Positions 1 through 64,000 of a DNA stretch of 64,000 nt are shown one piece after another. The DNA is taken from NCBI GenBank assembly GCA_017557405.1, contig JAFYYV010000001.1, positions 62,001-126,000 of the forward strand, written 5' to 3'. The notes under the pieces are model-generated. The model did not search any database, was not told the DNA's origin, and saw nothing but the letters and a program-made list of their open reading frames with translations. A program made the position numbers and the translations under genes. Within the stretch, counting starts at the first letter, position 1. Every line of letters starts with the position of its first letter. The stretch is from Prevotella sp. GTDB lineage: Bacteria > Bacteroidota > Bacteroidia > Bacteroidales > Bacteroidaceae.

Positions 1-579
1 GATGTCAATTCCCGACTCGTAGAAGTCTTCCCAGTAACTGTTGTTCTGGGGCATGTCAGCTGGGCGGCTGATGTGCGTGATGGTGTCGATGATATTGGCA
101 CCCGTCACATGTCGCATAGCAATACCTTCCTGCACGTTCGAATAAGTTCCGTCCGTGGCCGGCACGTTCGACATCATCTCCACCAAGATGGCGTTGTCGA
201 GCATCGACGAGTAGAGCAGTTGCTTCTTCATGGCTGTAGTCAGGTCCTCATACCTGCTTACGCCCCACGAATTGTTCTTGAAGAAACGGTCGAACGCTTC
301 ATCATTGGCTGGGAAAACGGTTTTCGAACCCGTTCGAGCCAATGTCTCTGCATAACCCATGTCATCTGCCAGCCGTAGATAGGTGGTGAAAGTACCCGTC
401 AACAGCTTTTGGTCGGGATTCTTCAGCGATTCATAGATACTACTACCCAACCATTCGGGACGATTACCCTCATCATCGAGCTTGTAGTCATCATGACATG
501 CTGTGAACCCCACGCAAACGACAGCCAAGCAAAGGCCACCAAGGGCCTTCTTGGTCAGATCATAAAAGCGGTAATTCAT
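1..579 (-). CDS. Fas1 (fasciclin) domain lipoprotein, cut by window edge
   Basis: An open frame runs from ATG at 579 leftward off the window edge, giving the first 193 residues. The N-terminus has a basic region, a hydrophobic stretch and the lipobox F-T-A-C, with Cys near residue 25 followed by His-Asp-Asp, so it is a predicted lipoprotein. Residues about 45-130 resemble a fasciclin/Fas1 fold, including the typical T-V-F-P-A-N-D-E-A-F segment. Fas1 domains mediate adhesion or glycan contact; in Bacteroidetes they often accompany polysaccharide-utilisation genes. It lies 135 bp downstream of the lyase-like gene on the same strand, so the two may be co-transcribed. The rest of the protein, perhaps a second Fas1 domain, is outside the window. 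The upstream ATG at 583 is out of frame and stops quickly. Confidence 0.85.
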   Translation of the reverse strand, partial: MNYRFYDLTKKALGGLCLAVVCVGFTACHDDYKLDDEGNRPEWLGSSIYESLKNPDQKLLTGTFTTYLRLADDMGYAETLARTGSKTVFPANDEAFDRFFKNNSWGVSRYEDLTTAMKKQLLYSSMLDNAILVEMMSNVPATDGTYSNVQEGIAMRHVTGANIIDTITHISRPADMPQNNSYWEDFYESGIDI

Positions 580-714
580 ACATTAAAACGATTTAGTTAT
601 TATTGTTTATTTCAAGTTTCTTTTTGTTAATACGAATAGCAAGTTCCATTTCCTCACATCATCGGTAGATAATTTTAAGTTAATTGTCTAATGTTGTTTA
701 TATATAATAATGTG

Positions 715-3309
715 TTATTGCCCAGGAAAGGATTCCACTTTCTCGACCTGAAGCTCACCTTCCTTGATTGATATCTTCAGTACGTGTTTCCCAATGACTA
801 CTTTCCTTTTCAGATGTTTCCCTTCGCTCGTGGCCGTAACAAAAAATCTATTTTTCCCTTTCAATGCGTTGAGCACATAGATGGTTGTCGGATCGCCTTC
901 AGCCTGAATTGCCGAAAGACCACTTCCATTGATGAAGAATCGCAAAGTGTTCACGACCGAATGGTTCTCCTCAACGGCAAACTCAGCCGTAGAGCCACCC
1001 TCTGCAATGATGGTCGTTGTGGTGAAAACGGGATTACCTATTCGATTATTGATGTTTTTCAACGTACACTTCTGGTCGCTGGCGAAATTCGAGAGCAACA
1101 TGTAGTAAGTACAATATGGACCTTCACAGTCACCTTCAGGTACCATCACACCGTTCCATCCTTCAGGTGTGGTGAATGTCAGTTGTTCCATATCATGGAA
1201 GAAACTGTTGGTTTTTTCAGCGGTCATGTTTGAATAATAGGCAACGGCCCTGCGATCCACCACTTCGTTCTGCTTCACCGTTCGACTCTTGTCGTTGTAG
1301 TAGGCGTACAACTTTGCCGTCTGAATCGAGTTGTTGTTGGCCTTGTCCCCAAAAGCGATAATGTCGCTGTTGGTAGTCACGATGCTCAGTTCATTGTCGA
1401 TGTTCACCCACGGTCCAGGCAACATGGTTAGTTTGGTGCCGTCGAGTTCTGCCGAATGATTGGGATAATAGAACGTGCGACTAGTCTTCGTCAGTTCGTC
1501 CATACTAATGGCCATCAATCCGCCTTTCTCCTCAGTGATAGTGCAATCGGCCTTAGCACGCACATAATCAATATAAATAACGGCGTTGCCTGGCGTGGAA
1601 TAGATCGCGAATCGATTGTTCAACGTAGCATCGTTGGTGTTCAGTTCGCCATTCATCACCCAAGCGTCCCCTTGCAGTTGATATATACCGTTCACTACAG
1701 GTGTGGCATTTGTTTTGCGACCATTCACAGTATACAATCCAATGAAGTTGCCCGTGTTATTGGCGCGATAGGGAACAATAATCTTGTTCTTGTCCACCGA
1801 ATTGGCAGCAATATAACCCGTGTAGCTGTTCAGTCCCTCCGACCACGAGAATGTTGTGAAGCGGTCGCGAGTGAAAGCGCGCACAATGTTTTGCGTATTG
1901 AAGACCTTCGCCGCTGAATGGCGTTGGCGGAACGATTCGAAGTCAGTGGCCGTAAGGTCGGCGGTAGACATCACGTGGTGCATCAACCAAGTCATCATCA
2001 CACGGTGGGCCTCCACCCCCATACGCCGTGCACCCACATCAGCACGCAACAACCACGACCCGTCAGACGTTGTCTTCTGTCGGGCTTTGATATATTTGTA
2101 AGCCAAGTTCTCCAACATCAACGCATCAGCATCGCGCAGGAAACAAGCGTTCGTTGAATAACTGGTTATCTGGTCATATAGAAAGAGACTCCAGTCGTTG
2201 CCATTAGGCATAGCCAACTCGCCATCGGTCAGCGCCAACCAATTCAACACCTCGGTCTGCACCTCGCGGTTGTGGTGCATCAGTGCGTTGGTTCGCCAAG
2301 TCTCCTTGCCGTGCAGTTCCTTTTGAAACAACAACAAAGCCAAAGCGGCCTCGCCGAGTTCCTGCATTACCACATTCTGATACGAAGTGTGGAAATAATT
2401 GTGATTCTGCAACGTATAATCGTCGTAGAGATTTTGTCCACGATAGAGTTGGGCAATTGTATTTGAGTCATAATCGGGATCAACAATCGTCTGATTCTGT
2501 CGGTCACTACTATGCGAATAGCTGTTGATGGCGAACAAACGCAACCGTTCAAACCACTTCGAGGCTAGTTCATCATAGGGGAACAACCCCAACGTGGCAG
2601 CCAGCACATCGGCCTCCCATCCGTTTTCCTCGGCTTTGGTATCGCCTGCATATCCCGTAGGGATGGAGCGATTCAGCTCGTAGTTGCATTCTGCCTTCAA
2701 AAGTTTCTCGATATAACCACGTTGCACCTCAGTCAGTTTGTCCCACTGGAAGAAGGCAGAATAAGCCACACTCATGGCCCACAACGAACTCTCCCACACG
2801 GCGTCGCCCGTTCCTGTGGAGCCCCAATAGTTGTTACCTGAACACACCTTCAACTTGTTCGCTTTGTGGGTGGAATATGAAAAAATCAACGATTTCATCG
2901 CCATTTCTTCCACTTCATCCCATGTTACGCTGATAGGTAACACCACCTTTCCCTTGGCGTATTTCACCAAGAAGGCGCACACCATACCCAAGTCGGCATT
3001 CGGACGAACACCGCGCTCATCGTTGGCCATCGTGTTCTCACCTTTGAAGCAACCGCAGGCCTCGCCCACACTGTTCGGAGCCACACACTCTTGGAAATCG
3101 TTCTTCATATAGACCGTGAAGTCGGCCAACATCTGCAACAGGTCAGCCTGCATCTGCTCCTCGCTCACGAAATCGCTGGTGATGACTCCCTCTGTAGGGC
3201 TGTCAGCGGCCATGAGGGATAAGGCACCAACCAGAGACAGCAGGCAAAACAGCGACAGTCGTTTCCAAAGATTGCACGAACAAAAAAGGAATGTATGATT
3301 GATTAACAT
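715..3309 (-). CDS. Secreted alpha/alpha-toroid, polysaccharide-lyase-like protein
   Basis: The product is 864 residues when started at the ATG at 3309; the longer frame to 3387 overlaps the predicted promoter and was not used. An N-terminal signal peptide covers about residues 1-34, ending near L-M-A-A-D. Residues about 70-480 are helix-rich and contain N-H-N-Y-F-H and a W-L-M-H-H segment, reminiscent of the catalytic toroid of heparinase/PL8-type lyases. Residues about 490-860 look beta-rich, as in the C-terminal sandwiches of these enzymes. I cannot assign a family or substrate; catalytic residues are not certain. The Fas1 lipoprotein follows downstream. A polysaccharide lyase or hydrolase acting outside the cell or in the periplasm is an inference from fold appearance and context. 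Confidence 0.75.
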   Translation of the reverse strand: MLINHTFLFCSCNLWKRLSLFCLLSLVGALSLMAADSPTEGVITSDFVSEEQMQADLLQMLADFTVYMKNDFQECVAPNSVGEACGCFKGENTMANDERGVRPNADLGMVCAFLVKYAKGKVVLPISVTWDEVEEMAMKSLIFSYSTHKANKLKVCSGNNYWGSTGTGDAVWESSLWAMSVAYSAFFQWDKLTEVQRGYIEKLLKAECNYELNRSIPTGYAGDTKAEENGWEADVLAATLGLFPYDELASKWFERLRLFAINSYSHSSDRQNQTIVDPDYDSNTIAQLYRGQNLYDDYTLQNHNYFHTSYQNVVMQELGEAALALLLFQKELHGKETWRTNALMHHNREVQTEVLNWLALTDGELAMPNGNDWSLFLYDQITSYSTNACFLRDADALMLENLAYKYIKARQKTTSDGSWLLRADVGARRMGVEAHRVMMTWLMHHVMSTADLTATDFESFRQRHSAAKVFNTQNIVRAFTRDRFTTFSWSEGLNSYTGYIAANSVDKNKIIVPYRANNTGNFIGLYTVNGRKTNATPVVNGIYQLQGDAWVMNGELNTNDATLNNRFAIYSTPGNAVIYIDYVRAKADCTITEEKGGLMAISMDELTKTSRTFYYPNHSAELDGTKLTMLPGPWVNIDNELSIVTTNSDIIAFGDKANNNSIQTAKLYAYYNDKSRTVKQNEVVDRRAVAYYSNMTAEKTNSFFHDMEQLTFTTPEGWNGVMVPEGDCEGPYCTYYMLLSNFASDQKCTLKNINNRIGNPVFTTTTIIAEGGSTAEFAVEENHSVVNTLRFFINGSGLSAIQAEGDPTTIYVLNALKGKNRFFVTATSEGKHLKRKVVIGKHVLKISIKEGELQVEKVESFPGQ

Positions 3310-3364
3310 GGTTTCTATTCCTATCTTTTTTGATTGTGTTTGTGTATTCGTAGGTTTCTGCCTA

Positions 3365-3395
3365 CAAAAATAACATTTTAAATTCATTTATCAAA
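3365..3395 (-). promoter_or_regulatory. Promoter for the lyase-like gene
   Basis: On the minus strand a -7 box TATTTTTG (3372-3365) is preceded by TTTG (3395-3392) with 19 bp between, matching the Bacteroidetes -33/-7 pattern. It lies about 55 bp before the chosen ATG at 3309 and rules out the longer frame. Confidence 0.65.
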
Positions 3396-3476
3396 ATTTT
3401 CTTCTAAGATTTGAAGACTATGCAAAACACTTGTCTTATCTTTTCGTTTCAAATGAGATGCTATACTTCAGTTTTG

Positions 3477-3564
3477 TCAAAGCTATGGAATGACCCGGTC
3501 AAAGCTATGCAATGAGGCGGTCAAAGCTATGGAATGACGAGGTCAAAAGCCACAAATGACAAAC
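3477..3564 (+). repeat. 22-bp-period dyad array 1 (four units)
   Basis: Four head-to-tail 22-bp units begin at 3477, 3499, 3521 and 3543. Each is a 17-bp T-C-A...T-G-A element plus a 5-bp spacer (CCCGG, GGCGG, CGAGG, CAAAC). Units 1 and 3 are identical over 17 bp, unit 2 differs by one base, and unit 4 has diverged. It sits in the 678-bp divergent gap between the lyase-like gene and the ECF sigma gene, a gap that otherwise holds only promoters and the inverted repeat next to it. Confidence 0.8.
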
Positions 3565-3587
3565 CACATCTGAACGAAGAGCGTACG

Positions 3588-3699
3588 AACGAACAGTTGA
3601 ACAGTTTTTCGTGTGAAACTGCAACAGAATGTTATTATTATATTATATAATAATAAAAGTATTATGCACGCACAAATAGAAACTGTTCAACTGTTCGTT
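3588..3699. repeat. 20-bp perfect inverted repeat around an AT palindrome
   Basis: The left arm 3588-3607 (AACGAACAGTTGAACAGTTT) is the exact reverse complement of 3680-3699. The 72-bp interior contains a near-perfect AT palindrome at about 3632-3656. No poly-T tract follows and no ORF is enclosed. It could form a cruciform or a long RNA hairpin, or be the remnant of a small mobile element. Confidence 0.75.
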
Positions 3700-3866
3700 C
3701 GCTGTTCATACAACCATTACTCTTAAATACTTTCATTATGTAAACATTGATCCTTTATCTTTTTCGTACCAAGACGTTTTGTGTCAAAATACACTAAAAA
3801 CAACGAGGAAAAACTATAGAAAATGAGAAAAACACATGGAAAAATGGTTTTTTTTCGAAAATATCA

Positions 3867-3896
3867 TTGTTTTTCAAAACTTTTTTCGTATGTTTG
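3867..3896 (+). promoter_or_regulatory. Promoter of the ECF sigma gene
   Basis: TTG at 3867-3869 and TATGTTTG at 3889-3896 are 19 bp apart, matching the Bacteroidetes consensus. The start codon is about 90 bp downstream, leaving a leader of roughly 85 nt. Confidence 0.65.
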
Positions 3897-3987
3897 CAGT
3901 CTGAAAGCAAACATGTATGCCAATTACCTTTGATCTATATACCCCAAAAAGGTCAAACTAACTAAAAAGCAGCTATACATCAAGTAT

Positions 3988-4503
3988 ATGACACCTACTG
4001 AAACCAACAAATCTCAGGCTATAGCCAATGCCTACGTTGAGATGAGAGCGCAATTGCTCGCCATCTTCCGACAAGTGCGTATGCCCGAGGCTGACTGTGA
4101 GGATATGGTTCAGGAGGTGTTTGTCAGGCTTCTCGGTGTGGAGACCCTGCAGACGGAGACCGTCAATGCCATCGCCGCTACCATAGCCTTCCGTTTGCGT
4201 ATTGACTACCTGCGTCGTCGCTCTTTCCTGCATCGAATCTATAAAGATGTTCCACGAGCCGAGATCTTCGAGCAGATGGGCTACACCAACAACACATGCG
4301 AACTGCATGAACTCATCTGCATCGAGCAGAACGCCATCGCACGGCTTCGCCCCGAGAACCAACGCATCTACCGCCTAAGTCGCTTCGACGACAAAACCAA
4401 CGATGAGATTGCCGACATCATGTCAATGAGCTATCGCAGTGTGGAGTCGCGCCTCTATCGCTCTCGCATGTTCATCAGGGAGCAAGTGGCGAAAGTAATA
4501 TGA
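3988..4503 (+). CDS. ECF-type RNA polymerase sigma-70 factor
   Basis: A 171-residue protein with the usual two-domain layout of extracytoplasmic-function sigma factors. Region 2 spans about residues 15-80 and includes E-D-M-V-Q-E-V-F-V-R-L-L; region 4 spans about 110-165 with the helix-turn-helix D-E-I-A-D-I-M-S-M-S-Y-R-S-V-E-S-R. It recruits core RNA polymerase to a specific promoter set. Usually such genes in Bacteroidetes are next to an anti-sigma/FecR gene and a SusC/SusD pair. Here no anti-sigma gene is visible, and the next gene 51 bp downstream encodes a large secreted protein that is probably co-transcribed. How its activity is controlled is therefore not evident from this window. Confidence 0.9.
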   Translation: MTPTETNKSQAIANAYVEMRAQLLAIFRQVRMPEADCEDMVQEVFVRLLGVETLQTETVNAIAATIAFRLRIDYLRRRSFLHRIYKDVPRAEIFEQMGYTNNTCELHELICIEQNAIARLRPENQRIYRLSRFDDKTNDEIADIMSMSYRSVESRLYRSRMFIREQVAKVI

Positions 4504-4554
4504 ACATTTCTTTATTTTATCAATCTATATGTCTAACAAACTAAATCAAAGCTT

Positions 4555-7500
4555 ATGAAACATTATTTCCGTTTCGCAACTCTGCTGCTTCTGGCAGCAT
4601 TGACAAGCATTGAGGTGATGGCTCAGGACCGCATACGTCCTATTCCCGTCACGCAGAAGACCTTTGAGGTGGGCACCGACTACTACATTTATAATGTAGG
4701 TCGTGGTATGTTCGCTAATAAGGGCGAAGCATGGGGAACTCAGGCCACACTCGGCTACCAAGGCATGAAGTATCAGGTTCGCCACGATGACGACATGCCC
4801 GAAGGCTACTACTACCTGTACTCTGAGGAGACGGACAGGAACAACAAGGTGATGTTCCGCACCAACAGTGACGGCAATGCCGGATCGGGCGTGTGCGCAA
4901 CATTCGTTGACAACAACAAGGGTGACAATGCCTATTGGACTATCACTCCGTTCAACGACAACGTCACAGGTGGATTCCTCATCCAGATTCCTTCTGACAC
5001 CAAGGGTGGTTATGCCTATGTGGAGTCACAGGCTTGGGGAGCTCAGTGGGATCACTGGGGCAAGTTCTTCGATTCGAACGGTATCACCTATGGTATCTTC
5101 TTCGATATCGAAATTGCCGACAACCCCGACAATGTGACTTGGCAGTTCGTCGCTGTTGACGACTACGAGACTTATCAGGACGGACTCGACGAGGAAGCTA
5201 TCGCTGCTTTCAATGCCGCCAACGACCTGAAGGCTTGGATCGACCTGGCCAAGCTGCGTGGAGCCGACGTATCAGCTGCTGAGGAACTCTACAACAACAC
5301 CGCTACGTCATCTACAGACCTGCGCAAAGCACTCAGCGACCTGAAACCCTACGTGGACGCTCAGAAAGCTGCTGTGAAACTGCAGGATGCTATCACCGAG
5401 GCTGGTGAATATGGTGTAGATGCTACCGAGGCAGAGGCAGTGCTTAACAATCCTGATGCCACAGCTTCTGAGATCACCGCAGCCACTGATGCTCTGAACA
5501 AGGAGATCAAGATTGCTAGAACTGCTGCTGTGCTTGCTGGCGCAACCAGTGAAGAAGCCATCGACCTCTTCTCTGAGAACATCTTCGAGAACGCTACCTT
5601 CACCGACAACATCAGCGGTTGGACCAGCACAACTACCGTGCAGAACAAGGCCCACAAGAGCCCCAACGCCAACGAGCAGGTTAGCTGCGGCGTCGATGGT
5701 ATTAACGCTGAGGGCAAGTTCTATGAGAACTGGGATCCCAGTGCCACTAAGGCTGTGGGTAAGATGTATCAGAAGCAGGAGAAACTGCCCGCTGGACTCT
5801 ATGTGGGTAAGCTCTCTGTATTCGTGAACAATCTCGCCGACAACTCGGGTGATGCTCCCAAACAGTTCGCTTATCTGAACGACGTGAAGTCTCCATTGAC
5901 TCAAGGAAAGTTCAAGAGCTACTCTATGTTCTTGCAGTTGGCAGAACAGGGCGACATCGAGATGGGATTTGAGCAGACTGAGGCTGTTGCCAACTGGCTG
6001 GGTATCGACAATGCTTCACTCAAGTACTACGGAAGTGGTGCCGACAACTACAAGGGTCTGGCTGCCGACCTCGTAGGTGCTGACTGGGAAGCTGAGTTCG
6101 TTGATGAAGAAGGTCAGTGGCCCATCCACACTTCTTCTGTAAGAGAGGCCGTCAGCAACGCTATCTTCGCTGGTGGTGCTGCCACTTCTCCTGAAGCTGG
6201 TATCGCTGCTGCTATGAACTCTATCGAGGCTGTCGAGGCTCTGCGCACCAACATCCAGTTGTGGAAGGATCTGGAGAAACTCATCTATGGTGATGAGAAG
6301 ACTTCAGGATTGTATGACCAGCAGTATGCTCTTGATACTGAGGGTTGGGAAGATGATGATGCCTTTAGAACTCTCATCGACCAATTGGCTGAAAAGCTTG
6401 ACCTCGTACTCGATGATCCTGCAAATGCTGATTGGGACAACGCCGAGTTGAAGAAGAAGATGGATCGTATGAACCAACTCTACGATGCCGCTCTCGAATA
6501 CCATGCAAAGAATGCTCTGAACGTTGGCGACGACCTGACCGACAAGACCAAGTTCGGTGAGAAGTTCTTGAAGAACCCCGACTTCCAAAATGCTGAAGAC
6601 TTCCTCTATGGATGGGATGCTAATCCTAAGGGCAGCACTGGATTCTTCGGTGGATATCCCGACGTTTTGGAGTGCTGGAACTCTAACTTCAACATCTCAC
6701 AGGAAGTGAAGTTGCCGAAGGACGGTGCATATCGTCTGCAGACACGTGCTTTCTACCGCACTGGCGGAGTTGCCGAAGCTTACTCTCGCTGGAATGCAGC
6801 AAATGGTGAGAACGTTGGTGACAACAAGAGCTGCGCATTCTTGTATGCTGGCAACTTGACATCACCCATCGCTAACGTATTCAACACTCTCTACACAGAG
6901 GATGAACTGAATAAAATCGGTGCATTCTACGATGTGGAGCGTCTGCAAACTGGAAACAACGGTGGACAGTTCACTACATCTAACAGTTTGAACCCATGGG
7001 AATTCCCATACGACTTCATTCTGACTGACGCAGACCAGGGTCTCTATTCACCCAACGGTGTGTTCTCTGCATCTTACATCTTCAACTGCTATAAGGGCTT
7101 CGACAAGAACTCTGCTCTTGAGGACATCGCTCAGAAGTACACTAGCTACATCGACTTCATTGGTGAACAGAATGAAGTGGTGCGCATGGGTGTGAAAGCC
7201 GAGAATATCCTTTCTGCAGGTTGGACTATCTTCGCTCCCTATCACCTCTACTACATGGGTAACGATCCCGCTGTGATGAGACCTGTGATGGACGAGACCA
7301 TCAATCTGGCTAAGGAACTGGCTAAGGAGCCTATGATGGCTGACAGCCTGAAGGCTCTGAATGCTGCTATCACTGCTGCCGATGGTGCTGCTTCTGGTGC
7401 AGAACTGATGAATGCCTATAAGGCCATCAACGCAGCCTTCGGTCCCGCCAAGAGTTCTGCCAACGCTTACAAGACCTTGGCTGATGCTAAGAAGGATCTG

Positions 7501-8574
7501 GAGCAGACGTTGGCCGAGCGTGCCGATCAGGCATCTGATGCTGCTAAGGCTGGCGCAAACACCGAGCTCTCACTCGTAGAAGGTATGTTGAAGGATGGAA
7601 CCATCGCCGATGCTGACATTCCCGAAGAAATCGAGAAGATCAAGGCTGTGAAGAGAGAACTCTTCCGCCCGATTCCTGGCGTTTATCCTGCTGACTACAC
7701 TGAGTTCGCACTCCAGAACCCGAAATTCCAGGAAGACTGGACAGGTTGGGAGCGCACCAACACCAGCAATACCAGCATTGAAAAGTGGGATGTGCTCGTG
7801 AATGGTGATACCCAGAACTGGGGCTTCGCTGAGGGTTGGAACAATGCCGAGTTCAGCTTCGATGTCTACCAGATTGTCACCGACCTGCCAGAAGGTGTTT
7901 GGGAGGTTCGTGCAAATGGTTTGGCTCGTCTGTCCGACAACCCCACCAACATGACACTTGGATTCAACACACAGGATCCTGATGCAATTGCAGCTCTCTA
8001 TGAGCAATATGCTGACAGCATCGCAGTGCTCTATGGTAACGACGACGCTGTATTCCTTGCTAATCCTTACCTGATTCCTGAAGCTGCTAACAACGCAGAG
8101 ATCATGAAGGACAACAATGGTGGCGTAGGTGGTTGGTATGAGATGGTCGACGAGAGCGATCCCGACGATCCTACAAGCTACTTCATCCCGAACAACCGTC
8201 AGGCATTCGCCGGTCGTCTTGGAGTTGACTGGTACAAGGCTGATGGCAGCGTTGATCCTGATATGAAGTGGTTTGAGAACGTGGTGGTTACCTACGTGGA
8301 TGATAGTGGTGTCTTGAGACTCGGTTGGAAGTGCGACCACTGCAAACCTAATGCATGGGCTCCTGCTACCAACTTCCGCATCATCTACTACGGACCAGAC
8401 GATCCTCGTAAGGAGAACACTGGCATTCGCGAAATCACGACTACACAACCCGTTGAGCGCACTATCTTCAGTGCTGACGGACGCCGCATGAACGGTCTCA
8501 ACAAGGGCTTGAACATCATCAAGACCAAGACTGCTGACGGCAAGACCGTGATCCGCAAGGTGGTGGTGAAGTAA
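4555..8574 (+). CDS. Large secreted modular protein with T9SS-like tail
   Basis: A 1339-residue protein with a signal peptide (about 1-23, ending V-M-A-Q). It appears modular: an N-terminal beta-rich part (about 35-200); Ala-rich helical segments (about 205-320, 500-640 and 920-1040) resembling FIVAR/spacer helices; and three jelly-roll-like segments beginning with F-x-N-x-x-F-x-x-x-x-x-G-W (about 338-490, 690-900, 1060-1270) that look like carbohydrate-binding modules. The last 40 residues (I-F-S-A-D-G-R-R-M-N-G-L...K-V-V-V-K) resemble the short C-terminal signals of Prevotella type IX-secreted proteins. No catalytic domain is recognised. A surface adhesin or glycan-binding protein is inferred. 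It probably forms an operon with the ECF sigma gene and ends at a strong terminator. Confidence 0.85.
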   Translation: MKHYFRFATLLLLAALTSIEVMAQDRIRPIPVTQKTFEVGTDYYIYNVGRGMFANKGEAWGTQATLGYQGMKYQVRHDDDMPEGYYYLYSEETDRNNKVMFRTNSDGNAGSGVCATFVDNNKGDNAYWTITPFNDNVTGGFLIQIPSDTKGGYAYVESQAWGAQWDHWGKFFDSNGITYGIFFDIEIADNPDNVTWQFVAVDDYETYQDGLDEEAIAAFNAANDLKAWIDLAKLRGADVSAAEELYNNTATSSTDLRKALSDLKPYVDAQKAAVKLQDAITEAGEYGVDATEAEAVLNNPDATASEITAATDALNKEIKIARTAAVLAGATSEEAIDLFSENIFENATFTDNISGWTSTTTVQNKAHKSPNANEQVSCGVDGINAEGKFYENWDPSATKAVGKMYQKQEKLPAGLYVGKLSVFVNNLADNSGDAPKQFAYLNDVKSPLTQGKFKSYSMFLQLAEQGDIEMGFEQTEAVANWLGIDNASLKYYGSGADNYKGLAADLVGADWEAEFVDEEGQWPIHTSSVREAVSNAIFAGGAATSPEAGIAAAMNSIEAVEALRTNIQLWKDLEKLIYGDEKTSGLYDQQYALDTEGWEDDDAFRTLIDQLAEKLDLVLDDPANADWDNAELKKKMDRMNQLYDAALEYHAKNALNVGDDLTDKTKFGEKFLKNPDFQNAEDFLYGWDANPKGSTGFFGGYPDVLECWNSNFNISQEVKLPKDGAYRLQTRAFYRTGGVAEAYSRWNAANGENVGDNKSCAFLYAGNLTSPIANVFNTLYTEDELNKIGAFYDVERLQTGNNGGQFTTSNSLNPWEFPYDFILTDADQGLYSPNGVFSASYIFNCYKGFDKNSALEDIAQKYTSYIDFIGEQNEVVRMGVKAENILSAGWTIFAPYHLYYMGNDPAVMRPVMDETINLAKELAKEPMMADSLKALNAAITAADGAASGAELMNAYKAINAAFGPAKSSANAYKTLADAKKDLEQTLAERADQASDAAKAGANTELSLVEGMLKDGTIADADIPEEIEKIKAVKRELFRPIPGVYPADYTEFALQNPKFQEDWTGWERTNTSNTSIEKWDVLVNGDTQNWGFAEGWNNAEFSFDVYQIVTDLPEGVWEVRANGLARLSDNPTNMTLGFNTQDPDAIAALYEQYADSIAVLYGNDDAVFLANPYLIPEAANNAEIMKDNNGGVGGWYEMVDESDPDDPTSYFIPNNRQAFAGRLGVDWYKADGSVDPDMKWFENVVVTYVDDSGVLRLGWKCDHCKPNAWAPATNFRIIYYGPDDPRKENTGIREITTTQPVERTIFSADGRRMNGLNKGLNIIKTKTADGKTVIRKVVVK

Positions 8575-8635
8575 TCTAGAATCTAGTTTATCTAGAACAC
8601 CTAGGATATCTAGAAATTCTAGAACATCTAGGTAA
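8575..8635 (+). repeat. 9-bp tandem array based on TCTAGAACA
   Basis: TCTAG or CCTAG cores start at 8582, 8591, 8600, 8609, 8618 and 8627, an exact 9-bp spacing, with one further core at 8575 immediately after the stop codon. The array separates the stop from the terminator. Confidence 0.8.
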
Positions 8636-8642
8636 AACCCAA

Positions 8643-8675
8643 GGGGTGGCAAGAATGCGCTTGCCGCCCCTTTTT
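8643..8675 (+). terminator. Rho-independent terminator
   Basis: An 11-bp stem (GGGGTGGCAAG pairing with CTTGCCGCCCC, one G-U) with a 6-nt loop is followed by TTTTT. It ends the sigma/surface-protein operon. Confidence 0.9.
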
Positions 8676-8705
8676 CGTTGGCTTAATAAAAATTCACAGC
8701 AAATA

Positions 8706-8737
8706 TTTGGTTGCTCAAACGAATTGTTGTATCTTTG
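8706..8737 (+). promoter_or_regulatory. Promoter of the tRNA gene
   Basis: TTTG (8706-8709) and TATCTTTG (8730-8737) are separated by 20 bp, ten bases upstream of the mature tRNA 5' end. Confidence 0.75.
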
Positions 8738-8747
8738 CAACGGAAAT

Positions 8748-8821
8748 GGGCTTTTAGCTCAGTTGGTTAGAGCAACAGACTCATAATCTGGAGGTCCTAG
8801 GTTCAAGCCCTAGATGGCCCA
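8748..8821 (+). tRNA. tRNA with CAT anticodon (Met, possibly Ile2)
   Basis: A 74-nt cloverleaf with a D-arm GCTC...GAGC, anticodon loop CTCATAA and T-arm CTAGG/TTCAAGC/CCTAG. The anticodon is CAT, so it is elongator tRNA-Met or the lysidine-modified tRNA-Ile2; sequence alone does not settle this here. Two oddities are a T-T mismatch at acceptor position 6-67 and an A-G opposition at 27-43. Only CC of the terminal CCA is encoded. Confidence 0.85.
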
Positions 8822-8897
8822 CCTCTCAAATGACAGCACCTCTTGGAAAGTCGTTTCCTCGGGGTGCTTCTTCCTTTTTACAGATAAACGAATCAAT

Positions 8898-10130
8898 ATG
8901 GTATTAAACTACATTTGGATTGCCTTTTTCATCATAGCCTTTGCCATCGCTTTGGTAAGGCTCATCTTCATGGGCGACATGGAAGTGTTTCCCGCCATGA
9001 TGAACTCTACGTTTGAAACCTCAAAGACCGCTTTTGAGATCTCACTCGGATTAACAGGTGTGCTCTCCTTGTGGCTCGGTATCATGAAAATCGGCGAGCG
9101 CGGAGGTGTCATCAACGTGTTGGCACGACTGCTCAGCCCTATCTTCACCAAACTATTTCCCGATATTCCGAAAGGACACCCTGTGACGGGAAGCATCTTC
9201 ATGAATATCGCTGCCAACATGTTGGGCCTTGACAATGCCGCCACCCCATTAGGATTGAAAGCCATGGAGCAACTGCAAGAACTGAATCCGAAAAAAGACA
9301 CGGCCAGCAATCCTATGATCATGTTCCTGGTGCTCAATACTAGTGGCCTCACACTCATTCCCGTGAGCATTATGGTCTATCGTGCACAACTCGGCGCGGC
9401 ACAACCTACTGACATCTTTGTACCAATCTTGCTGGCAACATTCTTCTCAACAATTGCAGGCATCATCATCACATCCCTTTATCAGCGTATCAACCTATTG
9501 AACCGCACAATGTTGCTCACATTGGGTGGAATGCTGCTTGTAGTGGGTGGCATCATCTGGGGATTCAGTCAGCTCGACAAGGAGATGATGAATGTCGTGA
9601 GCACTAGTGTGGCCAACATCATGCTGATGACTATCATCGTAACTTTCATCATTGCAGGTATGCGGAAAAAAGTGAATGTTTACGAATCGTTTGTTGAGGG
9701 CGCCAAGGATGGTTTTTCAACAGCCGTGCGCATCATCCCATATCTCGTGGCCATCCTCGTAGGCATTGGCGTGTTCCGTGCCAGCGGAGCAATGGACATG
9801 CTTGTGGGTGGTATAGAATGGACTGTAGCCGCCGTTGGTGGAAACACCGACTTTGTGGGCGCACTTCCAACCGCCCTTATGAAACCATTGTCGGGTAGTG
9901 GTGCTAGAGGTATGATGGTAGACGCGATGACAACATATGGAGCCGACTCGTTCGTGGGTCGCCTGTCGTGCATTTTCCAAGGCAGCACCGATACCACGTT
10001 CTACATTCTGGCTGTCTATTTCGGTTCTGTGGCTATTAAGAAGACTCGTCACGCTGTGGCTTGCGGTCTCTTGGCCGATCTCGCTGGCATCATCTCTGCC
10101 ATCGCCATCGCGTACCTATTCTTTAATTAA
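8898..10130 (+). CDS. SpmA/SpmB-type nucleoside-recognition (Gate) membrane protein
   Basis: The product is 410 residues from the ATG at 8898. An in-frame ATG at 8814 lies inside the tRNA and would add a non-conserved N-terminus, so it is rejected. About ten hydrophobic segments are present. The N-terminal half carries the SpmA-like G-H-P-V-T-G-S-I-F-M-N-I-A-A-N-M-L-G-L-D-N-A-A-T-P-L-G region, and the C-terminal half the SpmB-like P-T-A-L-M-K-P-L-S-G-S-G-A-R-G and G-S-T-D-T-T-F-Y-I-L-A-V-Y-F-G-S-V segments. It is thus a fusion of two proteins encoded separately in spore formers; this organism is not expected to sporulate. A transport role is likely but the substrate is unknown. It is first in a plus-strand gene run reaching 17805. 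Confidence 0.9.
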   Translation: MVLNYIWIAFFIIAFAIALVRLIFMGDMEVFPAMMNSTFETSKTAFEISLGLTGVLSLWLGIMKIGERGGVINVLARLLSPIFTKLFPDIPKGHPVTGSIFMNIAANMLGLDNAATPLGLKAMEQLQELNPKKDTASNPMIMFLVLNTSGLTLIPVSIMVYRAQLGAAQPTDIFVPILLATFFSTIAGIIITSLYQRINLLNRTMLLTLGGMLLVVGGIIWGFSQLDKEMMNVVSTSVANIMLMTIIVTFIIAGMRKKVNVYESFVEGAKDGFSTAVRIIPYLVAILVGIGVFRASGAMDMLVGGIEWTVAAVGGNTDFVGALPTALMKPLSGSGARGMMVDAMTTYGADSFVGRLSCIFQGSTDTTFYILAVYFGSVAIKKTRHAVACGLLADLAGIISAIAIAYLFFN

Positions 10131-10184
10131 TCTTTCATATTCCATTTTTAATTTTTCATCTTTAATTTAGCGAAGCGGAATTAC

Positions 10185-11678
10185 ATGGCCAACTTAAAAT
10201 CGTTAGCAAAAGACACTGCCATCTATGGATTGTCGAGCATCGTAGCACGATTCATCAACTATCTGCTAGTGCCGATTCAAACAGCGCGCTTCGCTGCATC
10301 AGGTGGTGAATATGGCATCATCACCAATGTCTATGCCTATGTGTCGCTGCTCATCATCCTGCTCACTTATGGTATGGAGACCACGTTCTTCCGCTTCATG
10401 ACAAAAGAAGGGGAAAATCAGCAACGCATCTATTCCACTTCGTTGCGTATGGTCAGCTTCACTTCGCTCATCTCCATCATTGTGGTGATGCTATTGCTTA
10501 ATCCGATAGCATCTGCTATGGGCTATGCCGACCATCCTGAATACATTGCAGTAATGTATACAACCGTGGCTATCGATGCTTTCACGACCATTCCGTTTGC
10601 TTACTTGCGCATACAACACAGGCCCATCAAGTTTGCTGCACTAAAGATTGCCAATATCCTGTTGAACATCCTTCTCAACCTACTCTATCTCATCGTATTG
10701 CCGAAATTGAAGATAGACCCGCTGGGAATCTACGATGACAATTTCACGCTTGACGTGGCATTCGTCTTCTATATCAACTTTGTCTGTACTATCTTCACCC
10801 TGCTAATGCTTTATAAGGAGTTGCGTGGTATCTCCTTTGGCTTCGACAAGTCGGCTTGCAAACGAATGCTCTCCTATGCATGGCCGTTGCTCATCATGGG
10901 GTTGGCAGGACAACTCAACCAAGCTGCTTCGCAGATTATTTTCCCGCGTTTCTTTGACGGAACCATCAATGAAGCACGTTCACAACTCGGAATCTATGGT
11001 GCTTGCATCAAAATAGCAATGATTATGGTGATGCTTACCCAGGCTTTCCGATTTGCCTACGAACCATTCGTGTTCAGCAATAAGGATGCAGATAACCGCG
11101 AGACCTATGCCAAGGCGATGAAGTACTACATCATCTTCACACTGTTGGCTTTCCTCGCTGTCATGGGATATATAGACATTCTGCGTTTCATTGTGGGCAA
11201 ATCATATTGGGAAGGACTGCGCGTGGTGCCCATCGTCATGGCTGCGGAAATCATGTTCGGTGTCTTCTTCAATCTTTCGTTCTGGTACAAGTTGACTGAC
11301 CGCACCATCTGGGGAGCTTATTTCTCGGGCATTGGGGCTGTGGTACTAATTATCATCGACATTCTGCTCATTCCCCGTTATAGCTATATGGCGTGCGCTT
11401 GGGCTGGTTTCGCGGCATACGGTGTATCAATGCTTCTGTCGTATTTCATCGGACAACGCTACTATCCCATTCGTTATCCGTTGAAAGACATCGCCATCTA
11501 TGTTGCCATTGCCGTTGTGCTCTTCGTACTGATGACCCTCTCACACAACCATCTGTCAATGTGGGCTTCGCTTTGCACAAACACCATCCTGCTGTTGGCA
11601 TTCCTTGCCGTTGTCATTCGTCGCGACCTGCCACTCAGCAGTCTTCCCATCATTGGAAAGAAATTCAAAAAGAACTAG
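10185..11678 (+). CDS. Wzx/MATE-like polysaccharide flippase
   Basis: A 497-residue integral membrane protein with about 12-14 hydrophobic segments. It shows the polysaccharide biosynthesis protein pattern: an N-terminal K-D-T-A-I-Y-G-L-S-S-I-V-A-R-F motif and a repeated two-half arrangement as in the MOP superfamily. Such proteins flip lipid-linked oligosaccharides across the inner membrane, or act on related lipid-linked substrates. No glycosyltransferase cluster flanks it here, so its substrate cannot be inferred. It starts 54 bp after the SpmA/B-like gene and ends 5 bp before the CotH gene, suggesting an operon. Confidence 0.88.
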   Translation: MANLKSLAKDTAIYGLSSIVARFINYLLVPIQTARFAASGGEYGIITNVYAYVSLLIILLTYGMETTFFRFMTKEGENQQRIYSTSLRMVSFTSLISIIVVMLLLNPIASAMGYADHPEYIAVMYTTVAIDAFTTIPFAYLRIQHRPIKFAALKIANILLNILLNLLYLIVLPKLKIDPLGIYDDNFTLDVAFVFYINFVCTIFTLLMLYKELRGISFGFDKSACKRMLSYAWPLLIMGLAGQLNQAASQIIFPRFFDGTINEARSQLGIYGACIKIAMIMVMLTQAFRFAYEPFVFSNKDADNRETYAKAMKYYIIFTLLAFLAVMGYIDILRFIVGKSYWEGLRVVPIVMAAEIMFGVFFNLSFWYKLTDRTIWGAYFSGIGAVVLIIIDILLIPRYSYMACAWAGFAAYGVSMLLSYFIGQRYYPIRYPLKDIAIYVAIAVVLFVLMTLSHNHLSMWASLCTNTILLLAFLAVVIRRDLPLSSLPIIGKKFKKN

Positions 11679-11683
11679 ACTTA

Positions 11684-14600
11684 ATGAAAAAACTCATCTT
11701 AGCCCTATTGGCTACATTGGCTTTATCAACTGCACGCGCGGACCAGTCAAGTCTTGTTATCAATGAATTGATGGCATCTAATGCAGGTTCCGTGATGAGT
11801 CCTGCATTCAACTTCGACAGTTGGATAGAGCTATACAATCCATCTAATCAAGCAATTAACCTCACAGGAATGTATTTGAGTGACGATGCTGCCAATCTAA
11901 CACGTTGGCAGATGCCCAACGACATTGGCACTATTCCTGCCAAAGGATTCCTTGTGATTTGGTTAGGTTCTGATGACATCAAGAGCAACCATGCTCCTTT
12001 CAAACTTAATTGTGATGGAGGCATCATCTGCTTGAGCGACAGAAGTGGAAAACTCATCACGAGCGTAAACTATCCTGAAACTCTGAGCCGCACTGCCTAT
12101 GCTCGCACCACCGATGGTGGCAACGATTGGGGATGGACAACCTTTCCTACACCAGAGGCCACTAATGCCCCTGCCATATTCGCCGCCAAACGACTTGACC
12201 CTCCTGTCGTTAGCGAAGGCAGCCAAATTCTTCATGGTCCGCTCACTGTCAAAGTCGACATTCCCGAAGGTGCCACTTTGATGTATACTACTGATTGCAG
12301 CATTCCCGAATCGACTATAGCGTCTGGAGAAGGCCCAAAAGAACCATATTGGAAGAATTGGGTAAGAAACAGTGATTGCGAAGGTGAAGATGCGACGAGT
12401 ATCGTTTGTCGCGATGGTGATGGCAGTGGAGATATCGCCCACATCACTAATGGTGTCGGCTACAATGGTTCGCGTGGTGCCAAGGTGCATAGCATCGAGA
12501 ATCCAGCCAACGATTGGGATACACAATTCTTCGTATACACCCCCGACCATGTATGGATTGCTGGCGAGAGATATCATTTCAGCATGAAGGTGAAGGCTGA
12601 TAAACCAGGCCAAATCTATGCGCAGTCGCACCGCACACCTGGCGACTACATATACTGGTCAATTCTCGATGGAAGGTATTACGTTACCACCAATTGGAAA
12701 ACCATTGAATACGAAGGAACCATCACAGAGGAACAAGCTGGTGACACAGGTGCCCAGACCATTGCCTTCAATCTGAACATTGACGCTCAAGAAAACAATT
12801 TTTATTTTGATGATATTGTTTGGGAACAGTACGTTGACCCCAGCGAAATGACTAGCGGTCCAACCCGTCAAAGCAAAGATGGCGTGCTTGTTGTCAACAA
12901 GACTACCAACTATGTGTTCCGTCTCTTCAAAGATGGTTATCTACCCAGTGTACCCGTCACCCGTAGTTACATCCAGACTGACCACGAGTATACCATTCCC
13001 ATCATCTCTATTGTCGGTGATGAGAGGTATTTCACCGATCCGATGTGGGGCATCGATGTCAAAGGCACAAATGGCAAGACGGGTAAAGGAAGTGATGAAC
13101 CAGTCAACTGGAATATGGACTGGGATCGTCCCGTCAACTTCAGCTATATCAGTCCTAACGATGGAATGCTATTCAACCAAGATGTGAACATCGCTGTCTC
13201 TGGTGGATGGACTCGAAGTGCATCCCCCCGTTCCATGAAACTGAAGTCCAACAAAATCTTCGATGGGCAGAACCACTTCGATTATTCATTCTTCCCACAA
13301 AAGCCATTTATTCGCAACAAAGCACTGCTCGTGCGCAATGGTGGTAACGATGTGTGGAATTATCATGCTCGCTTCACAGATCCTGCCCTCACGACCATTA
13401 TCCAACGTTCAGGTATCGACCTTGATGTGCAGAGTTGCGTACAAGTGGCAGAATATATCAACGGTCGTTTCAAGGGAATACTGAACTTACGAGAGACCAC
13501 TAACGAAAAATTTGTTTATGCCAACTTCGGCTATGACGACGAAGAAATCGATATGTTCGAGAATGGAACATTCAATAATGGTACCGATGAGGCCTATAAA
13601 CGCCTCTGCCAATTGGCTGAAAACAGCAACGATGCCGAAACCTTTGAAGAGATAAAGCGTTTGCTTGACATCGATGAGTTCTCCTACTACATGGCTGTGG
13701 AATTGTTCCTTGGAAACGACGATTGGCCTGAAAACAATGTCAAAGCCTATCGCAGCCAAAACGATGGACGGTTCCGTTTCATCTGCTTCGACCTCGACTA
13801 CACCTTTAACCCTTGGAACAGGAACTCCTTCACCCAGGTGCTCGACAACAATCGTAGCGTCAAAATGGTTGATTTGTTCATCAATCTGCTCAAGAACGAC
13901 GAGTTCCGCCGTCATTTCATCGACACCTATTGTCTCGTGGCTGGCAGCGTCTTCGAGAAGAACCGTGCCATAAGCATTGTTGATGAATTGGCAAATACCA
14001 TGCGCCCCATGTCGGAACTTGACGGTTACTTACCTGACAATGCCGCAAAACATATCAAGGATAAACTGCAGAACCGTTTGGGCGAGATGATGACGCGCAT
14101 CCAACAGTACTCTCCCATGAAACTTTCGGGCGTAAGACAACAGACTGTCGCTCTCTCTTCTGATACCGAAGGTGCCAATCTCTTTATCAATGGGCTTGAG
14201 GTTCCCTACTCTACTTTCAATGGTAAACTATTCGCCCCTGTCACCCTCGAAGCAAAGGCTCCAGCGGGCTACACCTTTACAGGTTGGCGCAAATCCTCGA
14301 GCTCAACCATCCAGGTTATCAAAACTAACGATACGTGGAAATATTATGACCAGGGAGAGGCTAATACCAATTGGTACTCCAGCAATTTCAACGATGCATC
14401 GTGGCCTTCCGGCCAAGCCCCATTAGGTTATAAGACCGCTGGTGTGAAGACCACCGTCAGCTATGGCCCTGATTCACAAAGAAAGCACCCTACCATCTAT
14501 TACCGCAAGACCCTTACCCTGAATGCAGAACCGACAACCAACGACCTATTTGAACTCAACTATCAAGTCGATGATGGTTTCATCATTTGGGTCAATGGTC

Positions 14601-15676
14601 AGGATGCAGGCCGTGTGAACATGCGTAGTGGAGAAGTCAACTTCAACACATTCTCCAGTTCCTACGCTGAAGACATTCCCAAAAGCGGCACCATCTATCT
14701 GCCATCGAAACTCTTCAGGAAAGGAACCAATACCATAGCCGTTGAAGTGCATAACAACAGCTATACTTCCAGCGACCTGTTCTGGACCTGTGAACTCTAT
14801 ACAACTGTTGGTACCAATACCAACGAAACCATCTTGACAGATGCCGTTATCAACCTTTCCGAGAACGACAACAATTTGTCATTGGTGGCCAGCTTCAAAC
14901 CACTTACCGATTCAGAGCGAAAGGAACAGGGGCTTACTCCCGTCCGCATCAACGAGGTGAGTGCTGCCAACGATATTTATGTCAATGAGTACTTCAAGCG
15001 AAACGACTGGATAGAACTATACAATACGACCAATGCCGACATCAATGTCGAAGGCATGTATTTGAGCGACAACCTGAATAAGCCCAAGAAATATCAAATT
15101 GGCAAATCCGATGGAGTCTCAACCATCATCCCAGCACATGGATATCTTATTATATGGTGCGACAAACTCGAACCGCAGTCCCAGATGCACGCTTCGTTCA
15201 AGTTGGATGCTGAAGGCGGTGACATCTTGCTGACTGCCACCGATGAGAGTTGGAGCGATGCCATCTCCTATACGGCCATGAAGAGCGACGAGACAGTAGG
15301 TCGCTATCCCGATGGTAACAACGATGTTATCACGATGAATGTGCCTACCATCGCCAAAACCAACATCAGTAGTAGCTACGCTATCAACGTCAACCAGTCT
15401 GGGCTGACGGGTATCAGCGACATGGCCATTGACAACACTGGTGACATCAGTATCCGCTACACGGCAGATCGTTTGATGATTCGTAGCACCACACCCGTTC
15501 CTATCGCAAAGATGAACATATACAACTTGGCAGGTCAGTCGGTTGACGTGCAGACCATCGATTTGAACAACGGTTATACAGAGGTGTCGCTCGATGGACT
15601 GTCATCAGGCTGCTACATTGCACGTCTCTCCGACGGCAATGGTCACTCCACTATCTGTAAATTCATTAAAAAGTAA
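11684..15676 (+). CDS. Secreted CotH-kinase-like protein with two lamin-tail domains
   Basis: The product is 1330 residues from the ATG at 11684, which follows the flippase stop by 5 bp; the longer open frame inside the flippase gene is a shadow. Order of parts: signal peptide (about 1-19, ending A-R-A); lamin tail domain (about 22-140, with D-S-W-I-E-L-Y-N-P-S); chitobiase-C-like stretch near 190-215; a carbohydrate-binding-like segment (about 225-380); CotH-like region (about 420-800) with G-N-D-D-W-P-x-N-N and I-C-F-D-L-D-Y-T-F; a beta-sandwich (about 850-1050); a second lamin tail domain (about 1085-1230); and a T9SS type A sorting domain (about 1255-1330). CotH proteins are atypical protein kinases in spores and fungi; substrates in Bacteroidetes are unknown. 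Confidence 0.9.
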   Translation: MKKLILALLATLALSTARADQSSLVINELMASNAGSVMSPAFNFDSWIELYNPSNQAINLTGMYLSDDAANLTRWQMPNDIGTIPAKGFLVIWLGSDDIKSNHAPFKLNCDGGIICLSDRSGKLITSVNYPETLSRTAYARTTDGGNDWGWTTFPTPEATNAPAIFAAKRLDPPVVSEGSQILHGPLTVKVDIPEGATLMYTTDCSIPESTIASGEGPKEPYWKNWVRNSDCEGEDATSIVCRDGDGSGDIAHITNGVGYNGSRGAKVHSIENPANDWDTQFFVYTPDHVWIAGERYHFSMKVKADKPGQIYAQSHRTPGDYIYWSILDGRYYVTTNWKTIEYEGTITEEQAGDTGAQTIAFNLNIDAQENNFYFDDIVWEQYVDPSEMTSGPTRQSKDGVLVVNKTTNYVFRLFKDGYLPSVPVTRSYIQTDHEYTIPIISIVGDERYFTDPMWGIDVKGTNGKTGKGSDEPVNWNMDWDRPVNFSYISPNDGMLFNQDVNIAVSGGWTRSASPRSMKLKSNKIFDGQNHFDYSFFPQKPFIRNKALLVRNGGNDVWNYHARFTDPALTTIIQRSGIDLDVQSCVQVAEYINGRFKGILNLRETTNEKFVYANFGYDDEEIDMFENGTFNNGTDEAYKRLCQLAENSNDAETFEEIKRLLDIDEFSYYMAVELFLGNDDWPENNVKAYRSQNDGRFRFICFDLDYTFNPWNRNSFTQVLDNNRSVKMVDLFINLLKNDEFRRHFIDTYCLVAGSVFEKNRAISIVDELANTMRPMSELDGYLPDNAAKHIKDKLQNRLGEMMTRIQQYSPMKLSGVRQQTVALSSDTEGANLFINGLEVPYSTFNGKLFAPVTLEAKAPAGYTFTGWRKSSSSTIQVIKTNDTWKYYDQGEANTNWYSSNFNDASWPSGQAPLGYKTAGVKTTVSYGPDSQRKHPTIYYRKTLTLNAEPTTNDLFELNYQVDDGFIIWVNGQDAGRVNMRSGEVNFNTFSSSYAEDIPKSGTIYLPSKLFRKGTNTIAVEVHNNSYTSSDLFWTCELYTTVGTNTNETILTDAVINLSENDNNLSLVASFKPLTDSERKEQGLTPVRINEVSAANDIYVNEYFKRNDWIELYNTTNADINVEGMYLSDNLNKPKKYQIGKSDGVSTIIPAHGYLIIWCDKLEPQSQMHASFKLDAEGGDILLTATDESWSDAISYTAMKSDETVGRYPDGNNDVITMNVPTIAKTNISSSYAINVNQSGLTGISDMAIDNTGDISIRYTADRLMIRSTTPVPIAKMNIYNLAGQSVDVQTIDLNNGYTEVSLDGLSSGCYIARLSDGNGHSTICKFIKK

Positions 15677-15687
15677 TATAAACATCT

Positions 15688-17805
15688 ATGAAGAAAAACA
15701 AATTGATTCTCACATTGGCCTGTCTGGCTACCTTGGGCGCCAAGGCCGACGAAGGAATGTGGACCATTTACAACCTCCCGCCCCAAGTGTTTGAGGTCAT
15801 GCAACAGGAAGGTTTTGAAATGACCTACAATGACCTCTATTTCGGCGAGAACTCGCTGAAAAGTGCTTGCGTGAACTTCTCGGGCTACTGCTCGGGTGTG
15901 GTAGTATCACCCGACGGACTAGTGTTCACCAACCATCACTGCGGTTTCGAATCCATCCGTTCGCACAGCACCGTCGAGCACGACTACATGCTCAATGGAT
16001 TCTATGCCAAGACATACGAGGAAGAACTACCAAATGAAGACATGTTTGTTTCGTTCATGATCGACCAGGAAGACATCACCGACCGCGTGATGAAACTGGG
16101 ATTCGAGAACATGACAGTGGAACAACAGGAGATGTTAATCGATTCCATGGAGCAGGCCATGTCGAGAGACATCAAGGCGAAAGACTCCACACTGCGAGCC
16201 GAAATCAAGCCCTTCTATGAAGGAAACAAGTTCTATCTGACCACCTATCAGGACTACACCGACCTGCGACTGGTATTCGCCATTCCCAAATCGATGGGTA
16301 AGTTCGGTGGTGAGACTGACAACTGGATGTGGCCACGCCAAACTTGCGATTTCTCCGTGTTCCGCATCTATGCCGACCCAAAGACCAACGGACCAGCCGC
16401 CTATTCGAAAGAAAACGTCCCTTATCATCCCAAACGCTGGGCACAAGTGTCGATGCAGGGCTATAAGGAAGGCGACTTCTCCATGACCATCGGCTATCCT
16501 GGTTCCACCGAACGCTATCTTTCAAGTTATGGAATCCGTGAGATGCGCGATGCCGATAATGCCACGCGTGCCCAAGTACGTGGTGTGAAACAAGACATCA
16601 TGATTCGCCACATGCGTGCTGACGAAGCCGTGCGCATCAAGTACGACTCCAAATATGCACAAAGCAGCAACTATTGGAAGAACTCCATCGGTATGAACAA
16701 GTGCATCGACAGCATTGGCATCATCAACCAGAAGAAACAATACGAAGACCGCATCGCCGCCTACCAAGATTCCACAGGTTATCTGAAAGGCAAACTCGAC
16801 TTCAAGAACATGGCTCGTATGTATAATGATCGCCTGCAGGATCGTCGTGCTTTCATGTATTGGGCCGAGACTTTCAGTCGTACCAACGAGTTCTGTACCC
16901 GAGCTATGGCTTTGAACCGAGGCATTGAGGTAAAAGGTCCGAAAGAAAAACCCAAGAAGCAGTATGTTGAATTCGATGACAACCGAGATGAATGGGACGA
17001 GGCTCTCGACCGCGAGGTATTTGCCGCCTTGCTGAAGAACTACAAGGAAAACCTCAAAGAGGAATATATGCCTTCTTTCTACAAGACCATCAGCACGAAA
17101 TTCGGTAACAACTACACCGCTTATGTGGATTATCTCTACAAGAAATCGAAAATCATGAAACCTGGCAAGAAACTCTATATCAACAAGAAGAGCTATCAGA
17201 AAGACCCAGGTGTTCAGTTCGGACTCGACTTACTTGAAAATCTAGAACTGCTACGCGAACGACTTTTGCCCACCTACGACAGCATCGACATTCAAGAGCG
17301 CTATCTCTGTGCCGCCAAACTGCGCATGGAGCAAGACCTTCCCCACTACAGCGACGCTAACTTCACCATGCGCCTCTCTTATGGTCAAGTGGGTGGATTT
17401 GAGTTGGGTGGCGCCCCTTCGGGCTATTACACCACCGCTGAATCTATCGTGGAGAAGATGAAACAAGCCGACAACAACATCGAGTATTTTGCCGAACCCA
17501 TCATGCATGAGCTTCTCTCTGCCCGCGATTTCGGTGCTTACACTGACAATACCACAGGCAAGATGCAACTTTGCTTCCTCACCAACAATGACATTACGGG
17601 CGGAAACAGTGGTTCACCTATGTTCGATGGCAAGGGCAGACTCATCGGACTTGCTTTCGATGGCAACTGGGATTCACTCTCTAGCGACATCAATTTCGAC
17701 AGCCGATTGGCTCGTTGCATCGGAGTGGACATCCGTTACGTGCTCTTCATGATGGACAAGTGGGGGCATGCCGACCGTCTGCTAAAGGAAATCAACGCAC
17801 AATAA
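15688..17805 (+). CDS. S46 family dipeptidyl peptidase (DPP7-like)
   Basis: A 705-residue protein of typical S46 length with a short signal peptide (about 1-20). The chymotrypsin-like double barrel is marked by T-N-H-H-C-G (His83/84) and G-G-N-S-G-S-P (Ser641). S46 enzymes release dipeptides from peptide N-termini in the periplasm and feed asaccharolytic amino-acid metabolism. Eighteen residues after the catalytic Ser lies F-D-G-N: Gly659 occupies the place where DPP11 has an Arg that confers Asp/Glu preference, so a DPP7-like preference for hydrophobic P1 residues is inferred. It lies 11 bp after the CotH gene and ends before a two-way terminator. Confidence 0.93.
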   Translation: MKKNKLILTLACLATLGAKADEGMWTIYNLPPQVFEVMQQEGFEMTYNDLYFGENSLKSACVNFSGYCSGVVVSPDGLVFTNHHCGFESIRSHSTVEHDYMLNGFYAKTYEEELPNEDMFVSFMIDQEDITDRVMKLGFENMTVEQQEMLIDSMEQAMSRDIKAKDSTLRAEIKPFYEGNKFYLTTYQDYTDLRLVFAIPKSMGKFGGETDNWMWPRQTCDFSVFRIYADPKTNGPAAYSKENVPYHPKRWAQVSMQGYKEGDFSMTIGYPGSTERYLSSYGIREMRDADNATRAQVRGVKQDIMIRHMRADEAVRIKYDSKYAQSSNYWKNSIGMNKCIDSIGIINQKKQYEDRIAAYQDSTGYLKGKLDFKNMARMYNDRLQDRRAFMYWAETFSRTNEFCTRAMALNRGIEVKGPKEKPKKQYVEFDDNRDEWDEALDREVFAALLKNYKENLKEEYMPSFYKTISTKFGNNYTAYVDYLYKKSKIMKPGKKLYINKKSYQKDPGVQFGLDLLENLELLRERLLPTYDSIDIQERYLCAAKLRMEQDLPHYSDANFTMRLSYGQVGGFELGGAPSGYYTTAESIVEKMKQADNNIEYFAEPIMHELLSARDFGAYTDNTTGKMQLCFLTNNDITGGNSGSPMFDGKGRLIGLAFDGNWDSLSSDINFDSRLARCIGVDIRYVLFMMDKWGHADRLLKEINAQ

Positions 17806-17836
17806 AAAGCATTTTCATTAACTAACATACAAAAGA

Positions 17837-17872
17837 AATCCCCAGCCATATTGCTTTGGTTGGGGATTCTTC
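17837..17872. terminator. Bidirectional terminator
   Basis: The stem AATCCCCAGCC pairs with GGTTGGGGATT (one G-U). An A-rich stretch precedes it and a T-rich stretch follows. It lies between the converging S46 peptidase and symporter genes and can serve both. Confidence 0.8.
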
Positions 17873-17885
17873 TTTCCATGTCTTC

Positions 17886-19067
17886 CTATAATGCATCTTT
17901 ATCGCCATCTTCTTTCGAGAAAATGCGGTCGACAATCAATGCGATGGCTCCGTCGCCTGTCACGTTGCAGGCCGTTCCAAATGAGTCCATCGCAATGTAG
18001 AGGGCAATCATCAACGCTTGTTGATCTGCAGAGAAACCAAGAATGCTCGCCAATGGAGCCAATGCTGCCATAATAGCACCACCTGGCACACCAGGAGCTG
18101 CCACCATGATGATAGCCAACATCATTATGAAATTGAGGAACAAAGCGAAGTCATGGGGAATGCCTTCAAGCAAACAGATGGTCAACGCACAGGCTGTAAT
18201 CTTCATGGCCGAACCTGACATGTGGATGGTGGCGCAAAGGGGGACTGTGAACCCTGCGATACCCTCACTCACACCATTACGTAACGTTTGCTTCAGCGTA
18301 ATGGGAATGGTGGCGACACTCGACGATGTGCCCAATGCCGTGAGATAGGCAGGCAGCATGTTCCAAAGCAATCGCAGGGGATTCTTCTTTGTGAACAATC
18401 CTGCCGCACAAAACTGATAGAGCAATATCAAGATATGCAACACGAAGATGACGCAGATGATTTGCACAAAGACCAACATAATGCGATAGGCTTCGCCCGT
18501 ATGCGTCATCATCAAGAAGATACCAAAGATATAGATAGGCAAAAGAGGGATGATAGCCTTCTCTATGGTCTTGCTGATGACAGTTCGAAACTCTGTAAAC
18601 ACGTTGTTCAGAGTGGGCAGCTTGACATAGGCTATCACCAGTCCCATCATAAACGCAAAGACCAACCCGCTTATCACATCGAGAATGGGCGGTATCTGAA
18701 TGCAGAAATAGGGGGCTATGGTTGTGGCCTGCTCCACATGTGCGAGATGCTGCGTATGTTCCACCATCGATGGAAAAAGCCACGAGCCCGTTCCATAGGC
18801 CAACAATGCCGCGACAATGGTGTCGCCATAAGCGATAGCCACTGTTGCCAACAACAACCGTCCCGCTGAATGACCAATCTGGGCGATGGCGGGTGTAACA
18901 AGTCCCACGATAATCAATGGTATCATGAAACCCAAGAACTGACCGAACAGCATGTTGAACGTGGCGAACACGCGAACCCACGGCAACGTTAGGATGTTAC
19001 CGAGCACCACGCCCAATATAATGGCAATGATGATGCGAGGGAGAAGACCGAAATGTTTGGATTTCAT
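17886..19067 (-). CDS. Dicarboxylate/amino-acid:cation symporter (DAACS)
   Basis: A 393-residue membrane protein with the DAACS (GltP/DctA-type) hallmarks: a serine-rich reentrant loop G-T-S-S-S-V-A-T-I-P (near residue 250), A-P-G-V-P-G-G (near 325) and the cation/substrate-binding M-D-S-F-G-T-A-C-N-V-T-G-D (near 365). It takes up dicarboxylates such as succinate, fumarate or malate, or acidic amino acids, with Na+ or H+. It is the last gene of a three-gene operon, 21 bp after the flavodiiron protein gene. Exact substrate cannot be read from the sequence. Confidence 0.9.
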   Translation of the reverse strand: MKSKHFGLLPRIIIAIILGVVLGNILTLPWVRVFATFNMLFGQFLGFMIPLIIVGLVTPAIAQIGHSAGRLLLATVAIAYGDTIVAALLAYGTGSWLFPSMVEHTQHLAHVEQATTIAPYFCIQIPPILDVISGLVFAFMMGLVIAYVKLPTLNNVFTEFRTVISKTIEKAIIPLLPIYIFGIFLMMTHTGEAYRIMLVFVQIICVIFVLHILILLYQFCAAGLFTKKNPLRLLWNMLPAYLTALGTSSSVATIPITLKQTLRNGVSEGIAGFTVPLCATIHMSGSAMKITACALTICLLEGIPHDFALFLNFIMMLAIIMVAAPGVPGGAIMAALAPLASILGFSADQQALMIALYIAMDSFGTACNVTGDGAIALIVDRIFSKEDGDKDAL

Positions 19068-19088
19068 AAAGGGTATAAAGAGTAACCT

Positions 19089-20279
19089 TTAGTCGTTCAG
19101 CAATCGTGCTGCCATAGCACGACCCAATGCCTCGCACTTGGCACGAGTTTCGGCCGTGAGAGCCTGTTTCATGTCCACAGGTTCACCAACGGGCTCAAAG
19201 TGCAGACGCTCGTCGTTCCAACGCTGAATCTCGGATACAGCCTTCGATGCCCATCCATGAGAACCGAACCAGCCAAGCAAGTGGTTGCCCTTAATATCCT
19301 TGCCAGCAATCTCGCTCAACAAAACGTCCATTTCGTGATAGAGTGCCGTGTTGTAAGTGGGTGCACCAACAATGAGACCACGATAGCGGAAGATATCGCG
19401 TAGGATATAGCTGTGATGAGTCTTCGACACGTTGTAGATAACGATATTCTTCACACCAGCCTGCGACGCGGCACGGGCAATGGCTTCAGCCATACGCTCG
19501 GTGTTGCCATACATCGTTCCGTAACAAATGACAAGGCCGGGCTCGGTCTCATAGCGCGACAAACGGTCGTAAATGTCGATGACCTTCTGAATATATTCGT
19601 GCCAAACAGGACCATGGGTGGCGCAGATGTAATCGAGTTTCACATCAGCCAATTTCTTCAAAGCATTCTGTACAGGAGTACCATATTTTCCTACGATATT
19701 GGAATAATAGCGCACCATCTCGAGCCAGAACGAGTCGCAATTGATTTCTGAATCGATTACGCCGCCGTTCAACGCACCGAAACAACCGAAGGCATCACCC
19801 GAGAAGAGCACGTTGCAAGAGGTATCAAGTGTCACCATCGTTTCGGGCCAGTGAACCATCGGAGTAAGCACAAAACTCAGCGTATGGCTACCCAGCGACA
19901 GCGTGTCACCATTCTTCACCTCGATATTGCGCGCATCCTCCACACCATAGAAGCCGCTCATCATGCCAAACGTCTTCTTGTTGCCGATAATCTGCACATC
20001 GGGGAAATACTTCTTCACCAAAGCAATGGAACCACTATGATCGGGTTCCATGTGGTTGATGACCAGATAGTCCACCTGACGATCTCCGATGACCTCGCGG
20101 ATGTTCTCCAAGTATTGCGTGAAGAAGTCCACTTCAACCGTGTCGATAAGAGCGACTTTCTCGTCAACAATGAGATAACTGTTGTAGCTAACGCCGTTGG
20201 GCAGCGGCCACAGGCCTTCGAAAAGCGACTTGTTGCGGTCGTTCACACCCACGTAATAAATATTGTTTGTAATCTCCAT
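19089..20279 (-). CDS. Flavodiiron protein (FprA family, A-type flavoprotein)
   Basis: A 396-residue protein. The N-terminal metallo-beta-lactamase-like domain (about 1-245) has the diiron ligands H-M-E-P-D-H (near 81), the H-W-P-E-T site (near 147), G-D-A-F-G (near 165) and the C-A-T-H-G-P-V-W-H region (near 226). The C-terminal flavodoxin domain (about 252-390) begins V-I-C-Y-G-T-M-Y-G-N-T-E, the FMN phosphate loop. Such enzymes reduce O2 to water or NO to N2O in the cytoplasm of anaerobes. It lies 18 bp after the sugar kinase gene. No rubredoxin domain is fused, so an external electron donor is needed. Confidence 0.95.
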   Translation of the reverse strand: MEITNNIYYVGVNDRNKSLFEGLWPLPNGVSYNSYLIVDEKVALIDTVEVDFFTQYLENIREVIGDRQVDYLVINHMEPDHSGSIALVKKYFPDVQIIGNKKTFGMMSGFYGVEDARNIEVKNGDTLSLGSHTLSFVLTPMVHWPETMVTLDTSCNVLFSGDAFGCFGALNGGVIDSEINCDSFWLEMVRYYSNIVGKYGTPVQNALKKLADVKLDYICATHGPVWHEYIQKVIDIYDRLSRYETEPGLVICYGTMYGNTERMAEAIARAASQAGVKNIVIYNVSKTHHSYILRDIFRYRGLIVGAPTYNTALYHEMDVLLSEIAGKDIKGNHLLGWFGSHGWASKAVSEIQRWNDERLHFEPVGEPVDMKQALTAETRAKCEALGRAMAARLLND

Positions 20280-20297
20280 ATTTGTTTTATTATGTTT

Positions 20298-21242
20298 CTA
20301 TTGATTATGTAATTCCTGTTTCATAGCATTGCCGAATTCCTCTCCCACATAATTAAATAGGCTCTTGCAGCACTCCACCGAGAAGCGCTGGGCTTGGGCG
20401 ATGATATTGTCCCACTGCTCGGGCGAAAGGCCTTGCTCGATGTGCTGGCGGGTAATGCCATATTTGAGCAAACCGAAGATGAATCCAGCATTGAAATTAT
20501 CGCCTGCACCGATGGTGCTCACCACTTCGGTCTTCGCAACGGGATAAGTCTTCTGGAATGAACTGTCGGCTCTCAATATCACAGGACCAGCTCCCTGTGT
20601 GTAGATAAACTTCTTGCAATAGAAAGATATCTCAGCATTATACACCTTGTTGGGGTCGTTCATGCGATACAAAGTCTCGAAATCCTCGTTGCTGCCGCGC
20701 ACAATGTCGGCATACTCCAAGTTCTCCAACAAATTGGGCGTTATCTTCATCACCTCGTTGCGATGGCTGGGGCGATAGTTCACATCGTAATAGATGATGG
20801 CGCCATGAGAGCGAGCGTAGTCGAGCAAACCCACTACCTGCGGGCGGATAACGGGGTTCACGGCATAGAACGAACCGAAAATCACGATGTCATCGGGCTG
20901 GATGTCGGGATAAACGAATTCGAGTTGATCATGCGGATGGTCCTTGTAAAAAATGTATTCAGCATCGTTCTGCTCGTTGAGGAACGCCAATGAGATGGGC
21001 GATTTCGACTCAGGGAAGCGATTCACATTGTCGGCATTCACCCCGTTCTCGCGCAGGAAATCGACGATGTTGGCACCCACACGGTCGTTGCCGGTTTCGG
21101 AAATGAACGTCGTCTGCACCCCCGAGCGAGCCAGCGAGACTATGGCGTTGAACGTTGAACCACCAGGATAAGCCCCTATGGGCTGTCCATTCTTGAATAT
21201 AATGTCGAGGACGGTCTCCCCTATTCCAATGACTTTTCGCAT
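20298..21242 (-). CDS. PfkB-family sugar kinase (fructokinase-like)
   Basis: A 314-residue protein from the ATG at 21242; the longer frame to 21353 would overlap the -7 box and the divergent gene. N-terminal G-I-G-E-T-V-L-D-I-I and P-G-G-S-T-F-N are the substrate-binding motifs of ribokinase-type enzymes, and T-I-G-A-G-D-N-F-N-A-G-F (near 255) is the second PfkB signature with the catalytic Asp. Fructose is the likely substrate by resemblance to bacterial fructokinases, but related sugars are possible. First gene of the operon with the flavodiiron protein and the symporter. Confidence 0.88.
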   Translation of the reverse strand: MRKVIGIGETVLDIIFKNGQPIGAYPGGSTFNAIVSLARSGVQTTFISETGNDRVGANIVDFLRENGVNADNVNRFPESKSPISLAFLNEQNDAEYIFYKDHPHDQLEFVYPDIQPDDIVIFGSFYAVNPVIRPQVVGLLDYARSHGAIIYYDVNYRPSHRNEVMKITPNLLENLEYADIVRGSNEDFETLYRMNDPNKVYNAEISFYCKKFIYTQGAGPVILRADSSFQKTYPVAKTEVVSTIGAGDNFNAGFIFGLLKYGITRQHIEQGLSPEQWDNIIAQAQRFSVECCKSLFNYVGEEFGNAMKQELHNQ

Positions 21243-21264
21243 GTTTTTGTTGAATTTGTTTGTG

Positions 21265-21272
21265 CAAAGATA
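21265..21272 (-). promoter_or_regulatory. -7 box for the sugar kinase operon
   Basis: TATCTTTG on the minus strand, 22 bp before the ATG at 21242. No convincing -33 box was found. Confidence 0.55.
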
Positions 21273-21293
21273 ATGTTTTTCTTGGAAATACAC

Positions 21294-21301
21294 TAATTTT
21301 G
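21294..21301 (+). promoter_or_regulatory. -7 box for the M16 peptidase gene
   Basis: TAATTTTG lies 41 bp before the ATG at 21343. It is back-to-back with the sugar kinase -7 box, so the two promoters share a gap of about 100 bp. Confidence 0.5.
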
Positions 21302-21342
21302 CAACGGCAACGAAGAAAAAATTTTCAAGAGAAGTAACAAGC

Positions 21343-22590
21343 ATGGAATACAATACAGCAACTTTGCCAAACGGACTACGCGTGATTCATCGCAAAGACC
21401 CATCGGCGGTGATTTTCTGCGGATACCAGATTGCCGCTGGCACACGCCACGAGCGACCTGGACAAGAGGGGTTGGCTCATTTCTGCGAGCACACCACGTT
21501 CAAAGGGACTTCCCGCCATTCGTCGCTCCAGATTCTGAATGCACTCGAGAGTGTTGGCGGCGAACTGAATGCATTCACCACCAAAGAGCGTACGGTTTAC
21601 TATGCAGCCACGATGAAGGAACACCTCAGCCGCACTATCGACCTGCTGGGCGACATCGTGTTCAACAGCATCTATCCGCAAAACGAAATCGACAAAGAGG
21701 TGGAAGTCATCTGCGACGAGATTGAGAGTTACAATGATTCGCCTGCCGAACTCATTTACGATGAATTCGAAAACATCGTCCATGCTGGCCATCCATTGGG
21801 TCACAACATCCTGGGTAATGCAGAGGGAGTGCGCCGATTCAAGACCGCTGACGCTTTGGCTTTCACACGCGAGCATTATCGCACCGACAACGCCATCTTC
21901 TTTGCTTGTGGCGACATCGATTTCAAATGGTTGTTGAAACAATTGGTGAAAACTACCCCTGCCACCCCAAATCAACCTATTGAATCCTCCCCTTCGGGGG
22001 GAGGACAGGAGGGGGCTACCCATCTCCCCCTAAACAGGGGGGCAGAGGGTCTTACTTTCACCATGCAAACCCACCAGGCGCACGTGATGATAGGTTGCCG
22101 CTCTTATCCCATCAATCATCCCATGCGAATGCCGCTCTATGTAATGAACAACAACTTGGGCGGTCCAGCAATGAACTCGCGATTGAACGTCTGCCTGCGC
22201 GAACGCAATGCACTCGTTTATACCGTTGAGAGCTCAGCCGCCTTCTATACCGACACGGGCACATGGAGCGTTTATTTTGGCTGCGACCACCACGACATAA
22301 AGCATTGCCTGCGGTTGGTTAGACGCGAACTTGACAAATTGATGCAACGTCCTCTGCCCGCCCGACAACTGCAAGCCGCCAAACGCCAACTGAAAGGACA
22401 ATTGGGAATCTCCACCGACAACCGCGAGCAGTTTGCCATCGACTTCGGCAAGAGTTTTCTCTACAACGGCTGGGAGAAGGACATTCAACAGCTTTTCCAA
22501 CGCATCGATGACGTTACTGCCGAGCAGATGCAACAAGTGGCGCAAGAACTCTTCCGCCCTGAAAACCTCACAACGCTCATCATCAAATAA
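21343..22590 (+). CDS. M16 (pitrilysin-type) zinc peptidase
   Basis: A 415-residue protein. The inverted zinc motif H-x-x-E-H is present as H-F-C-E-H (near residue 46), with a downstream Glu cluster E-V-E-V-I-C-D-E-I-E (near 117), as in mitochondrial-processing-peptidase-like M16B proteins. The second half (about 230-415) is the inactive M16-C domain. It has no signal peptide and is probably cytoplasmic. Residues about 208-236 (S-S-P-S-G-G-G-Q-E-G...N-R-G-A-E-G) are a low-complexity insertion between the two halves, encoded by a palindromic GC-rich repeat that also occurs in the glycosyltransferase gene at 49174. The frame stays open, so it is probably a tolerated linker extension. Confidence 0.9.
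   Translation: MEYNTATLPNGLRVIHRKDPSAVIFCGYQIAAGTRHERPGQEGLAHFCEHTTFKGTSRHSSLQILNALESVGGELNAFTTKERTVYYAATMKEHLSRTIDLLGDIVFNSIYPQNEIDKEVEVICDEIESYNDSPAELIYDEFENIVHAGHPLGHNILGNAEGVRRFKTADALAFTREHYRTDNAIFFACGDIDFKWLLKQLVKTTPATPNQPIESSPSGGGQEGATHLPLNRGAEGLTFTMQTHQAHVMIGCRSYPINHPMRMPLYVMNNNLGGPAMNSRLNVCLRERNALVYTVESSAAFYTDTGTWSVYFGCDHHDIKHCLRLVRRELDKLMQRPLPARQLQAAKRQLKGQLGISTDNREQFAIDFGKSFLYNGWEKDIQQLFQRIDDVTAEQMQQVAQELFRPENLTTLIIK
21985..22050 (+). repeat. GC-rich palindromic repeat inserted in the M16 gene
   Basis: A hairpin TCCTCCCC-TTC-GGGGGGAGGA is followed by CAGGAGGGGGCT, and then a second hairpin of CTCCCCCT and AGGGGGG. The first 32 bp match the copy at 49367-49398 with about three differences. 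Confidence 0.8.
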
Positions 22591-22622
22591 AGGCAATCAT
22601 TTCAGAACTGCCACAAAGCATC

Positions 22623-22649
22623 TCTGACGACACTAGAACTGTCGTCAGA
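22623..22649. other. 10-bp perfect hairpin after the M16 gene
   Basis: TCTGACGACA (22623-22632) is exactly complementary to TGTCGTCAGA (22640-22649) across a 7-nt loop, 33 bp after the stop. No T-run follows, so it may be an RNA 3'-end stabiliser rather than an intrinsic terminator. Confidence 0.6.
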
Positions 22650-22654
22650 TGTTA

Positions 22655-22808
22655 TCAAGCCATTCCTCTTATAAAGTAAAATAGATTATTTTGCACGGTA
22701 AAATAGACTATTTTAGTCAGTAAAATAGACTATTTTGCTTTATGAAATAGATTATTTTACAACACCAAAGCTATGGTTTTATTCCATCATAGCTTACATC
22801 GATACTTC
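22655..22808 (+). repeat. 22-bp-period dyad array 3 (up to seven units)
   Basis: Units start at 22677, 22699, 22721, 22743 and 22765. Units two to four carry TAAAATAGACTATTTT or a close variant, and unit 22699 is a perfect 17-bp palindrome. The unit at 22765 switches to CCAAAGCTATGG, the core of the other arrays, without losing the 22-bp phase. Weaker in-phase units starting TCA are at 22655 and 22787. The gap 22591-23096 holds no gene; it contains this array, heptamers, a terminator and an inverted-repeat element. Confidence 0.8.
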
Positions 22809-22853
22809 TTACCTCTCACCTCTTACACCTTACCCCTTACCCCTCACCTCTAT
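22805..22853 (+). repeat. Degenerate heptamer array (CCTCTTA type)
   Basis: Seven consecutive 7-mers of the pattern C-Y-Y-C-T-Y-A, for example CCTCTTA, CCCCTTA and CCCCTCA, follow in exact 7-bp phase just after the 22-bp array. Confidence 0.7.
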
Positions 22854-22858
22854 ACAAA

Positions 22859-22894
22859 AAGCGCCCGCTCCCCATTTTGGGAAGCGGGCGTTTT
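22859..22894. terminator. Bidirectional terminator
   Basis: GCGCCCGCTCCCC pairs with GGGAAGCGGGCG with one mismatch, flanked by AAAAA and TTTT. It lies between the converging M16 and pckA genes. Confidence 0.85.
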
Positions 22895-22914
22895 ATCTAA
22901 TTGTCAATTTGAAG

Positions 22915-23075
22915 TTTCGCAAGCTCCACTTCAAGGGCTTAAAGGGCTTAAAGAGGAGTGGTAGGGTCTAAAGGGTCGTATGCTTTGCTTATAGCTGGGT
23001 GTTCCAAGGGCAAGACTAATGTCCCTTTATGCCCTCTCACTCCCCTTTATACCCTTTATACTTCAACTTGCGAAA
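22915..23075. repeat. 9-mer inverted-repeat element, copy A
   Basis: The left side has GGGCTTAAA twice, then GAGGAGTGG and AGGGTCTAAAGGG. The right side mirrors it with TCCCTTTATGCCCTCTCAC and CCCCTTTATACCCTTTATA. Outer arms TTTCGCAAG/CTTGCGAAA extend the pairing. Related copies are at 33431, 36355 and 62875. Confidence 0.7.
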
Positions 23076-23096
23076 GTTGAATTAATAGTCAATTGC

Positions 23097-24710
23097 TTAA
23101 AGCTGTGGACCAGCAGCTACGAGAGCCTTACCAGCCTCGTTGCCTTCGTACTTCTTGAAGTTCTTGATGAAGCGTGCTGCGAGATCTTCGGCCTTCTTGT
23201 TCCACTCAGCTGCGTCAGCGTAAGTGTCGCGTGGGTCGAGGATGTTGGTGGCTACGCCCTCAAGCTCTGTGGGAACCTCGAAGTTGAAGTAAGGAATTCT
23301 CTTGGTGGGAGCCTTCAGGATAGCACCGCCCAGGATAGCATCAATGATACCACGAGTATCCTTGATGCTGATGCGCTTGCCAGTTCCATTCCAACCGGTG
23401 TTCACCAGATAAGCCTTGGCGCCGCTCTTCTCCATGCGCTTCACCAGTTCCTCAGCATACTTGGTAGGATGCAACTCGAGGAATGCCTGACCGAAGCAAG
23501 CCGAGAAGGTAGGAGTGGGCTCTGTGATACCACGCTCTGTACCAGCGAGTTTTGCGGTGAAACCAGAGAGGAAGTAGTACTTTGTCTGCTCGGGATCGAG
23601 GATGCTAACAGGAGGCAGTACACCGAAAGCGTCAGCAGAAAGGAAGATCACGTTCTGAGCCTCAGGACCAGCGCTCTTGCCGTTTACCTTGGCAACGATC
23701 TTCTCGATATGGTCGATAGGATAGCTTACGCGAGTGTTCTCGGTCACGCTCTTGTCAGCGAAGTCGATCTTGCCTTCAGCGTCAACAGTAACGTTCTCCA
23801 GCAGAGCGTCGCGACGGATTGCGTTGTAGATGTCGGGCTCGCTCTCCTTGTCGAGGTTGATCACCTTTGCATAGCAACCACCTTCGAAGTTGAACACACC
23901 ATTGTCGTCCCAACCATGCTCGTCATCACCGATGAGCAGACGTTTCGGGTCGGTAGAAAGAGTGGTCTTACCGGTTCCAGAGAGGCCGAAGAAGATAGCG
24001 GTGTTCTTACCTTCCATATCGGTGTTGGCAGAGCAGTGCATAGAAGCGATACCCTGCAGCGGGAGGAAGTAGTTCATCATCGAGAACATACCCTTCTTCA
24101 TCTCACCACCATACCATGTGTTGATGATGGCCTGCTCGCGGGTTGTGGTGTTGAAAGCCACACAAGTCTCTGAATTCAGACCCAGCTCTTTGTAGTTCTC
24201 AACCTTTGCCTTCGAAGCGTTATAGATCACGAAGTTAGGCTCGAAGTTCTCCAGTTCCTCAGCGGTGGGCTGGATGAACATGTTCTTCACGAAATGAGCC
24301 TGCCAAGCCACTTCCACGATGAAGCGCACAGCTAGACGTGTTCCTTCGTTGGCACCGCAGAAAGCGTCCATCACATAGAGATCCTTGTTGCAGAGCTCCT
24401 TGATGGCAATGTCTTTCACCTTTGCCCAAACCTCTTCGCTCATGGGTTTGTTGTCGTTCTTGTATTCCTCAGAAGTCCACCACACCTTGTCGTGGCTCTG
24501 TGCATCGTCAACGATATACTTGTCCTTAGGCGAACGACCAGTGTAAATACCAGTCATCACGTTCACGGCGTCGAGCTCGGTGTTCTGGCCCTTGTCAAAA
24601 CCAGTCAGCCCAGCCTTGGTCTCCTCTTCAAAGAGGTACTCATACGATGGATTGTGAGCAATCACGGTGGAACCCGTAATGCCATACTGCGTTAAATCTA
24701 ACTTTGCCAT
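23097..24710 (-). CDS. pckA: Phosphoenolpyruvate carboxykinase (ATP)
   Basis: 537 residues from the ATG at 24710, the normal length of the ATP-dependent enzyme; the longer frame to 24788 runs through the -7 box. The kinase 1a P-loop [12 protein letters not shown] is near residue 245, followed by the metal-binding G-D-D-E-H-G-W-D and F-E-G-G-C-Y-A-K segments; the adenine-binding N-T-G-W-N-G-T-G-K is near 440. It interconverts oxaloacetate + ATP with PEP + CO2 + ADP in the cytosol. In Prevotella-like anaerobes it usually runs in the CO2-fixing direction during succinate fermentation (family knowledge). Single-gene unit with its own promoter, convergent with the M16 gene. Confidence 0.97.
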
Positions 24711-24760
24711 AATTGCTATTAAGTATTTATAATTGTGAATATTATCTTCTAATTCGGATG

Positions 24761-24768
24761 CAAAGTTA
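24761..24768 (-). promoter_or_regulatory. pckA: -7 box for pckA
   Basis: TAACTTTG on the minus strand, 50 bp before the ATG at 24710. The -33 region is AT-rich without a clear TTTG. Confidence 0.6.
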
Positions 24769-24857
24769 CGAAATAATTCATAATTCATAAATCATAGTTC
24801 GTAATTATTTGCTTCTTAATGATTGTTTTTAGGTTAAAGAATTAAAAAACAAAGACT

Positions 24858-24875
24858 TTGCAAATACATTTGCAA
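24858..24875. promoter_or_regulatory. 18-bp palindromic operator candidate between pckA and upp
   Basis: TTGCAAATACATTTGCAA is a perfect 8-bp inverted repeat around AC. The half-site ACTTTGCAAA recurs at 24881-24890, overlapping the upp -33 box. This looks like a dimeric repressor or activator site in the divergent gap. Confidence 0.55.
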
Positions 24876-24882
24876 TTTAGAC

Positions 24883-24915
24883 TTTGCAAAAATTGATGCC
24901 TTTTTCGTATCTTTG
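24883..24915 (+). promoter_or_regulatory. upp: Promoter of upp
   Basis: TTTG (24883-24886) and TATCTTTG (24908-24915) are 21 bp apart, 31 bp before the ATG at 24947. Confidence 0.65.
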
Positions 24916-24946
24916 CCGCATCATAATCCATAAAACTTTTCAACCA

Positions 24947-25603
24947 ATGAAAACCATCAATCTCAGTGAACAAAACACGGTCATGAACCTGTACCTTGCC
25001 GAACTGCGCGACAAGAAGTACCAACAAAACCGTCTGCTCTTCCGCAACAACATCCAGCGTATCGGCCAGATAATGGCCTACGAGATTTCGAAGACGCTCG
25101 CATATAAGAAAAAGACCATCACTACCCCACTAGGCACTATCGACATCCCTCTACCCAAAGACGATGTTGTGGTGGCCACTGTGCTACGTGCTGGTCTTCC
25201 CTTCCATGAGGGATTCCTCGATGTCTTCGACCACGCTGCCAGCGCCTTCGTGTCAGCCTACCGCATGTACACCAACCGCGAACATACAGAGGTCGGCGTG
25301 CATACGGAATACATGGCCACTCCGAGCACGAAAGGTCGCACACTCATCATTGCCGACCCCATGTTGGCCACAGGTGGTTCTATGGCCGCCAGCTACGAGG
25401 CACTTGTAAAAACGGGTAAACCAGCCAATGTTCATGTTGCGTGTGTCATCGCCGCCCCCGAAGGTGTGGAAGTGCTCAACCAAACACTCCCCGAAGACGC
25501 CACCCTCTGGTGTGCCGCCATCGACCCCGGCATGAACCAACACAAATACATCGTCCCTGGTTTCGGTGATTGCGGTGACCTCTGCTACGGAGAAAAATTA
25601 TAA
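24947..25603 (+). CDS. upp: Uracil phosphoribosyltransferase
   Basis: 218 residues from the ATG at 24947; an upstream in-frame ATG at 24884 precedes the -7 box and is rejected. The PRPP-binding loop A-D-P-M-L-A-T-G-G-S is near residue 135, and the uracil-binding C-terminal segment P-G-F-G-D-C-G-D-L-C-Y-G (near 205) replaces the usual G-D-A-G-D-R-x-Y-G. The enzyme converts uracil + PRPP to UMP, salvaging pyrimidine in the cytosol. The Cys substitutions in the C-terminal motif are unusual, but the residues contacting uracil are mostly main chain in this family. Monocistronic between its own promoter and a two-way terminator. Confidence 0.95.
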   Translation: MKTINLSEQNTVMNLYLAELRDKKYQQNRLLFRNNIQRIGQIMAYEISKTLAYKKKTITTPLGTIDIPLPKDDVVVATVLRAGLPFHEGFLDVFDHAASAFVSAYRMYTNREHTEVGVHTEYMATPSTKGRTLIIADPMLATGGSMAASYEALVKTGKPANVHVACVIAAPEGVEVLNQTLPEDATLWCAAIDPGMNQHKYIVPGFGDCGDLCYGEKL

Positions 25604-25684
25604 TACATAAAAAGTGAGTGAGGGGCACTATTACCAATAGTACATAAATGTACTTGTTGGCAGTCGCATACACTCATTCAAAAG

Positions 25685-25729
25685 AAAAGGAGCCTGCAAC
25701 CTCTTTTACTGAGGTCACAGGCTCCTTTT
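25685..25729. terminator. Bidirectional terminator
   Basis: AAAAGGAGCCTG pairs with CAGGCTCCTTTT, with an inner ACCTC/GAGGT stem. It lies between upp and the converging small-protein gene. Confidence 0.9.
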
Positions 25730-25769
25730 AATATATAGGCATTAAGTTCTTTACTTGCCTTTCAGGGAG

Positions 25770-25976
25770 TTACTCCCAAGGATTCACAAGGTTACTGGGA
25801 TCGAAGATTTCGCCCAAGGTCTCGTGCATCTCTTGCTCTTCTTCGAAACGAATCTCCATTTCCTTGGCGTCACCCGTGTTATAAGGGTTTGATCCGGCCT
25901 CTTCTCCCCACAGGAGTTTATCTTTGCAGCGAACTACTACTACTTCCGCTTGCGGCTTTTGATATAATTTCTTCAT
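25770..25976 (-). CDS. Small 68-residue acidic protein with KPxxEVVVV N-terminus
   Basis: It starts 21 bp after the stop of the 1381-residue secreted protein on the same strand and is followed by a terminator, so it is probably the second gene of that transcript. The N-terminus M-K-K-L-Y-Q-K-P-Q-A-E-V-V-V-V is of a type I associate with small Bacteroidetes ORFs (K-P-x-x-E-V-V near the start, then a short divergent tail). The remainder is strongly acidic (E-E-E-Q-E-M). There is no signal peptide, transmembrane segment or recognised domain. A leader-peptide-like or chaperone-like role is possible but unproven. Confidence 0.65.
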   Translation of the reverse strand: MKKLYQKPQAEVVVVRCKDKLLWGEEAGSNPYNTGDAKEMEIRFEEEQEMHETLGEIFDPSNLVNPWE

Positions 25977-25997
25977 AAGTCGATTCCTCCTGTTTAA

Positions 25998-28900
25998 TTA
26001 TTTGACAATCACTTTCACATTATTAATCATATAGATGCCTGCGGGCAAGTTCACGGTCTTTGTATCGCCAGCCTCAAGAGCTATGCGCTTCGAATTGACA
26101 CCACTCACCGTATAGATGTTCACATCTTGCGAACGTGATGCCGACATCGTCACGATTCCCTTACCAGTCTTCACAATCAAGTCGGCCTCTGCAGCATTTG
26201 CAATATCAGTCGGTACACTGTTGTTGTTAGGACTATCGAACGAAATGTCGAACCACTGCATGCGCTTAGCACCATTTCCACCCGTCTTCACGTATGTATA
26301 AACTCCGCGGAATGGATAGATATAGAGGTATCGATTTTCATTTCCATCTTTATCTTTCAAACTCAGTGTATGGAGATCCAAATACTTGTTATTGGCAAAG
26401 TAGAACACGTCTTCTCCGATTTCTTTCCCAGTATTATCCTTAGCTGCACGATCAAACTTGGCACCCGAGAATGTTGCCTTGTTTGTGAACGCGTAGGTTG
26501 CCGAGCCATACTTTACACCAACAGTACCATCGTCAGAGTGGAGCCAACCAGTACCTGTAGGATTGTTTTCTCCCTCAATATTCGTGGCAATAATCTTCGT
26601 ACCTTTTTCTGCGACAACGAACGAGAAATCATCATCTTCACCAGCACTTGTCGTTTCCACCTTAATCATGTATGGCGTGTTAGCCTCAGTCGTTGTGTTA
26701 TTAATGAGTGGGGTGAAATATGCCGTTCCATAATCTACTCCCGCTTTCTCATCTTTCATGTCAATTACATTTCCATCTGCATCGTACGCACTCATAATAT
26801 TTACCGAGAATTTGGCAACTGGTGTTTCGGAAGGATTCGTGTGCATACCATTAGTTTTGTCTAAACTCAACGCAAATGGTAGCATAATCGTAGCGAACTT
26901 AGCCTGACCATTCATAGCGTCAGAAATCTTACGCTCATAAGTAACCGTATTAGCAGGGTCAATCTGAATGTCGTACTTCGAATAGAATGGCTGCTGGTCG
27001 GTCAGCACAATGTCTTTTGCAGCACGGAACGAATTGATCTCTGGTTCATAGAAGGCAAAGTTGTCGAGCTTGGTAGAAACAGCTGAAGGCAGGTATATCA
27101 ATGCGTTTGTTCCCAGACCATTCATCAGATTCTCAAGAGTTGCAGGTACAGGCTGACCATCCTGGGTCTTGATATAGTTGTAAATACCAATAAGATCGCT
27201 ACCATCGATATAGAGTATCTGGTCTTTGGATGTCGGCACGGTGCCTGTAGGATTAGCCTTTTCTGCAGTAATTGCAGCGGTAATAGCATCCTCTATTTCC
27301 TTAACGGTCAGATAACCTATAGCGAAATCACCAATCTGTCCATTGTCGAGTATCTCTTTTGTTTTAAGCTTCAAACCAAACTGGGCTTTCTCGCCCTTCA
27401 CTTCTTTGCCATCTTCATCTTCTGTGATATAGAGGGCGCTATCGTAAACCTTTGTCCATTCAAGCGCAGGAGAGTAGGACTTTGCAATTGCCTTCACATC
27501 CATACGATAGAAAGCATAGAAGCGGTGTTGCCAATTAGTTGTAGGCGCAATGTTATAACGGGTTTCGTCAGCAGTGAACACGAAGAACGAATCTACCTTT
27601 TGAGTTCCACTACCAGCAATCACATGGCAACTGTCAAACTTTGCTATTGCGGGATTTGAACCATCAGGGTTAGGATAGTTAGAAAGATATTTGGTTACAG
27701 AGAATGGGTATTCCTCAAGGTAAGCAGATGTTTGTGAAAGAGTTCCTCCCAAGTCTTCTGCATTGTTGAATTTATAACGAACGTTACCTGCAGTTGCGGT
27801 GGTTACTTTGTTCGTATAACTTGCATCGGGATCATAGTCGTCATCGTACAATCCACCATTTACTGGCCAGTTCGCAGCTTCTTTTGCATCCATACCTAAC
27901 TCTATAAGTTGTGCTTTCGTCCTTTGGTTTCCACTATAGAGTTTGAAATAATCAGAGGTTACGAAACTATAGCGGGAGTTTGTTATGCTCGCAGTCTCGC
28001 CCCAATAGGTCTTGTCACCATAATTGCTATATAAGTCAGAGAAACTAATATCCATCTTTTGGCCGACCAAATCGCTTGGAACATAGAAGATAAACGAGCC
28101 TCCACTCACCGAGAAGTCACTGGCAGTAAATGTCTGTGACATTTGCAGTTCTTTAGGAAGATTCTTACATTCAACCTTCATATTATTGATATAAGGATTC
28201 AAAGCCTGCAGTTTCAAAGTAATCAACAACAAAGCCTTTTCGCCTTCACCCAGACCTGAGATAGAGAACTTGATGGCGTCATTATTCAGGTTTTCCAACT
28301 CAACATAGTTTTCATTGCTTTTAGCTTTGGCCTCAGTCACTTGGACGCTCTTGCTTGCATCGATAGTCTCTCCCGTCTTCTGATCCCATATATTCAAGGT
28401 ATAGGTTCCAGGTTTAAATTCACATGTAGTGACAGGATGGCCTCCCGCCCGATATTCACTGTAAGGTAAATAATTCAGCGCATCTTTCACCACCTGGGGC
28501 GAACCTGTGGGGACTCCACTTGCATTCACTACAGCCTGCAAATTGTAATAATTCATTCCATCACTATAGTAATAGATATTTCCGCCATCTGCAGTCCGCA
28601 AATTCCATCTAGAGGTGGCATCGGTAGCCCAACTCAGAGTACGAGTGTCTCCAGTACCATTACATGAAAGATATCTACGGTTGTTGGCATTATAGTAAAT
28701 GTTACCATCGTCGTCCATATGCCACACAGGACGGTTGTTGGCGTTATTGTACGTAGCGAATTCAAGGTTTTCACCCAAATAATAATATGTAGTCTCTGAT
28801 CCGTTAGAAGTTGTTCTAACGCGTTTGTATACAATATAGAATCCATCGGGAATCGTCTTTGTAATATCGACTTTATCCTTCCAAAGATATTCTATCTTGG

Positions 28901-30143
28901 CACCTACGATTCTATAGCCAATAGGAGCTTCCAAACCTGATGAACCATGGACGGTGATAGGTGGTTCCACATAATAAACATCGTTTTCAAAAGCGAACAA
29001 ACTATCCGCATCTTCCCCTTCACCAAAGATGACAGGGTAAATATGTGCGTCGATGTCTCCTTCATCATCAGATGTCAACTCATAAGGCACACCATCTTGA
29101 ACAGCCCGCTCTTGATAAATATAAGTATAGGCATTAAGATCTGTCACATTTCGGAAATCATAAGAGAAGGCTGTGTAATCATCATCTCCTTCATGACCCT
29201 CCTGTGTCAACATTGACATCTTGCCAATGTCAATCTTGTTCGTTGGGAATGTATATGAAACCACCCTTCTGGCGTGGTCAACATCAGATGGCTTTGCAGA
29301 TGCATCGAAAGTTCCTTCAGCCGTGAAAAAAATGTGGAACGACTTAATGGAAATACCATAGTGCGTGAAATTTTTCACAAGTCTGAAATAGAGCTGGTTA
29401 GTCCCTTCAATGTTGTGGCGCGAGATCTTGAATTCCTTATTGGTATCTGCTGTCGTAGCATCAATATCGATATCATTGCCATTTCTTGCAGCAGCTAGGG
29501 TGTCGGTTCCTATATCGGCCGGTTCTATAAGTCTGCAATTATTGAGATTGTATGAACTCTGAGTTACCGGGCTATTCGTTCCGTCATTGCTCCATTTGGT
29601 CGTTTCATAGAAACGCATGGTGCCATATCGAGCACCAGAAGCCAACTCGTTATCGTCCTGATTACCATTCAAATGATGAAAACCACTGTGACCGCTTATG
29701 GTTTTGCCAGGAGCGTAATCCACACCAACCAAGTTATTGACCAAGACAAGGTCGTAACCCGTGATACGATAGCCTTTTGGCAAAGAGACAACCAAGAACG
29801 ACGGTCTGCGACCTCCTACGAGAGTCAGCATCCCATCGCGTTCACCTATCACAGTTGACGGTTGTGAAATTTCTCCAGATTCAGTAATACCATCGCGGTC
29901 GGTTCCTGTCATCGACAAAGCCAACTGCTCATGACGCCACAAAGCACCTAAACCGAGAATAAAACCAGAGTCATCGGCAGATGACACTGAGGTCACCACG
30001 CTACCCGATCCGGGTCTGATATACACATCCTGTGCCATCGCAGGAGCTGCGCCTAGTAGAAATGCTACAAGCGCAAGAATCGTCGCGAAGAATCTGCCTC
30101 GCAACGAATGTAAATGATAAATAGTTTTCACCTTTTTCATCAT
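25998..30143 (-). CDS. Large secreted protein of unknown function with T9SS-like tail
   Basis: A 1381-residue protein with an N-terminal signal peptide (about 1-38, ending A-P-A-M-A-Q). It is rich in beta-type sequence, Tyr, Asn and Thr. Residues about 430-540 have repeated Y-Y/W-x-M-D-D-D-G-N-I-Y-Y-N and aromatic-rich segments resembling ricin-like or sugar-binding folds. The C-terminal 50 residues (S-Q-D-V-N-I-Y-T-V-S-G...P-A-G-I-Y-M-I-N-N-V-K-V-I-V-K) resemble a type A sorting domain, so export by type IX secretion is inferred. No catalytic family was recognised. The gene has a good promoter at 30298-30268 and is followed by the small acidic ORF. Confidence 0.85.
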   Translation of the reverse strand: MMKKVKTIYHLHSLRGRFFATILALVAFLLGAAPAMAQDVYIRPGSGSVVTSVSSADDSGFILGLGALWRHEQLALSMTGTDRDGITESGEISQPSTVIGERDGMLTLVGGRRPSFLVVSLPKGYRITGYDLVLVNNLVGVDYAPGKTISGHSGFHHLNGNQDDNELASGARYGTMRFYETTKWSNDGTNSPVTQSSYNLNNCRLIEPADIGTDTLAAARNGNDIDIDATTADTNKEFKISRHNIEGTNQLYFRLVKNFTHYGISIKSFHIFFTAEGTFDASAKPSDVDHARRVVSYTFPTNKIDIGKMSMLTQEGHEGDDDYTAFSYDFRNVTDLNAYTYIYQERAVQDGVPYELTSDDEGDIDAHIYPVIFGEGEDADSLFAFENDVYYVEPPITVHGSSGLEAPIGYRIVGAKIEYLWKDKVDITKTIPDGFYIVYKRVRTTSNGSETTYYYLGENLEFATYNNANNRPVWHMDDDGNIYYNANNRRYLSCNGTGDTRTLSWATDATSRWNLRTADGGNIYYYSDGMNYYNLQAVVNASGVPTGSPQVVKDALNYLPYSEYRAGGHPVTTCEFKPGTYTLNIWDQKTGETIDASKSVQVTEAKAKSNENYVELENLNNDAIKFSISGLGEGEKALLLITLKLQALNPYINNMKVECKNLPKELQMSQTFTASDFSVSGGSFIFYVPSDLVGQKMDISFSDLYSNYGDKTYWGETASITNSRYSFVTSDYFKLYSGNQRTKAQLIELGMDAKEAANWPVNGGLYDDDYDPDASYTNKVTTATAGNVRYKFNNAEDLGGTLSQTSAYLEEYPFSVTKYLSNYPNPDGSNPAIAKFDSCHVIAGSGTQKVDSFFVFTADETRYNIAPTTNWQHRFYAFYRMDVKAIAKSYSPALEWTKVYDSALYITEDEDGKEVKGEKAQFGLKLKTKEILDNGQIGDFAIGYLTVKEIEDAITAAITAEKANPTGTVPTSKDQILYIDGSDLIGIYNYIKTQDGQPVPATLENLMNGLGTNALIYLPSAVSTKLDNFAFYEPEINSFRAAKDIVLTDQQPFYSKYDIQIDPANTVTYERKISDAMNGQAKFATIMLPFALSLDKTNGMHTNPSETPVAKFSVNIMSAYDADGNVIDMKDEKAGVDYGTAYFTPLINNTTTEANTPYMIKVETTSAGEDDDFSFVVAEKGTKIIATNIEGENNPTGTGWLHSDDGTVGVKYGSATYAFTNKATFSGAKFDRAAKDNTGKEIGEDVFYFANNKYLDLHTLSLKDKDGNENRYLYIYPFRGVYTYVKTGGNGAKRMQWFDISFDSPNNNSVPTDIANAAEADLIVKTGKGIVTMSASRSQDVNIYTVSGVNSKRIALEAGDTKTVNLPAGIYMINNVKVIVK

Positions 30144-30267
30144 AATTATTTTTTTAGTTTTACTTATATTTTCGTTTATGTTCTGACTTTGTCTAGGATG
30201 TTCAATTCAAGTGTCCCCTACGGAGTGGTTGCCGCGCGGACGTGGTTACACAATATATATTGTCGGG

Positions 30268-30298
30268 CAAAAGTAACAAAAAAAATAATACCATGCAA
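30268..30298 (-). promoter_or_regulatory. Promoter of the 1381-residue protein gene
   Basis: On the minus strand TTG (30298-30296) and TACTTTTG (30275-30268) are 20 bp apart. The leader is about 120 nt long. Confidence 0.7.
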
Positions 30299-30430
30299 GA
30301 AATTTTCACTTTTTCGTTCAAATTTGTATCATTTTTTTTGTTTTTATCATTAAAACGAGCAATTTTTGTATAAATACACACGTTTTTTGTGATTATTTAA
30401 CTGTTGAAGTATCTAAAAGAATATAAGGGA

Positions 30431-30806
30431 AAGAACCACAAAAACCTTAAAAACACTTTTCTGTTGTTTATGAGTCTTCCCTCATACGTTTTCAATTCGT
30501 GCACCAGTTAATTCAAGTGAACTTGTCTCTCTGCCAACACGAATCGCAAACAGCCTTGCGGCTTAAACAACAGAAAAGAAAAACTGTGAAAACCGCAAAT
30601 CGCTTAGCAAGAGCAACTTATATTAAGGCACAGCGGTTTTTCAGCGCGGAGTGCAAGGTTTTCCCACCATGACGACTGAGTTTTGGGACAAAACTGTGAT
30701 GGGATTCCAGTCTGTGCAAGAGCTTGTTCTTAAGCACAAGGCTGGAAGAACAGAACGTTGACCAAGGGTCTCAGTCTTCACGAGTGGGGTTTTTGTGGTT
30801 TTCTTG
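30431..30806 (+). ncRNA. Candidate structured RNA, about 376 nt, unknown class
   Basis: A perfect 13-bp end-closing stem joins 30434-30446 (AACCACAAAAACC) with 30788-30800. Inside it, a perfect 15-bp stem joins 30456-30470 with 30564-30578 and encloses three hairpins: TGAG/CTCA at 30471-30484, ATTCGTG/CACGAAT at 30495-30544, and AGCC/GGCT at 30552-30563. Further pairings are AAAACCGC/GCGGTTTT, GACTGAG/CTCAGTC (30674-30680 with 30770-30776) and a TTCCAG/CTGGAA hairpin near 30705-30746. Flanking G-U pairs favour the plus strand. There is no good ORF. The RNase P, tmRNA and SRP core motifs were not found. No clear -7 box precedes it. Confidence 0.5.
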
Positions 30807-30821
30807 ATTTTCTAGCAAATA

Positions 30822-30853
30822 TTTGCCGTTTTGTGTTTTTTTCATTACTTTTG
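30822..30853 (+). promoter_or_regulatory. Promoter of the endonuclease gene
   Basis: TTTG (30822-30825) and TACTTTTG (30846-30853) are 20 bp apart, 22 bp before the ATG at 30875. This sets the gene start. Confidence 0.75.
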
Positions 30854-30874
30854 CACACTGAACTAAAAACAACG

Positions 30875-32641
30875 ATGATGACAAAACGATTGATATCAAC
30901 TGTCTATATGCTCACGATGGCCGTGGCGCTTTCGTGGGCACAGCCCAACAACACAGGCTCGTATTATGCGGCTGCCAACGGGAAGAAAGGTTCAGAGCTA
31001 AAAACGGCTATGTGTGGTATCATCAATGGAAAATACAAAGGCACACAATTCAAACAGATTGCATACGGTTCAGGATATTTGAATGGTGTCTGGGGTGCAT
31101 TTGCGACAACGGATGTGCTTGATGATGGAACGACCATTCGTGACCGTTATTCGAATATTACTCATTACACTGTTGGCGATGACCAAGGCTCGAGCAGCGC
31201 TACGGAAGGGACTGGAGGCTACAATCGCGAACATTCTTTTCCTAAAAGTTGGTTTGGTGGCAGTACGAATATAGGCCCAGGTACTGATTTGCATCATATT
31301 TATCCGACCGATGTAATGGTGAATAGTCATCGTGGCAATCTTCCATACGGCGAAAACAACGGTGAATCGTGGAAATCGAGCGGTGGATATAGCAAGGTGG
31401 GCGCTTGCACATACAGTGGATTCACTAATGATTGTTTCGAACCTGCCAATGAATGGAAGGGCGATTTCGCACGTGCTTATTTTTACATGGTGACGTGTTA
31501 TGAGTCGGATCAACCCTCGTGGTCGAGCGAGATGCTGAGCAAAAACACCTATCCGAGTTTCAAGACATGGGCTTTGAACTTGCTGTTGAAATGGGCACGT
31601 CAAGACCCTGTTAGCGACATTGAGATTGCCCGTAACGAAGCCGTTTGCGCCATTCAGCGCAACCGCAACCCATTTATCGATTACCCAGGATTGGAGGAGT
31701 ATATTTGGGGAACGATGACAAATGTTGAGTTTGATTATACGAATGGGCAAGTCACTTATATTGCGACTCCGACGTTCTCACCTGCTGGTGGCACTTACAC
31801 AACGACACAGAGCGTCACATTGGCATGTGCAACCAATGGTGCAAGCATCTATTACACCACGGATGGCACGACTCCGTCTGCATCGAGCACTTTGTATGAG
31901 GGCGCTATCACTATCAGTACGACTACCACCCTGAAAGTCATTGCCATCAAGGACGGTGTTTCGAGCGAAGTGGTCGAGGCTACCTATACCATCCAACCAG
32001 AAACGCCAATTCCTAGTGACAACATATTGGTTTGGGAGAGTTTCAGTGGATATACCTCGTCTTCAGATGGAAGTCAAGAAATAAATTCATCGAATGACAA
32101 ATTGGATTACAAGTCATGGACGACAATAACCAAAGTCTACTTTGGACAAAATGGTTGTGGTAAGTTGGGTAGCAGTTCGGCAGCTGGCTCAATGGAAGCA
32201 ACAGGTATTCAACTTTCTGGAAATGGTGTACTGACATTCAAGGTGAAGAAATATGGCAGTGATACTGGCAAATTGAATGTCACTATTACAGGCGCAACGG
32301 CAACAGGCGACCTAACCGTATCACCCCAGAGCGATTGGACGGAATACACTATCAACTTGACAAACGCCGACGGCAATGTAGGGATTGCATTTGCCACTTC
32401 GAGCAAACGAGCCTATATCGATGACATTAAACTAGTTTCTGCCAACCTCCCAGGCGATGTGAACAACGACGGATCCATCAATGTCACCGACGTGACAGCT
32501 TTGGTGAACATCATTCTTGGCAAAGACAGCACTGTTCCTTACAATCGCGTGGCCGCCGACGTGAACGGTGACGGATTCATCGACGTTACTGACGTGACGC
32601 AATTAGTCAATATGGTTCTTGCTGGAGGCAATAGCAACTAA
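30875..32641 (+). CDS. Secreted endonuclease I with dockerin-like C-terminus
   Basis: 588 residues from the ATG at 30875; upstream in-frame codons precede the promoter. Signal peptide about 1-22 (ends S-W-A-Q). Residues about 25-270 are an endonuclease I (EndA/NucM) domain with the beta-beta-alpha-metal motif N-R-E-H-S-F-P-K-S-W-F and D-L-H-H-I-Y-P-T-D...N-S-H-R-G-N. Residues about 300-370 match a chitobiase/hexosaminidase C-terminal-type domain (S-I-Y-Y-T-T-D-G-T-T-P). A jelly-roll-like segment (about 390-520) follows, and then a dockerin-like tail with two calcium-loop repeats, G-D-V-N-N-D-G-S-I-N and A-D-V-N-G-D-G-F-I-D. It probably degrades extracellular DNA or RNA for phosphate and nucleosides. 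Confidence 0.93.
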   Translation: MMTKRLISTVYMLTMAVALSWAQPNNTGSYYAAANGKKGSELKTAMCGIINGKYKGTQFKQIAYGSGYLNGVWGAFATTDVLDDGTTIRDRYSNITHYTVGDDQGSSSATEGTGGYNREHSFPKSWFGGSTNIGPGTDLHHIYPTDVMVNSHRGNLPYGENNGESWKSSGGYSKVGACTYSGFTNDCFEPANEWKGDFARAYFYMVTCYESDQPSWSSEMLSKNTYPSFKTWALNLLLKWARQDPVSDIEIARNEAVCAIQRNRNPFIDYPGLEEYIWGTMTNVEFDYTNGQVTYIATPTFSPAGGTYTTTQSVTLACATNGASIYYTTDGTTPSASSTLYEGAITISTTTTLKVIAIKDGVSSEVVEATYTIQPETPIPSDNILVWESFSGYTSSSDGSQEINSSNDKLDYKSWTTITKVYFGQNGCGKLGSSSAAGSMEATGIQLSGNGVLTFKVKKYGSDTGKLNVTITGATATGDLTVSPQSDWTEYTINLTNADGNVGIAFATSSKRAYIDDIKLVSANLPGDVNNDGSINVTDVTALVNIILGKDSTVPYNRVAADVNGDGFIDVTDVTQLVNMVLAGGNSN

Positions 32642-32646
32642 ACGCA

Positions 32647-33402
32647 ATGGTTGACATGAAAACGCTGACAACAGCACAAGAAATCATCGCCCACATGGAG
32701 GCGATGCGCAACGAAAAGCAACGCGAGATATTGATGCGGTTTTTCAAGACGGCACCAGGCGAATATGGCCATGGTGGTGAATTCTTGGGAATAAAGGTGC
32801 CACAAACGCGGGAAGTGGTGAAGATGGTCGATGAAACCATTGATTTGGGCGAGATACACCAGCTTTTGATGAGCCAATGGCACGAGGTGCGTCTATGCGG
32901 TTTCCTGCTTTTGGTTTCAAAGTTTGAGAAATCTGCCAAACGTAAGTTGGTGAACGATGAGAAAGCGATAAAAAATCGCGATGAAATCGTGAATTTTTAT
33001 CTAAAACATGGCCAGCAAGCCAACAACTGGGACTTGGTGGATTTGTCCTCTCCAAAGATATTAGGACATTGGTTGTTGCTGCCCACAGAATTGGGTGACA
33101 AGATGAAAATCATGGACGATTTGGCGGATAGCGACAACCTATGGTTACAACGCATTGGTATGGTGGCTACGTGGAGGACTTCGAAGGGAGGCGACCCGTC
33201 GTGGTGCCTACGTTATGCAGAGAAACATCTTCATCACAAGCACGACTTGATGCACAAGGCTGTGGGTTGGATGCTTCGCGAGATGGGCAAGCGCGTCAGT
33301 GAAGACCTGCTCCGCGCCTTCCTGCAAGAACACGCCCATGAAATGCCTCGCACGATGTTTCGGTACGCGAATGAGAAATTAAATTGGAAGCCTCACCCCT
33401 AA
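32647..33402 (+). CDS. AlkD-like DNA alkylation repair protein
   Basis: A 251-residue, all-helical HEAT-like repeat protein of the DNA alkylation repair family. Characteristic segments are the V-P-Q-T-R-E-V region (near 50), N-N-W-D-L-V-D-L-S-S-P (near 125, with the conserved Trp-Asp pair), L-W-L-Q-R-I-G-M-V-A-T-W (near 165) and H-K-A-V-G-W-M-L-R-E-M-G-K (near 205). AlkD enzymes excise bulky or N3/N7-alkylated purines without base flipping. It begins 5 bp after the endonuclease stop, so probably the same transcript. The last residues (K-P-H-P) and the stop codon fall in a CCTCACCCC repeat, suggesting that repeat insertion replaced the original end. ATG at 32656 is an alternative start. Confidence 0.92.
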   Translation: MVDMKTLTTAQEIIAHMEAMRNEKQREILMRFFKTAPGEYGHGGEFLGIKVPQTREVVKMVDETIDLGEIHQLLMSQWHEVRLCGFLLLVSKFEKSAKRKLVNDEKAIKNRDEIVNFYLKHGQQANNWDLVDLSSPKILGHWLLLPTELGDKMKIMDDLADSDNLWLQRIGMVATWRTSKGGDPSWCLRYAEKHLHHKHDLMHKAVGWMLREMGKRVSEDLLRAFLQEHAHEMPRTMFRYANEKLNWKPHP

Positions 33403-33430
33403 CCCCTCCTTCCCGAGCAGAGCTCAAGCG

Positions 33431-33603
33431 GAAAGGAAGTTAAAAGGAAGTTAAAAGGAAGTTAAAGGGACAATAGCCCAATTTGTAAATCAATTGTACA
33501 TCGTAAATTGTCAAATTGTAAATTGCTCACGCTCCCAAACTCCTATTAAAAGCATACGTCCCTTTAGACCCTTCCACTTCCCTTTAAACTCTTTACGCCT
33601 TTT
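33431..33603. repeat. Inverted-repeat element, copy B, with an inner AT-rich repeat
   Basis: The left side has three GGAAGTTAAAA units ending AAGGGAC; the right side has GTCCCTTTAGACCCTTCC and CTTTAAACTCTTTACGCC, nearly matching copy D. Between them an AT-rich block (33478-33527) contains TAAATCAATTGTACAT, which recurs at 49093. The gap 33403-33674 has no gene. Confidence 0.65.
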
Positions 33604-33623
33604 CTGAATACCCTAAATAAAGA

Positions 33624-33655
33624 AGAAAGGCTGCGGAATTCCACAGCCTTTTTTC
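33624..33655. terminator. Bidirectional terminator
   Basis: AAAGGCTG-GGAA pairs with TTCC-CAGCCTTT, with Ts after and As before. It lies between the AlkD and small lipoprotein genes. Confidence 0.85.
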
Positions 33656-33674
33656 TTACCATAAAATTGTTTTC

Positions 33675-34130
33675 TTACAAGTCTTCGGGCAATCCGAGTT
33701 CTTTCATCACTTCCTTGCCCCACTCTTCGTCTTCAACGACTTTCGTTCCGTTTTCGGTTCCTTTGGCAATCTCCGTGAATTCGTCCATTAATTTCTCAAT
33801 GCCCTCAAATTCCTTTTGTTTAGCTTGCAGTTCGCCGAGCATTTCAACAGCTTTTGCAGGATCGTCACCGACCTTCTCTTGCAAGCCCTGTAAGGTCTCC
33901 AACATGGGTTTCATGTTGACCAAGACATTGCGGAAGGCACTCTTCCACTCGTCCACACTCCATTTGGCACCATCGGCTTTGGCTTGTGCCACGATTTCCT
34001 CAAGACTTGGCACTGCTTTCTCTACTTTTTCAGCAACGTCTTTGGCTGCGTCAGCAGGAGCCTTTTCCTTACACGATGCCATGCCCAGCATGAGTGCCAC
34101 GGCCAGCATTCCCATTAAGATTTTCTTCAT
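33675..34130 (-). CDS. Small helical lipoprotein of unknown function
   Basis: 151 residues from the ATG at 34130; the frame upstream of this contains the promoter. Signal with lipobox M-A-S-C (Cys near residue 20). The mature part is highly charged, Lys/Glu/Ala-rich and predicted helical, possibly coiled coil (about 35-60 and 85-125), ending E-L-G-L-P-E-D-L. No family recognised. It is divergent from the DUF4294 gene. A periplasmic or outer-membrane-attached role is inferred from the lipobox alone. Confidence 0.8.
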   Translation of the reverse strand: MKKILMGMLAVALMLGMASCKEKAPADAAKDVAEKVEKAVPSLEEIVAQAKADGAKWSVDEWKSAFRNVLVNMKPMLETLQGLQEKVGDDPAKAVEMLGELQAKQKEFEGIEKLMDEFTEIAKGTENGTKVVEDEEWGKEVMKELGLPEDL

Positions 34131-34153
34131 AGATTGTTGGTTTTTTAGTTGAA

Positions 34154-34180
34154 CAAAAATATAAAATCGTGTCAAAATTA
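34154..34180 (-). promoter_or_regulatory. -7 boxes for the small lipoprotein
   Basis: Two candidates lie on the minus strand: TATTTTTG (34161-34154) and TAATTTTG (34180-34173), 24 and 43 bp before the ATG. Confidence 0.45.
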
Positions 34181-34233
34181 TAGAAAAAACTTGAGAAATG
34201 CAATAAAACAGCCAATTATTTGTATAGTTTTTG

Positions 34234-34241
34234 TATTTTTG
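34234..34241 (+). promoter_or_regulatory. -7 box for the DUF4294 gene
   Basis: TATTTTTG lies 49 bp upstream of the ATG at 34290. The -33 box is not clear. Confidence 0.5.
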
Positions 34242-34289
34242 CATGCGAAGTGCGCCATTTTTGAACTGTAACGACTGAAATTCAGAGGC

Positions 34290-34934
34290 ATGAAAAGAGA
34301 AATCGTGACATTGGCTATGAGCTGTCTGCTATGTATCCCGATGCTGGGACAGAGCGGAAAGGCGGGGCGTGTCCACGCGGAAGACCGTGAGGTGGACATG
34401 GACAATCCGACATTTGTGCCGATGGTGAAAGTCGGCAAAGTGCTCAATGGCGGTGACTCGATACAATACGTGGAGATGAACAACGTGTATGTCTATCCCG
34501 AACCCGTGTTCAAGAACGAGAAGCAACGGCAGGATTACAATCGACTGGTGAGGAACGTGAAGAAAGTGTTGCCGATAGCCAAAGAGTGCAACGCCATCAT
34601 CAAAGAGACATACGAATATCTGGAAACCCTGCCCGACAAACGCGCCCGAGATGAGCACATGAAAGTAGTGGAGAAGGCCATCAAGAAAGAATATACGCCC
34701 CGAATGAAGAAGTTGACTTACTCGCAGGGCAAGCTGCTCATCAAACTGGTTTATCGCGAGTGCAATTCTTCTTCATACAACCTTATCCAAGCCTATTTCG
34801 GCAGCATCAAAGCTGGTTTCTATCAGGCATTTGCTTGGACGTTCGGAGCGAGTCTGCGTAAACAATATGACGCCGAAGGAGTGGACCGCTTGACCGAGCG
34901 CGTCGTACTAATGGTGGAGAGTGGGCAATTGTGA
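34290..34934 (+). CDS. DUF4294 family exported protein
   Basis: A 214-residue protein with a signal peptide (about 1-20, ending M-L-G-Q). Residues about 70-200 match the Bacteroidetes DUF4294 pattern: Y-N-R-L-V-R-N-V-K-K-V-L-P-I-A-K, Y-T-P-R-M-K-K-L-T-Y-S-Q-G-K-L-L-I-K-L-V-Y-R, and N-L-I-Q-A-Y-F-G-S-I-K-A-G-F-Y-Q-A-F-A-W-T-F-G. The function of the family is unknown; it is probably periplasmic. Its gap to the next gene (145 bp) is AT-rich with no clear terminator. Confidence 0.88.
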   Translation: MKREIVTLAMSCLLCIPMLGQSGKAGRVHAEDREVDMDNPTFVPMVKVGKVLNGGDSIQYVEMNNVYVYPEPVFKNEKQRQDYNRLVRNVKKVLPIAKECNAIIKETYEYLETLPDKRARDEHMKVVEKAIKKEYTPRMKKLTYSQGKLLIKLVYRECNSSSYNLIQAYFGSIKAGFYQAFAWTFGASLRKQYDAEGVDRLTERVVLMVESGQL

Positions 34935-35079
34935 TAGTTATTAAAGAGCTATTTATTAAAGATGCTTAACAACTATTATCAATTGTTAATTAATTGTCAA
35001 TTTGAGCAACCGCCAAGCAAGATTTGTGTATCTATTCGTTTCATGGAGTAGAAACATAAACTTTTAAAACATTCAAAAC

Positions 35080-36342
35080 ATGAAGACAAAAGACTTTTTG
35101 CACATTGCTTGCGGCACGTTGCTACTTACTGGAGCATTCACCTTTTCAGCCTGCTCCACATCCGATTATTATGATGATGAGATAGGAGGTTTGGACAGAA
35201 GTGGAGCTTATTCTTCTTCGGATAAGGATGGTGCTCCAGGTGAAGAACCTGGTGAAAATGGCTCACAACAGGGCAACAACCAAGCAGGTATCGTCACAGC
35301 AGGAGAGTGGTGTGACCTCACCCATTGGCCATTCTGGTCGAAGCTGATGCTTTCGAAAGATTACACCGATAAGAGTGAATATTGGGAGTTCTACACCAAC
35401 AACCGCGTTTGCGTGAAAGTGACCGACGAAAAGGGTACTGCCTTGGCAGGTATCAGCGTGAAGTTGCTGCGCAATAACACGACCATGTGGGAGGCTATCA
35501 CTGACAACCACGGTCTTGCCGAATGCTGGATAGGACTCTATCAGAAAGAGACCGCCGATGCCGCCAACCTTCAGGTCAACGTGGACGGGAAAATCATGGA
35601 AGGACATCCCGTTATATGCCCTTGGGACTCTTCGGCTGTTGAGAATGACATCGAAGCCCATCTGCCAACAGCCATCAACCATTACGTCTGCACCAAAGCC
35701 CCGAAGGCTACCCAACAGGCCGATATCGCTTTCATTGTCGATGCAACAGGGTCGATGGCGGATGAAATCGAATTCCTAAAGAACGACCTCACAGATATTA
35801 TTGGCAAAGTGTCGTCCGTTCGTCCCTCGTTGACCATGCGTACAGCCGCCTTGTTCTATCGTGACGAAGGTGACGAATATCTCACACGCCACTCCGATTT
35901 CACCACCGACCTCAGCAAAACCAAGAAATTCGTTGACAAGCAAAAGGCAGACGGTGGCAACGACTATCCCGAGGCTGTGCATACGGCGCTTGAGCGTACA
36001 CTGCAAGACCTCTCGTGGGACAACAACGCCCGCACTCGCTTGGCATTCCTCATTCTTGACGCACCCGCCCACCACGAAAAAAACATCATCCAATCGCTCC
36101 AAAAATCAGTGGCCAACTGCGCCAAACAAGGCATACGCCTGATACCCGTCGCTGCCAGCGGTGTGGACAAGAACACGGAATTCATGCTTCGCTTCTTCTC
36201 CATCGCCACAGGCGGTACGTATGTGTTCATCACTAACGACAGTGGTGTAGGAAACGACCATATAGCCGCATCCGTAGGGCACTATGAGGTGGAACTGCTC
36301 AACCAGCTCATCATCCGACTGATAGACTACTATACTGAGTGA
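35080..36342 (+). CDS. von Willebrand factor A domain lipoprotein
   Basis: A 420-residue protein with a lipobox F-S-A-C (Cys near 25), then a Ser/Gly/Glu-rich linker (about 28-70). Residues about 75-190 form a beta-sandwich with an Ig/CarboxypepD-like core (V-K-V-T-D-E-K-G-T-A-L-A-G-I-S-V-K-L). Residues about 212-415 are a vWA domain with the metal-binding D-A-T-G-S-M (near 219) and G-G-N-D-Y-P-E-A (near 298). vWA domains bind protein partners through a divalent metal; a surface adhesion or complex-assembly role is inferred. It ends before an inverted-repeat terminator shared with the convergent M28 gene. Confidence 0.9.
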   Translation: MKTKDFLHIACGTLLLTGAFTFSACSTSDYYDDEIGGLDRSGAYSSSDKDGAPGEEPGENGSQQGNNQAGIVTAGEWCDLTHWPFWSKLMLSKDYTDKSEYWEFYTNNRVCVKVTDEKGTALAGISVKLLRNNTTMWEAITDNHGLAECWIGLYQKETADAANLQVNVDGKIMEGHPVICPWDSSAVENDIEAHLPTAINHYVCTKAPKATQQADIAFIVDATGSMADEIEFLKNDLTDIIGKVSSVRPSLTMRTAALFYRDEGDEYLTRHSDFTTDLSKTKKFVDKQKADGGNDYPEAVHTALERTLQDLSWDNNARTRLAFLILDAPAHHEKNIIQSLQKSVANCAKQGIRLIPVAASGVDKNTEFMLRFFSIATGGTYVFITNDSGVGNDHIAASVGHYEVELLNQLIIRLIDYYTE

Positions 36343-36354
36343 AAAAAGTAATGT

Positions 36355-36412
36355 ATAAAGGGTATAAAGGGGAGTGGTAGGCTTAAAGGCTTTCCACTTC
36401 CCTTTTTACTTT
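36355..36412. terminator. Inverted-repeat element, copy C, probable bidirectional terminator
   Basis: AAAGGGGAGTGG (36366-36377) pairs with CCACTTCCCTTT (36394-36405), followed by TT. GTATAAAGG occurs twice before it in 9-bp phase. This is the shortest member of the 9-mer inverted-repeat family and sits between convergent genes. Confidence 0.7.
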
Positions 36413-36427
36413 TCGAATCTATAAAAA

Positions 36428-37474
36428 TTATTCCTCCGTCCAAATGGTCTGGACGATTGTCTGTCCAACGGCTTTCAATGTGGCGGGGTCGATGTGTTCC
36501 ACATCATCAGCCAAAGTATGCCAAGTGGGTCCGAAAGAACTTTGCGGACAATCGGGATAATAAGGAATGATATCGATAGTAGGGATGTTGGTGTGCTGGT
36601 TGACAGGCAAGTGGTCGTCGGTGATCTTTCCTCCTTCTTTCTTGGGGAAATATGAGCCATATCCAACTTGTCGGGCAGCACGCCACACCTTCTTGACAAT
36701 CTCAGGAGCGAACTCTTTGCTGATTCCTTCCTGGTAGAAACGGGCGCCTTGTCCGCCCACCATGTCGAGCAGAATGCCATAGCGAGCCTCATATCCTTGC
36801 GGCAGATTTGTGGCCCAATATTGTGCGCCCAATGCCCATGTGTCGCCAGGATCTACACCAGTGTACCACATTGGTGTGCCCCAGTCTTCCGCGTCGAAGC
36901 ATACAAAGTCGATGCCGATGTTGGACGATGGCTTTTGGGAGTCGGGTGTTTGGGAGTTAAGCAGTCGGGCTATTTCTAACATCACGGCTACTCCCGAAGC
37001 TGCATCGTTGGCGGCAAGAATAGGTTTTCGCCAGTTGGCAGAATCAGGGTCGTTGTCAGCCCAGGGCCGAGAATCCCAATGTGCGCAAAGAAGAATGCGC
37101 GTGGTAAGTTCAGGTCGATATTGGGCGATGATATTCGTGGCATTAAGCGGAGTGCCGTCATATCCCGTGAGTTGCGCCTTCTGGGTGGTCACCTTGCATT
37201 GATATTGTTCGAATTTGCTGACAATCCATTTTGCACAACGCTCGTGTCCGTCGGTGTTCATGGCTCGTACACCGAAGTCGCATTGCGCTTTGACGAAAGC
37301 GAAGGCAGAATCGGCGCTGAACTCAGGTCCGACAGGTTGGACTTTTTCCATTTCCTCTGTGTCTTCTACGTTTCGGCTGTTGTCGCATTCCACTAAGGCA
37401 GGTCTGACGGCAAAGACATAGACGGCGAGCATTACAATGAGTGCCATTATGGTGATACTTTTTTTGTTTCTCAT
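36428..37474 (-). CDS. M28-family glutaminyl-peptide cyclotransferase-like enzyme
   Basis: A 348-residue protein with an N-terminal signal anchor (about 8-26). The zinc-site motifs are H-W-D-S-R-P-W-A-D (near 133), N-D-A-A-S-G (near 157), D-A-E-D-W-G (near 197), L-L-D-M-V-G (near 237) and W-H-T-L-A-D-D (near 318). This arrangement, with I-T-D-D-H, is that of animal-type glutaminyl cyclases known in Porphyromonas and Prevotella, which convert N-terminal Gln of secreted proteins to pyroglutamate; a plain aminopeptidase is the alternative. Third gene of the Lrp operon. A short insertion N-S-Q-T-P-D-S-Q-K-P-S is encoded by degenerate 7-mers (about 36929-36962), and the same type of heptamer precedes the start codon. 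Confidence 0.85.
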   Translation of the reverse strand: MRNKKSITIMALIVMLAVYVFAVRPALVECDNSRNVEDTEEMEKVQPVGPEFSADSAFAFVKAQCDFGVRAMNTDGHERCAKWIVSKFEQYQCKVTTQKAQLTGYDGTPLNATNIIAQYRPELTTRILLCAHWDSRPWADNDPDSANWRKPILAANDAASGVAVMLEIARLLNSQTPDSQKPSSNIGIDFVCFDAEDWGTPMWYTGVDPGDTWALGAQYWATNLPQGYEARYGILLDMVGGQGARFYQEGISKEFAPEIVKKVWRAARQVGYGSYFPKKEGGKITDDHLPVNQHTNIPTIDIIPYYPDCPQSSFGPTWHTLADDVEHIDPATLKAVGQTIVQTIWTEE

Positions 37475-37513
37475 TATTTTGGGTGATGGATGTTGAGTGA
37501 TGAATGTCGGAGA

Positions 37514-39319
37514 TTAGGACTTGGTTCTTTTGCTTTGAACTTGCGCCATGACCCTGAGCCAGTTACCACCCCAGATCTTTCGAATGTCTTCTTCGCTGTA
37601 CTTGCGTCTCAACAAATGCAACGTGAAGTTGATGAGTTCGGAAGAGTCGGCAAGTCCTGGAACACCACCGTCGCCATCGAAATCGGTTCCCAATCCGACA
37701 TTGTCGATACCCATGATGTCGATGGCGTGCTCCAGATGTCGGATGGCGTCGATAATGGTTGCCTGTCCATCTTTCCTGAGGAAATATGAATAGAGGGTGG
37801 TGTGTGCGACGCCGCCACGTGCCGCTAGTGCACGAAGCTGATCGTCGGTGAGGTTGCGCGGATGGTCGCAGAGTGCACGGCAGTTGCTATGACTGCATAC
37901 AATGGGCGTCCGGCTGATTTGCAATGCATCGTAGAAACTCTTCTCGGAAGCATGACTGAGGTCGACCATAATCCCATAGTCGTTCATCTCGGCAATGACC
38001 TTTTCGCCGAACTGGCTGACTCCGTTGTGCGTATTGCAACCTTTGGCAGAGTCACAGATGTCGTTGTCGCCATTGTGACAAAGTGTAATATAGACCACTC
38101 CTCGTTGTGCAAAATGCTTCACATTGGCGATGTCGTGCTCCAAGGCAAGACCATTCTCTATGGCAATCATGATGCTCTTACGCCCTTTCCGCTTGTCTTC
38201 GTAGAGGTCGGCAGGCGTCCGGGCGATGCTGAGGTATTGACTGTTGTTATGAACAATGTCCTCTATCTTGTCGAAGATGAGGTCGGCATAGACGGTCGGT
38301 GTGATGGATGCGGAAAGCTGGTCGTCGTTGGTCCAGTTGACTTCCACTTTCGATGAAAAAGTCTCACCGAGCTTGGGTTGCGGAAGATAGGCGGCCATGA
38401 TGACGGCGTCTTGGTGGCCTTCGTCCATCTTGTGCAGGTCAACAAGGATTCTCGGATCTCTCTGGTTGAACTGGATGCCCTGCGGGAAGAACATCGGTGT
38501 GTCGCAATGCGTGTCGAGCGTGAGCACGCGATTGTGCAAAAGCTTGGCAACGTAATAGTTGTTGGCTTGCGCCACAAGCCATGCGAATAGTTTTCTTCCT
38601 TCCTCCTCGAGCCATTCAGGATGCCATTGCACGCCCATGATGGGTTTGAACTCGCAGCTTTCTATGGCTTCGATGGTGCCATCGGGAGCCTGTGCGGTGA
38701 TCTTGAATCGCTTTCCCGGGTCATCGACAGCCTGGTGATGAAACGAGTTGACGTAAATCTGCTCGCTCTGATATATATTAAAAAGGTAGGAATCGGGGGC
38801 GATGCTGACGCTATGAGTCAGTTCGTTTCGGTCGGCGTCCTGCGAATGTTTAATGATCGGTTTGTCGTTGTCCTTCTTGTTCTCATCGATGTCTTGCGCC
38901 ACATGTCCATCGAGGGCGATGGCCAACGTCTGGACGCCGCGGCAAATGCCAAGCATAGGGATTTGCCGGTTATAAGCCAACCGCGTGATGAGCAACTCAG
39001 GCAAGTCGCGCGTGGCATTTATGGAATGCAGACGGGAAGAAGGCTCCTCACCGCACCACAACGGGTTGTAGTCGCCTCCACCCGTGAGCAGCAACGCGTC
39101 GATGTGTTCCAGCGTGTTGATAATGACATCCTTGTCGGCTACAGGTGGAATGATGATGGGCGTTCCACCCGCATCGACCACTTGCTGGTAGTATCTGTCG
39201 CGCAGACAGGCGTCCTCGTTGGCATAATTGGCCGTGATGCCTATGACGGGTCGATGTTTGGCTTCGGGATAAGCCGCATGAATCTCATTTAGATGCGACT
39301 GTAGATGAAACGATTTCAT
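37514..39319 (-). CDS. C26 gamma-glutamyl hydrolase fused to M19 dipeptidase
   Basis: A 601-residue two-domain protein. Residues about 22-255 are a PuuD-type class I glutamine-amidotransferase-like hydrolase (peptidase C26): L-L-T-G-G-G-D-Y-N-P, the nucleophile elbow G-I-C-R-G (Cys126) and V-Q-W-H-P-E (near 234). Residues about 265-595 are a renal-dipeptidase-type M19 zinc enzyme: D-T-H-C-D, I-E-N-G, D-L-S-H-A-S, S-H-S-N-C-R-A and G-T-D-F-D-G-D-G-G. There is no signal peptide. Fusion suggests two consecutive steps: cutting a gamma-glutamyl bond, then splitting the resulting dipeptide. It lies 35 bp after the Lrp gene and 39 bp before the QC-like gene. Confidence 0.92.
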   Translation of the reverse strand: MKSFHLQSHLNEIHAAYPEAKHRPVIGITANYANEDACLRDRYYQQVVDAGGTPIIIPPVADKDVIINTLEHIDALLLTGGGDYNPLWCGEEPSSRLHSINATRDLPELLITRLAYNRQIPMLGICRGVQTLAIALDGHVAQDIDENKKDNDKPIIKHSQDADRNELTHSVSIAPDSYLFNIYQSEQIYVNSFHHQAVDDPGKRFKITAQAPDGTIEAIESCEFKPIMGVQWHPEWLEEEGRKLFAWLVAQANNYYVAKLLHNRVLTLDTHCDTPMFFPQGIQFNQRDPRILVDLHKMDEGHQDAVIMAAYLPQPKLGETFSSKVEVNWTNDDQLSASITPTVYADLIFDKIEDIVHNNSQYLSIARTPADLYEDKRKGRKSIMIAIENGLALEHDIANVKHFAQRGVVYITLCHNGDNDICDSAKGCNTHNGVSQFGEKVIAEMNDYGIMVDLSHASEKSFYDALQISRTPIVCSHSNCRALCDHPRNLTDDQLRALAARGGVAHTTLYSYFLRKDGQATIIDAIRHLEHAIDIMGIDNVGLGTDFDGDGGVPGLADSSELINFTLHLLRRKYSEEDIRKIWGGNWLRVMAQVQSKRTKS

Positions 39320-39354
39320 CTTCTCAGAATAAGGATAAGTGATGGACGATAGCT

Positions 39355-39816
39355 TTATCTCATGACCACAGGCACCTCGCGCTTGATGCTTTGTTCAAGC
39401 GAGATGAGCGTCTCTGTCGACACAACCCCAGGAATGCTCTGCAGCTTATTGTTGAGCAGGTCCATGAGTTGCTCGTTGTCTTGTGCGTATAGTTTCACCA
39501 ACATCGTGTAAGGACCCGTAGTGAAGTGGCACTCCACGATTTCCGGGATTGTGATGAGTTCCTTCACCACATCCTTGTACATGCTTCCGCGCTCCAGGTT
39601 GAGCCCTACGTAGGTACAAGTAGAATAACCCAAACTCTTGGGGTTCACATCGAATCCACTTCCCGTGATGATTTTGTCCTCCATGAGTCGTTGAACACGT
39701 TGGTGCACAGCAGCACGCGAAACGCCACACTCAGCTGCCACATCCTTGAACGGGATGCGTGCGTTCTTGGAAAGAATGCTGAGAATTTTTCTGTCAAGAT
39801 TGTCTATCTTCTCCAT
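39355..39816 (-). CDS. Lrp/AsnC family transcriptional regulator
   Basis: 153 residues from the ATG at 39816, the usual Lrp length. An N-terminal winged helix-turn-helix (about 4-55: L-D-R-K-I-L-S-I-L...G-V-S-R-A-A-V-H-Q-R-V) and a C-terminal RAM ligand-binding domain (about 65-145, with T-G-P-Y-T-M-L-V-K-L) are clear. Such proteins sense amino acids and control amino-acid or peptide metabolism. It is the first gene of the operon with the C26-M19 fusion and the QC-like enzyme, so it probably regulates peptide use and its own operon. Confidence 0.93.
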   Translation of the reverse strand: MEKIDNLDRKILSILSKNARIPFKDVAAECGVSRAAVHQRVQRLMEDKIITGSGFDVNPKSLGYSTCTYVGLNLERGSMYKDVVKELITIPEIVECHFTTGPYTMLVKLYAQDNEQLMDLLNNKLQSIPGVVSTETLISLEQSIKREVPVVMR

Positions 39817-39849
39817 TTTCTTTTGTTTTGGATTATAAAGAATTGTTAG

Positions 39850-39880
39850 CAAAAGTAGATATTTTTATTGACGTAAACAA
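39850..39880 (-). promoter_or_regulatory. Promoter of the Lrp operon
   Basis: TTG (39880-39878) and TACTTTTG (39857-39850) are 20 bp apart on the minus strand. The -33 box touches the terminator of the upstream FKBP operon. Confidence 0.65.
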
Positions 39881-39918
39881 CAAAATGCGCGAAAACTTTT
39901 CAATTTCCGCGCATTTTG
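39881..39918 (-). terminator. Terminator of the FKBP operon
   Basis: CAAAATGCGCG and CGCGCATTTTG form a perfect 11-bp stem with a 16-nt loop, followed on the minus strand by TTGTTTA. It lies 28 bp after the FKBP stop. Confidence 0.8.
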
Positions 39919-39946
39919 TTATAAAAGTGACCCAAAAACAAGCTTT

Positions 39947-40939
39947 TTATTTCTTTTTGCTTGTCTTTTTTGTTTTTGCAGCAGTCTTTTCTGCTGGTAA
40001 CTTCGACGCCTGAACGGGTTCCTCCACCTCAGGTTTGATAATGTCGAGCAGTTCAACCGTGAAAATCAACGTCGAGAAAGGTTTGATCTGTCCTGCTTGG
40101 CGCTCTCCGTAAGCAAGGTCCTGGGGAATATAGAGCTCCCATTTGCTACCCACCGGCATCAGCTGCAAAGCCTCCGTCCAGCCTTTGATGACCTGGTTGC
40201 AGGCGAACTGCACGGTTTGCGGATTACGCTTGTAAGAACTGTCGAAGATGTTTCCGTCAATCGTCTTGCCTTCGTACTTCACCTCGACGGTCTCGTCGGC
40301 TGTTGGTTTCTCACCTTGTCCCATTGTGATTACCTTGTATTGCAATCCGCTGGGAAGAGTGACAACGCCCTCTTTCTGGGCATTCTTGGCCAACCATTGC
40401 TCGTTCTCTTTCTTATAGGTTTCGTCGCGCTTCTCTTTGATGACACGCAAGTTGTTCTCGAAATATTCGCTTGCGGCCTCATCGGTGAAGAGCGTGCTGT
40501 CCTGGCTCAGAGCCGACGTGAACCCTTTGTGGAAGAGTTTCTCGTCGATGCTGATGTTGGTACCCTCAAGCTCCTTGGCAATGCTGGGGATCATTCCCTT
40601 CATCACTTGCTGTTGGATATTGGCACCAGCCATGTAGGCAATTTGTGCAGGGTCGTCCTTCTTCTCCACAGCATCCATGTATCCACGGATGAAGTCGGCA
40701 AAGTGGGCAGAATCCACGTCCATCGACGAAGAGAGGTATTCAGCGAGTCCCTTTGTGGCAGCCTTACCAAAAGCGTAACTCAAAGAGTCGGCTTTGGTGA
40801 CGAGGTTGATGACTTCAGCAGGAACAGCGTCAACGGTCTCCGTCTTGGCTTTCTTCTTGTCCTTCTTTTTGCCGGCCAATGCAGTGGTGGAAACGGCGCC
40901 CATCAAGATGGCCAATGCTAAAATGAATGATTTCTTCAT
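39947..40939 (-). CDS. FKBP-type prolyl isomerase, exported, Lys-rich tail
   Basis: A 330-residue protein with a signal peptide (about 1-22, ends T-A-L-A-G), then a K-K-K-D-K-K-K-A-K patch. An FKBP N-terminal dimerisation domain (about 45-195) is followed by the FKBP catalytic domain (about 200-300: V-E-V-K-Y-E-G-K...F-D-S-S-Y...V-I-K-G-W-T-E-A-L...Y-I-P-Q-D-L-A-Y-G-E-R), as in FkpA/Mip. The C-terminal 25 residues are Lys/Thr-rich. Peptidyl-prolyl isomerase and chaperone for envelope proteins. Last of three FKBP genes in one operon, 20 bp after the previous one. Confidence 0.94.
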   Translation of the reverse strand: MKKSFILALAILMGAVSTTALAGKKKDKKKAKTETVDAVPAEVINLVTKADSLSYAFGKAATKGLAEYLSSSMDVDSAHFADFIRGYMDAVEKKDDPAQIAYMAGANIQQQVMKGMIPSIAKELEGTNISIDEKLFHKGFTSALSQDSTLFTDEAASEYFENNLRVIKEKRDETYKKENEQWLAKNAQKEGVVTLPSGLQYKVITMGQGEKPTADETVEVKYEGKTIDGNIFDSSYKRNPQTVQFACNQVIKGWTEALQLMPVGSKWELYIPQDLAYGERQAGQIKPFSTLIFTVELLDIIKPEVEEPVQASKLPAEKTAAKTKKTSKKK

Positions 40940-40959
40940 TTTCCTATTTTCCTATTGTC

Positions 40960-41832
40960 TTATTTTCCCAAACCGAGGAGTTCGATCTTGAAAATCAGCG
41001 GAGAGAAAGGCTTGATTTTGCCCTGCTCGCGCTCGCCGTAAGCCAATTCCTGAGGAATGTAAACCTCCCAAGTAGAACCAACAGGCATGTGAACCAGAGC
41101 CTCTGTGAAGCCTTTGATCACTTGGTTGGCACGCAGGGAGACGGGCTCGCCACGAGTGTAAGAGCTGTCGAATACGGTTCCGTCGATCATACGACCCTCG
41201 TAGTGAACTTTCACCATCGAAGTATCCTTAGGCATAGGACCAGAACCTTCCTTGATCACTTTGTACTGCACGCCGCTATCCAAGGTCTTCACACCTTCCT
41301 TCTTGGCATTCTCAGCCATGAACTTAACACCAGCGAGCTTGTTAGGACCATACACCTCTTCAGCAACCTTGGCCTTTATTTCCTGCATCTTGGCTTGAGC
41401 CAACGACTGAGCCTGTTCGATTGTCATCTTCTGACCCTTGCCAGTGGTTCCAGCCACGAAGCCGGCCATGAAGTTCTTCAGCGAAATGCTCTTGGTGGAG
41501 TCTTCACCGAAAATCTCGTGGTTGATACCCACGATCATCTGGTTCGAAATCTGCTGTCCAATCTGGATACCAGCATAGTAAGCGGCCTTCTTCTTGTTGT
41601 CGCCAGCGTTGGCACCGTCGTTCAGACCTTTGATGAAGTCATTCATGTAGGTGGTGTCGATGCTCATGCGCTCTACCAAGAATTCTTTCAGACCTTGAGT
41701 CTGGGAAACACCCATGGCATAGCTCATGGAGTCGATGTCACTCTTCAGGTTAGCCTTCGGAGTTCCGTTGCCGCACGATGTGAAGATGGCGGCTGCGATA
41801 GCCATAGCGGCTACAAATGTCAATTTTTTCAT
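40960..41832 (-). CDS. FKBP-type prolyl isomerase lipoprotein
   Basis: A 290-residue protein with lipobox F-T-S-C (Cys near 20). It has an FKBP-N domain (about 25-185) and a catalytic domain (about 190-288: V-K-V-H-Y-E-G-R-M-I-D-G-T-V-F-D-S-S-Y; V-I-K-G-F-T-E-A-L; Y-I-P-Q-E-L-A-Y-G-E-R). Membrane-anchored FkpA/Mip-like foldase. Middle gene of the FKBP operon, 45 bp after the cytosolic paralogue. Confidence 0.94.
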   Translation of the reverse strand: MKKLTFVAAMAIAAAIFTSCGNGTPKANLKSDIDSMSYAMGVSQTQGLKEFLVERMSIDTTYMNDFIKGLNDGANAGDNKKKAAYYAGIQIGQQISNQMIVGINHEIFGEDSTKSISLKNFMAGFVAGTTGKGQKMTIEQAQSLAQAKMQEIKAKVAEEVYGPNKLAGVKFMAENAKKEGVKTLDSGVQYKVIKEGSGPMPKDTSMVKVHYEGRMIDGTVFDSSYTRGEPVSLRANQVIKGFTEALVHMPVGSTWEVYIPQELAYGEREQGKIKPFSPLIFKIELLGLGK

Positions 41833-41877
41833 TTCTTTTGTTGTTTGTTTTTATTGTTGTTGTTTCATTCTTTCTAA

Positions 41878-42483
41878 TTAAACCACTTCAATCAGTTCCA
41901 CATCGAACACCAGAGCGGCGAATGGAGGAATGGCACCAGCGGCACCACGCTCGCCATAACCCAACTGGTAGGGGATGAAGAAACGATATTTGGCACCTTC
42001 CTGCATCAGTTGCAGACCCTCTGTCCATCCGGCAATGACACCGTTCAGGGGGAAGGTGGCAGGCTCGCCACGCTGGATGCTGCTGTCGAAGAGCGTGCCA
42101 TCGACAAGCATTCCCTCGTAGTGGCATTTCACCTGGTCAGTGGCCTTTGGCTTGCGACCATTTCCTTCGCGCAACACCTTGTATTGCAAACCACTGGGTA
42201 GTGTTATGACGCCGTCCTTCTTGGCGTTCTCTGCCAGATAGCGCTCGCCGTCCTCCTTCTGCGTCTTGTGCTTCTCAGCAGCTGCGGCGCGTTGTTTCTT
42301 CTCCTGCTCCTGGAAGAACTCCTGCACGATGCGCTGTGCTGTGGCATCGTCCACCTGAGGTTTCTTTCCAGCCAGAATGTCTTTGATAGCTTGCGCGAAA
42401 TCGTCAATATTGAGATTCTGGGCACCCATGTCACTCAATTGGCGACCAATTCCCAAGCCCAATGCATAACTTACTTGATCCAT
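41878..42483 (-). CDS. FKBP-type prolyl isomerase, FklB-like, no export signal
   Basis: A 201-residue protein starting M-D-Q-V-S-Y-A-L-G, so the FKBP-N domain begins at the first residue and there is no signal peptide. Residues about 50-90 are a Gln/Glu/Lys-rich helix; residues about 100-200 are the catalytic domain (V-K-C-H-Y-E-G-M-L-V-D-G-T-L-F-D-S-S; V-I-A-G-W-T-E-G-L; F-I-P-Y-Q-L-G-Y-G-E-R). A cytosolic homodimeric isomerase is inferred. First gene of the operon, with a -7 box 54 bp upstream, divergent from the sirtuin gene. Confidence 0.93.
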   Translation of the reverse strand: MDQVSYALGLGIGRQLSDMGAQNLNIDDFAQAIKDILAGKKPQVDDATAQRIVQEFFQEQEKKQRAAAAEKHKTQKEDGERYLAENAKKDGVITLPSGLQYKVLREGNGRKPKATDQVKCHYEGMLVDGTLFDSSIQRGEPATFPLNGVIAGWTEGLQLMQEGAKYRFFIPYQLGYGERGAAGAIPPFAALVFDVELIEVV

Positions 42484-42536
42484 CTTTTTCGTCTGTTTTT
42501 TCTACCTAATTAATAAATAATACAATATTTAGCCTG

Positions 42537-42544
42537 CAAAGTTA
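42537..42544 (-). promoter_or_regulatory. -7 box for the FKBP operon
   Basis: TAACTTTG on the minus strand, 53 bp before the ATG at 42483. Confidence 0.55.
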
Positions 42545-42587
42545 ATATTTTTATCCGACCTAGTCACATTATTTCGCGAAAAATCAT

Positions 42588-42595
42588 TATTTTTG
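42588..42595 (+). promoter_or_regulatory. -7 box for the sirtuin gene
   Basis: TATTTTTG lies 31 bp before the ATG at 42627; the -33 box is weak. Confidence 0.5.
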
Positions 42596-42626
42596 TGCAT
42601 TATTAATAATTTTACTACTCAAACCT

Positions 42627-43331
42627 ATGAAGAAAATAGTATTCCTTACAGGCGCCGGCATGTCGGTCGAAAGCGGTTTTAAGACCTTCAGAGGCTCCGA
42701 TGGGCTCTGGGAGAATTATCCCGTTGAGCAAGTGGCCACACACGAGGGATGGCTGGCCGACCCCACCCTTGTCACGAACTTCTACAACATGCTCCGTCGG
42801 AAACTCTATGCGGCGCAACCCAACGAAGGCCACCGGTTGGTGGCGCAGTTGCAAGACCAATACGACGTGACTGTGGTAACGCAGAATGTCGACAACCTAC
42901 ACGAAAAGGCTGGTTCGAAGAACGTCATCCACCTGCATGGCGAACTCACCAAAGTCTGCTCCTCCTACGACCAGTTCGACCCGCGCTATGTTCAGGAACT
43001 CGACGAAGAGCATTGCGACGTGGCTCCCGGCACCAAGGCTGGCGATGGCTCGTTGCTTAGGCCTTTCATCGTGTTCTTCGGTGAGAGCGTCCCCATGATC
43101 TCGCCCGCCATCGACGAGGTGCAGAAAGCCGACGCGTTCATCATTATCGGTACATCGCTCAACGTCTATCCCGCCGCCGGACTGGTGCAGTACGTGCGCC
43201 CGCAAGTCCCTGTCTATCTCATCGACCCAGCCCCCGTTCCCACCAGCGGCTACCGCAAAATCCAGCACATCCAGAAGGGTGCCAGCGAGGGAATGCGCGA
43301 GTTGATGGAGATCTTCAAAAAGCAAGTTTAG
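42627..43331 (+). CDS. Sir2-family NAD-dependent protein deacylase
   Basis: A 234-residue protein. The NAD site is G-A-G-M-S-V-E-S-G-F-K-T-F-R-G (residues 10-24); T-Q-N-V-D-N-L-H (near 88) and H-L-H-G-E-L (near 106, catalytic His) follow; G-T-S-L-N-V-Y-P-A-A-G-L is near 178. It removes acyl groups from lysines using NAD. The small domain between H-G-E-L and F-F-G-E has only two Cys residues instead of the four zinc ligands, so the structural zinc is probably absent. Independent transcription unit between the FKBP operon (divergent) and the barrel protein gene. Confidence 0.94.
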   Translation: MKKIVFLTGAGMSVESGFKTFRGSDGLWENYPVEQVATHEGWLADPTLVTNFYNMLRRKLYAAQPNEGHRLVAQLQDQYDVTVVTQNVDNLHEKAGSKNVIHLHGELTKVCSSYDQFDPRYVQELDEEHCDVAPGTKAGDGSLLRPFIVFFGESVPMISPAIDEVQKADAFIIIGTSLNVYPAAGLVQYVRPQVPVYLIDPAPVPTSGYRKIQHIQKGASEGMRELMEIFKKQV

Positions 43332-43387
43332 GGAAATCCCCACGTCAAAATAGGAAATAACCTCACAACGGGTATTCCTGAAAACAC

Positions 43388-43395
43388 TATCTTTG
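43388..43395 (+). promoter_or_regulatory. -7 box for the outer-membrane barrel gene
   Basis: TATCTTTG lies 41 bp before the ATG at 43437; no clear -33 box. Confidence 0.55.
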
Positions 43396-43436
43396 CTCTC
43401 ACTAACGAGTCGTTAAACTTTTAAAATGAGAACAAT

Positions 43437-44108
43437 ATGAAAAAAAGATTCTTCACATTAACCCTTCTGACGCTGGCCTTTGCCCTTACGGCATCGGCTC
43501 AGTATCGACCCACACGTCCCAACTATTCCTCGCACATCACATATCCTGGTCATAGAAGCTATATGTCCGACACCTACTTCGGCATGCGTGTAGGCTTGGG
43601 CGTGTCAACAGTCAACTCCGATTCCCCCGCACTCGATGGCAAGACAGCCCGTGCAGGACTTGAAGTGGGCGTGGCAGCTGGATTCCAAATCGTCCCGGCA
43701 TCACCCCTCTACTTCGAAACTGGCCTTTACTACACCGAGAAAGGCGGACGAAGCGGTTCGGGAGCCGACAAGTTGACCTATAACCTCGACTACCTCGAGG
43801 TACCTCTTCTGCTGAAATACCGCTACATCACCCCCGAGCGTCTGTCCATCGAGCCCTTCATGGGCGGATACTTGGCTTGCGGAGTGGGCGGAAAAATCAA
43901 GGACTATTATGAGCGTATGGCCTACAGCAGCTTCAGCGATGGCGCATTCCGCCGTTTCGACGGAGGTATCAAACTGGGATGCGGCCTCAGCTACGACATC
44001 TTCTATCTCGGTGCCAGCTACGACATCGGCCTTGCCAACATCGGACAAAACTCTTTCGACGACACGCACACCGGGTGCCTCAACCTCACCGTGGGTCTCA
44101 ACTTCTAA
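43437..44108 (+). CDS. Outer-membrane beta-barrel protein (PorT/OmpW-like)
   Basis: A 223-residue protein with a signal peptide (about 1-22, ending A-S-A-Q). The mature part alternates hydrophobic and polar residues with aromatic girdles (F-G-M-R-V-G-L-G-V; L-Y-F-E-T-G-L-Y-Y-T-E-K-G; L-D-Y-L-E-V-P-L-L-L-K-Y-R) and ends in Phe, as expected for an eight-stranded barrel with an outer-membrane protein beta-barrel domain. Function unknown: small porin or assembly factor. It ends in a strong terminator and is separate from the envelope operon downstream. Confidence 0.88.
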   Translation: MKKRFFTLTLLTLAFALTASAQYRPTRPNYSSHITYPGHRSYMSDTYFGMRVGLGVSTVNSDSPALDGKTARAGLEVGVAAGFQIVPASPLYFETGLYYTEKGGRSGSGADKLTYNLDYLEVPLLLKYRYITPERLSIEPFMGGYLACGVGGKIKDYYERMAYSSFSDGAFRRFDGGIKLGCGLSYDIFYLGASYDIGLANIGQNSFDDTHTGCLNLTVGLNF

Positions 44109-44151
44109 GAAGCGCGGCATCACGGTTGAACGGTCATCAATCATAGAAGAC

Positions 44152-44185
44152 GGGGACATTTCCACAAGAAGTGTCCCCACTTTTT
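44152..44185 (+). terminator. Rho-independent terminator
   Basis: GGGGACA (44152-44158) pairs with TGTCCCC (44172-44178), followed by ACTTTTTT. Confidence 0.85.
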
Positions 44186-44196
44186 TGCTGCAACTA

Positions 44197-44227
44197 TTGC
44201 TTTTTTGGCAAAAAACCACTAACTTTG
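44197..44227 (+). promoter_or_regulatory. Promoter of the envelope operon
   Basis: TTG (44197-44199) and TAACTTTG (44220-44227) are 20 bp apart, 30 bp before the ATG at 44258. Confidence 0.75.
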
Positions 44228-44257
44228 CCGCCAAGTACGTAAAAACTTGGATAAGCG

Positions 44258-46087
44258 ATGAAGGAGTTCATGCAAGTGTTGCGGCGATTCGTGCCGCCTT
44301 ATAAGAAGTATCTGGTGCTGTCGGTGGTGTTCAACATCCTCTCGGCGGTGCTTAACATTTTCTCGTTCGCCACGCTCATCCCCATGCTCCAAATCCTTTT
44401 CAAGACGGGCGACGCCGACGAGGTCACCTCGCTGATGGCTTGGGACTGGGGCCATGCCACCGATGTGCTGATGAACAACATGAACTACTACGTCAACCAG
44501 CTCATCGAGCAAGTCGGTTCGACCACCACCCTACTCATCATCGGATTGGTGCTCGTGGTGATGACGGCATTGAAGACGGGCGCCTACTTCCTCTCCTCGG
44601 CCACCATCATCCCCATCCGAACGGGCGTGGTGCGCGACATCCGCAACCAACTCTACCAGAAAATCAACTCGCTCTCGCTGGGCTTCTTCAGCGAAGAGCG
44701 AAAGGGCGACATCATCGCCCGCATGAGTGGCGACGTGCAAGAGATAGAGAACTCCATTATGTCGAGTCTCGACATGCTTTTCAAGAACCCCATCCTCATC
44801 ATCGTCTATTTCGGCACGCTCATCGCCGTCTCGTGGCAACTCACGTTGTTCACCATCATCTTCGTCCCCATCTTCGGCTGGTTCATGGGCTTCGTGGGTA
44901 GGAAACTGAAGCAGAAGTCCATCAAGGCGCAGGCTTTGTGGAGCGACACGATGAGTCAGGTGGAGGAGACGTTGGGCGGCTTGCGCATCATCAAGGCGTT
45001 CTGCGCTGAAGAGAAGATGAACGAGCGTTTCGACCGCGTGAACACCGCTTATCGCAACGACATCATGCGCGTCAACATCCGCCAGTCGATGGCCCATCCC
45101 ATGAGCGAGTTCCTGGGCACCGTCATGATTGTCATCGTGCTCTGGTTCGGCGGCATCCTCGTGCTGAAGAACCAAGTGCTCAGCGGCCCCATCTTCATCT
45201 ACTACATGGTCATCCTCTACAGCATCATCCAGCCCTTGAAGGAGTTCTCGAAGGCCGGCTACAACATCCCGAAAGGACTGGCCTCGATGGAGCGTGTGGA
45301 CAAGATACTGCAAGCCGAGGTGGCCATCCAGGAGAAGGAAGACGCCACGCAGATCCCTTCGTTCGAACATCAGATAGAGTTCCGCAACGTGTCGTTCCGC
45401 TATGGCGAGCAATGGGTGCTGCGCGACATCAACCTGACGATTCCGAAGGGCAAGACCATCGCCCTCGTGGGACAGAGCGGCAGCGGCAAGTCAACGCTCG
45501 TCGACCTCATCCCCCGCTACTATGACGTGCAGGAGGGCGAGGTGCTCATCGACGGCATCAACGTGAAAGACCTCGGGCTCCATTCGTTGCGCCAACTGAT
45601 TGGCAACGTCAACCAGGAGGCCATCCTTTTCAACGACACGTTCTACAACAACATATCGTTCGGTGTGGACAACCCCTCCCGCGAGCAGGTGGAAGAGGCG
45701 GCACGCATCGCCAACGCCCACGAGTTCATCATGCAGAGCGAACACGGATACGACACCAACATCGGCGACCGCGGAGGCCGACTCAGCGGCGGTCAGCGCC
45801 AACGCGTGTCCATCGCCCGCGCCATCTTGAAGAACCCGCCCATCCTCATCCTCGACGAAGCCACGTCTGCCCTCGACACCGAGAGCGAACGCCTGGTGCA
45901 GGATGCGCTCGAGCGGTTGATGAAGACGCGCACCACCGTGGCCGTGGCCCACCGGCTCTCGACCATCAAGAACGCCGACGAGATTTGCGTGCTCCACGAA
46001 GGACGCATCGTCGAACGCGGCACCCACGACGAACTCTTGCAACTCGACGGTTTCTACAAGAAGCTGCACGACATGCAAGCCATCTAA
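44258..46087 (+). CDS. MsbA-like ABC exporter (fused permease/ATPase)
   Basis: A 609-residue half-transporter. Residues about 15-335 are the six-helix membrane domain; residues about 370-605 are the nucleotide-binding domain with Walker A G-Q-S-G-S-G-K-S-T, signature L-S-G-G-Q-R-Q-R and Walker B I-L-I-L-D-E-A-T-S-A-L-D followed by the H-loop V-A-H-R-L-S-T. As a homodimer it would flip lipids such as core lipid A across the inner membrane. Downstream genes for an LtaS-like enzyme, a lipid A-type acyltransferase and a glycosyltransferase support a role in lipid or LPS assembly. First gene of the operon. Confidence 0.92.
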   Translation: MKEFMQVLRRFVPPYKKYLVLSVVFNILSAVLNIFSFATLIPMLQILFKTGDADEVTSLMAWDWGHATDVLMNNMNYYVNQLIEQVGSTTTLLIIGLVLVVMTALKTGAYFLSSATIIPIRTGVVRDIRNQLYQKINSLSLGFFSEERKGDIIARMSGDVQEIENSIMSSLDMLFKNPILIIVYFGTLIAVSWQLTLFTIIFVPIFGWFMGFVGRKLKQKSIKAQALWSDTMSQVEETLGGLRIIKAFCAEEKMNERFDRVNTAYRNDIMRVNIRQSMAHPMSEFLGTVMIVIVLWFGGILVLKNQVLSGPIFIYYMVILYSIIQPLKEFSKAGYNIPKGLASMERVDKILQAEVAIQEKEDATQIPSFEHQIEFRNVSFRYGEQWVLRDINLTIPKGKTIALVGQSGSGKSTLVDLIPRYYDVQEGEVLIDGINVKDLGLHSLRQLIGNVNQEAILFNDTFYNNISFGVDNPSREQVEEAARIANAHEFIMQSEHGYDTNIGDRGGRLSGGQRQRVSIARAILKNPPILILDEATSALDTESERLVQDALERLMKTRTTVAVAHRLSTIKNADEICVLHEGRIVERGTHDELLQLDGFYKKLHDMQAI

Positions 46088-46100
46088 ACAAGAGGAAACG

Positions 46101-48122
46101 ATGAGAAACGAAAAGCGAAAGAAATTCGGCATCCTCGACACGACGTTCGCCCCTGTGGCGGCACTTGTCTGGAATCTCCTGTTGGTCTTCCTGGTTTACT
46201 TCATTGCCCGCGTAGCCTACCTGTTGGTCAACCTCGGCCACTTCGCCGACGGACTCACGTTCAGCCATCTGCTGCGGCTTTTCAAGGGCGGTCTGGCCTT
46301 CGACACGTCGGCCATCATCTACACCAACGCCCTCTACATCGTCTTGATGCTCTTCCCCTTGTATCTGAAGGAGACGCGTGGCTACCAACGTTTCTGCAAA
46401 TGGTTGTTCGTCATTGTCAACAGCCTGGCGTTCATCATCAACCTGGCCGACTCGGCCTATTTTCCTTATACCCTCCGACGCACCACCACCAGCGTGTTCC
46501 GCGAGTTCGCGGGCGAGGACAACCTGGGCGGCATCTTCTTTGTCGAACTGCTCCACCACTGGTATCTCGTGCTGTTGGCCATCGTCGTCATCGCGGCCCT
46601 GTGCTGGCTTTATGCAAAACCTCGCATCCACAAGAGTTATTACAAGCAAGCCGGACAACGGTGGGCCTACTTTGCCGTGACGTTCATCGCGTTGCTGGCA
46701 GCCGTACCCTTGGCCATCGGCGGTTGTCGTGGCGGACTGGGACACGGAATACGCCCCATCACCATCAACAACGCCAACCAATACGTCAACCGACCCACCG
46801 AGTGCGCCGTGGTGCTCAACACGCCGTTCGCTCTTCTGCGCACCATCGGCAAGAGCGTCTTTAATGTTCCCGACTATTACGCCTCCATCGACGAGGCAGC
46901 CCGAGTCTTCTCTCCCATCCACCAACCCGCCGACTCCGTGCAGCGGAAGCCGCGCAATGTGGTCATACTGATTGTCGAGAGCTTCGGAAGCGAATACATC
47001 GGCGCCTTCAACAAGCATCTCGAGGGAGGGCGCTACAAGGGCTACACACCCCATCTCGATACGCTCATTGCCCATAGCCTCGTCTTCCGCCATTCGTTCT
47101 GCAACGGCCGCAAGAGCATCGACGGAATGCCCTCCGTGCTCTGTGGCATTCCCATGTTCGTAGAGCCGTTTGTGCTCACGCCCTCTTCCATGAACACCTA
47201 CACGGGCATTGGCGGACTGCTCGCTGCCGACGGCTACCAGACGGCGTTCTTCCACGGCGCCAACCGCGGTTCGATGGGCTTCATGGCGTTTGCCAACAAG
47301 ACGGGGTTCCAACAGTATTACGGTCGCGAGGACTATGCCGCCGACAGCCGTTTCGGGGGCGACAAGGACTTCGACGGGCATTGGGGCATCTGGGACGAGC
47401 CGTTCCTGCAGTACTACTGCGCCAAGATGGGTGAGATGCGCCAGCCGTTCATGACCGCCGTGTTCACCGCCTCGTCCCACCACCCCTTCAAGATTCCCGC
47501 CCAATATCAGAACGTCTATAAAGAAGAGCAGCTGCCCATCCACAAGTGCGTGCGCTACACCGACATGGCGCTCGGCCAGTTCTTCGAAGAGGCTGCCAAG
47601 CAACCGTGGTTCCGCAACACCATCTTCGTGCTCACCAACGACCACACCAACCAAAGCAATCACGACGAATACAAGAGCGATATCGGTGGATTCTGCGGAC
47701 CTGTCATCATCTACGACCCCAGCGGCGAACTCGTCCAACCGGGTGTGAGCGACGCCGTCGCCCAGCAAATCGACATCGTGCCCACCGTGCTCGGCCTCAT
47801 CGGCTACAAGAAGCCCTACCTCTCGTTCGGCATCGACCTGCTCAACACGCCCGCTCCCGCCACCTTCGCCGTGAACTACCTCAACGGCGTCTATCAATAC
47901 GTCAAATATGGCTACGTGCTCCAGTTCGACGGTACGAAATCGAAGGCCCTCTACTCCATCAACGACCCCCTGATGCGGCAGAATCTGCTTGGCAAGGTCG
48001 CCGTGCAACAGAAGATGGAACGCGAGCTCAAGGCCATCATCCAGCAGTATATGTATCGCATGGTCAACGACCAATTAATGCCTTCTAACACCCAACACCC
48101 ATCACCTAACACCCATGAGTAA
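46101..48122 (+). CDS. LtaS-like membrane sulfatase/phosphoglycerol transferase
   Basis: A 673-residue protein with five N-terminal membrane segments (about 20-210) and a periplasmic alkaline-phosphatase-superfamily domain (about 285-600). The metal/nucleophile site is I-V-E-S-F-G-S-E (near 293), with the nucleophile region N-G-R-K-S-I-D-G-M-P-S (near 335), S-S-H-H-P-F (near 458) and N-D-H-T (near 513). Related enzymes transfer phosphoglycerol or phosphoethanolamine to lipids or glycans. It starts 13 bp after the exporter gene. Its last residues (N-T-Q-H-P-S-P-N-T-H-E) come from heptamer repeats, and its stop codon overlaps the next start by 8 bp. Confidence 0.9.
   Translation: MRNEKRKKFGILDTTFAPVAALVWNLLLVFLVYFIARVAYLLVNLGHFADGLTFSHLLRLFKGGLAFDTSAIIYTNALYIVLMLFPLYLKETRGYQRFCKWLFVIVNSLAFIINLADSAYFPYTLRRTTTSVFREFAGEDNLGGIFFVELLHHWYLVLLAIVVIAALCWLYAKPRIHKSYYKQAGQRWAYFAVTFIALLAAVPLAIGGCRGGLGHGIRPITINNANQYVNRPTECAVVLNTPFALLRTIGKSVFNVPDYYASIDEAARVFSPIHQPADSVQRKPRNVVILIVESFGSEYIGAFNKHLEGGRYKGYTPHLDTLIAHSLVFRHSFCNGRKSIDGMPSVLCGIPMFVEPFVLTPSSMNTYTGIGGLLAADGYQTAFFHGANRGSMGFMAFANKTGFQQYYGREDYAADSRFGGDKDFDGHWGIWDEPFLQYYCAKMGEMRQPFMTAVFTASSHHPFKIPAQYQNVYKEEQLPIHKCVRYTDMALGQFFEEAAKQPWFRNTIFVLTNDHTNQSNHDEYKSDIGGFCGPVIIYDPSGELVQPGVSDAVAQQIDIVPTVLGLIGYKKPYLSFGIDLLNTPAPATFAVNYLNGVYQYVKYGYVLQFDGTKSKALYSINDPLMRQNLLGKVAVQQKMERELKAIIQQYMYRMVNDQLMPSNTQHPSPNTHE
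48087..48114 (+). repeat. Heptamer repeat (AACACCC) ending at a start codon
   Basis: Four 7-mers, AACACCC, AACACCC, ATCACCT and AACACCC, run up to the ATG at 48115. They encode the tail of the LtaS-like protein and replace any usual ribosome-binding site of the acyltransferase gene. Confidence 0.8.
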
Positions 48123-49083
48123 GATTCTCTACTACATAGGATACGCCATCTGGTACGTGCTCTCGCTGCTTCCCCTGCGCGTGCTCTACGTGCTCAGCGA
48201 CCTCCTCTACTGGCTGGTGAGCCGTGTCGTGAGATATCGCCATCGCGTCATCTGGAACAACCTGCAGACCTCCTTCCCCGAGAAGACTCCGCAGGAACTG
48301 CGCCAGATTCAGCGCGGCTTCTACCACTACTTCTGCGACTACCTCGTGGAGACCATCAAACTGATGACCATCAGCGAGCGGCAACTGCGCCGTCGCATGA
48401 CCTTCACCGGCACCGACGAGCTCAACGAGGTGCTCAACAGCGGACAGTCGTGCGCGGTCTTCCTCGGGCATGTGGGCAACTGGGAGTGGATCACGTCGCT
48501 GCCCTTCTGGGTGTCGTCCGACGTGCAATGCGCACAGATCTACCACCCGCTGGAGAACCCCTCCGCCGACCGCCTTTTCCTGAAGGTGCGCGAGCGGCTC
48601 GGAGCGAAGTGCATCGCCATGAACGACACGCTGCGCGAAGTGGTGCGCTATCGGCGCGAAGGCCGCACCATCTGCGTGGGCTACATCTCCGACCAGAAAC
48701 CCCACTGGGTGAACATCCACCACTGGGTGGACTTCCTCAACCACGACACGCCTGTGCTCACGGGCACCGAGCGCATAGCGCGTTCCACAGGCCATGCCGT
48801 CTTCTACGCCGACGTCACCCGTCTGAGCCGCGGCCACTACAACTGCGAGATGCGACTCATCACCCGCGACCCCAAGTCGATGGGCGAATGGGAACTCACC
48901 GATATCTACTTCCGCGAGCTCGAAGCCACTATCTGCCGCAACCCCGCCATCTGGCTCTGGAGCCACAACCGCTGGAAACGCACCCGCGAGGAGTTCAACC
49001 GCCGTTTCGAAGTGAAGGATGGGAAGGTGATAAGGAGGAGCCTCACCCCCAGCCCCTCTCCAAAGGGCGAGGGGAGTAAATAG
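48115..49083 (+). CDS. LpxL/HtrB-like lipid A acyltransferase
   Basis: A 322-residue protein with one N-terminal membrane segment (about 5-38). The acyltransferase motif H-x4-E is present as H-V-G-N-W-E (near 119), with D-x-x-P-H-W (near 195, in place of the usual D-Q) and the C-terminal W-L-W-S-H-N-R-W-K-R (near 280). It adds a secondary acyl chain to lipid A precursors or a similar lipid. The ATG overlaps the upstream stop by 8 bp, indicating coupled translation. The last 13 residues (L-T-P-S-P-S-P-K-G-E-G-S-K) are encoded by a palindromic repeat (about 49043-49080) and are not part of the family fold. Confidence 0.92.
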   Translation: MSKILYYIGYAIWYVLSLLPLRVLYVLSDLLYWLVSRVVRYRHRVIWNNLQTSFPEKTPQELRQIQRGFYHYFCDYLVETIKLMTISERQLRRRMTFTGTDELNEVLNSGQSCAVFLGHVGNWEWITSLPFWVSSDVQCAQIYHPLENPSADRLFLKVRERLGAKCIAMNDTLREVVRYRREGRTICVGYISDQKPHWVNIHHWVDFLNHDTPVLTGTERIARSTGHAVFYADVTRLSRGHYNCEMRLITRDPKSMGEWELTDIYFRELEATICRNPAIWLWSHNRWKRTREEFNRRFEVKDGKVIRRSLTPSPSPKGEGSK

Positions 49084-49173
49084 CTAAATTGATAAATCAA
49101 TTGTACATTGTACTTCGTTAAATTGTAAATACAATTGTAAAATAGTAAAATAGTAAAATCGGCAAATAAACCC

Positions 49174-50385
49174 ATGGTTCTCGGTTTCGACGCCAAGCGA
49201 ATTGTTCGCAACGCAACAGGACTTGGCAGTTATTCACGCACCCTCATCAACTCGTTATCGGCAGCCGACGCCGACACGCAGTTCCTGCTGTATGCCCCCG
49301 ATGAAGGGCGTGACGACCTGCGAAACCAGATCATCCAACGACCCAACGTCGCCTTCTCCTATTATACCTCCCCTACGGGGGGAGGACAGGTGGGGGCCCT
49401 TCATCCCTCATCCCTCATCCCTAAAAGCCTTAAAAAGGCTTTCTGGCGCTCCCGCGGCATCGTCAACGACCTGCAGCGCGATGGCGTCCAACTCTTCCAC
49501 GGCCTGTCGGGAGAGCTGCCTGTAGGACTTCGCCGTGCCGGCATCCCCGGCATCGTCACCATCCACGACCTCATCTTCTTGCGCCACCCCGAATACTACA
49601 ACCCCATCGACGTCTTCTTCTATCGCCGCAAGTTCCACGCCACCCTGCGCGAAGCCGAGCGCGTCGTGGCCATCTCCGAGTGCACCAAACGCGACATCCT
49701 TGCCTATAGCGACTTCCCCGAAGACCGCATCGACGTGGTCTATCAAAGTTGTGGCACCCGATTCCGTGAGGAAGCCGACGCCGAGACGAAGGCCGAAGTG
49801 CGCAAACGCTACAACCTGCCCGAGCACTACATCCTCTCCGTAGGCACCATCGAACCGCGCAAGAACGTCCTCCTCGCAGGCAAAGCCCTAAAAACTCTTA
49901 CCTCTTACCTCTTACCTCTTACCTCCGAAAAAGACCTCCACCTCGTGCTCGTAGGACGGCAGACCAGCTACGTGCGCAAAGAGATACTCCCCTACGCCGA
50001 GCGCAACGGCCTCACAGATCGCGTCCATCTGCTCAGCGACGTACCCAACCACCACCTGCCCGCCATCTACCAGCAAGCCCTCTGCTTCGTCTATCCCTCG
50101 CGCTACGAAGGATTCGGCATCCCCATCATCGAAGCCATCCAGAGCCGTCTCCCCGTCGTTGCCGCCACAGGGTCGTGCCTCGAAGAAGCGGGCGGTCCCG
50201 ACTGCCTCTACGTCCATCCCGACGACGCCGAAGGCCTAGCCGAAGCCATCACCCGCTCCCTCCCCGGAGCCGAAGGCCGTGAAGAACGCATCCAGCGCAG
50301 CCTGGAATACATCCAACGCTTCGAAAACAACGACATCGCCCAACAAATGTTGACCGAATACGAGCGCTGCCTCCATCGTTCATGA
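49174..50385 (+). CDS. GT4-family glycosyltransferase with two repeat insertions
   Basis: A 403-residue GT-B fold enzyme. The N-terminal half includes the acceptor-side H-G-L-S-G-E-L-P and I-P-G-I-V-T-I-H-D-L-I-F motifs; the C-terminal half has S-V-G-T-I-E-P-R-K-N and E-G-F-G-I-P-I-I-E-A (the E-x7-E nucleotide-sugar site, near 310). It transfers a sugar from an activated donor, probably in LPS, capsule or glycan synthesis. Two stretches are foreign to the family: residues about 65-88 (T-S-P-T-G-G-G-Q-V-G-A...P-S-S-L-I-P) from a palindromic repeat plus TCATCCC heptamers, and residues about 240-251 (L-T-S-Y-L-L-P-L-T-S) from CTCTTAC heptamers. Last gene of the envelope run, 90 bp after the acyltransferase. 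Confidence 0.9.
   Translation: MVLGFDAKRIVRNATGLGSYSRTLINSLSAADADTQFLLYAPDEGRDDLRNQIIQRPNVAFSYYTSPTGGGQVGALHPSSLIPKSLKKAFWRSRGIVNDLQRDGVQLFHGLSGELPVGLRRAGIPGIVTIHDLIFLRHPEYYNPIDVFFYRRKFHATLREAERVVAISECTKRDILAYSDFPEDRIDVVYQSCGTRFREEADAETKAEVRKRYNLPEHYILSVGTIEPRKNVLLAGKALKTLTSYLLPLTSEKDLHLVLVGRQTSYVRKEILPYAERNGLTDRVHLLSDVPNHHLPAIYQQALCFVYPSRYEGFGIPIIEAIQSRLPVVAATGSCLEEAGGPDCLYVHPDDAEGLAEAITRSLPGAEGREERIQRSLEYIQRFENNDIAQQMLTEYERCLHRS
49367..49421 (+). repeat. GC-rich palindromic repeat plus heptamers in the GT4 gene
   Basis: CCTCCCC-TAC-GGGGGGAGGA is followed by CAGGTGGGGGCC, nearly identical over 32 bp to the M16 copy at 21986. It is immediately followed by three TCATCCC heptamers (49401-49421). 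Confidence 0.85.
49895..49922 (+). repeat. Perfect heptamer repeat (CTCTTAC x4) in the GT4 gene
   Basis: Four identical 7-bp units run in tandem inside coding sequence. Gain or loss of one unit shifts the reading frame. Confidence 0.9.
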
Positions 50386-50481
50386 CTTAAAAACTTGGTA
50401 TTTTTATTTACAAAATCTTGTCGACTTTTCCGTTCAATCTAGAAAAGAAATACGAGTAAGGAAACGACTTTTTCGCTCCAA

Positions 50482-50613
50482 TTTCCTCATTTCCCACAAG
50501 CAGAATTGTCATATGTATCATTTGAGGCGCTTAGATGTGGCAAATGACACGCTTACTTATCGCATCTAACGAGCTCATATGCCACATCTGACCACCTCAT
50601 TCCATAGCTTTGA
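50482..50613 (-). repeat. 22-bp-period dyad array 2 (six units)
   Basis: Read on the minus strand from 50613, five 22-bp units each start T-C-A or T-T-A and end A-T-G-A or T-A-A at position 17, followed by a 5-bp spacer; a sixth, weaker unit lies at 50503-50482. The first unit (TCAAAGCTATGGAATGA) is identical to units 1 and 3 of array 1, while the others share only the frame and partial dyad. Confidence 0.8.
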
Positions 50614-51138
50614 CAATGCTGTAAAATGTAAAGAAAACAGAAACTGCTGATTATCAACGATTTCCAAGAACGCTCAAAACTCGCGTATTTGCCCACGAGG
50701 AAGAATTTTTTCAAAACGTTGGCCTTCTCGTGGCACCAAAATTCGGAATTTTCTTGACAATAGAAGGAGGTGTTCCTAAGTAGTGGCTTTTACCAACAAC
50801 TCCGTTACATTATGGTTACAAAAAGGTCTCACAATTGTTTCAATTGGTAGTGAAAAAGGGCAATTGTTACCGCCATTTTCTGCAACGAGACTGCCATTTG
50901 AGCACAAAATGCCTTTCAAATAGGGACTAAGTGTTGATTTTTTGAATCGCCTAAATGTGTGCAAAGTGTAGAGAAAAACATCGAAACAAGCGTTTTTTAC
51001 TTGTTTTTGCGGCTTTTTAGAGGAAAAATCAGCATGTTTTTGTCCTTCTTACAGGTTTTGAAACACAAGTGTCAAACCCTTGTGAATTCATATCTAATTG
51101 ATAATCAGTATTTTAGATGAAAATCTAATGACTAAACA
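50614..51138. other. AT-rich gap with no gene seen
   Basis: Part of the 1315-bp gap between the GT4 gene and the 3162-residue protein gene. A 62-codon minus-strand frame at 50964-50776 has no promoter or recognisable motif and is not believed. No tRNA, terminator or mobile-element ends were seen. Confidence 0.5.
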
Positions 51139-51286
51139 TTTCAATTTCAGTTATTTCAGTTAATTTTCGAGAGGTGGTCATTTTTCCTCCTTATTTATAT
51201 AACTTATTGATTATTAATTAATTATATAGTATATAATAGGGATTTTGAAAGATATCGATGCCTCTTAAACCTAACTGAAATTGAAA
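51139..51286. repeat. 15-bp perfect inverted repeat built of TTTCAGTTA units
   Basis: TTTCAATTTCAGTTA (51139-51153) is exactly complementary to 51272-51286. Each arm also carries a second TTTCAGTTA copy beside it. The interior is very AT-rich with a near-palindrome around 51215-51238. It resembles the 3588-3699 repeat in layout, not in sequence. Confidence 0.7.
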
Positions 51287-51294
51287 TAACTGAA

Positions 51295-51471
51295 ATGTAC
51301 TTGTTTGTAGATTCCCCACTCAGACTATTCCTCTACGAGGCCTTTAATGCCCTCAAAGACCTGCCCGGCATCGACGAACTGCTCTACGAGCACAAAGGCT
51401 CCGCGTCGTGGATTCATGTCGCATGGGCAGAGCAACCGCGACATAAGATCAATCTTAACTATGAGGTTTGA
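51295..51471 (+). pseudogene. 58-codon fragment resembling the end of an M15-like peptidase
   Basis: A frame from ATG 51295 to TGA 51471 encodes 58 residues with coding-like composition, unlike its AT-rich surroundings. The sequence ...L-P-G-I-D-E-L-L-Y-E-H...S-W-I-H-V-A-W...R-H-K-I-N-L resembles the C-terminal part of phage-type D-Ala-D-Ala peptidases (S-W-I-H-V-x motif, zinc-ligand His). The catalytic N-terminal part is absent. It probably marks a decayed prophage or endolysin gene; the assignment is from memory of the motif only. Confidence 0.4.
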
Positions 51472-51565
51472 TGTCGCTAGCCCCAGAAGGATTTCCCATT
51501 TGTTAAAACTTCTTATAATATTGTCGAAACGAGGAGGGGAAATACCAATATGTAAAAAATTATTA

Positions 51566-51573
51566 TAACTTTG
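51566..51573 (+). promoter_or_regulatory. -7 box for the 3162-residue protein gene
   Basis: TAACTTTG lies 127 bp before the ATG at 51701. The preceding 50 bp contain an imperfect earlier copy of the same segment (51496-51526 against 51545-51576), which suggests a duplicated promoter. The leader is about 120 nt. Confidence 0.5.
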
Positions 51574-51700
51574 TAGAGATTTATAATCTAGACTTAAATT
51601 ATACGTTGTCAGCGATAAGCTGCAAGTATATCTTTATCTTTGATTATCAACTAGTTCAGCAATTCATCAGAAATTCACTAAAAATAAAATCATTTCATCT

Positions 51701-54700
51701 ATGAAACGAAAAAACACTTTCCCTTCTTCGGGAAAAGAACGATTGCGGCATAGCCGGTGGCTAGGGCTGCTCATGACATTTGTGCTACTGTTAGGCTTCA
51801 GTCAGACGGCTAAGGCTTTGGGCTACCAACGGACTTACGATGTTGCGAATATTACGCAGAACTGGGCTAAACCACATTTCCATTTCGACCTATGCTTAGG
51901 CGAGAACAATGGTGATTACAGTTACTGGGGATATTGGAATGGCGACCACAGATGGGTTCTTTACTTGGATGGCGTAGAGCTATGTACCTCAGCCAATCTC
52001 GGTCTGAACAAGGGCAATACCGCTCTTGGTAATGTTGCCAGTGACTATGACCAATGGTACACCCAATATACAGATGCCAACGGAAACTGGATTGGCGTCT
52101 GGAATCCCCATTGGGGAGTAGACAAACAGGTCTGGGCTTACATCTGTATTGTACCTAAATACAGCTTTATCGGCCAGCCTCACACGATAACGATCAAGGG
52201 CCGATGGCACGACAACGATAAAGACAAAGGCGTTATCACGATGACGGTGCCTTCATACAATGCTGCAATGAGTGTACCTGAAATGTCGCTGACACGTAGT
52301 AACGGCAAGATTAACTACAACGCTTCGTTGTCAGCTGTCGGCAACAACGCCTCTACATACACTTGGGGACTGACACTATTCTATGAAAAACCGGGAAGTC
52401 AGTCATATAAAGAGCCTACAATGGAAAACAGCCTGGGTGGCTTAAAGACAACTGAATCGACAACGGAGATGTCCCTTTCCTACAATGCTGATAACTACAA
52501 GGCATACAAGGTCTATCCTCGTCTGTCGGCCAGTCGTAAATCAGCTCACGTTATCGCTTTCAACCCTTCTCGGTCGACAATCGCTGATAACTTCTTCAAA
52601 GACTATGACGTTGTCAATGTTCCAGGCTACCCACGTGCCACTGGTTTGACTGCCGAAGGTCAGAAATGGGCAAAGACGGTCAATCTCTCTTGGAACAGCG
52701 AGGTTTACGACTCGAACAACTGCGACACGAACGGTAAATGGTATGTGTTCCGCAAGAACCTCAGCGACAACACCGTGGAGATTGTGGGCTCAGAGATCGC
52801 TTACAACACTCGCACTTTTACTGACAACAGCGCCACGCTGGATTATAGCACACCTTATACCTACTACGTGTGCTTCGTGCCCAATGGCTGGACGGTGAAC
52901 AGCTGGACGGATGTCGATGGACTGTGGACCAGCAAAGACTTCACACTCAAGCGCGAATACCAATTCAAGGACTTCACGGCTGAAGGCAATGACGAAAACA
53001 TTGCGCTGGACTGGAAATTAGAGTCGTTTAGCAATGCCAACAACAGCAACACATACGACGTGGTGCTGCAGCGCAGCGTGAACAACAACACGAGTTGGAC
53101 GGACCTCTACACCCAGACCATCAACAGCCCAAGCGTTATTTCGGGCAATTATACAGACGAAGACGTCTCTAACCCTTGCACCAACTATTATTATCGACTG
53201 ATGGTGCTGGCACAGGACACGACGTTCTACAGCAACGAGGAGGTGAGCAGCATCACCGGCGAGTCGAAGGTGACCAGCATTGCTGCCAGCCGCGGCACTT
53301 ATACTGGCCGCGTGCGCATTCAGTGGGAAGCAGAGCAATACGGAACCGCCGCAACCTACTACACCGTGAAACGCCGTCTGTATGGCAGCGGCGACGACCG
53401 CTGGGTAACGCTGTATACCACCAACGGCACAGCCTCCTCTTATAACTATCAAGACGACACCGCTCAGCCTGGCGACTACTACGAGTATCAGGTCATTTCC
53501 GAGACAAAGTGCCAAGCGGACAATAGCAACGTACAGCACATAGTAACGACCGACGGATTCTGTATGGCCCGAGGTGTGGTGAGCGGCCGCATCAGTTACG
53601 GCACAGGTACCGCCGTCGAGGCTGCTCGGGTGGTACTGAAGCCCAGCAGCAGTTCCGGTACCGACGTACAGTCGTTCTACTCGCTACATCTGCAGGGCAT
53701 CGGCGATGGCGTTTCCTGGCCCGTACCTCAGGCTATAAAAACGACTTCGCCCTACACGATTCAGTACTTCCTGCGTCCAGAAACCGAAGATGCATCGCGC
53801 ACTGCCAATGCCGTGTTGCTGGAGGAGAACGGCACCTCGACGGCGCTGCTTCAGCTGTCGACCTACGATGCCACGAACCAGCGCTACCAGCTGATTCTCA
53901 ACGGCAACGCTTCGGGCGTATATGTGAAGCCCAACGAATTCACGCAGATCACGCTCCGATATGACGGTTCGCAATACACGCTGAGTACCTTCGACAGCCA
54001 TCGTGCCACAGCCACTTACAGCGTTGCCGGACATGCCCTTTCGGCAGAGAGCCTGCATTTCGGCTACTCGTCTGATGTCAACAAACCACAGTTCAAGGGC
54101 TACTTAGACGAAATCCGCGTCTATTCGCGTGCCCTCCCCAACGAGGAAATTGTTTCCTATGCCGACCACACGCTGGCAGGTAACGAGGACGGGCTGGTGG
54201 CTTATATCCCGTTGGACGAAGGCGTTCAGGCACTGAAAAAGGCTTACGACTACTCGAAGACGGCAGGCGCTGCCAACGAGAACCACGGAGATCTGGCTGG
54301 TGGTTCTTTCGACTCCACCATTCCCGATAGCAATCAATTTGGCCTGCTGGGCTATACTGACAATCAGGGCAACTACGTGGTGCGTGGCGTGCCGTTCAAT
54401 GGCGATGGTACCAACTACAGCGTGACACCCGTGATGAACAGCCACGAGTTCTCGCCAGAGAAGCAGAGCCGTTTCGTGAGTGCTTCGTCGCTGGTGCACA
54501 GCGGCGTTGACTTCACCGACATTTCATCATTTGAAGTTAGCGGCGTCATCCGCTATGCCGGCACGAACATCCCGGTGGACAGTGTGCAGATATACGTGGA
54601 CGGTCGTCAGGCTTCACGCAACAACGAGATTGTGGTGACTAACGACGAGGGCAAGTTCACCGTAGATGTGCCCATCGGTAAGCATTACATCAGCGTCTCA

Positions 54701-57700
54701 AAGGACGGCCATACCTTCGTCAAGGGAGGCCGCATTCCCGATGACCCGACCGGTCTGAACGAAACGACCTACGAGTTTGTCAAGGACGAGAGCGGCTTTG
54801 TGTTCTGGGACAACACATTGGTGCCTGTGGCAGGCCGCGTGGTTGGTGGTGCCATTGAGAGCGAAAAACTCTTAGGCTTTGCCGACATAGATGAGTACAA
54901 GAGCAAGAACACGATCGGACAGGCCCGCATTACGCTGGAGATTCCCGACACGCGTTATATGCTGAACGCCTACGAGGAGACGGAGGGCTTGGTGAGCAAT
55001 GGTTTCAGACCTGTGACTGAGAACACGGCACTGACTTATCCGACTGGCGTGGCAGCTACGGGTGAAGGCTACCGCACGGGTGGTACCCAGGAAGACAATG
55101 CTAAGCGGGTGGTCATCACGACTGATGCCGAGACGGGCGATTTTGCCGTGCTGCTGCCGCCGCTGGATTACAAGGTGACTTCGGTGCAGATGGTGAACAG
55201 CCAGGCCAACGAGGTATATAAGTTCAATCCCCAGCAATTGCCGCGCATCGACGCCAGTCACCCGGAAACGGTGCTACAGGATAGTATCCCGACGGAGGAC
55301 GGCGGGTTCCGCTACTTCGACTATGTGGCCGCTATGAAATTGACGCTCCACACCGATCCCGTGCTCAGCGTCAGGCAGAAGAACGGATCGAAGAACCTGC
55401 TTCCCGAGGGCGTCTTTGGTGAAGCCATAGGCGAATACGAGATTCCCACCACTAAAGAGATGCGGACCGCGGACCTCTATACTGTCAATACAAACGGCAC
55501 TGTCAACTACACGTTCGACTATCCCATTTTCAAGGAAATGGCCTCCTATACGTTCGACATCGAAGGCTATGAGCTTTACACGAACTACGATAAGGCTAAT
55601 GACGACGAAGACCGCGTGACGAAGGTGCCACTCAAGGAAACCGTGGTGACTATCAGCAACCCCATGAGCGCAGGACAGGAAGTGCGCACTGCTGCGCCTG
55701 AGAACGGCGAGAACATTGGCGAGGTGGTAGATCTGAAGGAGAACCAACTTCAGCTCGACTCGCTGGGCAAGGCCACCTACACGTGGACGGCTGGTCTGCC
55801 TTACACCTTGGGCAACTACACTCGTACCATGAACATGACCTATAACAATGGTGAGGGCGATTACAGCTGGCAGGGACTTGAGGCCATCATCTTCGGCGAC
55901 CTGCCCAAGGGCAGCAACTTCACCACGAAGGGACCGTCGATAGTTGAGATGATTCTGCACGACCCATACGGCGACTCGTCGTTTGCCACTTGGGAAACCG
56001 GCACGGTGACCATCAGGAGCGAGGAAACCCTCAGAAGCGAGGACGACGACAAGACATTCTCGACGAATATGCACCTTGGTCCGAAATTGGAAATCGAGAA
56101 CGGCTTGTTTACGCAGATTCAGACAGAAATTGAGGCTATTGCTGACTTCTCGGGCGGCTACCAGCTCACCAACACGTATGACACCCTGAACGTCCACACA
56201 ACGACCATCGAGGTCACACGCGCCATCAGCACAAGCAGCGATCCCGACATGGTGGGCGCCGATGCCGATATCTACATCGGAAAGAGTGTCAACTTGATCT
56301 ATGGAAAGACGAGACAGGTGGGCCTGAAGGCCGATGTCAACGGCAATCCGTATGTTTCGGTGGACGATGCATGCTCGGTGAACGAGGAGTTATCCACGAA
56401 TTTCGCCTTCACGCAATACCAGATTGAGAATGTACTGATTCCCGGTCTCGAACTGTTGCGCAACGACTATCTCATAACGGTGCCCGACATGGAAACCGCC
56501 ACGAACGAGACAGATAGTACCATCTATGTGACGAACCTATTGGAAACCGACGAGGACTTCGGTAAACCGGGCACCTATAAGGTGCTCGCCAAGACTGAGG
56601 GACTCGACATGGTGAGCTACTACAATGACGAGATTCAAAGTTGGAAGAACACGATTCGCCAAAACGAGGAATACAAGGACGGCCTTTTCAACGCCTCCGG
56701 AGCCAAAACTATGAAGAACGTCTCGTTCGGTGGCGGAGTGGAAATCAACGAGAGCACCACTAATTCCTATAACCACATGCAGAACTGGACCCACTCACAC
56801 ACCTACTATGTGAACTATTCACACGATCTGGGTGGAACTTTCAATGGAGTGGGAGTCGACTTCTCGTATGAGTCGCACTGCTCGAGCGCAAAATATAACG
56901 GCGGCAACGGATCCGATGGAAATACTGAAGAAGACGAAAACTTAGCAACGTTCAGCTACACGCTGGCTGATAGCGGCGCCGATGACTCGTTCTCGATGGA
57001 CGTCTACGAAGCGCTCAACAACCACGGTCCCATCTTCCGGACGCGCGGTGGCCAAAGCTCGTGCCCGTATGAGGGACAGGAAGTGACAAAGTACTACAAA
57101 CCCGGTACTGAGCTATCTGCAGCTACGATGCAAATCGAGAGACCTTCAATCGATTGCAAAACCACCCAATTGACTGGCGTTCCCACAGGCGGCAAGGCAC
57201 AGTTCGAACTGTTGCTCGGAAACGAGTCTGATACAAATACTGACTGCTACTTCAACCTGATACCCGTGGACGGTGCCAATCCAAAGGGTGCGCTGCTGAG
57301 CCTGCCCACAGGTCCCATTGGCAATGGACGTACCATTCTGGTGCCCTACGGTGAGGAAGTGAAGGTGATTCTGACATTGGAGCAAGGTAATCTCGATGTG
57401 ACAGACTATGAGGACATTGAAATCGCTTTGACAAGTACCTGCCAGAATGACCCGACCTCTATCCATGGCGCTATCTCCAGCTCAATAAAACTGAGTGCGC
57501 ACTTCGTGCCCGCCAGCACGCCGGTGGACATGACCATCGACAAGACGGTGATTAACACGAACAACAAGGATGAGGACCTGTCTATACGCGTGACAGGCTT
57601 CGACCGCAATTTCCAGGGACTGAAGCGCGTGGACATCCAGTACATGGCTCCGGGTGCTCAGTCGTGGAGTTTGCTGAAGAGCTACATACCGAACAATGAC

Positions 57701-60700
57701 GTGCGTGAGAACAACAGCCAGGAGCTGCTGCCCGCGAACGGCGTGATCGAAGTGGCACTGAATATGAATTCGTCGAGCTGGTTGGACGGAACCTACCAGT
57801 TCCGTGCACAGAGCGCAGCTATCTATGGTGGCAATCCCGTGACTTCGGAGAGCGAAGTGCTGACGCTGGTGAAGGACGTGAACCGTCCGCAGCTGTTCGG
57901 TCTGGCTAGTCCGACCGATGGTGTGCTGAATGCCGACGACCTGGTCAGCGTGACCTTCAACGAGGACATCCAACAAGCATTGCTGACGGACAACAACTTC
58001 GTGGTGAGTGGTGTGCTGAACGGTGCACAGGTGAAACACGACGTGGCGCTGTCGGCACAGAACACGGATTATGCCGCAAAGACCGAAGCCAACATCAACC
58101 TGGCACGCAAGGACTTCTCGGCCGACATGTGGGTGCGTGTGACCGATGCAGGTGACATATTCTGTCATGGTAACGGTGACGAGAGATTCAAGCTGAGCGT
58201 CGACGACAACGACAAACTGGTGGTGACCATCGGCAACGAGAGCTACACCTCGACGAATGCCATCGAGAAGAACACGTGGACGTTCCTTGCCTTCACCTAC
58301 AAATTCGAGAATGGCAACAGTCTGCTGAACGCACGTGCCGTTACGGATAACTACACCAGGGATATGTTCACGAACCAAGCCGTGGCCGACTATGCCGGCA
58401 CTGGCGGTATCACACTGGGTAAGGGATTCTCGGGTGCCATCCACGAGTTGACACTTTGGGACAAGGCACGAGAGATGAACGAGGCACAGGCGGAGATGCA
58501 CATCACGAAGAAGCCTTCGACACCGAACCTCATCGGCTACTGGAAGATGGACGAGGGCAATGGCTTGACAGCCACCGACTATGCACGCAACCGCCACCTG
58601 ACTCTGCCGAACAACACGTGGTATCTGAACAACGACAACAAGGCTGTGAGCCTGAATGGCTCGAACAGCCTGAAGCTTGACATCACGGAATGCAGCGCAC
58701 TCTCAACCGAAGACTATGCGATGGAGATGTGGTTCAAGGGCGCTAAGGCTGACAACACTACATCCAGCACGTTGTTCTCGGCTGCCGAGCAATCGGTGAG
58801 CATGGGCTTCAACAGCACAGGCGCGCTGACGCTGACAGCCAATGGCGAAGATACCGAGATCAGCAAGAACGACTACTTGGACAACACTTGGCACCACTTG
58901 GCACTGAACGTTCTGCACAGCGGAAACGCAACGGTCTATGTGGACGGCAAGGCTGTGAAGACCATGTCGGCATCGGCTGTCCCGGCACTGGAAGGAGCTT
59001 ACCTGTATGTGGGTTCGAAGGGCGGCAACGCTTCTTACTTCAAGGGAACAGTGGACGAAATCCGCTTCTGGAAGGCTTCGATGACGGGCGACCTGCTGAG
59101 CAGCCAACGCACACAGCGTCTGACGGGTGAGGAAGGGGGACTTGTGGCTTACTACTCGTTCGAGAAACTCACTCGCGATCCGAGTACAGGCATCATCTCG
59201 TCCGTAAGTACTGCTGCCGACCAGGACAAGGTCTACAACTATACAACCAAGGAGTATGCGCTGACCGACAAAGAGGCAACGATGACCAGCGGCACGATAA
59301 GCTACACCGACGAGGCTCCGGCACTGAAGGTGAAGCCCGAGGCCACGAACGTGGATTTCACCTTCGTGTCCAACGAACGCTCGATTATCATCAACCTTGA
59401 CGCCGATCTTGACAGAGTGGAAGGAACGACCCTGACCTTCAACGTAAGAGGCGTGAAGGACATGAACGGCAACGAGTCGACAGAGATTGTTTGGACGGCA
59501 TACGTGAAGAAAAACCAACTGCTCTGGCAGGGTGACAACGAGATAGCCATCGAGCAGCAGAACGGCGAGAGCACGACGTTCCAGGCCGTGATAGAGAACG
59601 AGAGCGGCTTGTCGGAGAACTGGACGCTGAGCGGACTGCCCACTTGGCTGACAGCCAGCCAGACAAGCGGCACGCTGCAGGCACAGTCGACGAAGACCAT
59701 CACCTTCACCGTGGCCAGCAGCACCGCCATCGGCAAGTATGAGCAGACCATCTACCTGACAGGTAACAACAACATTGCAGAGCCGCTGACACTGAACCTG
59801 AAGGTGAAGGGCGAGGAGCCCGACTGGGCTGTGAACACGAGCGGATACCAGTACACGATGAGTATCGTAGGTCAGCTACAGTTCCAGAACGTCATCTCGA
59901 CCGACGAGGACGACATCGTGGCCGCCTTCAACGAGGCTGGCGACTGCGTAGGCGTTGCACGTCCGCAGTATGAGAGTGCATTCGACACCTACTTCACGAT
60001 GATGACGGTCTATGGCAACAGTGACGACGATCTCCTGACCTTCAAGGCCTACGACGCTAGCACGGGCAAGGTATATCCCGTGGTGCAGACCGATGAGGAC
60101 GTATACTTCGAGAAGGATACGAGGTTGGGCAAGCTCGCCACCCCGTTCATCTGGAACGTCACCGACAAAATTGAGCAGACCATTGACCTGAAGAAGGGCT
60201 GGAACTGGATGTCGCTCTACGTGACTCCAGACGATATGAGTCCAGCTGGAGTGCTGGCAGACGCCCGCGCCATCCTCACCCTGATCAACGGCCAGAACGG
60301 CTCGAGTGAGTTTGACTCGCAGATCGGATGGAGCGGCACGCTCACGACGATGGACAACGCATCAATGTACAAACTCCAGGCTACTGACGACGTAACGACC
60401 ACTGTTGTGGGCTCACCCGCCGACGTAGCCGGTACTCAGATTACTGTGAAGAACGGCTTGACATGGATCGGCTATCCGCCATCGTTCACTCTCTCGCTGG
60501 CAGACGCCTTTGCAGGCCTCGACCCCGCGGATGATGACATGGTGAAGAACCAGAGCGGATTCGCCGTCTACAGCAGCGCGAACGCCAAATGGATTGGCAC
60601 ACTGACGGCAATGGAGCCTGGCATAGGCTATATATACAGCTCTGAGGCCACGGCCAACAAGACGTTCACCTATCCGTCGACGCCCCCAGCAGGCGGAATC

Positions 60701-61189
60701 GTCAACTCGAAGGCCTTCTTCGGCGAGGAGGAAGCCTATCACTTCCAGCCCGTCGCCGCCCAGAACTATCCCAGCAACATGGTGATGATAGGCCAGGTGG
60801 TGGAGAACGGCATGCCAGCATCGGGCATCGAGGTGGCCGCCTACGTGGGCGACGAATGCCGTGCTACGATTCGCTCGAACAGCGAAGGAATGTTGTTCCT
60901 GCTCGTGCCGGGTGACAAGGTACTGCCGCTGACACTGCGCACCTACATCCACGGCGATGAGGTGACAATCGACCTGCCGCTGACATACCAGTCGGACAAG
61001 ATGCTCGGCACGCTCAAGATGCCGATTAAGATTGACATCACCGACTTCGCCACTGGCATCAGTCGGATGGGTGAGGATGCCGACGACGGCGAGTACTACG
61101 ACCTGAGCGGCCGCAAGCTGAACCAGCGTCCGTACCAGCCGGGTGTCTACATCCGCAACGGCCAGAAGACAGTGGTCAAAGGCAAATAA
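51701..61189 (+). CDS. Giant multidomain surface protein (LamG, Fn3-like, BACON-like)
   Basis: A 3162-residue protein, the largest in the window. Signal peptide about 15-40 (ends A-K-A-L). Fn3-like repeats about 310-615; LamG/concanavalin-like domain about 646-823 inserted near a carboxypeptidase-regulatory-like fold; more regulatory-like beta domains about 880-1010; a long central beta-rich region with no recognised family; two LamG-like domains at about 2130-2273 and 2307-2467; a BACON-like domain about 2603-2703; then I-D-L-K-K-G-W-N-W-M-S-L-Y and a domain (about 3023-3107) shared with the next gene; and a T9SS-like tail (Y-D-L-S-G-R-K-L...G-V-Y-I-R). Surface adhesion or glycan binding is inferred; no catalytic site was found. 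It forms an operon with the 341-residue protein. Confidence 0.9.
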   Translation: MKRKNTFPSSGKERLRHSRWLGLLMTFVLLLGFSQTAKALGYQRTYDVANITQNWAKPHFHFDLCLGENNGDYSYWGYWNGDHRWVLYLDGVELCTSANLGLNKGNTALGNVASDYDQWYTQYTDANGNWIGVWNPHWGVDKQVWAYICIVPKYSFIGQPHTITIKGRWHDNDKDKGVITMTVPSYNAAMSVPEMSLTRSNGKINYNASLSAVGNNASTYTWGLTLFYEKPGSQSYKEPTMENSLGGLKTTESTTEMSLSYNADNYKAYKVYPRLSASRKSAHVIAFNPSRSTIADNFFKDYDVVNVPGYPRATGLTAEGQKWAKTVNLSWNSEVYDSNNCDTNGKWYVFRKNLSDNTVEIVGSEIAYNTRTFTDNSATLDYSTPYTYYVCFVPNGWTVNSWTDVDGLWTSKDFTLKREYQFKDFTAEGNDENIALDWKLESFSNANNSNTYDVVLQRSVNNNTSWTDLYTQTINSPSVISGNYTDEDVSNPCTNYYYRLMVLAQDTTFYSNEEVSSITGESKVTSIAASRGTYTGRVRIQWEAEQYGTAATYYTVKRRLYGSGDDRWVTLYTTNGTASSYNYQDDTAQPGDYYEYQVISETKCQADNSNVQHIVTTDGFCMARGVVSGRISYGTGTAVEAARVVLKPSSSSGTDVQSFYSLHLQGIGDGVSWPVPQAIKTTSPYTIQYFLRPETEDASRTANAVLLEENGTSTALLQLSTYDATNQRYQLILNGNASGVYVKPNEFTQITLRYDGSQYTLSTFDSHRATATYSVAGHALSAESLHFGYSSDVNKPQFKGYLDEIRVYSRALPNEEIVSYADHTLAGNEDGLVAYIPLDEGVQALKKAYDYSKTAGAANENHGDLAGGSFDSTIPDSNQFGLLGYTDNQGNYVVRGVPFNGDGTNYSVTPVMNSHEFSPEKQSRFVSASSLVHSGVDFTDISSFEVSGVIRYAGTNIPVDSVQIYVDGRQASRNNEIVVTNDEGKFTVDVPIGKHYISVSKDGHTFVKGGRIPDDPTGLNETTYEFVKDESGFVFWDNTLVPVAGRVVGGAIESEKLLGFADIDEYKSKNTIGQARITLEIPDTRYMLNAYEETEGLVSNGFRPVTENTALTYPTGVAATGEGYRTGGTQEDNAKRVVITTDAETGDFAVLLPPLDYKVTSVQMVNSQANEVYKFNPQQLPRIDASHPETVLQDSIPTEDGGFRYFDYVAAMKLTLHTDPVLSVRQKNGSKNLLPEGVFGEAIGEYEIPTTKEMRTADLYTVNTNGTVNYTFDYPIFKEMASYTFDIEGYELYTNYDKANDDEDRVTKVPLKETVVTISNPMSAGQEVRTAAPENGENIGEVVDLKENQLQLDSLGKATYTWTAGLPYTLGNYTRTMNMTYNNGEGDYSWQGLEAIIFGDLPKGSNFTTKGPSIVEMILHDPYGDSSFATWETGTVTIRSEETLRSEDDDKTFSTNMHLGPKLEIENGLFTQIQTEIEAIADFSGGYQLTNTYDTLNVHTTTIEVTRAISTSSDPDMVGADADIYIGKSVNLIYGKTRQVGLKADVNGNPYVSVDDACSVNEELSTNFAFTQYQIENVLIPGLELLRNDYLITVPDMETATNETDSTIYVTNLLETDEDFGKPGTYKVLAKTEGLDMVSYYNDEIQSWKNTIRQNEEYKDGLFNASGAKTMKNVSFGGGVEINESTTNSYNHMQNWTHSHTYYVNYSHDLGGTFNGVGVDFSYESHCSSAKYNGGNGSDGNTEEDENLATFSYTLADSGADDSFSMDVYEALNNHGPIFRTRGGQSSCPYEGQEVTKYYKPGTELSAATMQIERPSIDCKTTQLTGVPTGGKAQFELLLGNESDTNTDCYFNLIPVDGANPKGALLSLPTGPIGNGRTILVPYGEEVKVILTLEQGNLDVTDYEDIEIALTSTCQNDPTSIHGAISSSIKLSAHFVPASTPVDMTIDKTVINTNNKDEDLSIRVTGFDRNFQGLKRVDIQYMAPGAQSWSLLKSYIPNNDVRENNSQELLPANGVIEVALNMNSSSWLDGTYQFRAQSAAIYGGNPVTSESEVLTLVKDVNRPQLFGLASPTDGVLNADDLVSVTFNEDIQQALLTDNNFVVSGVLNGAQVKHDVALSAQNTDYAAKTEANINLARKDFSADMWVRVTDAGDIFCHGNGDERFKLSVDDNDKLVVTIGNESYTSTNAIEKNTWTFLAFTYKFENGNSLLNARAVTDNYTRDMFTNQAVADYAGTGGITLGKGFSGAIHELTLWDKAREMNEAQAEMHITKKPSTPNLIGYWKMDEGNGLTATDYARNRHLTLPNNTWYLNNDNKAVSLNGSNSLKLDITECSALSTEDYAMEMWFKGAKADNTTSSTLFSAAEQSVSMGFNSTGALTLTANGEDTEISKNDYLDNTWHHLALNVLHSGNATVYVDGKAVKTMSASAVPALEGAYLYVGSKGGNASYFKGTVDEIRFWKASMTGDLLSSQRTQRLTGEEGGLVAYYSFEKLTRDPSTGIISSVSTAADQDKVYNYTTKEYALTDKEATMTSGTISYTDEAPALKVKPEATNVDFTFVSNERSIIINLDADLDRVEGTTLTFNVRGVKDMNGNESTEIVWTAYVKKNQLLWQGDNEIAIEQQNGESTTFQAVIENESGLSENWTLSGLPTWLTASQTSGTLQAQSTKTITFTVASSTAIGKYEQTIYLTGNNNIAEPLTLNLKVKGEEPDWAVNTSGYQYTMSIVGQLQFQNVISTDEDDIVAAFNEAGDCVGVARPQYESAFDTYFTMMTVYGNSDDDLLTFKAYDASTGKVYPVVQTDEDVYFEKDTRLGKLATPFIWNVTDKIEQTIDLKKGWNWMSLYVTPDDMSPAGVLADARAILTLINGQNGSSEFDSQIGWSGTLTTMDNASMYKLQATDDVTTTVVGSPADVAGTQITVKNGLTWIGYPPSFTLSLADAFAGLDPADDDMVKNQSGFAVYSSANAKWIGTLTAMEPGIGYIYSSEATANKTFTYPSTPPAGGIVNSKAFFGEEEAYHFQPVAAQNYPSNMVMIGQVVENGMPASGIEVAAYVGDECRATIRSNSEGMLFLLVPGDKVLPLTLRTYIHGDEVTIDLPLTYQSDKMLGTLKMPIKIDITDFATGISRMGEDADDGEYYDLSGRKLNQRPYQPGVYIRNGQKTVVKGK

Positions 61190-61201
61190 ACGGATGGGCT
61201 T

Positions 61202-62227
61202 ATGAACTATCAAACGATTAGTAAGATGGTCGTGGCAGCGCTGCTGGCGCTGCCTACGACCGTCTCCGCCCAAGACACGCACTACACGCCTGTGGGTGAC
61301 TCGAAGTACGAGTCGTACATGAACTTCACGGGGCAGGTGGTGAACAACGGTACGCCGGTGAACGGCGCCGAGGTGGCGATGTTCGTGGCGGGCGAATGCC
61401 GACAGACGCAGGTGTCGCACAACCTTTCGGGCACTGACCTGCAGGGCAACCCCTACAGCTACGACGGACTGGTGACGTCGTATCTGGCTTGGGGGCAGAG
61501 CCACAAGGAGAACATCACGTTCAAGGTGTGGCTGCCAAGCGGCGAAGAGCGTGAGCTGGAGGCGGTATGTCCGCTGGTGGTGGACTCCAGGACCGGCATG
61601 CCCAGCGCACCCTTCATCCTCGACATCAACAAGACCGCCCATAACGTGGTGTTCAACTTCAAGGAGGCTGGCGAGGCATGGACCTTCTCGACGGGCTCGG
61701 ACGGCAACCAGTTCGGCGCGACGGAGACGTTCACCTACGATGGCCTGACCGTCAACGTGACGGACACGAAGACGACGGACTCACAGGTGAACTACGTGAG
61801 CGAAGATAACGGTCTTCGTGTGGCTCCAAGCGGCACCGTGACCTTCACGGCTCCCACTGGCTACGTAATCATCGGCGCCTGGCCGCTGAACGCTTCGCAA
61901 CGGCTGAAGCTCGACCAATCTGGCGCGACGTTCGGCTACGATGGCTGGACGGGCAAGGCGAAGACCATCACACTGACCAACCCGAATACTAGCATAAACA
62001 ACCTCTATGGCATCGAGGTGAGATACAAGAAGATGCTCTACGGCGACGTGAATCGCGACGGATTGGTCAACATTGCCGACGTGACCGCGCTGGTGAACAT
62101 CATCTTGGGCAAGGACTTAGTCGAGCCGTATATCTACGACCACGACGCTGCCGATGTGAGCCAAGACAACAAAATCAACGTCACAGACGTGACAGGGTTG
62201 GTGAACATCATCTTGAAGAAACCGTAA
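61202..62227 (+). CDS. Secreted dockerin-tailed partner of the giant protein
   Basis: A 341-residue protein beginning 12 bp after the giant gene. Signal peptide about 1-24 (ends T-V-S-A-Q). Residues about 33-150 (M-N-F-T-G-Q-V-V-N-N-G-T-P-V-N-G-A-E-V-A) resemble the penultimate domain of the giant protein (M-V-M-I-G-Q-V-V-E-N-G-M-P-A-S-G-I-E-V-A). A beta-sandwich (about 155-278) follows. The C-terminus (about 279-341) is dockerin-like with two calcium-loop repeats, G-D-V-N-R-D-G-L-V-N and A-D-V-S-Q-D-N-K-I-N, each followed by V-T-x-L-V-N-I-I-L. Export and surface attachment are inferred; no cohesin is visible here. Confidence 0.9.
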   Translation: MNYQTISKMVVAALLALPTTVSAQDTHYTPVGDSKYESYMNFTGQVVNNGTPVNGAEVAMFVAGECRQTQVSHNLSGTDLQGNPYSYDGLVTSYLAWGQSHKENITFKVWLPSGEERELEAVCPLVVDSRTGMPSAPFILDINKTAHNVVFNFKEAGEAWTFSTGSDGNQFGATETFTYDGLTVNVTDTKTTDSQVNYVSEDNGLRVAPSGTVTFTAPTGYVIIGAWPLNASQRLKLDQSGATFGYDGWTGKAKTITLTNPNTSINNLYGIEVRYKKMLYGDVNRDGLVNIADVTALVNIILGKDLVEPYIYDHDAADVSQDNKINVTDVTGLVNIILKKP

Positions 62228-62281
62228 GAAGTGAGGGAACTCACTTAGATAAGGAGATAAAAGATAAGGAGATAAGAAAAG

Positions 62282-62314
62282 GCGGAGCTCACGCAATGTG
62301 AACTCCGCTTTTTT
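62282..62314. terminator. Bidirectional terminator
   Basis: GCGGAGCTCAC pairs with GTGAACTCCGC (one mismatch), followed by TTTTTT and preceded by AAAA. It lies between the converging dockerin-protein and LOG genes. Confidence 0.9.
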
Positions 62315-62338
62315 GTTGTGCAGCAAGATAACAAGTCG

Positions 62339-62869
62339 TTATTTAATTTCCTGCAGCAGTTCCTCGAGGGTGTCGGCTACGCCAATCTGCTGGTGCCAGT
62401 CGCCACGGACCATGCCACGGCGGTCGAGGTCGTCGAGCAGGGCGATGAGGGAGTTCCAGAAGCCTTTCATGTTGAAGAGGATGACGCGCTTACGGTGGTA
62501 GCCGATGGTGGCGGCGGCAGCTACGGTGAACACCTCGTCGAGTGTGCCGAGACCACCCGGCAGCGCCACGATCACATCGCTCTGGGCGAGCAAGAGGTCT
62601 TTGCGGTCGGAGAGGTTATCGCACGGGATGCAGACATCCACATGGTCGCTCACGCGCCCCGTCTCCTCGATGATGGTGGGAACGACGCCGATGGTGCGCC
62701 CTCCCGCCTCGTGAACGGCACGGGCTATGCACTCCATCAATCCCAGGTTGCAACCTCCGAACACAAGCTTGTGTCCGTTCTCTCCTATCCAGCGCCCCAG
62801 TGCGGTGGTCATCGCAAAGAAGTCGGGGTCGATCTGGCTGTTGGCCGAGCAGAAAATTCCAATGGTCAT
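62339..62869 (-). CDS. LOG-family (TIGR00730) phosphoribohydrolase
   Basis: A 176-residue Rossmann-like protein with the family motifs G-G-C-N-L-G-L-M-E (near 38; G-G-x-x-G-x-M in the family) and P-G-G-L-G-T-L-D-E-V (near 104). LOG proteins hydrolyse nucleoside 5'-monophosphates, releasing ribose 5-phosphate; in plants they activate cytokinins, while in most bacteria they act in nucleotide or purine turnover. Transcribed alone from a promoter at 63038-63008 through the inverted-repeat element, so its mRNA has a leader of about 130 nt with a long hairpin. Confidence 0.93.
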   Translation of the reverse strand: MTIGIFCSANSQIDPDFFAMTTALGRWIGENGHKLVFGGCNLGLMECIARAVHEAGGRTIGVVPTIIEETGRVSDHVDVCIPCDNLSDRKDLLLAQSDVIVALPGGLGTLDEVFTVAAAATIGYHRKRVILFNMKGFWNSLIALLDDLDRRGMVRGDWHQQIGVADTLEELLQEIK

Positions 62870-62874
62870 CTTTT

Positions 62875-63003
62875 AAAAGGGTTTATAGGGTTTAAAGGGG
62901 AGTGAAAAGTTTAAAGGGACATATGCTCTACATCAGGCGAGAGGGCAGGTCTGTTGTCCTTTTACGCCCTTCCACTCCCCTTTATACTCTTTACGCCTTT
63001 TTC
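62875..63003. repeat. 9-mer inverted-repeat element, copy D, in the LOG gene leader
   Basis: The left side has GGGTTTATA, GGGTTTAAA and GGGGAGTGA, then TTTAAAGGGACATATG. The right side has TCCTTTTACGCCCTTCCAC and CCCCTTTATACTCTTTACG. The right half is almost identical to that of copy B. Confidence 0.75.
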
Positions 63004-63007
63004 TTTG

Positions 63008-63038
63008 CAAAGTTATTCTTTTCAGTTGAATTATCAAA
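63008..63038 (-). promoter_or_regulatory. Promoter of the LOG gene
   Basis: On the minus strand TTTG (63038-63035) and TAACTTTG (63015-63008) are 19 bp apart, 139 bp upstream of the ATG. Confidence 0.65.
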
Positions 63039-63068
63039 ATTTATAGGGTGTCATATTGATTTTTTGTT

Positions 63069-63076
63069 TATCTTTG
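63069..63076 (+). promoter_or_regulatory. -7 box for the PL11 lyase gene
   Basis: TATCTTTG lies 33 bp before the ATG at 63110; the -33 region is weak. Confidence 0.55.
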
Positions 63077-63109
63077 TGCAGACATTCAACTAAAACAGAC
63101 TACAAACCC

Positions 63110-64000
63110 ATGAAGCAATCGAGATGGTTCGCCATAGCCGCATGGTTGCTGTCGACGACGGCACAGGCGCAAGTCACTCCGACCTCGCAGATGGAGCGGC
63201 TCGACCGCGGCGTGGTGGTGATTCCTTCGGGCGATGGCGAGTTCGTCAGTTGGCGGTTGTTGGGTACTGACAATGAAAAGGCGGTGGCGTTCGACGTGCT
63301 GCGCAACGGAGTGGCCATTCGGAAGGACCTGATCAACGCGACTTGTTGCCAAGACGCTTCGGGCACTGCCAACGATGAATATCAGGTGGTGACAAAGTTG
63401 AATGGCGAGCCTGTGGACACTTCGGCGGCTGTGAAGCCTTGGAAGAACGTCTTTTACCAGCTTCACCTGCAACGACCTGCCAACGGAAGCGACGGCTGCT
63501 TCTACGCGCCCAACGACTGCTCTGTGGGCGATGTGGATGGCGATGGCGTGTATGAGCTGGTGGTGAAGTGGGAGCCTTCGAACGCCAAGGACAACTCGCA
63601 CAAAGGGAAGACGGGCAACGTCTATCTGGATTGCTACAAGATGGACTGGACGATGGGCGGCGAAGGTCAAGAGGCGCAACTGCTGTGGCGCGTGGACCTC
63701 GGAATGAACATTCGCGCTGGTGCCCACTACACGCAATTTCTAGTCTACGACTTCGATGGCGACGGCAAGGCCGAGATGATGTGCAAGACGGCTCCTGGCA
63801 GCAAAGACGGCGCAGGGGCCTTCGTTTCGGAGGCAGCCACCGACGAGGCCATACGGCAGACGAACAACAATGTCGACCACCGCAACTCGGACGGGTACAT
63901 TCTCTCGGGAGGCGAGTTCCTGACGGTTTTCAACGGCGAGACGGGCAAGGCGATGCACACCATCTGGTATCATCCCAACCGAGGTTTCAACTCGACAGGA
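63110..64000 (+). CDS. PL11 rhamnogalacturonan lyase, cut by window edge
   Basis: The first 297 residues are inside the window. Signal peptide about 1-21 (ends A-Q-A-Q). The sequence M-E-R-L-D-R-G-V-V-V-I-P, F-V-S-W-R-L-L-G-T-D, F-D-V-L-R-N-G and the calcium-loop repeats G-D-V-D-G-D-G-V-Y-E-L-V-V-K-W and Y-D-F-D-G-D-G-K-A-E are typical of polysaccharide lyase family 11 (YesW/YesX type), which cleaves the rhamnogalacturonan I backbone by beta-elimination. It begins a possible pectin-degrading locus to the right. It is divergent from the LOG gene. Confidence 0.92.
   Translation, partial: MKQSRWFAIAAWLLSTTAQAQVTPTSQMERLDRGVVVIPSGDGEFVSWRLLGTDNEKAVAFDVLRNGVAIRKDLINATCCQDASGTANDEYQVVTKLNGEPVDTSAAVKPWKNVFYQLHLQRPANGSDGCFYAPNDCSVGDVDGDGVYELVVKWEPSNAKDNSHKGKTGNVYLDCYKMDWTMGGEGQEAQLLWRVDLGMNIRAGAHYTQFLVYDFDGDGKAEMMCKTAPGSKDGAGAFVSEAATDEAIRQTNNNVDHRNSDGYILSGGEFLTVFNGETGKAMHTIWYHPNRGFNSTG

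Follow-up and report, generated by a model that had tools for sequence, protein, structure and literature searches.

The window, i.e., the whole stretch of 64,000 nucleotides that was analysed, contains a 506-bp gap between two convergent genes, an M16-peptidase-like gene and a phosphoenolpyruvate carboxykinase gene, in which a tandem array with a period of 22 bp is located (array 3, Table 1). Genes were delineated by simple open-frame calls and with no gene finder. The array contains a block of four near-palindromes (read directly; unit form TAAAATAGA[C/T]TATTTT-like): TAAAATAGATTATTTTG at position 22677, TAAAATAGACTATTTTA at 22699, TAAAATAGACTATTTTG at 22721, and TGAAATAGATTATTTTA at 22743, the last of which carries TGAAAT. 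The initial annotation had described one perfect 17-bp palindrome among the units at 22677-22764, which was confirmed for the unit 22699-22715 (8/8 arm pairs); the units at 22677, 22721, and 22743 have 6/8, 7/8, and 6/8 arm pairs. Following the block, CCAAAGCTATGG continues the array in exact 22-bp phase, with the unit CCAAAGCTATGGTTTTA at 22765 (4/8 arm pairs) and, 22 bp on, TCATAGCTTACATCGAT at 22787. For the degenerate units upstream of the block, the phase is favoured only by the six flanking 17-mers jointly. The array was detected by TRF (22675-22758, period 22, score 98), and the best 44-column stretch of the gap at lag 22 had 35/44 matches, whereas 300 sequences simulated from the same gap with a first-order Markov model reached no more than 24.

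Table 1. Features of the window that are referred to in the text, with positions counted from its first nucleotide
Feature	Position	Strand	Basis
Array 1, four F1 units	3477..3559	+	reading, TRF
M16-family peptidase gene, convergent, on the upstream side of array 3	21343..22590	+	Pfam PF00675/PF05193
Three degenerate F1-like units, same register, upstream of the F2 block	22611..22671	+	weak
F2 block of array 3, four 17-bp near-palindromes with 5-bp linkers	22677..22759	.	direct reading, TRF
Two F1-like units (CCAAAGCTATGGTTTTA, TCATAGCTTACATCGAT), downstream continuation of the lattice	22765..22803	+	reading, phase test
Phosphoenolpyruvate carboxykinase (ATP) gene, on the downstream side of array 3	23097..24788	-	Pfam PF01293
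343-bp copy of a dispersed MITE-like element of ~366 bp, carrying the third array	50418..50760	-	
Third array, five F1 units within the dispersed element	50509..50613	-	reading

The units of array 1 are TCAAAGCTATGGAATGA, two units ending in ...GCAATGA and ...GGAATGA, and TCAAAAGCCACAAATGA; TTTTG precedes the array and CAAAC follows it. This array is adjoined by a long dyad with GAACAGTT doublets (window 3581-3707), and similar sequence was observed next to two further F1 arrays of contig C44 (at ~146.3 and ~160.5 kb). Elsewhere in the window, AAAGGAAGTTA is repeated 3.5 times at 33432-33470 with a period of 11 bp, half of 22, and 9/18-bp repeats of the ATCTAGAA type are located at 8574-8631, directly after a gene end and before a tRNA-Met.

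Unit families and their phase

Exact copies of the core CAAAGCTATGG were found 58 times in the 3.56-Mb genome to which the window belongs, compared to 3 copies of the reversed control; the core is not present at chance frequency. In their 22-bp row layout, the copies belong to a family, F1, defined by TCA-N11-TGA plus a 5-bp linker. Its vocabulary of inner words is small (AAGCTATGGAA, AAGCTATGCAA, AAGACCACAAA, AAAGCCACAAA, GATGCCACATG, and others), and some units are inverted. A second family, F2, has the form TAAAATA...TATTTTA, and both families are phased and dispersed. Among 39 core clusters, 36 are in no open frame of at least 60 aa, one lies within a 297-aa frame, and two within frames below 100 aa only. 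A generic three-unit F1 pattern (at most 1 mismatch in 18) matched at 286 places in the own genome, at 338 in the closest relative found (G398; MAG RUG11493, locus L065), and at none for the reversed control. Exact matches were confined to the own genome, both in a set of 61 genomes from the phylum and in one of 60 genomes from the order, and a CAAAGCTATGG pair at 22-bp spacing was present in 2/150 same-genus genomes, the own one included. The F1 word is narrow although the 22-bp register is not. In 698 kb of stretches from the own genome, 50 F1 arrays were present, and 3, 4, 5, 6, and 7 units were counted in 5, 15, 17, 8, and 5 of them, respectively.

Nine F2 arrays were found in the examined stretches, four in the own genome and five in G398. 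For each, the six flanking 17-mers were scored as F1 at all offsets of the 22-bp period, and offset 0 was the best in 9/9 arrays, with a mean of +0.8; at the remaining 21 offsets, the means ranged from -22 to -37. The score was negative even at offset 0 in three of the nine (window -1.5, L201 -3.9, L041 -6.6), in array 3 because its upstream units are degenerate (median of offsets -29.6), and one of the six flanking 17-mers in each of L201 and L204 is itself of F2 type. The switch to the core at 22765 without loss of phase, as initially annotated, is thereby corroborated, and since F2/F1 switches in phase recur at other loci, it is no accident of the array 3 gap. The annotation had further regarded the main sequence of array 3 as unrelated to that of the other arrays; F1 and F2 units are neighbours in one lattice elsewhere, so they are not simply unrelated.

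At the orthologous gap in G398, the same kind of composite array is present with TAAAATAAATTATTTT in all four units, i.e., the palindrome has been changed in every unit between the two genomes. The condition initially named as refuting, slippage products lacking in close relatives together with a core at chance frequency, therefore does not hold. Matches to the F2 pattern in the own genome carry TAAAATAG in 18/23 cases, and four of the other five are located in one array. In G398 (74 + 47 matches), TAAAATAAATTATTTT was found with one exception among the matches listed; further variants in G398, e.g., AAAATAATTTATTTT, are not captured by the pattern.

The register across genomes and an array within a gene

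Arrays were identified by a lag scan at a threshold of at least 70% identity over 44 columns after removal of low-complexity sequence. In 80 Prevotellaceae loci (1.47 Mb), which were retrieved through their relationship to the M16 gene, represent a single neighbourhood, and contain one gene array repeatedly, 37 arrays in 31/80 loci had lag 22, and the next lag, 21, was found for 13 arrays. In 40 pieces from 20 same-genus genomes (753 kb, not repeat-selected), 21 arrays from 10/20 genomes were found at lag 22 and at most 7 at every other lag. The outgroup (40 pieces, 20 genomes, 728 kb, several pieces short) consisted of 14 Bacteroidota genomes with the label same class and 6 with the label same phylum, none being labelled same order; it yielded 2 arrays at lag 22 and 5 at lag 21. 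The scan of the own genome yielded 38 arrays, 6 of them without the core, from stretches that were picked around CAAAGCTATGG and are hence non-random. Lag 23 was found for 0 arrays in the own genome, 2 in the 80 loci, 3 in the same-genus pieces, and 0 in the outgroup. The lag-22 register is enriched in the genus, which supports the common generating or binding mechanism proposed initially; the three gaps with common period and core on which that proposal was built are real, but they belong to one genus-wide phenomenon and are not three isolated cases.

Unit words vary by species (e.g., TTCCCAGGCTGGGAATGTTTTG, GATACTGGAATATCATTAGGGT, ATACACGTTTGTATAATTAGTT), and the register is constant. Dyad symmetry (22-column profile, p ≤ 0.05 against column shuffles) was significant in about two thirds of the lag-22 arrays (14/21 same-genus, 25/37 Prevotellaceae), compared to 17/83 arrays with other periods, and about one third of the lag-22 arrays (7/21 and 12/37) were without it. 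A layout of arm 6, centre 5, arm 6, and linker 5 fits F1, F2, and a family with TTCCC arms (see below); an even dyad was seen by eye in some lag-22 arrays.

Several further arrays were observed in the course of these searches. The longest of the same-genus sample comprises ~11 near-identical 22-bp units (L309:370-613), and the same piece contains two more arrays with other words. The pattern TCA N12 TGA N4, searched in 398 genomes, was found 0 times in the own genome, and its matches include 22-bp arrays with other words in four genomes (G060, G215, G311, G355); the reversed control matched at 10 places in G343 and at few in other genomes, perhaps in further 22-bp arrays. A palindromic-looking 22-bp array, AAACCTGCTCAGGTTT, is located at L240:10582-10684 in a genome that carries the label same class and belongs to another family; the lattice may extend beyond Prevotellaceae. 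In a viral collection, 8 stretches exactly match an F1-type pattern of 7 half-sites, and three of these, in the viral contigs L318, L324, and L325, are near-regular 22-bp arrays of other words with TCA/TGA spacing (lag-22 identity 0.82, 0.69, and 0.82, compared to 0.11-0.24 at lags 21 and 23). A phage origin was considered on this account; a link to viruses is unlikely for the F1 arrays but conceivable for the lattice as such.

In 9/80 loci, an array lies within one orthologous gene, whose product matches Thump_like and PG_1098_Fer in Pfam (scanned for the L107 copy alone). Its arms are TTCCC in 8/9 loci and, judged by eye, GTCCG...CGGAC-like in L106. As 22 is no multiple of 3, the three units of the gene array are read in three frames. 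Seven TTCCC copies were compared by codon position (L096 was omitted, its array being identical to that of L102, as was L106 with its other arms). Mean pairwise identity at positions 1/2/3 was 0.92/0.88/0.94 in arm columns, 0.58/0.45/0.51 in spacer columns, and 0.82/0.82/0.46 in a conserved neighbouring block. The arms are conserved at all codon positions, and the constraint is therefore on the nucleic acid and not on the protein. Judging from the sequences compared, it could be due to selection on putative binding sites or to homogenisation from other arrays.

Two-unit matches to TTCCC-N5-GGGAA were searched in genomes other than those of L096 and L102, and were found at 8, 5, 10, 17, 6, and 17 places in G399-G404 (gene array included), at 1 place in G406, and at 0 in the L106 genome and five others, the own one among them; the reversed control gave 0. 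TTCCC arms are thus genome-wide, with 5-17 places in the 6 arm-bearing genomes compared to 0-1 in the 7 others. A second array with AGTCCGA...TCGGACT units was observed inside a 609-aa open frame at L114:14589-14695, in a genome that also carries the TTCCC family.

These results bear on the question of whether the arrays are neutral. Palindromes that arose by template switching may have been copied by slippage and conversion, 22 bp being a preferred slippage length with no function. Neighbouring units are indeed often near-identical (L049, L309, L040), and all units of an array change block-wise. However, periods other than 22 are much rarer, the outgroup pieces are without an excess at lag 22 (2 arrays compared to 5 at lag 21), two unit types occur in one register, and within the gene it is the linkers and centres that vary, the arms being constrained at every codon position, so that this origin is considered improbable. 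Between a mechanism that generates the arrays and one that binds them, the arm conservation inside the gene would favour the latter.

The dispersed element and known repeat systems

The third array of the window is carried by an element of which 14 copies (343-366 bp; 10 in the own genome, 4 in G398) were present in the stretches examined. Its length is nearly fixed, its ends are conserved (TTGTCAA.../...GTCGACAA), and the F1 array is in mid-element; a terminator-like hairpin was seen by eye, as were hairpins near both ends. The copy in the window is one 22-bp unit shorter than a 365-bp copy, and none was found downstream of the orthologous left neighbour in G398. In total, the element is present in one of the two genomes and absent in the other at five places, of which four are anchored on both sides and the window copy on the left side only; such presence and absence at orthologous sites is in line with a MITE. 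Most of the 50 F1 arrays of the own genome fall outside element copies. Stand-alone arrays differ between the genomes as well: F1 units of the own genome at C44_38/39 correspond to GTACATGCCACATGTAC-like units in G398, and the gap corresponding to an F1 array at L040:18346 is without an array there. The positions of array 3 and of the C44_30/31 array are occupied in both genomes.

Next in rank after the rows of dimer sites proposed below, and rather unlikely, is a transposase-related reading: small non-autonomous elements resembling BrickBuilt (see below) would contain the arrays either as their minisatellite bodies or as repeats to which a transposase binds, and the binding word of this transposase would differ between lineages while its sites are spaced at 22 bp. 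The variable presence of the ~366-bp element together with its F1 array argues for it. So do the array ends, as 26/50 F1 arrays start with TTG next to TCA, 28/50 end with TGA next to CAA, and 16/50 have both, and the two near-identical five-unit F1 arrays with common flanks in the own genome (L013:15822 and L193:16093), the latter of which is conserved in place in G398. It is opposed by the single empty site examined, at which there was no clean target-site duplication and the insertion measured ~545 bp with extra flanks, by array 3 and the C44_30/31 array keeping their places between two species, by the TTCCC arms of the array in the THUMP-like gene in 8 loci, and by the sole Y1 transposase gene being without a 22-bp array in its 3-kb locus. 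This gene (L145; G000:C16 near 298144; Y1_Tnp match) has an open frame of ~351 aa, which is longer than usual for the family.

Several known systems share part of these features. CRISPR arrays consist of repeats parted by unique spacers of ~30 nt, whereas the linkers here are 5 bp and the period is 22 bp. Plasmid iterons and phage operator rows (e.g., lambda OL/OR) are rows of sites of ~17-22 bp placed near two helical turns apart, but they occupy a single locus beside a rep or repressor gene and are not dispersed over the chromosome. BrickBuilt, a MITE with a 23-nt minisatellite in Porphyromonas gingivalis and P. gulae (single family, 1 to 22.8 copies), is similar in being from Bacteroidales, intergenic, and dispersed, in having short tandem units of about two helical turns, and in having some units inside a longer element with leader and tail (PMC4596501). 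It differs in that the available excerpts of its description mention neither a register that is constant between species nor units that exchange their sequence, and no palindrome term is used (PMC4596501). Moreover, the period here is 22 and not 23, and BrickBuilt is always intergenic while 12/37 arrays in the 80 loci are genic. The leader and tail segments of BrickBuilt have small inverted-repeat ends; the 14 element copies have conserved ends. PINSR is a 188-bp intergenic repeat of Prevotella intermedia/nigrescens with 177-184 copies and no terminal inverted repeats, and about three quarters of its sites are common to two strains according to the accessible text (PMC4755523). The description is that of a single 188-bp repeat and does not mention a 22-bp lattice (PMC4755523). 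Its length is near 8.5 x 22, and it may or may not be related to the arrays described here. REP/BIME sequences with their RAYTs are likewise dispersed extragenic palindromes with lineage-specific words, sometimes in tandem, but have a GTAG/CGTC tag and, in the excerpts available, no fixed centre-to-centre register (PMC3733652, PMC12306157). A Y1 transposase gene flanked by palindromes, as in REP/RAYT, was not found here, and the RAYT/REP idea was rejected on account of the array-free locus of the only Y1 gene of the genome. No description of a 22-bp lattice in Prevotella was found in the accessible parts of the open-licence PubMed Central literature.

Placement, folding, and a proposed row of dimer sites

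None of the 50 F1 arrays of the own genome is located in an open frame of at least 100 aa. Convergent, divergent, and tandem gaps contain 13, 10, and 21 of them, and 6 are at stretch ends; with base fractions of 0.021, 0.030, and 0.055 for the three kinds of gap, the array counts are close to gap lengths. Rows of promoter operators were rejected, as these arrays have no promoter preference. Genic lag-22 arrays amount to 1/21 in the same-genus pieces and to the above-mentioned 12/37 in the 80 loci, nine of which are in the THUMP-like gene. Pooled over three samples, 28/85 placed intergenic arrays were convergent where ~17 were expected from gap lengths, i.e., the excess is mild.

This excess would fit tandem small hairpins acting in transcripts (as terminators, RNase or protein targets, or small RNAs), and so would the folding of the arrays, since 12/12 array strands folded better than the mean of dinucleotide shuffles (z -1.96 to -6.6); rows of palindromes, however, tend to fold well. 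When units were permuted in 45 F1 arrays, the true order folded no better (mean z -0.26, 3/45 at p ≤ 0.05), and a long RNA hairpin in F1 was therefore rejected. For the F2 composites, the same test gave p values of 0.03-0.45, which may arise because mixing F1 and F2 blocks itself costs pairing; the 3/9 values at p ≤ 0.05 (0.03, 0.04, 0.05) leave room for an RNA or cruciform role of F2. RNA hairpins could also be formed by TTCCC-type arms. A function at the level of RNA is very improbable overall, given that nothing at the RNA level would readily account for a constant 22-nt register, that F1 arms pair at few positions, that F1 unit order does not matter for folding, and that no Rfam family besides one tRNA was found in the window at gathering thresholds.

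Intrinsic curvature by phased A-tracts was discarded in view of the G+C-rich arrays (TTCCC, GTCCG, L119, L140), which by our reasoning keep the register. Wrapping by an Lrp-like octamer would be attractive in view of F1 rows of mostly 4-5 sites, but no 22-bp precedent appeared in the accessible part of the literature searched. A cognate regulator encoded close to the arrays was considered as well, but around four F3/F4 arrays (one in the own genome, three in G398), no shared DNA-binding gene was seen by eye.

A fixed register combined with words that change, mix, are mostly palindromic, and are kept at all codon positions is most simply explained by a row of dimer sites. With a probability of about 0.5, the arrays are rows of such sites for one or a few related predicted DNA-binding proteins of Prevotellaceae with drifting specificity. 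Each putative site would span ~17 bp, with two 6-bp arms around a 5-bp centre, and a distance of 22 bp from centre to centre would place half-sites every 11 bp in alternating orientation. We infer that such a protein exists and is dimeric, and that neighbouring dimers touch, in which case the register would be fixed whatever the arm sequence; if arms drift together with the protein, lineage-specific words would result. F1 and F2 units could occur together in one lattice if related proteins bind or if specificity is relaxed. For the rows of 3 to 7 F1 sites, there may be an architectural role (bridging, wrapping, anchoring), which is likelier than an operator role because F1 rows are mostly intergenic and show no promoter preference, and some rows would travel inside the ~366-bp element.

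The dimer-site reading has to accommodate several observations that point elsewhere: the symmetry of F1 arms is only partial (TCA...TGA), tandem duplication plus conversion would likewise produce near-identical neighbouring units and their block-wise change, about one third of the lag-22 arrays lack a significant dyad while 17/83 arrays of other periods have one, and the F1 score at offset 0 is negative in three of the nine F2 arrays. More tentatively, and somewhat short of an even chance, the full picture would be a chromosome-wide 22-bp lattice of Prevotellaceae on which a dimeric protein sits side by side with the register fixed by its contacts, words evolve per lineage, mixed words co-assemble, and rows are kept in a gene.

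It is unusual for a class of repeats to conserve its spacing, but not its sequence, across a bacterial genus, and such repeats would tend to escape searches for repeats or motifs that are based on sequence. If the arrays are mobile DNA, they form a widespread family in which the means of measuring 22 bp is still to be explained. If a protein reads them, Prevotella, a dominant genus of gut and rumen, would have a hitherto undescribed system of regulation or chromosome organisation whose specificity evolves fast.
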